NCBI GenBank assembly: GCA_949361645.1
Contig: OX442415.1
Span: forward strand, 27,307,092-27,371,091
Direction of reading: 5' to 3'
Length of the DNA stretch: 64,000 nt
From: Spongilla lacustris
Taxonomy: Eukaryota > Porifera > Demospongiae > Spongillida > Spongillidae
Shown: piece after piece, positions 1 through 64,000 of the stretch
Position numbering within the stretch: position 1 is the first letter of the stretch
Layout of the letters: each line of letters opens with the position of its first letter
Made by a program: the position numbers and the translations under genes
Notes under the pieces: model-generated
Told to the model about the DNA's origin: nothing
Databases searched by the model: none
The model's input: only the letters and a program-made list of their open reading frames with translations

Positions 1-3
1 GCA

Positions 4-543
4 TCACTTGGCTCTGATAAGCCTAATGTCCTTTATGGCCACTCCAGCCCTCAGCATGGTTACCTCGGTGGGGTTTGTGTCTGATGGCAAGGTCTTCATC
101 CTCATGACACCAGGGTGGTCTTGATCAAACTCAAATGTGCGGTAGTGTCCTGGGCCAACCAGAGGACCAAACCACTGGCCCAAGAAAGCATCCCAGTCCT
201 GGTACAGCTGTGACACACAAGTGACATCCTGGCCAAACTGCCGGACACAGTCAGCTAGGTTTTGCTGTAAGTCCATTGGGATGTGTGGCTTCCATTGATT
301 GAAATTGTGGGGGCAATTGCAGCGAGAGGGATAGTAGTGGCTCCACTGGTATTGTGGAGGCTGACCCCATTGGCTCGTGTGTAGGGTCTGATATGGGCAG
401 GTGGTTCCATAGGTAGTGCGGGTTGGTGGTGTTTGCTGTTGGTTATGCGGGGCTGCTGTCTGGCCTTGCAATGTAGTGAGGCATATGTGGGGGTGGGGCT
501 GGTGTCCATCAGCAGCTGTGAGAATCAGGGTCTGGGTACGAGA
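4..543 (-). CDS. Unrecognised protein, last exon (C-terminal)
   Basis: Open frame of about 180 codons on the minus strand, ending at a stop at 4-6. It is bounded upstream by an AG (544-545) that could be a splice acceptor, so I read it as a terminal exon rather than a full gene. The first half is rich in Q, P, T and H; the last 100 residues look globular, with a CNCPH motif and a WFGPLVGPGHY segment. I do not recognise the family. No methionine start is needed if it is an internal or last exon. Composition and length favour coding, but the function is unknown. Confidence 0.4.
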   Translation of the reverse strand, partial: SRTQTLILTAADGHQPHPHICLTTLQGQTAAPHNQQQTPPTRTTYGTTCPYQTLHTSQWGQPPQYQWSHYYPSRCNCPHNFNQWKPHIPMDLQQNLADCVRQFGQDVTCVSQLYQDWDAFLGQWFGPLVGPGHYRTFEFDQDHPGVMRMKTLPSDTNPTEVTMLRAGVAIKDIRLIRAK

Positions 544-559
544 CTAGGGCTGCTGGCTC

Positions 560-1218
560 TTAGTCATTTAGGAGCTGCTTACTCCCTACAACCACCATCG
601 TCAGTAGTATAATCGCCGTCACTACCGTTCTCAATCTCCCCACCTCGTCGAATATATCTTGAATATCGATCGTCGTATGTCTTTGCCAGATCCGTTATCT
701 AAATAGGAGATAACGAATAAAAACTGTGACAGGGACAATACATTAAATACTTACCCATCAGATCTAGCTAGCGCAGTATGGGTGTGGCTATAAGTTATCC
801 AAGTATCGGCCCACAGGAAGTAGTTGCATATTCATGTGCTTTGATGACTGGAAGCGGGCCTCGCACGTATAACGGCGCGATTCGAGCGGGAAACGTGTAC
901 CAACTTTGCGCCGCTGTATCTCCGTAACGGATGAAATAAAAATTAACGAACAGAACAAATCGATAGGTATAGGACCTCTCTACCTACAAACCGAATTTGA
1001 AGCGATTTGATTATCCCTACAGAAAGTTATGGCGGGTTTGAACCCGGTGGGGTATCGAACGTTGCAATACTGGCACGGAGCAATTGCAAGACTCCAAAAT
1101 ATATTTTGCCATAGGGAAATGGTGTAGTATGAAGTGTTGAAAATAGGAAGTTGATAGCGTTAACCGTTCGGAAGATATAGCGATTCAAAAGAGAAGCATT
1201 TTTATAACATTATATATA
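560..1218. other. Non-coding flank of the fold-back element
   Basis: No exon is supportable here. The sequence is AT-rich, with a short TA tract (1208-1220) immediately before the transposon insertion site. The stretch at 840-1060 has the look of an old repeat (a 'tatctccgtaacgg' type phrase), but no matching partner was seen in the window. Confidence 0.5.
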
Positions 1219-4200
1219 TACAGGGTGATCCAAAAGTCGCGCAAAATCTTTGAATTGGCATAACTCCAGAACTGAACATGGTAAAATTATGCTGTTTAAA
1301 CCAAAAATCATGCCAATCATTAGCTTAAGTTATGAATGTGTAGTTATTAAAAGTTAGTTATCGGTTTATTAAAAACATGCCAATGCTATGATCAACATTC
1401 AGTACCACCCAGGAAGTGTGTAAAAATTAATTTTTATAACTATTAAAATTACTTATCACGTGATCTATCTTATATGTGGTTTTTGTGGGGAAACCCCTGC
1501 TGAAAGTCAAGCTATTGCAAATTAATCACCAATATCACGGTGAATCTATGCAAAGAAGCATCCAATAATCGTGCCAATGAACAGCTTACCATCTTGCGTG
1601 GTGACTAACGAAGCCAAACGTTTAAAACGGAGTTGATTAGTTTCTGTTAATTGACATTGTTAAAAGCTAACTTTGAATTATCAGACCTGTAGAGGAAGCC
1701 GTACTCTAATTGTGGAACTAACTTTTGTATTTTCTCCTCCACTGGAAACAAAGTTACAAACTGTCCAAGTTTGGCAGCGCTTACGCATGCGCGGAATTAT
1801 TGAACGAAAGTGGAACATGAATGTTTAGGTCTGCGTACGAGAGGTCTCACGTGAACACAATTGAATATTATCACATTCACGTGATACATTGCCGCTGTGC
1901 ACAACACAGCCCCACCCTCCTAAACTATGCTTCTCTTCAACATCATTGCGCGCACTTTTCATTCGCCTGCGCAAATGTGACCCATCAGATGCATGGGCAA
2001 ATATTGTAAAATCCAGTGTTATCAAAAATCCCCAAGCCGTGGCTAACGAGCCTATGCTTCACTGAGTTGTTCATAAAAAAAAAAAAAAGCAGAGAATCTT
2101 TATTGGACGCAAATCGTACCATACCGCGTCATTCGTTTCACAGCAGTTAGCTAGCTGTACTGGTTTTAATAACAAACCGTACTAGGTGTGCACCATTTCA
2201 ATTCGAACGTCATTTCAAATAGGCCTACCTGCGCACAAAGGCGGGAGGTGAACTTAAGCAACGAGGCAGCTTAGTACAGCGCTGCAGCTACACTAGTGCA
2301 TGCAGCCGCGTGGTCCAGAACGTGCTTCATCAAAGACGCTAGAGTACGTACGTACACATGCACGCGCATAGGTAAGTATGGGTTCAGAAATTATGTAGCG
2401 TATTCGTTCATGTTACAGACAGAATTCGTAGAAAGCAGGGTCGCTACGAGCAGGACACTTGTACGAACCCAAAAACAACTGGAGCAGCTTGCTCTGCAAT
2501 GTCCTACCACACTAACTAAGGTTCGTGTACGTGCGTGCCGGCCTCGACAGGCCTACCTGCTGTATACGTAGTCACTCTGCCTCCACCTGGACTGGAAGGT
2601 CGGGGTCTCTCCGTCTCACTTGGAGAAAAGGTCTCTCTACCCGACTGGAAGAGAGGCGTCTCTCTACCTGACTGGAAAGCAGGGGTCTCTCTACCTGACT
2701 GGAAGGCAGGGGTCTCTCTACCTGACTTGAAAAGAGGGGTCTCTCTACCTGACTGGAAGGCAGGGGTCTCTCTACCTGACTGGAAAGAGAGGGGTCTCTC
2801 TACCTGACTGGAAAGAGAGGGGTCTCTCTACCTGACTGGAACTGAAGGATGATCTCTGCCTGACACAGAGAGAGGGGGGTCTCTCTATTTGACAGAGAGA
2901 GAGAATACTTTTTTCTGTCTCACCCAGAGAGGGGTCTCTGTACCTGACAGGAAGAGAGGGGTCTCTCTACCTGACTGGATGTTAGGGGTCTCTCTAATAC
3001 CTGACTGGAACTGAAGGATGATCTCTGCCTGACACAGAGAGAGGGGTCTCTCTATCTGACAGAAAGAGATCTGTCTCAGTCAGAGAGGGTTCTGTCAATC
3101 TGTCTGGAAGAGAAGGGTCTCTCTACCTGACTGGAAGAGAGGAGTCTCTCTACCTGACTGGAACTGAAGGATGATCTCTGCCTGAGGGGTCTCTTAATTT
3201 GACAGAAAGTAAATCCTTTTTCTGTCTCATTCAGAGAGGGGTCTCTCTACCTGACTGGAAGGAAAGGGTCTCTCTGTCTCACTCAGAGACGGGGGTCTCT
3301 CTACCTGACTGGAACTGAAAGGTGATCTCTGCCTGACACAGAGAGAGGGGTCTCTCTGTCTGATAGAAAGAGAATGATTGTTCTGTCTCACTCAGAGAGG
3401 GGTCTCTCTACCTGACTGGAAGGGATGGTTTCTCTGTCTCACTTGGAGATAAGAGTCACTCTACCTGACTTGAAGACACGGGTCTCTCTACCTGACTGGA
3501 AGAGAAGGGTCTCTCCAAGACAGGGGTCTCTGTACCTGACTGGAAGAGAGGGATCTCTCTACCTGGCTGGAAGAGAGGAGTCTCTCCACCTGACTGGAAC
3601 TGAAGGATAATCTCTGCCTGAGGGTTCTTTTAATTTGACAGAAAGAAAATGCTTTTTCTGTCTCACTCAGAGAGGGGTCTCTCTACCTGACTGGAAGGGA
3701 TGGGTCTCTCCATATCACTAGGAGAGGAAGGTCTCTTTAACTGACTGGACGTAAATGGTCTCTGTCTCACTCAGAGACGGTGGTCTCTCTATCTGACTGG
3801 AACTGAAAGGTGATCTCTACCTGACTTGAACTGAAAGGTGATCTCTGTCTGACACAGAGAGAGGGGTCTCTGTCTGACAGAAAGAAAATGCTTTTTCTGT
3901 CTCACTCAGAGAGCGGTCTCTCTACCTGACTGGAAGTGAGGGATCTCTCTGTGTGACTCACACAGAGGAGTCTATCTGCTGCCCTGATACAGACAGGTCG
4001 GTCTCTCTACCCGACTGGAAGGGATGGTCTCTCCGTCTCACTTGGAGATAAGAGTCACTCTACCTGACAGGAAGAGATGGGTCTCACAGACAGGGGTCTC
4101 TGTACCTGACTTGAAAAGAAGGGTCTCTCTAACTGACCGGAAGAGAGGGGTCTCTGTACCTGACTGGATGAGTGGGGTCTCTCTACCTGACTGGAACTGA

Positions 4201-4892
4201 AGGATGATCTCTGCCTGACACAGAGAGAGGGGTCTCTCTATTTGACAGAAAGAGAATGTATTTTCTGTCTCACTCTTAGAGGGGTCTCTGTACCTGACAG
4301 GAAGAGAGGGGTCTCTCTACATGACTGGAAGAAAGGGGTCTCTTTACCTGACTGGAAGAGAGGGATCTCTCTACCTGGCTGGAAGAGAGGAGTCTCTCTA
4401 CCTGACTGGAACTGAAGGATAATCTCTGCCTTAGGGGTCTCTTAATTTGACAGAAAGAAGATGCTTTTTCTGTCTCACTCAGAGAGGGGTCTCTCTACCT
4501 GACTGGAAGGGAGGGGTCTCTCCATATCACTTGGAGAGGAAGGTCTCTTTACCTGACTGGAAGTGAATGTTCTCTCTGTCTCACTCAGAGACGGTGGTCT
4601 CTCTACCTGACTGGAACTGAAAGGTGATCTCTACCTGACTGGAACTGAAAGGTGATCTCTGTCTGACACAGAGAGAGGGGTCTCTCTGTCTGACAGAAAG
4701 AAAATGCTTTTTCTGTCTCACTCAGAGAGCGGTCTCTCTACCTGACTGGAAGTGAGGGATCTCTCTGTGTCACTCACACAGAGGAGTCTATCTGCTGCCC
4801 TGATACAGACAGGTCGGTCTCTCTACCGGACTGGAAGGGATGGTCTCTCCGTCTCACTTGGAGATAAGAGTCACTCTACCGCACTGGAAGAG

Positions 4893-5003
4893 ATGCCCTT
4901 CCCCACCGAGCCAACGTAGAAACAGGAGTCACACACGGCGTGTCTCCACCCGCCAAAGTAGACCATGCGGAAGGAAGGAACGTAGATGCGTATGACGGCG
5001 CTC
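4893..5003 (+). repeat. Unique island inside the left array
   Basis: About 110 bp of GC-rich sequence that is not part of the 27-bp repeat (starts cccttccccaccgagcc, ends gcgtatgacggcgct). An almost identical inverted copy lies at 11580-11693. It marks homologous positions in the two arms and shows that array length, not arm structure, differs between them. Confidence 0.85.
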
Positions 5004-6118
5004 ACAGACAGGGGTCTTTGTACCTGACTGGAAGAGAGGGGTCTCTGTACCTGACTGGAAGAGTGGGGTCTCTCTACCTGACTGGAACTGAAGGATGATC
5101 TCTGCCTGACACAGAGAGAGGGGTCTCTCTATTTGATAGAAAAAGAATGCTTTTTCTGTCTCACTCAGAGAGGGGTCTCTCTATCTGACAGAAAGAGAAT
5201 GCTCTTTCTTTCTTACTCAGATAGGGTTCTGTCTATCTGTCTGGAACAGAAGGGTCTCTCTACCTGACTGGAAGAGAGGAGTCTCTCTACCTGACTGGAA
5301 CTGAAGGATAATCTCTGCCTGACACACAGAGAGGTGTCTCTCTATTTGACAGAAAGAGAATGCTTTTTCTGTCTCACTCAGAGAGGGTTCTGTCTATCTG
5401 TCTGGGAGAGAAGGGTCTCTCTACCTGACTGGAAGAGAGGAGTCTCTCTACCTGGCTGGAAGAGAGGTGTCTCTGTACCTGACTGGAAGAGAGGAGTCTC
5501 TCCTCCTGACTGGAACTGAAGGATGACCTCTGCCTGAGGGATCTCTCTATCTGACAGAAAGAAAATGCTTTTTCTGTCTCACTCAGAGAGGGGCGTCTCT
5601 ACCTGACTGGAAGGGAGGGCTCTCCCCATTTCACTTGGAGTGGAAGGTCTCTCTACCTGACTGGAAGAAAGTGGTCTCTCTGTCTCACTCAGAGACGGGG
5701 GTCTTGGTCTCTCTATCTGACAGAAAGAGAATGATCTTTCTGTCTCACTCAGAGAGGGGTCTCTCTACCTGACTGGAATAGAGGGGTCTTTCTACCTGAC
5801 TGGAAGAGAGGGGTCTCTCTACCTGACTGGAAGAGAAGTGTTTCTCTACCTTACTGGAAAAGAAGGGTCTCTCTACCTGACTGAAAGAGAGGGGTCTCTC
5901 TCTACCTGACAGAAAGAGAGAGGTCTCTCTACCTGACTGGAAGAGAGGGGTCTCTCTACCTTACTGGAATAGAAGGGTCTCTCTAACTGACTGGAAGAGA
6001 AGGCCGAAGGGTCTCTGTGTCTAACTCAGATACAGGGGTCTTTGTACCTGTCTGGAAAAAAGGTGTCTCCCTACTTAACTGGAATAGAGAGGTCTCTCTA
6101 CAGGACTGGAAGAGAGGG

Positions 6119-6262
6119 ATCTCTCTATAGACACAAAGACCCTTCGCGTCCAGTAAAGTAGAGAGACCCCTCTCTTCCAATGAAATAGAGAGACCCCTCT
6201 CTTCCAGTCAGGTAGAGAGACCCCTCTTTTCAAGTCAGGTCGACAGACCCCTGTATTCAAGT
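6119..6262 (-). repeat. Local inversion within the left array
   Basis: For about 140 bp the repeats switch to the right-arm orientation (ccagtcaggtagagagacccc) and then switch back at about 6268. The flanks form a small palindrome around gtcaggtatacctgac. It is a secondary fold-back inside the array. Confidence 0.8.
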
Positions 6263-7344
6263 CAGGTATACCTGACTGGAATAGAGAGGTCTGTCGACCT
6301 GACTTGAAAAGAGGGGTCTCTCTACCTGACTGGAAGAGAGGGGTCTCTCTACCTGACTGGAACTGAAGGATGATCTCTGCCTGACACGCAGAGAGTGGTC
6401 TCTCTATTTGACAGAAAGTGAATGCTTTTTCTGTCTCACTCAGAGAGGGGTCTCTATACCTAACAGGAAGAGAGGGATCTCTCTACTGGACTGGAAGATA
6501 GGGGTCTCGTAATATTACTGGAAGAGAGGGGTCTCTGTACCTGACTGGAAGAGAGGGGTCTCTCCACCTGACTTGAAAAGAGGTGTCTCTCTATCTGACT
6601 GGAAGAGAGGGCTCTCTCTACCTGATTGGAAGAGAGCGGTCTCTCTACCTGACTGGAAGAGAGAGGTCTGTCGACCTGACTTGAAATGAGGGGTCTCTCT
6701 ACCTGACTGGAAGAGAGGGGTCTGTCTACCTGACTTGAAAAGAGAGGTCTCTCTACCTGACTGGAAGAGTAAGGTCTCTCTAGCTGACTTGAAGAGAGGG
6801 TTCTCTCTGTTTCACGCAGAGATAGAAATCCTTCTGGCTCTGTCATGCAAAGGTGTCTATCTACCTGTCTGGTCTCTCTACTTCACTGAAAGAGAATGGT
6901 CCCTATGTCTCACTCAGAGAGAGGGGTCTCTCTACCTGACAGGAAGAGTGGGATCTATCTGTGTCACTCAGACAGAGGAGTCTATCTGATTCCCTGGTAC
7001 AGACAGGTCGGTCTCTCTATGTCTCACTTGGAGATAAGAGTCACTCTACCTGACTGGAAGAGAGGGGTCTCACAGACAGAGGTCTCTGTCCCTGACTGGA
7101 AAAGAGGGGTCTCTGTACTTGACTGGAAGAGTGGGGTTTCTCTACCTGACTGGAAGGGAGGGGTATCTCCATTTCACTTGGAGAGGAAGGTCTCTCTAAC
7201 TGACTGGAAGAGAATGGTCTCTCTGTCTCACTCAGAGGCGGGGGTCTCTGTACCTGACTGGAAGAGAATGGTCTATCGTTCTCACTCGGTGATGGGGGTC
7301 TCTGTAACTGACTGGAAGAGAGGGGTGTCTCTACCAGACTGAAA

Positions 7345-8580
7345 TAGATTGTGGAGAGTTGTCAGTGTTATTTTTGTTGTTTGGTAAGGTTTGATCGAGG
7401 CATGCTGAATAGGGTAGGTTAACTTTCCTGCAGCACTTTTTGAGTGTTTGTATTGGTTCCTGCCAAAATAATTGGTCCTTATTTCCTGTGCTTTTCACAG
7501 GCTTGAATTGAAGTTTATTTTTTTGGTCCTATAAGAAGGATATAATTTTTTTATATCTCCAGATGTATTTGTGTCAGTGTATTAATGTAAGTATCTGTGT
7601 TCTGTGAGCATGTAATTGTGATAAAGTTTCAGTTTATTTGTTTATGTATTTGTTTGTGAAAATAGTGTAGTTTAAAGTATCTGTCATTTACACACACTTA
7701 TGTGTGTTCAAAATTAGTACTATGCAAGCTTAACTTTGTGCATAGGAGCATAAGAAGACTCAGATCTACATTTGGTTTCTTACCAATAAAGCCCTGCAGT
7801 GTCATAATCAATGCAAATTATTTATAGAGGTCATGGAGAGGTGTTTCAAGCCCCTCCTACTGTCTACTACTAGACATCAAAGGGATACCCACTTGCTTAC
7901 TTTCACTTCCTCTCTTTTGACTCACAATACCCCTATGCACACACTTTCCCAGGAGGAGGAAGGAAAAAGGCTCATACCTACCACACACATGCATACCCAC
8001 CTCCACAGACATGATTAAACCCCCCCACAATGCATGTAACAACTATTTTTATGCTTAAATATTCTCACTTCTGCCCCCCTCTCCACTGTACCTATCAATG
8101 CCACCCTTTCTAGATCTTTATTTCCCTGCCCGGCCTCCCATCTCGAAGGCAGAGAGGTTTATCTGTCTAACAGTTAAACGAGGTCCCTCTGAGTGTTAGC
8201 ACAGAGAGAGTGGTACTGCTAGAACCCAATACATGTAGCTCCTTCGGTACACAATTTCACAGCAGGAGATGTTCCTATACCATGTACATGTACATGTATA
8301 ACAAAAACACTTCATCTGGCAGTTTCTAAAGATTGATGTGTTAATTTAATACTCTACATACACAAAACACAGTTAGAGTCATGTGACCCTGACTACACTC
8401 CACCATGTACTATGGTTGGTGGCAGAGGAAAGGTTTAGTGTCTCCAGTCCCTTCTTCCTCCATCACTGGAGGAGAAGCATGGTCCTAGTGTGGTATAGAC
8501 AACATACGATCATACTTCTCTACCAGGTTCTCCACGTTGGGCTGCAGGTACGCAATTATAACACCACTGTCTCCTGAAGA
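7345..8580. other. Central spacer of the fold-back element
   Basis: 1.2 kb of AT-rich sequence unlike the arms, probably the loop of the fold-back. The longest open frames are about 60 codons with no recognisable motif. I see no transposase, no polyadenylation context and no internal repeat beyond a short tgtacatgtacatg run at 8283-8298. Confidence 0.6.
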
Positions 8581-8589
8581 GGGAGTAGG

Positions 8590-11500
8590 AGACTCTTCTC
8601 ATCCAGTCAGGTAGAGAGACCCCTCTCTTCCAGTCCGGTAGAAGCACCCCTCCCTTCCAGTCAGGTAGAGAGACCTCTATCGTCCAGTCAGGTAGAGAGA
8701 CCCCTCTCTTCCAGTCAGGTAGAGAGACCCCTCTCTTCCAGTCAGGTAGTGAGACACGTCTCTCCCAGTTAAGTAGAGAGACCCCTCTCTTCCAGTCAGG
8801 TACAGAGACCCCTGTCTCCGAGTAAGACAGATAGACCATTCTCTTCCAGTCAGGTACAGAGACCCCCGTCTCTGAGTGAGACGGAGAAACCAATCTCTTC
8901 CAGTCAGGTAGAGAGACATTACTCTCCAAGTGAAATGGAGAGACCCCTCCTTTCCAGTCAAGTAGAGAGACCCCTCTCTTCCAATCATGTGTAGAGACCG
9001 ACCTCTCTGTACCAGAGCAGCAGATAGACTCCTCTGTCTGAGTGACACAGACAGACCCCTCTCTTCCAGTCAGGTACAGAGACTCCTCCCTTTCAATCAG
9101 GTTGAGAGACTCTTCTTTTCCGGTCATGAAGAGAGACCCCTCTCTGAGTGAACAGAAAAAGCATTTTCTTTCTGTCAAATAGAGAGACCCCTCAGGCAGA
9201 GATCATCGTTCAGTTCTGGTCAGGTAGAGAGACCCCACACTTCCAGTCAGTTAGACATACCCCTCTCTTCCAGTCAGGTAGAGAGACCCCTCTTTTCAAG
9301 TCTGGTAGAGAGACCCAACTCTTCCAGTAAGGTAGAGAGACCCCTCTTTTCCAGTCACACCTCTTTTCAAGTCAGGTAGAAAGACCCAACTCTTCCAGTC
9401 AGGTAGAGAGACTCCTCTCTGAGTGAGAAAGAAAGAGCATTTTCTTTCTGTCAATTAGAGAGACCCCTCTCTCAGTGTCAGGCAGAGATCATCCTTCAGT
9501 TCCAGTCAGGTACAGAGACCACTCTCTTCCAGTCAGGTAGAGAGACCCTTCTCTTCCAGGCAGATAGACAGACACATCTCTGAGCGAGACAGACAGAGCA
9601 TTCTCTTTTATGTCAGATAGAGAGACCCCTCTCTCTGTGTCAGGCAGAGATAATCCTTCAGTTAAAGTCAGGTAGAGAAAACCCACACTTCCAGTCAGGT
9701 ACAGAGACCTCTCTCTTCCGGTCAGGGAGAGAGACCCTTCTCTTCCAGTCAAATAGAGACACCCCTCTTTTCCAGTCAGTTACAGAGACCCCTGTCTCTG
9801 AGTGAAACAGAGAGACCATTCTCTTCCAGTCAGGTAGAGAGACCTTCCTCTCCAAGTGAAATGGAGAGACCCCTCCCTCCCAGTCAAATAGAGACCCCTC
9901 TCGTCCAGTCATACGTAGAGACTGACCTCTCTGTACCGGAGCAACAGATAGACTCCTCTGTCAGAGTGACACAGAAAGACCCCTTACTTCCAGTCAGGTA
10001 CAGAGACTCCTCCCTTTCAATCAGGTAGAGAGACTCCTCTTTTCCGGTCATGAAGAGAGACCCCTCTCTGAGTGAGACAGAAAAAGCATTTTCTTTCTGT
10101 CAGGTAGAGAGACTCCTCTTTGCGGTCATGAAGAGAGACCCCTCTCTGAGTGAGACAGAAAAAGCATTTTCATTCTGTCAAATGGAAAGACCCCTCACTC
10201 TGTGTCTGGCAGAGATCATCGTTCAGTTCCGGTCAGGTAGAGAGACCCCTCAGTTAGATCGACCCCACTCTTCCAGTCAGGTAGAGAGACCCCTCTTTTC
10301 AAGTCAGGTAGAGATACCCAACTCGTCCAGGTAGGTAGAGAGACCCCTCTCTTCCAGTCAGGTAGAAAGACCCCTCTATTCAAGTAAGGTAGAGAGAGAC
10401 CCCTCTCGTCCAGTTAGGTAGAGAGACCCTTCTCTTCCTAACAAATAGACAGAACCCTCTCTGAGTGTGACAGAAGGAGCATTCTCTTTTATGTCACATA
10501 GAGAGGCCCCTCTCTGTGTGTCAGGCAGAGATCATCCTTCAGTTCCATTCAGGTAGAGAAACCCCACTCTTCCAGTCAGATACAGAGACCTCTCTCTTCC
10601 GGTCAGGGTGAGAGATCACTAACTTCCAGTCAGGTACAGAGACCCCTCTCTTCCAGTCAGGTAGAGAGACCCCTCTCTTCCAGTTAGGTAGAGAGACCCT
10701 ACTATTACAGTCAGGTAGAGAGACCCCTCTCTTCCAGTCAGGTAGAGAGACCGCTCTCTTATCCAGTCAGGTAGAGAGATCCCTCTCTATCAGTCAGGTA
10801 GCGAGACCCCTCTCTGAGTGAGACAGAAAGATCATACACTTTCTGTCAGATAGAGAGACCCCTCTCTCTGTGTCAGGCTGAGTTCACCTTTCAGTTTCAG
10901 TCAGGAAGCGAGACCCCCCATCTCTGAGTGAGACAGAGAGACCTTCCTCTTCCAGTCAGGTAGAGAGACCTTTCTTTCCAAGTTAAATGAAGAGACTCCT
11001 CCCTTCCAGTCAGGTAGAGCGACCCCTCTATCAGTGAGACAGAAAAAGCATTTTCTTTCTGTCAAATAGAGAGGCAGAGATCATCCTTCAGTTCCAGTCA
11101 GGTGAGAGACTCCTGCCTTCCAGTCAGGTACAGAGACACGAGACCCCTATCTTTCAGTCAGGTAGAGAGACCCCTCTCTTCCTGTCAGGTACAGAGACCC
11201 CTCTCTGAGTGAGACAGAAAAAGCATTCTCTTTCTGTCAAATAGAGAGACTCCTCTCTGTGTGTCAGGCAGAGATTATCCTTCAGTTCCAGTCAGGTAGA
11301 GAGACTCCTCTCTTCCAGTCAGGTAGAGAGACCCTTCTGTTCCAGACAGATAGACAGAACCCTATCTGAGTAAGAAAGAAAGAGCATTCTCTTTCTGTCA
11401 GATAGAGAGACCCCTCTCTGAGTGAGACAGAAAAAGCATTCTTTTTCTATCAAATAGAGAGACCCCTCTCTCTGTGTCAGGCAGAGATCATCCTTCAGTT

Positions 11501-14500
11501 CCAGTCAGGTAGAGAGACCCCACTCTTCCAGTCAGGTACAGAGACCCCTCTCTTCCAGTCAGGTACAGAGACCCCTGTCTGTGAGCGCCGTCATACGCAT
11601 CTACGTTCCTTCCTTCCGCATGGTCTACTTTGGCGGGTGGAGACACGCCGTGTGTGACTCCTGTTCCTACGTTGGCTCGGTGGGGAAGGGCATCTCTTCC
11701 AGTGCGGTAGAGTGACTCTTATCTCCAAGTGAGACGGAGAGACCATCCCTTCCAGTCCGGTAGAGAGACCGACCTGTCTGTATCAGGGCAGCAGATAGAC
11801 TCCTCTGTGTGAGTGACACAGAGAGATCCCTCACTTCCAGTTAGGTAGAGAGACCGCTCTCTGAGTGAGACAGAAAAAGCATTTTCTTTCTGTCAGACAG
11901 AGAGACCCCTCTCTCCGTGTCAGACAGAGATCACCTTTCAGTTCCAGTCAGGTAGAGATCACCTTTCAGTTCCAGTCAGGTAGAGAGACCACCGTCTCTG
12001 AGTGAGACAGAGAGAACATTCACTTCCAGTCAGGTAAAGAGACCTTCCTCTCCAAGTGATATGGAGAGACCCCTCCCTTCCAGTCAGGTAGAGAGACCCC
12101 TCTCTGAGTGAGACAGAAAAAGCATCTTCTTTCTGTCAAATTAAGAGACCCCTAAGGCAGAGATTATCCTTCAGTTCCAGTCAGGTAGAGAGACTCCTCT
12201 CTTCCAGCCAGGTAGAGAGATCCCTCTCTTCCAGTCAGGTAAAGAGACCCCTTTCTTCCAGTCATGTAGAGAGACCCCTCTCTTCCTGTCAGGTACAGAG
12301 ACCCCTCTAAGAGTGAGACAGAAAATACATTCTCTTTCTGTCAAATAGAGAGACCCCTCTCTCTGTGTCAGGCAGAGATCATCCTTCAGTTCCAGTCAGG
12401 TAGAGAGACCCCACTCATCCAGTCAGGTACAGAGACCCCTCTTTTCCGGTCAGTTAGAGAGACCCTGCTCTTCCAGTCAAGTAGAGAGACCCTTCTTTTC
12501 CAGTCAGGTACAGAGACCCCTGTCTGTGAGACCCATCTCTTCCTGTCAGGTAGAGTGACTCTTATCTCCAAGTGAGACGGAGAGACCATCCCTTCCAGTC
12601 CGGTAGAGAGACCGACCTGTCTGTATCAGGGCAGCAGATAGACTCCTCTGTGTGAGTCACACAGAGAGATCCCTCACTTCCAGTCAGGTAGAGAGACCGC
12701 TCTCTGAGTGAGACAGAAAAAGCATTTTCTTTCTGTCAGACAGAGACCCCTCTCTCTGTGTCAGACAGAGATCACCTTTCAGTTCAAGTCAGGTAGAGAT
12801 CACCTTTCAGTTCCAGTCAGATAGAGAGACCACCGTCTCTGAGTGAGACAGAGACCATTTACGTCCAGTCAGGTAAAGAGACCTTCCTCTCCTAGTGATA
12901 TGGAGAGACCCATCCCTTCCAGTCAGGTAGCGAGACCCCTCTCTGAGTGAGACAGAAAAAGCATTTTCTTTCTGTCAAATTAAAAGAACCCTCAGGCAGA
13001 GATTATCCTTCAGTTCCAGTCAGGTGGAGAGACTCCTCTCTTCCAGCCAGGTAGAGAGATCCCTCTCTTCCAGTCAGGTACAGAGACCCCTGTCTGAGAG
13101 ACCCTTCTCTTCCAGTAAGGTAGAGAGACCACTGTAATCCAGTGAGGTAGAGTAACTCTTATCTCCAAGTGAGACGGAGAGACCATCTCTTCTAGTCAGG
13201 TAGAGAAACCCCTCTCTGAGTGAGACAGAAAGATCACTCTCTTTCTGTCAGACAGAGAGACCTCTCTCTCTGTGTCAGGCAGAGATCACCTTTCAGTTCC
13301 AGTCAGGAAGACAGACCCCCGTATCTGAGTGAGACAGAGAGACCATTCTCTTCCAGTCAGGTAAAGAGACCTTCCTCTCCAAGTGAAATTGAGAAACCCC
13401 TCCCTTCCAGTCAGGTAGAGAGACTCCTCTCTGAGTGAGACAGAAAAAGCATTTTCTTTCTGTCAAATTAAGAGACCTCTCAGGCAGAGATCCAGTCAGG
13501 TAGAGAGACCCCACTCTTCTAGTCAGGTACAGAGACCCCTCTCCTCCAGTCAGGTAGAGAGACCCCTCTTTTCCAGTCAGGTAGAGAGATCTCTCTCTAT
13601 CAGTCAGGTAGCGAGACCCCTCTCTGAGTGCGACAGAAAGATCATTCTTTTTCTGTCCGATAGAGAGACCCCTCTCTCTGTGTCAGGCAGAGATCACCTT
13701 TCAGTTCCAGTCAAGAAGCGAGACCCCCCGTCTCTGAGTGAGACAGAGAGACCTTTCTCTTCCAGTCAGGTAGAGAGACCCCTCTCTGAGTGCGACAGAA
13801 AAAGCATTTTCTTTCTGTCAAATAGACAGAACCCTCAGGCAGAGATCATTCTTCAGTTCCAGTCAGGTAGAGAGACTCAGGTACAGAGACACCTCTCTTC
13901 CAGTCAGGTAGAGAGACCCCTCACTGAGTGAGACAGAAAAAGCATTCTCTCTGTCAAATAGAGAGACCCCTCTCTGTGTGTCAGGCAGAGATCATCCTTC
14001 AGTTCCAGTCAGGTAGAGAGACTCCTCTCTTCCAGTCAGGTAGAGAGACCCTTCTCTTCCAGACAGATAGGCAGAACCATATCTGAGTGAGAAAGAAAGA
14101 GCATTCTCTTTCTGTCAGATAGAGAGAACCCTCTCTGACTGAGACAGAAAAAGCATTCTCTTTCTGTCAGATAGAGAGACCCCTCTCTCTGTGTCAGGCA
14201 GAGATCATCCTTCAGTTCCAGTCAGGTAGAGAGACCCCATACTTCCAGTCAGGTACAGAGACCCCTCTCTTCCGGTCAGGTAGAGAGACCCTACTTATCC
14301 AGTCCAGTAGAGAGACCTGTCTTTTTCAGTCAGGTACAGAGACCCCTGTCTTGGAGAGACCCTTCTCTTCCAGTCAGGTAGAGAGACCCGTGTCTTCAAG
14401 TCAGGTAGAGTGACTCTTATCTCCAAGTGAGACAGAGAAACCATCCCTTCCAGTCAGGTAGAGAGACCCCTCTCTGAGTGAGACAGAACAATCATTCTCT

Positions 14501-15265
14501 TTCTATCAGACAGAGAGACCCCTCTCTCTGTGTCAGGCAGAGATCACCTTTCAGTTCCAGTCAGGTAGAGAGACCCCCGTCTCTGAGTGAGACAGAGAGA
14601 CCCTTTCCTTCCAGTCAGGTAGAGAGACCCCTCTCTGAGTGAGACAGAAAAAGGATTTACTTTCTGTCAAATTAAGAGACCCCTCAGGCAGAGATCATCC
14701 TTCAGTTCCAGTCAGGTAGAGAGACTCCTCTCTTCCAGTCAGGTAGAGAGACCCTTCTCTTCCAGACAGATTGACAGAACCCTCTCTGACTGAGACAGAT
14801 CTCTTTCTGTCAGATAGAGAGACCCCTCTCTCTGTGTCAGGCAGAGATCATCCTTCAGTTCCAGTCAGGTATTAGAGAGACCCCTAACATCCAGTCAGGT
14901 AGAGAGACCCCTCTCTTCCTGTCAGGTACAGAGACCCCTCTCTGGGTGAGACAGAAAAAAGTATTCTCTCTCTCTGTCAAATAGAGAGACCCCCCTCTCT
15001 CTGTGTCAGGCAGAGATCATCCTTCAGTTCCAGTCAGGTAGAGAGACCCCTCTCTTTCCAGTCAGGTAGAGAGACCCCTCTCTTTCCAGTCAGGTAGAGA
15101 GACCCCTGCCTTCCAGTCAGGTAGAGAGACCCCTCTTTTCAAGTCAGGTAGAGAGACCCCTGCCTTCCAGTCAGGTAGAGAGACCCCTGCTTTCCAGTCA
15201 GGTAGAGAGACGCCTCTCTTCCAGTCGGGTAGAGAGACCTTTTCTCCAAGTGAGACGGAGAGACC
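8590..15265 (-). repeat. 27-bp tandem array, right arm
   Basis: Same repeat family as the left arm in the opposite orientation (unit begins tctcttccagtcaggtagag), with the same higher-order modules in mirror order. Total array DNA in the two arms is about 11 kb. Periodic peptides read from it are artefacts of a repeat length that is a multiple of three. Confidence 0.9.
11580..11693 (-). repeat. Unique island inside the right array
   Basis: Reverse-complement partner of 4893-5003, with a one-base difference visible (gttcctacgttgg against the reverse of ccaacgtagaaac). If register had been kept, the mirror position would be about 1.28 kb further right, so this much repeat DNA was gained on the right or lost on the left. 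Confidence 0.85.
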
Positions 15266-17764
15266 CCGACCTTCCAGTCCAGGTGGAGGCAGAGTGACTA
15301 CGTATACAGCAGGTAGGCCTGTCGAGGCCGGCACGCACGTACACGAACCTTAGTTAGTGTGGTAGGACATTGCAGAGCAAGCTGCTCCAGTTGTTTTTGG
15401 GTTCGTACAAGTGTCCTGCTCGTAGCGACCCTGCTTTCTACGAATTCTGTCTGTAACATGAACGAATACGCTACATAATTTCTGAACCCATACTTACCTA
15501 TGCGCGTGCATGTGTACGTACGTACTCTAGCGTCTTTGATGAAGCACGTTCTGGACCACGCGGCTGCATGCACTAGTGTAGCTGCAGCGCTGTACTAAGC
15601 TGCCTCGTTGCTTAAGTTCACCTCCCGCCTTTGTGCGCAGGTAGGCCTATTTGAAATGACGTTCGAATTGAAATGGTGCACACCTAGTACGGTTTGTTAT
15701 TAAAACCAGTACAGCTAGCTAACTGCTGTGAAACGAATGACGCGGTATGGTACGATTTGCGTCCAATAAAGATTCTCTGCTTTTTTTTTTTTTTATGAAC
15801 AACTCAGTGAAGCATAGGCTCGTTAGCCACGGCTTGGGGATTTTTGATAACACTGGATTTTACAATATTTGCCCATGCATCTGATGGGTCACATTTGCGC
15901 AGGCGAATGAAAAGTGCGCGCAATGATGTTGAAGAGAAGCATAGTTTAGGAGGGTGGGGCTGTGTTGTGCACAGCGGCAATGTATCACGTGAATGTGATA
16001 ATATTCAATTGTGTTCACGTGAGACCTCTCGTACGCAGACCTAAACATTCATGTTCCACTTTCGTTCAATAATTCCGCGCATGCGTAAGCGCTGCCAAAC
16101 TTGGACAGTTTGTAACTTTGTTTCCAGTGGAGGAGAAAATACAAAAGTTAGTTCCACAATTAGAGTACGGCTTCCTCTACAGGTCTGATAATTCAAAGTT
16201 AGCTTTTAACAATGTCAATTAACAGAAACTAATCAACTCCGTTTTAAACGTTTGGCTTCGTTAGTCACCACGCAAGATGGTAAGCTGTTCATTGGCACGA
16301 TTATTGGATGCTTCTTTGCATAGATTCACCGTGATATTGGTGATTAATTTGCAATAGCTTGACTTTCAGCAGGGGTTTCCCCACAAAAACCACATATAAG
16401 ATAGATCACGTGATAAGTAATTTTAATAGTTATAAAAATTAATTTTTACACACTTCCTGGGTGGTACTGAATGTTGATCATAGCATTGGCATGTTTTTAA
16501 TAAACCGATAACTAACTTTTAATAACTACACATTCATAACTTAAGCTAATGATTGGCATGATTTTTGGTTTAAACAGCATAATTTTACCATGTTCAGTTC
16601 TGGAGTTATGCCAATTCAAAGATTTTGCGCGACTTTTGGATCACCCTGTATATGCGAAACGACATTTTCTCGGAAACTGTCCCATATATATATTATATAT
16701 ATATATATATTGGTTCAATTACTCACGCGACATGTCCAATATTGGTTCAATTACATCACGCGACACGAAGTTCTCTAAAGGCGAGTGAGTTCAGGAACTA
16801 TTAGCGATCACTTTTCAAGGCCAAAAACTTTCATACAAGGTTGGTTCCGTTTTTTTCTATCCATTTGGTGATCCGCGTGGTACGAGGTTATAGTCTGCCG
16901 TCCCTGTATTGAAAACAATCTTGTAATCCATCTGGCCCTCCGTGAAAAGGGTAAAAAGGAACACCAGCGACATAAATAAGCTCTCTATCATACCTGGGTG
17001 TAATAGGACTGATTTGACTTCACCTCGTTTTTTGTCATTATCGCTATGCTATGTTTAACGGCATGGCTTGCTTGAAGCTTACACCAGACCTGGTGCTATT
17101 ATAAGCTGATGCATTAGTACCAGCAATCATTCAAATATAACATACAGATCTGAACCATTAATATTCCGCTAACCAATTAATACACTGGCCGTTTTTCACA
17201 ACCATATACCGCGTGGATTGCATCGAGCTGCCAATTTTCTCACTGGTAGGTTCGACATAAATAGGTACTTTAATAAATTTTTGAAAATTAATATAATGAG
17301 AACTTTTATGTATAGCCTAACAGAGCAAAATGAATGCATCAAAAATATGCTTTTGCCAATGAAAACAGATTAGTATTTCAAAAGTTATAGCGTTTCAAAC
17401 ATTGCATCGCCGGTGACTAACAATGTACGCAATGTGAATGGACCCCGATATAAAAAACTGTGACCGCTTGACTTCTCCGTGCAGCTGCTGTACAAGTATT
17501 CAAGATAATGATGCCACAATTGCATAAAATACAACATAGATACTCTTGATAAGGCTCACAGTGTCAAATACACATTGCAACTAAATTTAGGTCTCCCTTT
17601 ATACAATCCACTGCCAATAGCCCATATAGTGATATTGTAATGTTTTCTCCTTTTACTTCACCGTCATTCTTCCAATATGTAATAATTACTTTTGGACTTC
17701 TTTGATTGCTTTACAATATTATATAGCTGCTACCATAGCTGTTCAAAATACAGACCATTAATAA

Positions 17765-18062
17765 CTGCATGACTGACACATGAAATAAAATATTGTATTC
17801 CTTTTACATTCCGAGGTATCTGGAAATTCATTTGATAATTCAACTTCCTTTTGTGCCACACATTGCAACTTCTTTTCTATCTTCCTCCTTAAACTGCTCC
17901 GGCTCATCTTATTTTTAGGTCTCTGTTCTTATAAAATAAAAATGTTATTTACTAACTAGATTTAACTGTATTTTCTTGCTCGTTCTGGGAGTGTACACAC
18001 AACCACTGCATTGTCCCATTTTACTTTTCCAACAAGGAACCCTACTTTAATATTAGACGCTT
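17765..18062 (-). CDS. Candidate exon pair, unrecognised protein
   Basis: Two minus-strand open stretches with protein-like composition. The first, at about 18062-17955, includes KVGFLVGKVKWDNAVVVC. The second, at about 17930-17765, begins with a basic segment (MSRSSLRRKIEKK) and stops at 17765. A short AT-rich gap between them may be an intron, but I could not find a convincing donor. They could be 3' exons of the interrupted minus-strand gene at 22.8-30.4 kb, or an independent remnant. No family recognised. Confidence 0.25.
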
Positions 18063-18579
18063 CTCCTATATCATGGTCGCATCACCCAATCCACTTTAAC
18101 ATATATAGTTGGTGCCGTAGATGCCGACACCATACAAAATGTCACATGACATGATCCTCATACTACTGAGAACCTACATACAGAACAGGGACCAACTACC
18201 TATATAGCTAAGCTTTTGATTTTGAGCCTACTTACTTAGAAATGGTGGGCCCATACTACCTTAGGGGAAAATACCTCACTGGCTCTAGTCAAACACAATA
18301 TCGCGACATTGCATATAGCCACAACTGATATACATTTGTATTATAATAAAAGAATCATGATGCTTCCTGATCTGCTGCCACTGGCCTGCTTCTCCTCCAG
18401 ATCTCTAGAAGCCTGTGCATAAGATACAACACCACTGGGGGGGGGGGGGGGGGGGGGGGGGGTATAGTGACCGTGCACATGACGCCTAGAATGCACACAT
18501 ACATGTACATGTATCTGCAGAAACCATCTCTTATACCACATGGCACTATGTGTATGTATATCGAAGTAGCCAACATACC

Positions 18580-18762
18580 AGGATATAAACACCCTTCAAC
18601 TGCTATACCTTTACATACAATCTTTTTGTCGCTACTCTCAAACTGCATTCCTATAGGAGCATATTTTGCTCCCCAACCGACAGAATAGTGCATTTCTATA
18701 AAGGCATAGCCAGCCAGGCCCAGGGTGTGTTCAGCAAACATATTGTCCACTGGTGCAGACAA
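18580..18762 (-). CDS. Candidate exon, unrecognised protein
   Basis: About 60 codons of open minus-strand sequence with ordinary amino-acid composition (AGYAFIEMHYSVGWGAKY) lying before the poly-G tract. It lacks any motif I know. It could be an exon of the same hypothetical gene as 17765-18062. Confidence 0.2.
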
Positions 18763-19636
18763 TGTTTGCCAGGTCTATATTAATGTATAGCACCAACCCA
18801 TTCCTTACTTCAGGAACTAGCAGTTTGTAATGCTCATCTGAACATTTGAACAGTTCTCATTCTAAACAGCAATAGAAATAGCATGCATTTCTCAATGTTA
18901 ATGCATAGCTAAGATACACTAACATGAATATATTGTCTTGAAAAATACGCTGTGTGGGCACCATCATATCACAATAATACGGCTATTTTTAATGACATGA
19001 GGATCCGTACTGTAAAACAGTTTCAATAACTAACGCGCACCTTAACGAATTTGGTGTGTATTAAATAGAGCTATCAAAAAACTCTTTGGCACACAAAGAA
19101 AATAGATTGTCTATGCATTGAAAACACTAAAATTAAGTTTAATTCACAGGGCTCTAACACAAAAATACCAGGTTAAGTAATATTATGTCGAGCTCTAAGC
19201 AATCCAACAGTAAACACCTGTGCCGTTAAATGGACCCTTGGGCACCATCCAAAGTTCATGAAATTGTATCCTGATATAGACTAAGACCTAATATATATGG
19301 CAAACGCTTCCTCAAGTTGGCACCTTTAAAAACTAGCGAATGACTAATCGCGATGGAATTCTATGAAAATCAACGAGGCACACACAATTACGCCGTATGC
19401 TGCCTTACATTTCGACACCATTAGTGTATGGTGCAACCCCTTTTCTTCTTTAACCTAGTAATAAAGTCCTAAATACCTTCCAAACAACTTTACAAAACGC
19501 GTATCTTCTTGAGCACTCGTAGAGAAATCCAAAATACGGTCACAATTTTCGACGTAATTTAGATCACCAGTTTCCGCCTACGCATACGCAATTTATTAAA
19601 GTACCTAACATAAAGGCAATGTTAACACCTCAGGTG

Positions 19637-19892
19637 CAGTGGCGGCCTGGCCGGGGGGGCCAGGGGGGGCACCAACCCACCTGCCGCTTTATGACGTGGG
19701 GCGCCACGGGCACCGAAGGGCGCCAGGCGTCAGGTCAATGTATTATCAAGCGCTAGCGCTCGATCAATCGTCCGATGTAATCGTTATAAATCTTGATTAA
19801 ATTAACAAATTAACTCGCCTGTATTGCGCATGTGCACGGTCAATCACTGTCACCTCCCCCCCCGCTCGTTGAATCGGCCGAAGGCGGACAGC

Positions 19893-19927
<35 letters not shown>

Positions 19928-20086
19928 CTCGTTGAATCGGCCGAAGGCAGACAGCACCCCCCCCCCGCTCGTTGAATCGGCCGAAGGCGGACAGCTATTC
20001 ATTAACAACGCCTCTGGTACGAGACAAGGGGGGGGCGCCGTTCTCATGTGTGCCCCCCCTGCCATAAAGTAGCCAGGCCGCCACTG
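19637..20086. mobile_element. hAT-type miniature transposon (450 bp) with 8-bp target duplication
   Basis: Ends are CAGTGGCGGCCTGGC and its exact inverted complement. The flanking octamer CTCAGGTG occurs at both 19629-19636 and 20087-20094, a perfect 8-bp target-site duplication. CAGTGGCG-type termini plus an 8-bp duplication are characteristic of the hAT superfamily. Inside are three tandem copies of gctcgttgaatcggccg (near 19864, 19927 and 19968) separated by C-runs, the largest being C33 at 19894-19926. It has no coding capacity, so it is non-autonomous. Confidence 0.93.
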
Positions 20087-20189
20087 CTCAGGTGAAAGGT
20101 TTCTGTCATTAACAGTGCGGCCGGCTGTTTCGGCCTAAACAGTCGGCTTGTTTTCTATGAATAATGATGTGGTGTTGTACATGTACATG

Positions 20190-21820
20190 TACAGGATTGC
20201 CACCACCACCAAGTTCAGTTGTACTGCAGAGTGTGTGCAAAACGCATGTATGACAGAAGGGGGGGAAAAAAGGACACCACATACCAGTGTGAGGCATATA
20301 CTGAAGCCTTGCAGAAGGTGTTTGGTGTGGCATTTCAAACTGAGGATGCAATGGTGTACTCACAAAGCTTCTGTAGCTCCTGCAAGTGGTCCCTTCAGAA
20401 GGCAATAGATGCAGCTGCACAGAGGGTACCATACAAGTGCTGTGTGACTGCATTTCAGTGGCAAACACATAGAAGTGAATCTTGCATGGCATGTGTATTA
20501 ATTTCTTTAAATCCACACATAAGGCGTGTAAACACTTCATATCCACTCAGCAAATCGGAAGGCCACCCAAAGTCATTCATCCAGCTAAAGAAGGCTGTGC
20601 CAATAAGCTTTTGAAGTACATCGACTCCATTTCACCTCTACCACTTAATGCTCTTGGGCAACCCGAATCACTGTTTAGTAGCAGATGACAATTTGTCCGT
20701 TCTACAGTATCTGAAGTGTCCTCTGTGCTTAGAGGTCGTCAACCAGCCCCTGGAGCTGCCATGCAGAGCACTTGTGTGTGCCAAATGCATGAAACAATGG
20801 ATAGTGGTGTCAGTGGATGTACAGTGTCCCTGTTGCTATGACTCAGCACCATTACATCTTAACCCTGCACCCATCTTGGTGTTGAACATCTTGGGCAATG
20901 TACTGATACATTGTGCTACAGGATATCAAAGCTAGAAGTTTTGATGATCACCATGCAGTGTACACCAGCTCCTACTGAAGAGGAGATGGTAGCTGCTACA
21001 GATGTCCTTAGACGATGTTTGACATGTCCAACAGGAGGAAGAGTAAGTGCACACACACACACACCACAGACACATGCACAGTCAAAATTAATGTATCACT
21101 AATATGACTTCCTTACAGTCAATGACATTCATGAGGGTTACAGCCACCCACAATTAAATCAACGCAGTCAGCAAGGGGACACTGAAGCAAAGGTGTCAAG
21201 AGATGAGCCATGTGCATGACATTGTCAGTGGAGGGGAGGCATCCACCTTACTTGAGAATGAAATTAAGTGGCTGAGTGACGAAGAAAAGCAGCAATTGTT
21301 AGTGGAGTCAGGGATCGCTATGGACATCAAAGTGAGTGCAGACCAAGGCTTGGCAATCAAGGCTGGCCTAGCAATCCCTTGGCACAAGCTGCGAAAGCTC
21401 CGAAGTATGCACATCACTAACATGCCACAGCTTTTTAAAAAATAGAAATAGCTGTGTTATCACTTACATATAAATTTAGATGGCTTAAGGCTTCAGGAAT
21501 CTCCATTGGTAGTGAAAAAAAGATGCAGCAAATCTCGAGAGAGATTATCAGGGGCAACCTCAAAGGAGAGGTTGCGCCTTTTTCATTTTCCCTGAAGTAA
21601 GGGGGAGAGGAGATCCACCTTGGTCTATGTTCCAAATCTGGTGGAAAAGGTGTTCCAACTGCTGGATGAGAATGCCAAGTAATGAATAAATTACATAAGA
21701 TGGTAATATATAAATGCAGATGTGTTCACATACATGTAGAGCTGGCAGGCTCACTTGGCATGACGTAATCCCCAGTGACGAAGTGTGGATCAAGTTGGGA
21801 GGGGACTCTGATCGCGGTAC
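20190..21820 (+). pseudogene. Decayed RAG1-N-terminal-like transposon protein gene
   Basis: Colinear fragments resemble the N-terminal, non-catalytic half of RAG1. A zinc-binding start (CRVCAKRM, then FCSSC at about 20370) is followed by a GRPPK linker (about 20560). A RING-like region follows (CPLC at 20718, CAKC at 20780, CPCC at 20828) and then the VLNILGNVLIHC helix, which matches the equivalent segment after the RAG1 RING. Downstream segments (SADQGLAIKAGLAIPWHKLR at about 21340, DEVWIKLGGD at about 21780) match a protein family I know from cnidarian and sponge RAG1-N-like genes. Frame changes near 20490, 20680, 20930 and 21200, and internal stops at 21445 and in 21590-21670, show that it is dead. 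A GTAAGT donor at 21042 and an acceptor at 21118 suggest at least one intron. Function in life: unknown, DNA transposon associated. Confidence 0.65.
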
Positions 21821-21892
21821 CCTCGTGGCAAGCGCTACCGCTAACAAATGGTACAAAGTTGTGCCTTGTAATTCACACATATGTTACAAGAT

Positions 21893-22112
21893 ATAAAAAA
21901 CATTTTCTCTGAGAAAGTTGGTGGTATATAGGATTTGAAGGCAATAGTGGTGTAAAAAGGAAGGGAACAAGAGATCAACGATGATACGAAATATTTAGCA
22001 CTTTTGTAGTACGTTGGTAAATAGGACTGTTAAAAAATTTCGTATCATCGTTGATCCCTTGTTCCCTTCCTTTTTACACCACCAACTTTCTCAGAGAGAA
22101 TGTTTTTTATAT
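21893..22112. repeat. Short fold-back hairpin
   Basis: Left arm 21893-21990 and right arm 22036-22112 are reverse complements (aaaaaacattttctctgag paired with ctcagagagaatgttttttat). The left arm has a 26-bp extra segment beginning tatataggatttg. It sits at the point where the RAG1-N-like similarity stops, so it probably inserted into that gene. It has the form of a small MITE; no clear target duplication was found. Confidence 0.75.
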
Positions 22113-22782
22113 TTTGTTCCTATAATTTTTTTTTTACATTGGGTTGCCTTAATATAACCAGGCACCAGTGTGACATCGTGTACCTCTGCCCTCTAGTACA
22201 GGCAAGTGCATTCATCACAACCTGTACTTGTATTGTACATTTATGTAACTCAGTAATGTCATAGACACTTGTTTGGGCAAGGAGCCATTATATTGTAGTG
22301 GTAGAGAGAAAAGGATCAGCCATTTATACCAGCTGTGCAGAAGTACCCACCAAAATGCTATGCATACCCATGTCCAGCTGTAGCAACACTGAACATGTCA
22401 CTGCCTAGCAACATCATGTTTTGTGGTTTGTTTCTGTATATAGAAGCAAACAACATCAAACTTTGTGATTTGATCCATTTGCCATTGAGGATAGGTCCCC
22501 CATATATGCCTGCTTCTCAGACATATATGTATTACCCACTCAAGGTGGAGGGTATCATGAGGCCCAACCTCACTCATTGTCGCCTATTTTAGGCAAATGG
22601 ATCTGCTTGGACAATCATGCTAGTCAAGCCTATGCACAACACAACACCAGATTTGAGTTGGATGCTAATGTTTATTATCAAGTCTAATTGCATTGCACTT
22701 ATGTCACACATTTGATTAGTGGGCAATGCTGTTTTGTGTGATTGTAAGAGGTGTCATAGAAGGCAGCATTATGATGCCTTAC
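22113..22782. other. Interval without a supportable gene
   Basis: A poly-T stretch at 22126-22135 follows the hairpin. An open frame of 85 codons (22335-22592, plus strand) has no recognisable motif and no splice support. The phrase tccagctgtagcaacactgaacatgtca resembles one at 23328-23350, suggesting an old dispersed repeat. Confidence 0.5.
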
Positions 22783-23416
22783 CTCCGCTAAAATATCATT
22801 TTCTGTTAATTTTATTGCACTAATGGCACGAACATCTTTAACAATCCCCCCCGCATTTGTTCTTCGAATGTTCAGTGCCTTAGCAAGTAATGTATCTGCA
22901 CTAACTTTGCTAACAGCAGCATGTGCAGATCTAATGGTAACCTTTTGTGCTAACCATGGATGGGTCTGGCAAAAGGTATCATTTAACTCATCTAGCAATG
23001 TCCAATTGCTTAGAATAGCCTTTTCAAGGCCACCCTTATACTCCATTAGAACAGTATCATTGGGTTCATACAGGGAGTAGCTAAAATGATTAAGGAGATG
23101 GAAACATGCAGTCAATACTGAAATTTACTTACTTTGACACTGGTAATACATGTCGAAGCCACATAATAATGTCGACCCCATGTCATGCATTACTTGTGTG
23201 TACTACATTAAAAGTGGCTTGAACTGTATTACAAAAGCATAATAAACAGAACTGTAACAGAAATAGTGCATCTAATATCAATAATATGAATACTGTGTAG
23301 CAACACCCGTTATGCAACATGACAAAATCCAGCTGTACATGTCATCACCTAGCAACACAATGTATAAAGCACTTTTCCAGCTGCTCTAGACTAAAAGAAG
23401 CACGCCAAAGCATAAT

Positions 23417-23783
23417 ATAGACCCCTTTCATGACATCAAAAATCACTTAATTTAATGAAATTCATTTGAGGTTAATTCAATTCATATTCAATGCTGCCCG
23501 CCATCTTGGTGCTCAAGTTACTATAGAACGGTATGGGCAATTTACAGTTTTTTTTATTATATATGTACTAACGTTTATATTCTTACCATGGAATGATGTT
23601 AGTGTCCACTGTAAAAAATAAAACCAAACCCATAATCACTTACTGTGAACGTACAGTAATAACCAAAAGCTTTGTTTTGCCCATACCGTCCTATACATGT
23701 AGTAACTTGAGCACCAAGATGGCGGACAACAAATAATTTTAATTTCAATGAATGTCATTGCTCACGCGATGAAAAGTGTCTAT
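23417..23783. mobile_element. Inverted-repeat miniature element (MITE-like) in an intron
   Basis: Imperfect terminal inverted repeats, about 110 bp long: TATAGACCCCTTTCATG at the left and the complement of AATAGACACTTTTCATC at the right. Each is followed inward by the matching block cgccatcttggtgctcaag, an insert-sized gap, and cggtatgggcaa. It lies in the intron of the interrupted minus-strand gene, 17 bp from its splice donor. No clear target duplication, so the superfamily is unassigned. Confidence 0.7.
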
Positions 23784-23811
23784 TCCATGCCCAACTCACC
23801 TTTTGGCGGTA

Positions 23812-24060
23812 CACAACCAAAAAGTTTCAGTCCTGAATCGAACTGTAATGTGTTGACATCCTGTAACAAGGGTAAACTTCGTCCTCGTAACAGTGCCTGT
23901 TATGTTTTCGTATTTAAACGACCCTGAAATTGTGTTATCGTTACGAAATGTAACATCATGCTGTAACGATCGGTTAACGCCATCGATTTAGCTCTGAATT
24001 CTGTATCGTAACAGTATTAACACAGTACAGTAACAGCTTGATACTCAAATAAAAGTTAAT
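23812..24060. repeat. Left subterminal gtaac repeats of the Plavaka-like element
   Basis: At least eight copies of (c)gtaac or its complement occur in about 250 bp (e.g. cctgtaacaa, ctcgtaacag, tcgttacgaaatgtaac, ctgtaacgatcggttaac, atcgtaacag). CACTA-type transposases are known to bind clustered subterminal motifs. Assigning that role here is inference. Confidence 0.65.
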
Positions 24061-24081
24061 AACAGCGTGCGCAAGCGTCTT

Positions 24082-25193
24082 TCATGACGTATTCTCTGGA
24101 GTAAGAGTGACAGGCTCTTGACGATCGCGAGGTTCAGGTAGATTGTAATTAATTGCTGCATCTGCTTCAAGAATAGCTTCCATCTCCTGTAGTGATGGGT
24201 CATCTTTAAACGTGTCAGACGTCCATTTCCTGAACTGTTTAAAAGTGTCCCTTCTAGGGTCTGCCACAGATCTTGCAAATAACCGCTGCATCATATAATT
24301 AGTGTGTATATAAGGCTATACCCGGTAAATACAAAGTCACTTACCAGCAAAGCAAGATTCTTGACATAGATATTTTGATGTTCCTGTGAAACCTTCAGTC
24401 CCCTGCAGAATCTCTCTGCAAATTCTCGTGTGCTTAGTTTCGAATAATGCTCACATGGTTTGGTTCCAAACAGCTGCATAAATAGTACTTATTTATATTT
24501 TTGAAATTAAAGTGACTACATTAAAGAACATACCCTTCGCCTCTCCTCTGATCTAAGTTCAGTAAGACGATTGTTGCAGAATATTTTTGCTTTAGCTACT
24601 TTCATATCATTACCAGACATGATACCCAGGACAGCTCCAATCTTATCCTATATAGTCAGTACGCATGCTATACATGCATAACACACATTCACTCACTGCA
24701 ATTTCAATCTTGGATGGTTTCCTGTTCGTGGTAGTGCAGTACAGAGTTGCAATTTCAATACTTAAAGGCTCCTGCATGCATGTGCAATAGTACATAGATA
24801 CTCAACAATTATCTGTACGTATACCTTATACGGGCTGTCCTCTATGGTGAAAGAAGCTTCCATTGCTTTAACAAGTGCCGTACCCATGCGTTTTTGTTCC
24901 TCTTGCACTTTCCCTAGGTTTTTTCTGAATTCTTCTCTCATCTGTTTCATCTCCTGGATGACTTGGTTGAGCATCGGATGTAGAGGATGCTCAGTGATGA
25001 GTGGTAAATTTGTAGGTGTTACAGCTGTGGAACTGCTTGCAGTGGTCGTCATCAATGGTACCGGTGCCAACGAAGCAGTCAAACTACCATTGCTACGAGA
25101 TGGAAGGCCCGATCTTGAAAGCAATCGCTGCAAGTTGTCGCTTCGAGACGTATCCCCAATAGCACTAACGGCTGTCCCGGCAAGCACAGACAT
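24082..25193 (-). CDS. Transposon accessory protein, coiled-coil, 5 exons, intact
   Basis: Exons (minus strand) 25193-24825, 24771-24697, 24647-24534, 24473-24345 and 24285-24082. All junctions are GT-AG and phase 0, giving 296 aa from the ATG at 25193 to the stop at 24082. The N-terminal third is low-complexity (S, T, L, P). Residues about 75-115 form a charged heptad-like helix (QEMKQMREEFRKNLGKVQEE), probably a coiled coil. The C-terminal 170 aa are basic and helical (IFCNNRLTELRSEERRR, LSTREFAERFCRGLK), suggesting DNA or protein binding. It starts 436 bp from the transposase ATG on the opposite strand, so one divergent promoter region could serve both. No stops or frameshifts, unlike the transposase. 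I recognise no domain. A role as DNA-binding or regulatory partner of the transposase is inference. Confidence 0.7.
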
Positions 25194-25629
25194 AGCAGGT
25201 CAATATGTTGTAAAACTTGTAATATGCAATGATCAACGTCGCACCACTCAATGCTCAATACACATGCAACGGCCTTTAAATAACAGTTTCAACTATATAT
25301 GCTCTATTCCTATTGGTCCCTAATCCCAATACACCCATTGGGTAGGATCGTTCATTCAGAGCTGCTGCTGGCTTGGTGCACCGCATCCTCATTATATTCA
25401 TGTTCTCGTTCAAACATTAACAAATTATTAATGTGCTCACTATTAATTTTTATTTGACTGATCGGCATGCCCTTCTCTGTTGTCGAATGATAGTCGAAGT
25501 GTAAGCTTCTAAACTCGCTGTGGCTATTCCAATTGACTGGACCGCTAAGGTATGAAATCATGTATGGCTACATATTGGTTCAGGAAATACTATTTGGCTG
25601 TGAATTCCAATTCATGCGCAGCTTAACAA
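25194..25629. promoter_or_regulatory. Divergent intergenic region of the Plavaka-like element
   Basis: 436 bp between the two head-to-head start codons. No open frame conserved in either direction. It presumably holds promoters for both genes; I see no unmistakable TATA box or gtaac cluster here, so this is positional inference only. Confidence 0.4.
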
Positions 25630-28590
25630 ATGGACGCGCAATGGAGAGGTACGAAACTTGTAGACTAGTATAACCGTTTACTAAGCGTAAAGTTTTAAGT
25701 TTATATCTTAATTCTTATAGCTTTGTATTATAGTCTTTTCGAACGATGTAGATTGTTATTGTGACATTTGCAAGATAACATTTCCGTGTGAGTAGAGGCT
25801 ACAACGTCATTTGTTAAGTGAAAAACATCGTTCCAATGCTGCATGTCATACTGTCCTTGGACAATTTCATTTCAAGGTAGATATAGCTTTATATGTATGT
25901 ACTATATAACTTTATGTTTTTAATATGTACAGGGTGATGTTAGAGAAGTTGATGCCTACAATGAGGATCAAGGTCAATCTTCTTTTGAAGATGGATGGCA
26001 GGTTGAAGATAATCCTGAATTGTATCCAGAGATTCCTTCTGATGAAGACTTTGAGATCGAAATAACAGAGTCTGGTAAAGCATGTCATAAAAAGATAACA
26101 ATTTACAGCTTGCTTTTAATATTAGGTATTTTGGATCTACTGCAATGTGAAGAAGACTTACATGCAAGCTTTTACCCCTTTCCAAACAAGATATTTGCAT
26201 TGCTGTACTTCCTCGTGCATGCACCATGTCCCTCAGTACGTACTGGCGGTGTTTTAAAAAAAAGAAGGTATTAGCGACTGTATCATTTTTTTTTTTTTAG
26301 GGTGAAGCTAACCTTTCATTTATATGGTTCATTATGAAGCAAGCTGGCCTATCTGTTCCAAGTCTTGGTGCTCTAAAGCAGTTTAAGATTCCTGGTGTCT
26401 CGGCTCCAAGCATGGTAGGTACATTTTAAAGGAGTACTGCAAAGCGTAGATTTATGCACTCTAACCCGTATTTCAGTGTTTTTCGCCTACTGGAATTCCC
26501 TTTTACTATTTATCCATATCCTCAATAATACGGAATTCCCTTGGGACACACAATATTGCTACACAGTTACATCGTTATCCAACTGTAGCCAATACCACAT
26601 ACACGTATGTGATCAGCATCTTATCCATTATTATTGTTATTTTGCTTTTCTGATATAGTGAAATATTTCATGGAAGGAAATGGAACATGGATAAAAGATT
26701 TTACTCACCAATGACATGTCTAGTAGATGGAACACATATTTTTGTCAGAGATTGTGTTCATTTTTACCACCAGCAACTAGGACGAACAAAAGCCATAGTG
26801 GTGAAAATCTTTCAAGAGGTGTGTTAATAATGTAAAATTGTATTGTTTTGTTGACTTGACTGTACACACTTAGGAGTCATTACCTGATCTTCTAGTGGAA
26901 ATAGAAATGCTACTAACCTTTGAACAGTATAAGCTCTTAGTGCCAAACACGGAGTGCTACATACCAGCAGAAGTATTGGTTGTGATGGAATCCACTGTTG
27001 TACCACTGCATTCCATTTATGGTTTGGATGACACTCCTGTCCATCTTATCAAATGGAATTCAGCATTTGATAACTTCACAAGATGGACTGCCCTGTCTAG
27101 ATATTTTAATTGCATGTTCTGGTTAATGTTGGAGGTGGCTTATTCACTTCATTACTAGGAAACGTGTGACTATTTGAGTCCACATCCAATGAAAATCAAG
27201 GCTGCAGGAAAGAAAGTCGTAATGTTACCACTCATCCTGTTTTCTGATGACACAAGTGGTAACAAAAGTAAAAAATGGCATAAATTCGAATGCTGGTATC
27301 TTCTACTGGCTGGCCTTCCAAGACACGAAAATGCTAAAACACAAAACATCCATTTTGTGTCTTGCTCTGATAAAATGGATGTCTTAGACATGGCAGAGCC
27401 ATTTGCTCAAGAATTGCATCAGCTGGAGACCCATGGTTTGATTGTTTATGATGCCTTTCTTGAGGAAGAAGTGCTGGTTGTTGCACCATTGCTGTGTGTA
27501 ATTTGTGATAACCCTCGAGCATCACAACTTCTCAGTCATCTAGGAGGATCGGCCAAGAAGTACTGTCGGTTCTGTATGGTATGCGAATTATTTTGTGTGT
27601 GCATCTTTGACTTGTGTATTGTTTTTAGGCAGATTCCTCATTACCTTCCCTGGTGTTGGAGAGAAGGACTAGAGAAGTATGTTTAGAACAGATTCAACTC
27701 GTCAGATTGGAAAGGACAGAATCGGGAAAGGTGGCAATACGCAAATTGTATGGAGTGAAAGAAGTGCTGAACCCTTTTCTTGAGATACCTGCTGATTTAT
27801 ACGAGTAAGTCGTGTGATATGATATAATTTAATACATTTAGTTGCTTCTATCAAAAATAGATGTACACCTGTGGAGGTGCTCCATACAATATTACTTGGA
27901 CCTTGCAAGTATTTTCTGAAGTGTGTGATGCCTAAGCTGTCGAAATTTCACCCCGAAATCCTTGCAAGGATCAATGCATTTCATTTTTCGGGGTTTAGAG
28001 TCAAGATGCATGGTAACGTGTGTTGGCACCATCAATCATTTGTAGGCAGGGACTACAAAGCTTGGTGTCAGATGGCTCTTTTTATACTCCACCCCTACCT
28101 AACTGTATAAGAATTAGATGTATTGTTGAAGATGACAAAGGTATATGTTAAATATTTATGTACAAACTACTTTTGACAATCATTACCATTAATTGTTAGG
28201 TTTTCTACATAGCGTATTGTGCTTTCTTTGATCCCACAAAAGCAGAAGAATGTCAGCTCATATGCACTGAGTTCGTAGATTCAGTTATGAAGAACATGCC
28301 AGAGATGCAGTATAAGCTGAAGATTCACCTGCTTCTCCACCTGGTGGAGTGTATGCATAACTTTGGACCATGTTCGGCTTTTAATGCAGAACGGTACGTG
28401 TATGTGCTGATGTAAGGTTCTGAACCAATCATTTGCTCTTCATCAGATGTGAATCCTTTAACTCTTCTGTGAGGTTGCGGAATATTTTTGGCAACAAGCG
28501 TGCTCCAAGCAGGGACATAGCAAACTATTTTGCCAGGATTCAATGTATTCGCTACATCTGCCAGGGAGGTGTCTTCAACGGCACAGAAAA

Positions 28591-28641
28591 GCAAGTATAC
28601 TATTAATTTTATAATTGCTTATGATTTATTTATTTTTATAG
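28591..28641 (+). other. Probable GC-AG intron in the transposase
   Basis: Only the donor AAAA|GCAAGTA keeps the reading frame from FNGTE into CGSGLQKMYEH. The nearby GT (28594) would shift frame and hit a stop within ten codons. The sequence after GC matches the strong consensus typical of GC-AG introns. Confidence 0.7.
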
Positions 28642-29055
28642 ATGTGGGAGTGGTCTGCAGAAAATGTATGAGCATCCAGATGTCCAGCAATTTATAAATT
28701 CTGTGTCGCGTAGTACCCTTAATGCTAATAAGGAGATATATATTGCAGGAACAGCTCGAAAGGTTGTTAGACTGTTTGAAATTCATTGCCATTAATTATT
28801 CACCTTTTTTCAGACATCTAGCTGCAAACCTAATACTCTGTCCTCACTTAAATTCAAAATAAGAGGAATCGAGGCTGCCACAATTGATGAGCTGTGTCAA
28901 TTGAATCCACCCTTCAATGTGATGTATCATGATTCACAAAGATCAAATGAGGAGTTTAAAGAACACAATGCAGTAGTGTCCAAAACAGCACAGCTGGTTA
29001 ATTCAGGAGATTACATTCAGCTGTGCACACCAGTTTCACAGGTACGTGAGGGTGC

Positions 29056-29375
29056 TGAGTGTGTTACAATGGACATATGCTGGGGTGTGCTGATGTGTAA
29101 GTGTAAGGGTGTGCGGAAATCTGTTAGTGTAAGGGTGTGCTGATGTGTTAGTGTGGGTGTGCTGATGTGTTGTAGGGTGGGGGTGTGCTGATGTGTTAGG
29201 GTGGGGGTGTGCTTAGATGTGTTAGTTTAAGGGTATGCTAAGATGTGTAAGGGTTAGGGTGAGGGTGGCGAAGGTGTGTTAGTGAGGGTGTGCTTAGATG
29301 TGTGTTTGGGTGGCTGAGATGTATGTTATGGTGTGGATGGGTGTGCTGAGATGTGTGTTATGATGGATTGTGCTG
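29056..29375 (+). repeat. TG-rich minisatellite in the last transposase intron
   Basis: Imperfect tandem copies of about 24 bp (gtgtgctgatgtgttagggt and variants) fill the intron between exons 15 and 16. This explains why that intron is about 355 bp while most others are 25-90 bp. Confidence 0.8.
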
Positions 29376-29819
29376 TATTCACTGTTCATTTTTTCAGTTT
29401 CAATACTGTGAGCTCATTAGTACAGTGACACGACCAAATAGTGATACACTCTGTATTGTAAGAGGATTTGAAGAATTGACACTTCCCAATGGAGAACCAC
29501 TGCTTAATCAGTTTGACTGTCCTCTTTACAAGCTATCTAGGACCATCTTCTTTGTACAAAGCAGCAATGTTCACAAGGCTGTTTCCATGGTCCATGAATG
29601 TGGAGAAGGCTGTCAGTTTGTTGAAGCAAGCACGTGTCGTTCTATTGAGAGGAAGGAAACAATTCAAGTGAATAGAATTTTTCAGCATGACTGGACTCAA
29701 GAATTGTATTGTAGAAATTTGTATTGTTTGTAATTTGTTTTGTTTTGCTTTTTATGCTTTTTGTTGTTGTCACATTGGTTAAAAGGGTTGGTTTGGATAG
29801 AGGGCAAAAGGTGCTTTCG

Positions 29820-30046
29820 TCATTACTGTACGACACTGTAATTATACAATCCCGAAACAGGCACTGTTACGGTACTGTATCGACGCCGATTTCAGTACTT
29901 ATATAGACTGTTATTACGGCATCGTTACGGGAATTGCAACATTCAGTCTCGGTTCAGGTAGTGAAATATTCGATGTTACGGGATGTACTTTGTAACTGTA
30001 ACACTCCGTTTACTGGCACCGTTACGGGAAAATATTTTTGGTTGTG
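29820..30046. repeat. Right subterminal gtaac/gttacg repeats of the Plavaka-like element
   Basis: Seven or more copies of gttacgg, gttacggg or gtaac (near 29868, 29912, 29925, 29976, 29996, 30020), in mixed orientation, mirror the density at the left end. Probable transposase-binding region by analogy with CACTA elements. Confidence 0.65.
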
Positions 30047-30437
30047 TAGTTGTATTTCCGTTGTAGCGTGCTGTCTCCGCCTCACGCTTACGCTTCTGCT
30101 ATTGCGCCCTTTTCGCTGTAAGCGCAGCTGAAGAGTTTCTCCAATATAGACTCCTTTGTGAAGCCCGATTGGTTTCTCGATTCGCCTGACTCTTTAGCCT
30201 CTTAGAAGCTCGAATCTTGTCAGAATTCTGTTCATGTCGCCGCCTCTTATAAGCTCGGTTCGACTCCAGATTTGCTCTGTACATGTCACGAGCAGACGCC
30301 CGCCTTTGTTTAGCATCAGCATCGTACCAAACTCGGGAGGACTCTAACTCATAGTCTCGATTTAGGACGTATTCTTCTTGTCTTTTTTTCCTACTCTTTC
30401 GTCCCCGTGAAGGCAACGCCAGTATTAATGGTACCAT

Positions 30438-30656
30438 AAATGTCTAATTATACGTATATAGGTATTGTCATGGGAACGCTTGTGTTTGGTACTCGGACGT
30501 GTAATTATTGCTTCATAGCAAACATGTATATCTGATATCAAGGGGCAGTCGGTAGGTAAATTCTACATTTATTGGTGTAACCGGCGCTCTTTAAAACCTT
30601 TCCTATCTCGAGTTATATTCACCCATAAACATAGGCGGCAGATGGTAAATAAACCT

Positions 30657-30691
<35 letters not shown>

Positions 30692-31131
30692 CTGAATGAT
30701 ATTTGATAAAGACGACTAAGCATGGACAAATCAACAAATCAACGAGAACTAGAACTAGAACTACGAGCTTTTTTGTTCTCTTAAAGTAAACGGTTTGGCG
30801 ACTTGAACAAAATATGAAAATGATCGTCTTTCCATTGTGGCTCGATAGCAATAAAGAGCTACACTATCCGTTTCTCGGTTCGTGAGTTATACGCGGGTCG
30901 CGTTTCTTTAATGATTTCATGATACGGCCTAAATCCTGTTGAGAGTTACTGCCGTAACTCTCGATGTCTACGCTAAAATGGCTATTCACTATGGCGGGTC
31001 TATTAGTGCAGTCCTTATATAGCTCGAAGATACAAAGTCATGTTTGATGATATGATACCTAATGAATCATAAATCAATCACGAGCGGCAAAATATTCATT
31101 ACATGCATGTTTACGCAGTCACATCTGATAG
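30438..31131. other. Intergenic region upstream of the GH31 gene
   Basis: Contains a G35 homopolymer (30657-30691) and a gaactagaactagaactac triplication (30747-30765). The alpha-glucosidase promoter should lie here, but I cannot point to a specific element. Confidence 0.5.
30657..30691 (+). repeat. Poly-G homopolymer, 35 bp
   Basis: Uninterrupted run of G. Homopolymers of G or C longer than 20 also occur at 18437-18462, 19894-19926, 32976-32998 and 33268-33288. Confidence 0.95.
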
Positions 31132-44366
<13,235 letters not shown>

Positions 44367-44469
44367 TGACATCTCTGAAGATTGACTTAAATGAAATGAC
44401 ACCAACAATGTACTGATGCACACTAACTTGTGTGGCTGACATTATTTTGTTTGTTGAAGTGCATATTGT

Positions 44470-44525
44470 TTTACGTAAAGTGCACATATAATGCACATAT
44501 AATGCACATATAATGCACATTTGTT
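44470..44525 (+). repeat. 12-bp repeat
   Basis: Four tandem copies of tgcacatataa downstream of the GH31 stop codon. Confidence 0.8.
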
Positions 44526-44695
44526 TGGTCCTAGTTACTGATGTGTACATTAGTGTCAGAAAGGGAAACACATGTCCTTTTGACTGGTAACAAATCATTG
44601 GAGTACAACATAGTGCATTGATCAGTACATCTCTCAAACAATATACTAAATAATACATAATACGAGGAACACAATGCAAGAAACTAAATACTAAG

Positions 44696-46060
44696 CTACA
44701 TGTACACTGAACTAATATCTACTACACCTGTGGTTCGTCCCAGTAGAGCCCTTGCATTCTGGCACATCAGGGTAATGCCCAGGCGGCAGTAGATTGAGGC
44801 TAACACCTCAGGCCAGAAACGACTTGTCCTGATGGCTAGTTTCTTGGCAACCCTTGAGAGAGCTTCTTGTGCCTCGCTTCCCCAACCACCAAATACCTCC
44901 ACGACCAATGGGACACATACCCAACCTCTCGCTGTACAGGGAATGTCATTTTTGGCATGTTTGTCCTGCTCTCCCAGTTCAGAAGTATAACCTGAGGTCA
45001 TGCTCGCTCCCAATAAAAAGTTTGAGTTGAGCGGATTGATGACCTTCAGATCAAATGCTGCTGAACGTGAGAGAGACCAGTTAGGCACCAACACATCAGC
45101 CGGTCGCGTTCTGTCCTTTGTTGAGGTGAGCCCACAACCTCTTTCAATTTCAGGAGCAAGACAAGCCTTACGACAGAAATTTGCAAAGCCGTCACGAAGG
45201 CGGTTGTGCCTTGTGACTACATCCCCACCTGAACGACATATCAGGGCATGGTGCCCATGAATGTCCAGGGCTTGGGAGCAGTGTGGGCAGGCATCTACAT
45301 CTGTGGAAAGTGGAAGCCCAAGCCACCATTTCACTAAGACTTGGACTTCATTGGACAGCAGGTCTAACCCCAATTTTGGAGATGGTTGTGCCCTCAGCCA
45401 TGCATGCGCTTGGGGAGCAGAGATGGCTAGTAGTCTGGCCTTGTCTACTGTTGATGCTCCATCAAGCAAAGAAAGGAAGCCAGCTTTCTCTATGGCTGAG
45501 GATAACTTGTGCTGATGATGGGAAGCATCTTGTACACTTTCTCGATGGCATCACAGAGGTGCTGCATAGTCAGTTCTGATGGATGGATTGGTGTTAGTGG
45601 GGTAGACAAGGAGGCGATGTAGGCTGCTTGTGCATGGGTGGTCAGTGAGCGCAATCCTAGCCCTCCATACTTGAGGCCAAGTTGGGCTTGTCTGCAAGCT
45701 CGTGGGGTTAGCTCAATCTCCAGCGAGCACTCTAAGCAGTGAAGCACATCATCATCAAACCTGGCAAATGCTTCCAATGAAGCAGCAGTGGGAGGGATGG
45801 AACGAGCTAGATGTGCCAGCCTGCAGAATGAAGCACATACCCTGAGAAGAGCAATCACCAGACTGAGGGTCACAAAGCTTAGGCAGAAGGGATAATAATT
45901 GGTTGGCTTCCTTCCGCTTCTTTTCAATGAAGCCAGTGCTGAAATCCGGGCTGCCAATGGGAGCACCAAGAATCTCAAAGTCCGGTGTTGAGCAACATGG
46001 GATTTCAGGATGGAACATTGAGAGATCCTGCTTGCTAAGTATCTGGCATCTCTCAAACAT
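44696..46060 (-). pseudogene. LINE-like retrotransposon, 3' coding part, frameshifted and 5' truncated
   Basis: Minus-strand similarity to the C-terminal part of a LINE polyprotein family widespread in cnidarians, fish and sponges. From 46060 comes a reverse-transcriptase-downstream segment (FEILGAPIGSPDFSTGF), then SFCRLAHLARSIPP and QAQLGLKYGGLGLRSL. Then follows a CCHC-type finger (CPHC..GHHALIC) with GGDVVTRHNRLRDGF, and a restriction-endonuclease-like segment (RPADVLVPNWS, AAFDLKV). Reading frame changes at about 45870 and about 45535. The stop is at 44696. The reverse-transcriptase core is absent, so the copy is truncated near 46070. Dead copy. Confidence 0.75.
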
Positions 46061-46070
46061 ACAAACTTTC

Positions 46071-47235
46071 TTTTAATAATTTAATATTTATTCTTTATTG
46101 GGCATGCATTAGAGAAAATATTCCTGGAAGTAATTATACTTTCCAGGATAAATTAAACCTTCCCGTCTCCATCCCCTTCCCCACTACTGTTAGGCACTGG
46201 CACCATCTACTGGGAACAAACATCCGACTGAGGTGTTCCATTTGCTGTGAAGAATACTAGCATGTGGTTGAGGGCTTTGCCTATTGGTGCTTGCTGCTAC
46301 CAAACCAGCTAGTGCCTTGCTGCTTTAAGTAGAGTAAACTCATTAAACTTACCGCAACTACATTTTCTCTTCAACCAATGACATCCAAGCACCCTGGTCA
46401 CAACTGATTCAAAAAGAACCCTGACATCTATATGTGAATGTCAATAACTCTTTGGGCCCGAAGTGCACATTTCTCTCCAATCAAAAATATGCACACCTAA
46501 AATATGACCTGACATTGCATTGCAGGAATTTGAACTGTTTCATTTCATAAATTCAGTGCATTGCCGTACCATTAATTATATATGTACATGTATTTAACTC
46601 AGGTTTATGCCTTTCAGTTTGGGTACCATGTAATAAATTCTAAAGAACAAATTATAGGTCAAAAATGCACAGATATAATTGCAGTGATGACCAGGTGTGG
46701 CTTGTATTTTAAAAAGCAGTTATTGTATATGTTATTAATTTTAATTGTAACATATGCACTATAGACCTGGAAAAAAATTGTCAGTCGCAGAAAATGGTTT
46801 AGCCTTGAATGAACAGTTGCTTGAGATAATGAAGTTGAACATTCTTGTGATTCAAAACTTTAAAAACACCATCACCCCATGTTCTTAAGATTCCACAACA
46901 AGAACCAGTCATGCAGGAGGCAAATAATGCTGAAGGTGTACCCTCCCTAATCATTGATCTAAGGGTTAGGGTTAGGTTAGAAAACACCAACTTTATAGTG
47001 TTCCGTGGGGTCAGCTGTATCCCTGACTACAGTGATTTGATTAGCTTTGTGATTTTCTTTCTCTTCAGTCTGTCTGTGATTATCTTGTTGTTTTACCTCT
47101 AATGTAGTAACTGGTACTTCATTCGTTATTCGGGAAATTTCTTTCTCTGCCTTCTTTCTCTCTAGCCCTAGACGTACATGTATGGCAGATCCAGGCCATG
47201 CACTGATGCCCTGTCACACTCACAACTGCCATTTT
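46071..47235. other. Interval between LINE fragments
   Basis: No gene that I can support. It includes a short interstitial agggttagggttaggttag (46965-46983). It may contain introns of the small exon pair that follows. Confidence 0.5.
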
Positions 47236-47459
47236 CTCTTTAGCCAAGGAAATACTTGAGTGTGTGCGTCATTTTGACCAGGTGGGAATTAAAGTTAGAC
47301 CATATATACACCCACAGCTTATACCTTTAGGTAACTTGTGGTGAGGAGTTGACTGAAGATGACTACCCCCATGGCACTAATGCAGTATACCATATACATG
47401 CTGGTATTCCATACATGGACTATGATGATGCCTTGCGAACCTGGGTTTACAGTCCTTAG
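47236..47459 (+). CDS. Candidate last two exons, unrecognised protein
   Basis: A short exon (47236-47280: AKEILECVRHFDQ, between TTTAG and GTGGG) and a terminal exon (about 47329-47459: GEELTEDDYPHGTNAVYH.. to a TAG) join in one frame. Composition is protein-like, but I know no family and the upstream exons were not found. Confidence 0.3.
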
Positions 47460-47483
47460 AGTACAGGAGTATTTTCTACAACC

Positions 47484-47760
47484 TTGTCATGTGCTATAAG
47501 ATATATAATAACCAGGTTGATTTACCTTTTGAGAATTCTTTCACCAAACCGGCTAGATCTTATTCCATTTGAGATCCTGCGATCCAAATATTTACCCCAT
47601 CATGCATTCCGAGCGCACTTTTTCACTGAACGTGTGATACCTTTATGGAACCACATACCCCATGATGTTGTCACTTCATTGAACATTACAGCTTTTTGTA
47701 CTCGACTTAGATCTGTTGACCTATCACCCTTTTGTACGTTATATCCCTTTCCATGTTTAG
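47484..47760 (+). pseudogene. Non-LTR retrotransposon (CR1/Jockey-like) 3' end
   Basis: The frame contains [20 protein letters not shown] followed by [19 protein letters not shown]. This is the very C-terminal signature of many CR1/Jockey-type reverse transcriptases (FF..RV...WN.LP..VV..S...FK..L). About 90 residues remain; everything upstream is missing. The fragment is followed within 60 bp by the AACC array, which is probably its expanded 3' tail. Confidence 0.7.
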
Positions 47761-47819
47761 GCAGTTTGTACACATCGTGCCACTACTTGCCTTTTTGCAT
47801 ATGTATATGTGTTTATATG

Positions 47820-49162
47820 CAACCAACCAACCAACCAACCAACCAACCAACCAACCAACCAACCAACCAACCAACCAACCAACCAACCAACCAACCAACC
47901 AACCAACCAACCAACCAACCAACCAACCAACCAACCAACCAACCAACCAACCAACCAACCAACCAACCAACCAACCAACCAACCAACCAACCAACCAACC
48001 AACCAACCAACCAACCAACCAACCAACCAACCAACCAACCAACCAACCAACCAACCAACCAACCAACCAACCAACCAACCAACCAACCAACCAACCAACC
48101 AACCAACCAACCAACCAACCAACCAACCAACCAACCAACCAACCAACCAACCAACCAACCAACCAACCAACCAACCAACCAACCAACCAACCAACCAACC
48201 AACCAACCAACCAACCAACCAACCAACCAACCAACCAACCAACCAACCAACCAACCAACCAACCAACCAACCAACCAACCAACCAACCAACCAACCAACC
48301 AACCAACCAACCAACCAACCAACCAACCAACCAACCAACCAACCAACCAACCAACCAACCAACCAACCAACCAACCAACCAACCAACCAACCAACCAACC
48401 AACCAACCAACCAACCAACCAACCAACCAACCAACCAACCAACCAACCAACCAACCAACCAACCAACCAACCAACCAACCAACCAACCAACCAACCAACC
48501 AACCAACCAACCAACCAACCAACCAACCAACCAACCAACCAACCAACCAACCAACCAACCAACCAACCAACCAACCAACCAACCAACCAACCAACCAACC
48601 AACCAACCAACCAACCAACCAACCAACCAACCAACCAACCAACCAACCAACCAACCAACCAACCAACCAACCAACCAACCAACCAACCAACCAACCAACC
48701 AACCAACCAACCAACCAACCAACCAACCAACCAACCAACCAACCAACCAACCAACCAACCAACCAACCAACCAACCAACCAACCAACCAACCAACCAACC
48801 AACCAACCAACCAACCAACCAACCAACCAACCAACCAACCAACCAACCAACCAACCAACCAACCAACCAACCAACCAACCAACCAACCAACCAACCAACC
48901 AACCAACCAACCAACCAACCAACCAACCAACCAACCAACCAACCAACCAACCAACCAACCAACCAACCAACCAACCAACCAACCAACCAACCAACCAACC
49001 AACCAACCAACCAACCAACCAACCAACCAACCAACCAACCAACCAACCAACCAACCAACCAACCAACCAACCAACCAACCAACCAACCAACCAACCAACC
49101 AACCAACCAACCAACCAACCAACCAACCAACCAACCAACCAACCAACCAACCAACCAACCAA
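47820..49162 (+). repeat. AACC tetranucleotide array, 1343 bp, perfect
   Basis: About 335 units of AACC without one substitution. Every frame on both strands stays open and yields NQPT or VGWL polypeptides, which are artefacts. Confidence 0.98.
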
Positions 49163-49164
49163 AG

Positions 49165-49440
49165 TCGGATTCGGGTTCTTTTAAAACAAAATTTAGGAAT
49201 GGAGTCTGTCTATTTAAATAATAGAGATGTATTTGAGGCGCGGGATTTTAAGCAAGCTTTCTTTAAAATATCATATGTAGCGCGCAAAGGTCTACAGACC
49301 AGTCGAGATGAGAGCAAGTCAGTGACCTGTGCTCAAAGGCCTACTTTGTAAGTTTTTTCATACTTCCAATCCAGCTCTGTGCATCTCATTCTGATTCCGG
49401 GCTTTATTTCTCGCAGCTACCATTGATATCAAACTGAGGA
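49165..49440 (+). repeat. Dispersed repeat, copy 1 (next to the AACC array)
   Basis: Starts right after the AACC array (cggattcgggttctttt). It matches the reverse complement of 56850-57070 over about 230 bp (e.g. agcaagctttctttaaaat, atatcatatgtagcgcgc, gggctttatttctcgcag). The second copy also adjoins a tetranucleotide array. Confidence 0.8.
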
Positions 49441-50480
49441 TCTGTCGTGCCATTGTTCACTGTCTATAGTACCTGCTGAAGGCGACTCTGTGAGCAAAAT
49501 GAGGGGGCTTACTACACAGCAATTTGCTCTTCTATCTGTCTCCCTTCCCTTTCCGTCGCTCACTACCTCCTTAGATCCATTGCAGTCCTCTGTACTAGAC
49601 CTGATGTCATTCTAAGGGCTCCTGCATTTCACCCTTACAGCAGTCCGCAGTACCAGTCCAGAGCTGCTCCCAAGCTTGTGTACAGTGGAGCACCAACAGC
49701 TGGAGGCTCTTCACGATGAGTTTTGTCAGCAGCTGGTTTGCAACAGATACTTGGGTCAGAGATGAATGACATCACCACGATGCCAGAGGGAAGGAGAACT
49801 TGATCAGCAGGTGAGCTAAACAAATAGATTACAATAATTCCCTCCTCTTTTTCCTCCCACCTTCCCTCCTCCCCTTCTATGCTCCCCTGCATGTAATCCC
49901 AGGGCTGGGGCGGGCCAGGGGGTGAGGGGTGGGGTGGGGGGGTGGGTCAAAAAACTCCCCTTCCATAATGAAGGTCACAAGTGATGTGACCTGCTATGTT
50001 CCAATAATGAATTGTTATAATTTAATAAATATTTGGTGCATGATTTCAATGGTACTACTGACTGTTTAATTGTCTGCATTTAAAAGAATAGGGCCTCTCT
50101 AAGTATACTCACTCGCACATATCCTACCGCTCCTCCCCCCCCAACTTGGTTAACAGCGTCGTAACAGTGCATACCACTCTTCTCTCTTCCTCCATACCTC
50201 AGGCCACTCCCTCATCATTTAACATGCTAGCTGAACTGGAAGCCATTTGGCACAAGAGGGACGAAGCAGCAAAATCAAGCCCCAGTCGCTGGATCTGTTG
50301 AAGGCCAATCAGTACCTGTAAAAATCGAGACACCATTGGGAAAAGTGGTCCAGTTAAAACTGTGCAACCGTACTGGCAGCAACAGCCCTGGAAAGAGTGT
50401 ATGCTAGCGGTGCCGTTGGAATGTTTAGACCTACCATCTAAACAACAGAATGGTCACTTCTTCAGTTATCATTATGTGCG
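49441..50480. other. Low-complexity and unassigned DNA
   Basis: G-rich tract at 49900-49945. A protein-like segment at about 50203-50300 (MLAELEAIWHKRDEAAK) ends in a stop and may be an exon or retro-copy fragment; I cannot place it. Confidence 0.35.
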
Positions 50481-50489
50481 TCCGCCGTG

Positions 50490-50493
50490 CATG

Positions 50494-50528
<35 letters not shown>

Positions 50529-50770
50529 GGGTGCTCAGTCCACTGATCAGGTTATCACAATCTGTTTGCATTTGCATGTGTGTGTACGTCTGTGAAGTGT
50601 GTGCAGTGTTGTCATTGGGTACACATGTTTATTTATAAGGTGTGGCAATCCAACTGATCTAAGTTGATCTCTTTGTACATGCATCTGCACCTTTTTATTA
50701 AATGGTACATGTTGATGTACCCAGCCTCTGTGTGTGTGCGTGCATGTGTGTGTGCTCAGCGTACTTAAGG
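50490..50770 (+). repeat. Inverted duplication, unit A left copy (with GT repeat)
   Basis: A (GT)n run at 50490-50528, then sequence whose reverse complement is at 56400-56716 (ccactgatcaggttatcaca, gatgcatctgcacctttt, tacatgttgatgtacccagc). Confidence 0.85.
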
Positions 50771-51559
50771 CTGCCACTTAATGAATTTACGTCATAAAAA
50801 ATGGCGACTATGTACAAAAAGTCAAATCTCACGCAAGAAGCGTCCCCTATGATAGAAACTTTAGACTAGTGTATTTTATACACTGTTCCAACAATTTGTA
50901 ACGTTCTATGATTAGAAAATCACCCTGCGGTAGGTAACCACTTGGAATACGGCGATATAACCAATTACGGCTGTATGCCAGGGTGTTGCGATCCGTGTCT
51001 TAGAAAACTAATGGGGTATTTAAAATCCCCATATGTTTGCACGTATTATGCCGACTGGGGAATTTTAATAATTGGCTTGCTGTATTCACAAGAACCATGA
51101 ACAGTGTTCAAAATGGCCGACCAGCTGCAAAAACACTAATGAATCTTCGATGCACGGTCAAGTTATTGAAAACTCCAGTCATAAACCATGAGTATCAATC
51201 TAGAGGAACCTGCCCAGCATTAAAAAGTCACCTTCGAGCTGCATTTTCATCCTGGCGTTTTAGAAGTTCGTTAATACGCGGGTCTAGTACAGTGGTTATT
51301 AACAAATAACCAGGCGGCTGATTAGAGCTGCTCGACAGCTGCTGTTAATTTTTGGCAATCATTGGTTTGGGAGCATATAATGCAAATTTTATGCTGTGGA
51401 TCTATCTAGGGTCATAATATGTATGAAAGTTGTACAAAAGTAGACGTCATGCGCTAACGGGAGATCGATAAGTAACGATCCCCATAACGTCATAATGATG
51501 TAATACAAACATGAATGTTGACAATGTGTCAACAACACGAAAACAAGATTTTTAACATG

Positions 51560-51597
51560 AGGCAGCCTACCCTGAGTGTGTGTGTGTGTTTGTGTGT

Positions 51598-51649
<52 letters not shown>

Positions 51650-51960
51650 AAGGAGCTAGAAGTGTGCATTAGGTACCGTTGAGAGCTCTTTGATATCTTT
51701 GTTATTCAGATCAAACAATCATTTGGAATCATGAAAGTCTTTAAAAACCAGAACCTAGATGGATTCCTTGTTGAAGGCCAGTGCTGCAGCCTTTGCTGAA
51801 ATTGCAGGCACTAATAACTGGAATTGAGGAGATTTAATCAGTCATGTTCAACACTTGAAGACATCTTTTTATCACATTACTGTTCCGCTAGTGATTGAAG
51901 TAAATGTGCTCTCAGTTGTTTTATTTTTGTGGATGTTGTTTATCACCCAAAAAAATCAGA
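51560..51960 (+). repeat. Inverted duplication, unit B left copy (with GT repeat)
   Basis: (GT)n at 51577-51648 followed by caaggagctagaagt. Reverse-complement partner at about 56060-56345 (ccttgttgaaggccagtgc, ctggaattgaggagattt, gttttatttttgtggatgttg). Confidence 0.85.
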
Positions 51961-52069
51961 TTTTGTTTAGCTTGCATGCTTTATAGCACCTGCTAGATTT
52001 AAAACAAGAGATTGTTTTACAGTACAATGTATATCTATGCTTTTACAATTATGATAAACACTAGACTTA

Positions 52070-52477
52070 GCCCGTGAAAAATCACGGAGCTGATTGTATA
52101 TGATAAGTGTTTTTTACATACAGTAATCTACCATGGTACCACCTGTTGTAATATACGGTTACTACGCATTGTACGCAACCTATTAAATAGCCAGCGGGCG
52201 CAATGAAATACTTCCGGTCTGTACTATAAAAATGAACACCGGTCATTTGCCATTGGTCGCTAAGTAGCGTTACCCCGTGAAAAATCAAGGAAGTGACTCT
52301 ATAAGAAGTGCAGAATGTTTTTTTTTTTTTTAATACAGTAATCTACCACCTGTTGTAATATACGGTTACTACGCAACCTATTTAATAGCCCGCGCACGCA
52401 CATGTACATGTACTACTTCCGGTCTGTACGATAAGAATGAATACCGGTCAATTGCCATTGGTCATTGCTATGTACTT
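52070..52477 (+). repeat. Tandem duplication of a 200-bp unit
   Basis: Units 52070-52268 and 52270-52477 share cccgtgaaaaatca at the start. Both also share gttgtaatatacggttacta, acttccggtctgtac and ttgccattggtc. The first has a short internal duplication, the second a T14 tract and a tacatgtacatg insertion. Confidence 0.85.
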
Positions 52478-52574
52478 TTGTGTGGGAGTGGTCGTTTCTA
52501 TTGGTTGCTAGGTACGCGTTGCTAGTTGTGTTCAAACCCACAATTGTAGACGCTAGGCGGAGTTTATAAAGAGG

Positions 52575-52612
52575 GACGTACGGACGGACGTACGGACGGA
52601 CGTACGGACGTT
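52575..52612 (+). repeat. acggacgt short tandem repeat
   Basis: Three copies of a 12-bp acgtacggacgg unit ending the block that contains the 200-bp duplication. Confidence 0.8.
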
Positions 52613-52619
52613 GGAAATT

Positions 52620-54530
52620 ATAGTATTAGATGATGCCAGCCTATCAATGAACAGTGTTAAAATGCAGAAAATAACATACTGAATAACAAATGAAACTCAT
52701 TCTTAAAATTAAATCAATCACTTCCTATAACATATCATTGCCATTTCGCAAGTTGAAGCCGGCTGTTGGGAAGAAACATAAAATGGAATGTGAAGACAAA
52801 AATATATAATAATAAACAAAATATTGTTTCAATCTATTGTCGGTGAAGTGTGACAGAACAATGCACACGTAATTTTTCTAATCACTCTATGAATTGATCC
52901 ATAGCCATAGCTTCTTTAATACAATAATAGTCCAGCATTAAGGCTATTATGTTGTTTCTATTAGTAATGGCATCTTGCTATTTCCAATCTCAAATAGTGC
53001 ATTCGCTGCATACAAACAGCTATCTATTAGTACAATACCATGTGACTCATTCTACTACCTTCTACAAACATCAACAGCAATGTTATGTTTGTAAACGAAC
53101 CTTTAGCTTGCACAATTCTGAACATTGCAGTGTTTACACCTAGATAGTAAAACTGCTCTATACCAGTAAGGACACCATTAATTACTTGCATGTGCATGAA
53201 GAAGTACATATATTGACCTCATAAAGTACTGCACAATATATAAGCAGCCTAGAAGGATCAAAACTACTTTTATTTGCTCCCTGGCATCATTGAAAACATT
53301 TTTTTTCCTAATTGCAATTCTCAGTGGTTCCAAAGAAGATAAAATAGCTTAAAGCAATTTCATCAACAATATATATTTACACTGATACATTTAGATAAAT
53401 GTTTTTAAAACAAACAACACAGAAAGCATTAATTATAGTACTTCACTGGTCTAGACATAAATAACAATATGGTTATATCTAATTCTCTAGTTGGTAAAAA
53501 ATGAATACAATGAGAACTTTAAAAAAACATACATGTATAGTAACCTTGTTTGCAGACTTGATTTCCTTCACTAGATCAATGTCATAAGAATTCTGGGCTG
53601 AAATAATGATTTTAAAAATAATCTTCTAGTGCGCCATAGCCCATATACACATATATATATATATATATATACCTTGTTTGCAGCCACAATATATACCTTG
53701 TTTGCAGCCACACATGCTCAGAATCATTATGCTCTCTTGAAATTTCGAAGTCAAAAGCTAAAATCAATCACACATTCACCTTTTATTCAGATACATCTCC
53801 CTAAGATCATAAGGTAAATAAATAGACTTTGTCTAACTATACCATTCACAAATAAGGGCCTCCTTTCGTGGCTATAAGTGCTACAGCTGTCAAATAATGC
53901 CCTCGTTACAAAAATGAAACTATGCAAGCATATATTTATCGCATCGGTGCTTTTGTCATCCCCTCCTTTCAATGGTTCATAAATCATGTAGCTACTCGTA
54001 TATACTAATGATGACCTTAGAATATTTATGTTTAGTTAGTCAGGAAAACTGTACCCAAAAGTGTGACAAACACCCATCTATAAATACATGCACATTTACA
54101 GGATCAAGCTTATACATTGTGAGGAGACTCATATACATTTAGTAAATCAAGGTACCACTGCAAAGGTACAATATAGGTGCCTTTACTCTTTCAATACTTC
54201 TGGTGTTGTATGACATGATGGTCAATGGTTAAAGATTCACTCCTTTTGTGGTTTGCATATCCTTTACCTTTGGAAAATATGATTAAGAAGTTCCTCACTT
54301 GTCATTTTTTTAAAATGTATTAAACGCGACAAGCTTTTCTTCAAGCCAGTCCAACAAGAAGCAGTTTGTCTTTATTCTTCTCGGTGGATGTTAGTACTTG
54401 ATATTCCATCCATTTTGGAAGACATGCAAGGTGGTGCCTCCATAACATATTAGGTGTACCACTAGCAAAATGACTATTTGGAACTATTATAGCTTTTTCC
54501 TTCTCTCATTCTATTCGTCTGTTCTTCTGT
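52620..54530. other. AT-rich interval without a gene
   Basis: Only short open frames. It contains a TA microsatellite (53650-53672) followed by three copies of accttgtttgcag (53544-53705). Confidence 0.6.
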
Positions 54531-54775
54531 GAAAGCAGGTTCTGCATGGAACAGTGCAGATGGAGGTAAAAATAATACTTTAGTGCCCAACAAAAACAAC
54601 ACTTAGCCATCAGCAGGCAGCATTTTGAATCATGAATTTCTAAAGGACATATAGTGATTCTGTGCCTGCAAGCAAGGTATATCACCTGCAATTTCAGCAA
54701 AGGTTGCAGCACTGGCCTTCAACAAGGAATCAATTTAGGTTCTGGTTCTTAAAGACCTTCATGATGCCCAATTAT
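54530..54775 (-). repeat. Third, diverged copy of inverted-duplication unit B
   Basis: The stretch at 54690-54760 (aaggttgcagcactggcct, tcaacaaggaatcaattta, ggttctggt) matches 56262-56302 in the same orientation. It is therefore inverted relative to 51745-51795. Confidence 0.7.
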
Positions 54776-56059
54776 GATCTTGCACACCATGGCACAGTAT
54801 TAGACCTTAATTCTTAAAAAAACATATTCCTTCAACGCAGAATTCTTCTGACATTGATCTATAGTAAAAGATTTGAAGTTCTCATCGTATTTCTTTTTAT
54901 TTATTTATAGGATTTGTCTCAGTGTTGATTTACATCTTAGGTATCACCATATTGTTATTTATGTCTAGATCAGTGTTTGTTTTTTTGGTTTAAACATTTA
55001 TCTCAATGCATCAGAATAGTTAATGAAATTGTTTAAGCTAATGTCTTCTTTGGAACCAATGAGAATTGCAATTAGGCAGAAATTTATTTTCAATGATGCC
55101 ATGGAGAAAGCAAACAGAAGTAGCTTTTATTGTATTGTACTGTACTGTATGAGGTCATGCCACATACGTACTTAATCATGCACAAGCAAACAATATTAAA
55201 GGTGTCCTTACTGGAATGCAGGCAGTTTTGCTGTTTATGTGTAAATTGTGCAAGGATTAATACAAACATCGCTGTTGATGTTTGTGCTATTCCTGATAAT
55301 ATAAGTGAGCTTGTACAGAAGGTAGTAGAATAATGTGTCACATAGTATTGTACATGAAGTAGTTAAATCTTTACTTAACCTGCACATGCATATTAAATAG
55401 ATAGTGGTTGCAAGAAATGATAGAGTTGTTTGGTGCTGATTATGCAGCAAATGCAAATAGCAAGCTGTCAATTGGCAATCACTAATACATTAGAGCATTA
55501 CCTCAGGACAATTAAAGTTAAAGTAGTTATGGATCAATTCATAGAGGGATTAAAAACATTATTTTTGCATTTTGCTGTCATACTTTATCCACAACAGATT
55601 AAAATGATATTTAGTTAACATGTCGCAAAGTTTGTAGAGGTTAATCCCATCTTGTGTCTTCTTGACGTGAAATTGATTTCCAATGAGATTTAGAAGAGCA
55701 AGCATATCAGTTTTTAAATGAGGCAGATGGTATGTCTTGTCAAGGTACATGCGCATACGTGTTACCAACATTTTCTTCCAGATGGAAAATTGCCCCATGG
55801 GCTTTTGACCCAGTCCATTCTAATGACCCCAATGCAAGATTCCCAACAGCTGAAACTTGCAAATGGAAATGAGGTGATTATATGGTGGAAGCAGTTAAAG
55901 GAAACGATGGATTTGGAATGCTATAAATTTTTAAAGTGTGCATTTCAATTGATGAGTGGGTTATTCTCTGCATTTGTTTACTAGCTCTGTTAATTAATAG
56001 GCATCATGTTCATTGTAATTATAAAAGCATTGATATAAGCTCTTGTTTTAAATCTACCA

Positions 56060-56345
56060 GGAGCTACAAAGCATTCGAGCTAAACAATCTGAATTTTTCA
56101 TTTATAAAAACGAACAACATCCACAAAAATAAAACAACTGAGATTACATTTACTCCAATCACTAGTAATGTGATAAAAGGATATCTTCAAGTGTTCAACA
56201 TGACTGATTAAATCTCCTCGATTCCAGTTATTAGTGCCTGCAATTATTCAGCAAATGCTGCAGCACTGGCCTTCAACAAGGAATCCATCTAGGTTCTGGT
56301 CTCAACGATATACCTTATGTGAACTTCTAGCTCCTTGCACACACA
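56060..56345 (-). repeat. Inverted duplication, unit B right copy
   Basis: Reverse-complement match to 51640-51930, ending in (CA)n at 56338 just as the left copy begins with (GT)n. Confidence 0.85.
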
Positions 56346-56349
56346 CACA

Positions 56350-56384
<35 letters not shown>

Positions 56385-56716
56385 ACACACACACACACAT
56401 GCACACACACACAGAGGCTGGGTACATCAACATGTACCATTTAATTTTTTTTTAAGGTGCAGATGCATGTACAAAGGGATCAACTTAGATCAGTTGGATT
56501 GCTCTACAGATGACATGTAAAAACTATCAATTTAACCGAATAGCACACCTTATAAATAAACACTCCCAATGACAACACTGCACACACTTCACAGACGTAT
56601 AGTGCACACACTTCACAGACGTATAGTACACACACTTCACAGACGTATAGTACACACACATGCATATTCAAAAAGATTGTGATAACCTGATCAGTGGACT
56701 GAGCACACACACAAAA
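56338..56716 (-). repeat. Inverted duplication, unit A right copy
   Basis: (CA)n plus sequence complementary to 50520-50765. It contains an extra three-copy repeat, cacacacttcacagacgtatag (56582-56660), where the left copy has one. Confidence 0.85.
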
Positions 56717-56820
56717 ACATAAATGTCAGGTATGACTAGTAGATAGAGTTGGTTTCCGTTCCGTGGTGCCAGAAGCGTGGCCGGAGACGGACGAGTGGTA
56801 GCCTATTCCAGCTGTACCCG

Positions 56821-57207
56821 TCACCACAACCCGATAAGATCCTTCAATATCAATGATAGCTGCGAGAAATAAAGCCCGGAATCACCTGAATGAGATGCAC
56901 GCGCTGGATTAGAAATATCAGCACAGGTCACTGACTGGCTCTTGGTCTGTACACCTTCGCGCGCTACATATGATATTTTAAAGAAAGCTTGCTCAAAATC
57001 CCACGCCTGAAAAGCATTTCTATTATTTAAATGGTCAGACTCCAAACTCAGTAAGAAACCGGATCCGGCCGCGGGTTTGGGTGGTATTAGCATATTATGA
57101 TTAGCTCGACTGCGATGCGCTAGCTGGACAATCGATCCGATGATCGATTCAATAGTCATGAACATTGCGGTGAGGAAGAAATAATTTTGTCCAGTTTGGC
57201 GTTCCAT
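56821..57207 (-). repeat. Dispersed repeat, copy 2 (next to the GATC/TATC array)
   Basis: Minus-strand partner of 49165-49440. This copy has an open frame of 128 codons from an ATG at 57207 (MERQTGQNYFFLTAMFMTIE to the stop at 56821), crossing the shared core ([10 protein letters not shown]). Copy 1 keeps only part of that frame. Whether it was ever a gene is unclear; I recognise no domain. Confidence 0.6.
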
Positions 57208-57217
57208 ACGACCGATC

Positions 57218-57652
<435 letters not shown>

Positions 57653-57687
57653 TCCTCTATTTGTCACCTTTAAATAATTCATCTTCA

Positions 57688-58313
57688 GGGGAAAGAGACT
57701 CCAAACACTGAACAGACAGTACTGCAAGCCCCATATAGATATATCGCCCTCCATGTAAGGGGTGGGTCAGTCATCCTCCCCCTATTGCTGCAAAGCCTTA
57801 AGAACAACTACACACTTCTGATAGCCCCTGATGGTACTGGCAGTGCCAGTGGGTACCTGTACCTGGATAATGGAGAGAGCCTGAACACTGACAAGGACAA
57901 TGTCTTCACACTTGTTCAGTTTACATTGAGTGATGTGAGTTGTTCAATTTTATTGCCCACTACTGTATTGTTCAGTCTTCATAATGATCCCTCAGTTGAA
58001 TAGAAGTGAACATACTGGTAGTTGCAGTGTATGTTTCTCCCTCCACAGATCATCTTTACCAGTACAGTCCTCAGCTCTGGATACACTGGTACTGATGAGG
58101 CAGTTGTGAATGTTGTCAAATATTTGGGTTGTCAGGAAGGCCTTCATATGTGCAATTCAATGGAACTGATCTACCTTCATCAGATTATTTTTTTAATGAT
58201 AAGGTATGTGTATGTTCAACAATGCAATATTGTTACTATAATTGTAATCCTATCATCTAGTTGTAAGTTTTATCTGTACATGTGACAATAAGTGGCCTAA
58301 ACTATTACCTGGT
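57688..58313 (+). pseudogene. GH31 duplicate, exons 17-20, broken
   Basis: 57688-57934 fuses exon 17 and exon 18 homologues. The end of exon 17 and the intron are deleted, yet the frame continues (HVRGGSVILPLLLQSLKNN). The exon 19 homologue (58049-58203) has lost one base near 58120 relative to the intact gene. Without that loss it would read GRPSYVQFNGTDLPSSDYFF, which looks more family-like than the intact gene here. The exon 20 homologue (58261-58313) has a TAA in its second codon and lacks the terminal FIIDW codons. It is a non-functional paralogue fragment. Confidence 0.88.
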
Positions 58314-58771
58314 GATGAGATGATTGAGAGCGCAAAATAATTTTGTCATTACCTTTTACTTTCGAATGGAGTATCTCAGTAGCCTTACATCTTTATATAA
58401 TTAACAATTAATTATTCAAATCTAATTGCGCACGTCTTTAGCCAATACCACTTGGCTACATAAGATAGAAAAATAAATAGGTCACATGACTTCTAAGGCT
58501 CGTTAATTAATTATTTAGTAATCCCTTTCCAAAACAATTTGTTCGTCGAGTTTCTCCATGCACAATGACATTGAATGGATACCAACGAAAGTGGTTTTGT
58601 AACTAAAGGATCCATGTATGCAACATTTCAGTCTTACGCATCTAGCATTGAACAAAGGCCTTAAGTGACGTTTTCCTATGAACTTTTGATACCTTGCAGG
58701 AATTGCAGGTTAAATCGTACGATGGGCATTCTATCGATTTAGAGCTCAAAGTGATGAAACTACCGTACAAA

Positions 58772-58895
58772 ACAGTGGAATGACATTGACTATATGGACA
58801 AGGACCTGGACTTCACCTACAGCAGTAGTTTTGGAGACCTACCAGGTCTGGTGAGCAACCTTCACAACCACAGCCAGAGATACGTACTCATTGTG
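58772..58895 (+). pseudogene. GH31 duplicate, isolated exon 7 copy
   Basis: Nearly identical to exon 7 of the intact gene (QWNDIDYMDKDLDFTYSSS.. to LIV and a GTAAGA donor), but it lies downstream of copies of exons 17-20, the wrong order. Its acceptor side lacks the GATACC start. Intron 7 sequence follows it to about 59020 and resumes at 60715. Confidence 0.88.
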
Positions 58896-59019
58896 GTAAG
58901 AGAATCCAGCTCATTTAAAAATCTGTTTTACATGTTTAATTCATAATACGCATAAACTAAAATAAATGACATCACGCAGCAATATTTCACCTTCAGATAT
59001 TCTGTGTACCTACATGTAT

Positions 59020-60715
59020 GTGTATTCAAGTCCTAAATTTAGGATACACTGAAAATATACCAGTTTGACAGTAGAGCTGGGAGCACTGACATTTTTATTG
59101 TTGCGGATTCAGGCTGTAAAGAAGGAAATCAGACAACATCATTTCACAAGAAACATTAGTGTATGTATATTGTGACTAAGTGTAAACAACTATTATAGTG
59201 ATTAGAAAACAGTAAATTTCAAAATACATATTTTTCAGCATCTTGATAGAGTGGGATACTCAATTTTCCTGTTGATAAAATGGGTGCCATTAAACAACTG
59301 TATACATCAACATATGTACCATGCAAACAATCAGGCACCTAGATGCATTATTGCTGCTTAGTTATTTTGCAAGACAATATTATCTAGGGTCTGTTAAAGC
59401 ACTGATAGCATACAGACACTTGTGTATAGGATACAATCCACAATTATTACATTTTGATTGCTTCTGAAATCTATGTACATTTATTGGACTTCAAAACTTT
59501 GCTTCAAACACAAAATCCATCAGGTCTCAGTGTAGGTTGGATTTTCTGGGGTAATTGCAAACTGCATTTTCACAGAGGTTTACAAAATATTCAACCACAC
59601 TCTGTGGACTATGCAATTATTAAAACCATATAAAACTGGTATATTTATTATATATAACAGTGCAAACCTCACACATATTTTTTTAGACTCTGCTTGTAGA
59701 CAATTCAACTCTCCTTCAATCTGAGGAACTAGGCACTGATCCAGAACATTGTTGGGGGAGGGGTGGTCACTGAACACTAAATTGAGTGGGTGCAATTAGG
59801 GGAAAGTAAATATCATAGGCATCAGAAAGGCAGAGAAGCAGGTTTTCATGGCTAATAAAGAATTTTGGCTATCCATTGTTAATGGACAGCATTAAAAACA
59901 ATTGTAGAGTTTTTTTTTAATTCGCAACTTATAAAAGGAGGCCGAGGAGTAATTTGTTTACCTTATAAAGTGTTAGCCCCTGAATACACCTCCACTGGAT
60001 CCGCCCCTAACAACATTTCAAGTGGTTTTCATCATTGCGTGATCATTACCATTCGTACATAAATTGAACAATTAGGGCATGTGGTGATTTAGTTTGAATG
60101 TACCATTTTTTTGTGATACAACCAACATATCTTGAATGCCTGTTGATGGTATGTCTAACAGCTAGTGCAAAACCTCCCTGTAAAAAAATAGCATGGGCAT
60201 CTTTGCTTCCTTACAAATGATCTAATGATGTGATCAGCAAAGCTCGTCATTATCACCACACTCTCACTCAGGAAAAAAAAAGTCAAAAAAACTTGCACGT
60301 TTCTCAATTGATGTCAACGTGTTCACACTTATAGACAATAATGTTGATCTTGCTATTAAACTAGGCACCTACCTGTTTGTGCAATGAGATGGTTGATTGT
60401 GCAGTCAGGTGATCGTTTTTTTGTTTAACCAGATTTAGTACATAATAATGGTTCAACCTGATTTATCACATCTGTACATGTACATGTGGTTAAAGGGTTC
60501 AGATTTATTTATGGATAAAACTCCCAATTACACTATGGTTCAAATGAATAGGTCTACAGATTTAAGCATGACTCAGAACATAATTCTATTTTTGCTTGGT
60601 AAACAATTAATCAAAGATTATAATAAAAAACCATATTTTCTTCCAATTAATGTTGGTCATGATATTGATATTAAAGTGATACTATACTATACTATTACTA
60701 AAATGTTACCAATTT
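59020..60715. other. Insertion within the duplicated intron 7, no gene
   Basis: AT-rich DNA separating two pieces that are adjacent in the intact gene's intron 7. I see no terminal repeats or long frame that would identify the inserted DNA. Confidence 0.5.
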
Positions 60716-60911
60716 TTTTGTTGTTAACTCATCCATGTCTACAGTGCTTATTACATGGAATTGCCTATAACATAATTTATTCTTGACGTAGCCAAAAGCG
60801 TCTTGTTTCTGATATAATTAAAATAAGTAGCCAATGTATCTAGAAACACTATTATGTGATATGAGAATTATTATGCAGTGGTGTGTCTAAGCATAGGATG
60901 AATATCTTTGT

Positions 60912-61388
60912 TGGCTTGCAGACATTGACCACTGCCATACTTCTGTGGTAGAGGTAGTTACTCGCTTGCTGATGTGGCAATTTCTGGCTGTTCTTGTGTT
61001 CCTATTTTCAGCAGTGGTGGTTATATTTGCCTTTTATCGATATTGTGTACACAAGTCAGTCTCATATGGACATAAATCAACACCAAATGAAAATCTCACT
61101 TCCTTGGTTTCAATACTGATTATTTTCATTCTAGCTGTTGTAGCTAGTGGTTCTATTTTCGTACATCAACAGATCACATAAATGTTTGACTTCCCGATAG
61201 ATCTCCTAGCTGCCATCCTGTTACCTTTCATGCTGATTGTTCATACCTTGATCATAAATATTCGAAAAGTGAGCATCATTATAAGAGCTGGACGTGAACA
61301 TTATATGTTTGAGTCCTTAGCAACAAATGGCAGATCATATGGAGCAACAAACACAAATTTCACCCTCCCTGATGATGAGTGGGACTGA
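60912..61388 (+). pseudogene. Multi-spanning membrane protein fragment, split by a stop
   Basis: One reading frame with a TAA at 61179-61181. The first part has two hydrophobic helices (FLAVLVFLFSAVVVIFAF and LVSILIIFILAVVASGSIF). The second part has one (LLAAILLPFMLIVHTLII) and a polar tail ending PDDEWD at 61388. The pattern resembles the last membrane helices and tail of a seven-helix receptor, but no signature motif is certain. A possible acceptor is at 60921 (cttgcag). It could be a genuine exon whose stop is a splice artefact. Confidence 0.35.
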
Positions 61389-63460
61389 TCAGAACACAAA
61401 ATATATACTTCTGATACCATAGTGGATACATTGTTTTGAAGTATTCCTACTGTAATGTATTTTAATGCACAGATATGAAAAACAACACTCAACCATAACA
61501 TTTGAACAAAAACTTTGCACTCTGATATGATTGTGATTAGCATTGGTATATTGCTAGTGGCTACACGGTGGAGGAATATGGATATTACCTATATGTAAAC
61601 ACCACCAAATCAGTTATGTATATATGCATAATATATATAAGTATAACGATTATAATTATTATATTATAAAATTAATTTATGCAAGTATAATATACTGCCT
61701 AGTATCATCATGCTCATTATTACAAAAAGTAGACTCTATGAGTATGCTGAATTAAATACTGCACAATGATGTAACATCCTGTTGAGTTGCACACATGAAA
61801 ATGAAATTGGTGTGAAATGCAGAATAAGAACAAACGATATGACCACATATGTGCTTACATGTACATCTGAGGGGTTCTCAGACTTGGGCTGCTACTCCTA
61901 TTGAAGATAGCATTAAAGAGGGAGATGGACTCAGGATTGTAGTGTAAAAATCTTATTAATACTGAGCTACTTTGGAGACGCACTGTTATAATATGCATAG
62001 AGAGGCTAGAAGGAATATTCCATATGACCTGCATGGGACATATGAACAGAATAGAAGGTTTCTGCCTTGGCTCTAACATTACATGCATAAGAGGCAATTG
62101 AAAGGATTGTAAATTCATACACTCAAAACAGAAAGTAGTGATAGATTTTGACCAAGATGCTAAAATATCATGCGTAAAACTGAGATATGTTGAGAATCAT
62201 GCATATACTGCTAAGGCAACCGAAGGAAGTGTCACAAACTATATTCAGAAACAAACTCAATGGCAGCATTTTAATGGATGGCATGGTACATATCACATTA
62301 TATTTTGTGACATGAAACACAATCATGATATTGCAATTGTGCACAATATACCATAGCCCATACACATGTACAGTGTCTGGCTGGTATGTCTAAGGTTTAT
62401 TGTTCGTGGATGGCAATATATATCAGAACCACTTACAAACACTCTTATAATGAAATAATGAACTAATGAGGCTTGTATCTTATCAATAATATTGTAAAAT
62501 AATGGCAAAAGTATGTACATACTGTTATTTTGTTTCCAGATGACATTAAAATTAAGCTATGCTCTTTGAGACATTCTGAGATCAAATGTTGAATTCGTGA
62601 AGTTCACAATTGAGGAATGAGTTTGTGACCTATATTGGTACACAGCAGTTCAAAAAGAGAGTCTTGAGCTGAACATAACTTTGTTTGGTGGCATTCACTA
62701 AATCTTTGTGAAAAAAAATTGCAAAGAAGTGAAAATTAATCACTACTTTTGGATGAAGAGTCACCTACAATGTATTACAACTTTTGCAATCCATATAACA
62801 TGCAGGTCTAACTTATGCATGTACACATGAATGGATGGAAGGTTGCCATGCATGAACAATGGAATTAGTAAAGTACAAGTGTGCCAACAGAAGCTATACA
62901 GGCCATTATACAATTATAGTGAGTACTACATGACAGTTATATTCACACATGCTGACATCATCGTATGCCATAACACTTACCAAAAATAATGTGCTAGCTG
63001 TAGAGGCAATCCCCATTAGCAATGCGATTGATGCCAGCCTAGCACTAAATACATTTTTAACATGTCACACAATCTTGCATAATGCAGTACTGCCTATTTC
63101 AATCAGTTCATCCTGGCATGGTCTGTTTTCCACAATTCATCCAATGTGCTAGGACCATGTAATAGTAAATGAATAGTTTAGACCACTTATTACCACATGT
63201 ATGGTTAATACCTATGACAAAATAATTTTTTTTTGTTATATCAGTATGTTCATACAATGGATTATAAAACCTACCATTTTGTGTAGTGTTTCCAATTCAT
63301 TCAACCCAAATACTTTCACAATAGTCAGAACTGCCATATTTTGTCTGAGGACTGTACTGGTAAAGATGTTCTGTGAAAGGAGAAATATAATAATGTCCTT
63401 TCATTGATGTGAGGGATTGTTATGACAGCATGAAATAGGGCATAATAAATGAGAACTCAC
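61389..63460. other. AT-rich interval without a supportable gene
   Basis: Only short frames without motifs. A minus-strand protein-like patch at 62950-63155 is interrupted by stops. Confidence 0.5.
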
Positions 63461-63779
63461 ATTACTCAAGAAGTGTGAAGCCATTGTCCAGGTCAGTGTT
63501 CAGGCTCTCTCCATCATCCAGGTACAGGTACCCACTGGCACTGCCAGTACCATCAGGGGCTATCAGAAGTGTGTAGTTGTTCCTAAGACTTTGCAGCAAT
63601 GGAGGGAGGATATCATATGGGGAGCTTTGAACCATGTGCTGACATGCCTACCTCTGTGCAGTGGTGGTGTTGGGTGTCTGCATAGGGATGACTGACCCAC
63701 CCCTTACATGGAGGGGGATATACCCATATGGGGCATCTAGCAGTACTGTCTGTTGCCCAGTGGTAGAAATCTCTGTACC
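63461..63779 (-). pseudogene. GH31 duplicate on the minus strand, exons 17 and 18
   Basis: Exon 17 homologue 63779-63652 (HVRGGSVIPMQTPNTTTAQ) and exon 18 homologue 63588-63461 (PDGTGSASGYLYLDDGES), with the intron in place and good GT-AG sites. An 11-bp deletion near the end of exon 18 brings a stop into frame (ctt gag taa). The 5' exons would lie beyond the right edge of the window. No exon 19 homologue is seen to the left. This is a third GH31 copy in opposite orientation. Confidence 0.85.
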
Positions 63780-64000
63780 CTGAAGGTGAGTCATTTAAAG
63801 ATGCCAAATATAAATTTCAAGTTCAAAGTTTCAAAGGTCGATGGTCAATGTGCATCCCTATGCTCTAGAAAGAAGCACATAGGCTTTGGTGAATCAAATC
63901 ACATTCTAGAAAACAGAATAATCTAGAGCAGCAAAATTCTCATTACTAATTTGTGTTTATGTGCAATGTTGAGTGTTTCCAAGTTAAAAATAATGGTTAT
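63780..64000. other. Right edge, no exon seen
   Basis: Probably intron 16 of the minus-strand GH31 copy; no homologous exon 16 sequence is present before the window ends. Confidence 0.5.

Follow-up and report, generated by a model that had tools for sequence, protein, structure and literature searches.

Elements of the rosa/Visitor/LTIR group of DD41D transposons target TA, and the TU elements of sea urchin combine long inverted arms and short tandem repeats with 8-bp target duplications. Tc1/mariner elements usually measure 1-5 kb with TIRs of 13-600 bp; in the sections available from the same source the LTIR members of the DD41D group have TIRs of 460-466 bp, the aphid DD41D/DD40D elements listed are 1.3-2.4 kb long, and the ends of rosa start AAGGGTGTCTCAAAAAG, resembling CAGGGTGATCCAAAAG of the element described here (PMC5490172). 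Intact bee DD41D/DD40D elements are of similar length, 1.0-2.3 kb in the part of the text available (PMC8472432).

Long and internally repetitive arms have been described outside this superfamily. Galileo has non-autonomous copies with long arms, and in Drosophila mojavensis its TIRs range from 18 to 1250 bp with up to three internal repeats, according to the available portion of the source (PMC3573991). Tetris of Drosophila virilis, as presented in the title and the start of the abstract, is a Foldback transposon linked to satellite DNA (PMC4079207); it resembles the elements analyzed here in this combination and comes from another host.

An earlier note described a stretch of DNA of the sponge Spongilla lacustris as carrying a fold-back transposon with TA-flanked identical ends and satellite arms, possibly of an undescribed family. 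In this work we have analyzed this element, its genomic copies and the related elements that encode a transposase.

Methods

The window, i.e. the whole stretch analyzed, comprises 64,000 nucleotides (C1:27307092-27371091) of a genome of 248.6 Mb in 51 contigs. The mitochondrial COI, in which TGA is read as Trp, had a Demospongiae cluster as its best named match (95%), so that the host is probably a demosponge. Ends of type A (the type present in the window) and type B were told apart by a 39-bp pattern with at most one mismatch. Ends were paired into an element when the next end after a plus end was a minus end located within 40 kb. Two type A copies, the window copy and C2:4931079, were read whole.

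Results and discussion

The region 1221-16648 is confirmed as a single mobile element of 15,428 bp with mirror arms (Table 1), and the identical ends flanked by TA were seen at 1221 and 16648 as the earlier note had claimed. Mirror positions of the left and right half add up to 17869, and the reported lack of indels over more than 2 kb holds: complementarity is unbroken over 2009 bp (1221-3229), the sole mismatch within 1221-3542 falls at 3230, and another 312 bp (3231-3542) mirror perfectly beyond it. Outside the element ends the mirror continues for 5 bases only. When the arms were compared by BLAST, they were 99.4% identical over 2.38 kb and 93% over the next 2.8 kb. The arms had been called full of a 27-bp repeat, which is right for the two arrays listed in Table 1 and needs refining for the outer part of each arm, since the satellite begins about 1.4 kb inward of each end; its stretch 2630-3542 is mirror-perfect except for one base. 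The terminal 27 bp are likely to be the recognition sequence of the transposase.

Table 1 Features of the type A element in the window (window coordinates)
Feature	Position	Strand	Remarks
TA, left target-site duplication copy	1219..1220		single in paralogous empty sites
Left terminal 27 bp	1221..1247	+	identical in types A and B
Left outer TIR, non-satellite	1221..2629	+	first 1295 bp align with type B TIR, 74%
Left satellite arm	2630..7341	+	27-bp unit GGTCTCTCTACCTGACTGGAAGAGAGG
Inverted patch inside left satellite arm	6137-6268
Satellite-free core	about 7345..8584		without transposase match
Core block similar to type B, one side of transposase gene, inverted	7442..7689	-	about 65%
Core block similar to type B, same side of transposase gene as 7442-7689	7795..8144	+	about 66%
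Core block similar to type B, past the opposite side of transposase gene	8352..8588	+	about 66%
Right satellite arm	8585..15239	-	27-bp unit GGTCTCTCTACCTGACTGGAAGAGAGG, orientation opposite to left arm
Right outer TIR	15240..16648	-	perfect mirror of 1221-2629
Right terminal 27 bp	16622..16648	-	mirror copy of left terminus
TA, right target-site duplication copy	16649..16650		single in paralogous empty sites

The longest reading frames of the window element lie mostly in the satellite, and no gene was found among the reading frames of its core. The type B transposase gave no match to the window element and a single chance-level hit (E 0.89) in the second type A copy, C2:4931079; no Rfam family matched the window at gathering scores. 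The two copies have core and arms in common; their main blocks are 93-97% identical, and parts of the satellite do not exceed 90% identity.

Genome-wide, the 22-bp end adjoining TA was found 173 times (90 + 83) with at most two mismatches, 100 of these places being listed, while the reversed pattern used as control gave 0 occurrences. Copies sharing the ends, which the earlier note had suggested looking for, are thus numerous. Typing distinguished 42 + 44 type A and 32 + 30 type B ends, and under the pairing rule 118 of these 148 ends formed 59 elements (33 A-A, 26 B-B, none mixed), with 30 left partnerless. The two ends of the window element are therefore not the remains of separate insertions, nor do the other copies terminate elsewhere. 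Paired type A elements are 11.5-17.5 kb long (median 15.9) and paired type B elements 5.0-25.9 kb (median 17.5); some of the length is contributed by nested insertion, the 25.9-kb type B copy having its left arm broken 47 bp from the end.

All 20 elements examined are flanked by TA on both sides, within a palindromic AT-rich preference surrounding the target. The element in the window lies within a copy of a dispersed repeat. When its flanks were joined with one TA removed, the joint was spanned in 54 of the 56 matches listed (40 of 3320 candidates were scored), the best being 100% identical over 153 bp without gaps. Because uninterrupted repeat copies match the joined flanks, the two ends and the TA duplication are defined exactly. 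The empty TA site that the earlier note proposed to check is present in this form, as paralogous copies of the repeat and not as another haplotype. Together with the genomic copies and the paired ends, these sites bear out the single fold-back transposon of the earlier note, which would have entered a TA of the repeat by cut-and-paste.

One of the 20 elements, the type A copy C1:8147040, is uninformative for the target site, as its flanks mirror each other over 1502 bp without mismatch; 5 kb outward 113 of 150 positions mismatch in the mirror register, which an indel would shift. Mirrored flanks are expected from an assembly artefact or from a real inverted duplication, and the palindrome in the window could likewise be attributed to fold-back read joining, or else to two unrelated insertions. 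Either origin is exceedingly improbable for the window and is ruled out by the empty sites, the 59 end pairs and its unmirrored flanks (1101 mismatches in 1502 positions); its arms, moreover, diverge inwards.

The autonomous relative sought by the earlier note, sharing the ends and encoding a Tc1/mariner-type transposase, was found in type B. The transposase gene is present in 23 of the 26 paired type B elements, those of 14.7-25.9 kb, and is missing from the three short ones (5.0, 6.4 and 7.6 kb). None of the 33 paired type A elements has the gene, and they contain none of the 109 transposase matches listed, at any identity (103 of 209 candidates were scored). Of the mapped close transposase places, 9 of 32 fall outside paired elements. 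When the type B transposase P0001 is aligned with Sleeping Beauty SB100X, its residues D206, D297 and D339 fall on the D, D and E that we take to be catalytic in SB100X. D297 and D339 are 41 residues apart, and this DD41D spacing recurs in 76 of the 78 homologues where both motifs were found. Pfam matches assign to P0001 the N-terminal helix-turn-helix of Tc1/mariner transposases: DUF4817 scored above the cut-off (26.9 vs 22.6 bits) and HTH_Tnp_Tc3_2 below it (26.8 vs 31.5). Among the scored transposase copies eight have no stop codon between M47 and residue 403. For six copies dN/dS was 0.13-0.80 in 15 of 15 pairs, these being non-independent, with few changes and with stop codons skipped.

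By enzyme and target site the elements belong to the DD41D branch of Tc1/mariner (rosa/Visitor-like): TA is duplicated in 20 of 20 elements and single in the empty sites, and DD41D is the signature of the type B transposase, type A itself having none. Both types exceed the size and TIR length usual in the superfamily, and their 5-26 kb with kilobase satellite arms set them apart from the aphid and bee DD41D/DD40D elements; the usual range is typical and not defining. The layout of inverted repeat arms is FB/Galileo-like, as the earlier note had put it, here combined with a TA target site, and long, internally repetitive arms of variable size would also suit a true Galileo/Foldback element. We give this membership practically no credence. 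Galileo belongs to the P superfamily and its copies are bounded by 7-bp sequences, as stated in the part of the source available (PMC3573991). In place of a P-superfamily transposase and a longer target duplication, the sponge elements have a TA duplication, and a DD41D transposase is encoded by elements sharing their ends, which rules this membership out; their several-kb arms hold dozens of units; the layout is shared with Galileo, the descent is not. Of the undescribed family suggested earlier, the unusual size and architecture remain, the transposase being that of a described group. Among the papers listed in searches of the open literature, and judging by titles and abstract openings, no Tc1/mariner element with kilobase satellite arms was met; the superfamily is known, and within these papers the size and satellite-arm layout are without precedent.

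The outer TIRs of types A and B can be aligned over about 1.3 kb with 72-74% identity, rising to 80-83% in the outer 800 bp. Blocks of the type A core are about 61-76% similar to type B sequences from both sides of the gene, which is itself absent; a stretch of about 97 bp within 7795-8144 reaches 87-90%, and 8321-8523, overlapping the third block, has a further match (about 62%) elsewhere on the first side of the gene. As the core keeps the blocks flanking the gene without the gene, type A looks like a non-autonomous deletion derivative, and since these blocks are only 61-76% similar, the derivation would be old or from a relative of type B. A type-B-like autonomous ancestor would have lost its transposase gene, and type A looks to have multiplied since.

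Judging from the sequences, type A is most likely moved in trans by the type B DD41D transposase, which would act on the terminal 27 bp common to both. The genome also contains many relatives that share about 46-49% identity with P0001, some of them with open frames, and the outer TIRs of A and B show a divergence of about 18% across 800 bp, so that a different DD41D transposase encoded in the genome might serve type A, or type A might no longer be mobile. We consider this unlikely in view of the identical terminal 27 bp and of the near identity of type A TIRs between copies (median difference 0.64%), which suggests recent movement; termini of the other DD41D families were not found. We are largely confident that the window holds a non-autonomous Tc1/mariner DD41D element for which type-B-like descent, mobilisation in trans and copying from arm to arm would together provide the explanation.

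Mariner transposition is generally held to favour small elements. Stop-free transposases in elements of 15-26 kb and nearly alike outer TIRs suggest recent movement of such cargo, and the elements may be active at present.

In both types the kilobase inverted arms consist of an outer TIR and a satellite array of variable length. A 46-mer of the type A satellite has 98 exact hits in the genome, 76 of them within paired type A elements, each of which (33 of 33) has at least one; of the others 15 lie near unpaired type A ends, none in paired type B elements and 7 elsewhere. The type A satellite is thus nearly restricted to type A elements. The orientation of the 46-mer is consistent with inverted arms in 73 of the 76 hits, and the three exceptions are located slightly to the left of the midpoint. 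The type B copies read have a 180-bp satellite that begins about 1.4 kb inward of the ends and is inverted between the two sides where both arms carry it; in the two shortest it is one-sided or continuous. A 26-bp satellite of variable length occupies the centre of several type B copies.

Left and right outer TIRs differ by a median of 0.21% within type A elements (12 elements) and 0.64% between them; for type B the values are 0.13% within (8 elements, one arm-interrupted) and 1.5% between. Compared with the most similar arm among all other elements sampled, and with the arm-interrupted one left out, an element's own outer TIRs were closest in 13 of 19 cases, tied in 3 and less alike in 3. In the satellite stretch 2630-3542 copy C2:4931079 differs by 4-6%. 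These values fit copying from arm to arm within an element, probably through fold-back or gene-conversion-like repair that would keep the arms alike. The three ties and three less alike cases indicate that such copying is not general, and recent insertion could by itself account for some of the likeness.

More broadly, a DD41D branch in the sponge may have become giant satellite-armed fold-back transposons, in which arm copying would build and homogenise the arrays and transposition would spread them. We put this forward tentatively, at somewhat less than an even chance; if true, it would provide a convergent Galileo/FB counterpart in another superfamily, with satellites seeded through the genome as ready-made inverted arrays. 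Dozens of alike copies make fold-back arm growth, satellite spread and within-element homogenisation testable, and the kilobase palindromes are natural test sites for hairpin-driven rearrangement.

A further DD41D family has a transposase (L060) that shares 49% identity with P0001. Shared sequence links it to L062, which has a 141-bp satellite in inverted arrays; a search for the ends of this family found none. The satellite unit differs per family (27, 180 and 141 bp). Common origin was rejected for the 27-bp and 180-bp units (276 of 300 shuffles as good), the 27-bp and 141-bp units (140 of 300) and the 180-bp and 141-bp units (31 of 100). Two of the five tests gave a weak signal, on which we base no conclusion, that of the type A 27-bp against the type B central 26-bp unit (6 of 500 shuffles as good) and that of the central 26-bp against the 141-bp unit (2 of 300).

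The insertion site and neighbouring features

The fold-back element of the window splits a dispersed repeat, parts of which lie at 1111-1220 and 16651-16820. This repeat is partly palindromic and ATATAT-rich, and 3320 candidates for it were found in the genome (40 of the 3320 were scored). Sequence similar to it also flanks some other copies of the element. Elsewhere in the window, besides the long, pure tetranucleotide arrays listed in the table, an open frame at 31132-31779 matches the trefoil domain (PF00088, E 2e-7); it probably encodes a membrane segment and may be where a host gene begins, as its exon 1.

Unusual arrangements of type A and type B elements

In the type A copy at C1:8147040-8164011 (loci L009/L010) the flanks also mirror each other, over 1502 bp with 0 mismatches, and the mirror reaches 3022 bp once the arms are counted in. 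At 5 kb outward no mirror in register was seen. The mirrored flanks may represent either a real inverted duplication around the fold-back element or an assembly artefact.

Two type A ends, C1:29058436 (+) and C1:29119350 (-), face one another across 60.9 kb and share a one-base variant; either insertions have nested between them, or the two may bound a single mobile unit of very great length. Seven of the 98 exact 46-mer matches to the type A satellite genome-wide fall at C17:2973519-2984246 and C9:8216907, with no type A end there among those listed; these may be remnants of elements that have decayed or been truncated, or satellite arrays that do not belong to any element. The type B elements C3:2913564-2935545 and C3:2935770-2950475, both carrying transposase, are separated by ~225 bp.

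A further DD41D family

Element ends were not found for the further DD41D family at L060 and L062, which is accompanied by a 141-bp satellite in inverted arrays. Its transposase is 49% identical to the type B transposase P0001.

Tetranucleotide arrays of the window and loci of the further DD41D family
Feature	Location	Purity	Length
GAGG array, pure	window 36168-36762	100%	
CAAC array, pure	window 47820-49162	100%	1.3 kb
ATCT array, pure	window 57231-57654	96%	
L060, further DD41D family	C4:4009700-4013300		
L062, further DD41D family	C10:4819500-4828500
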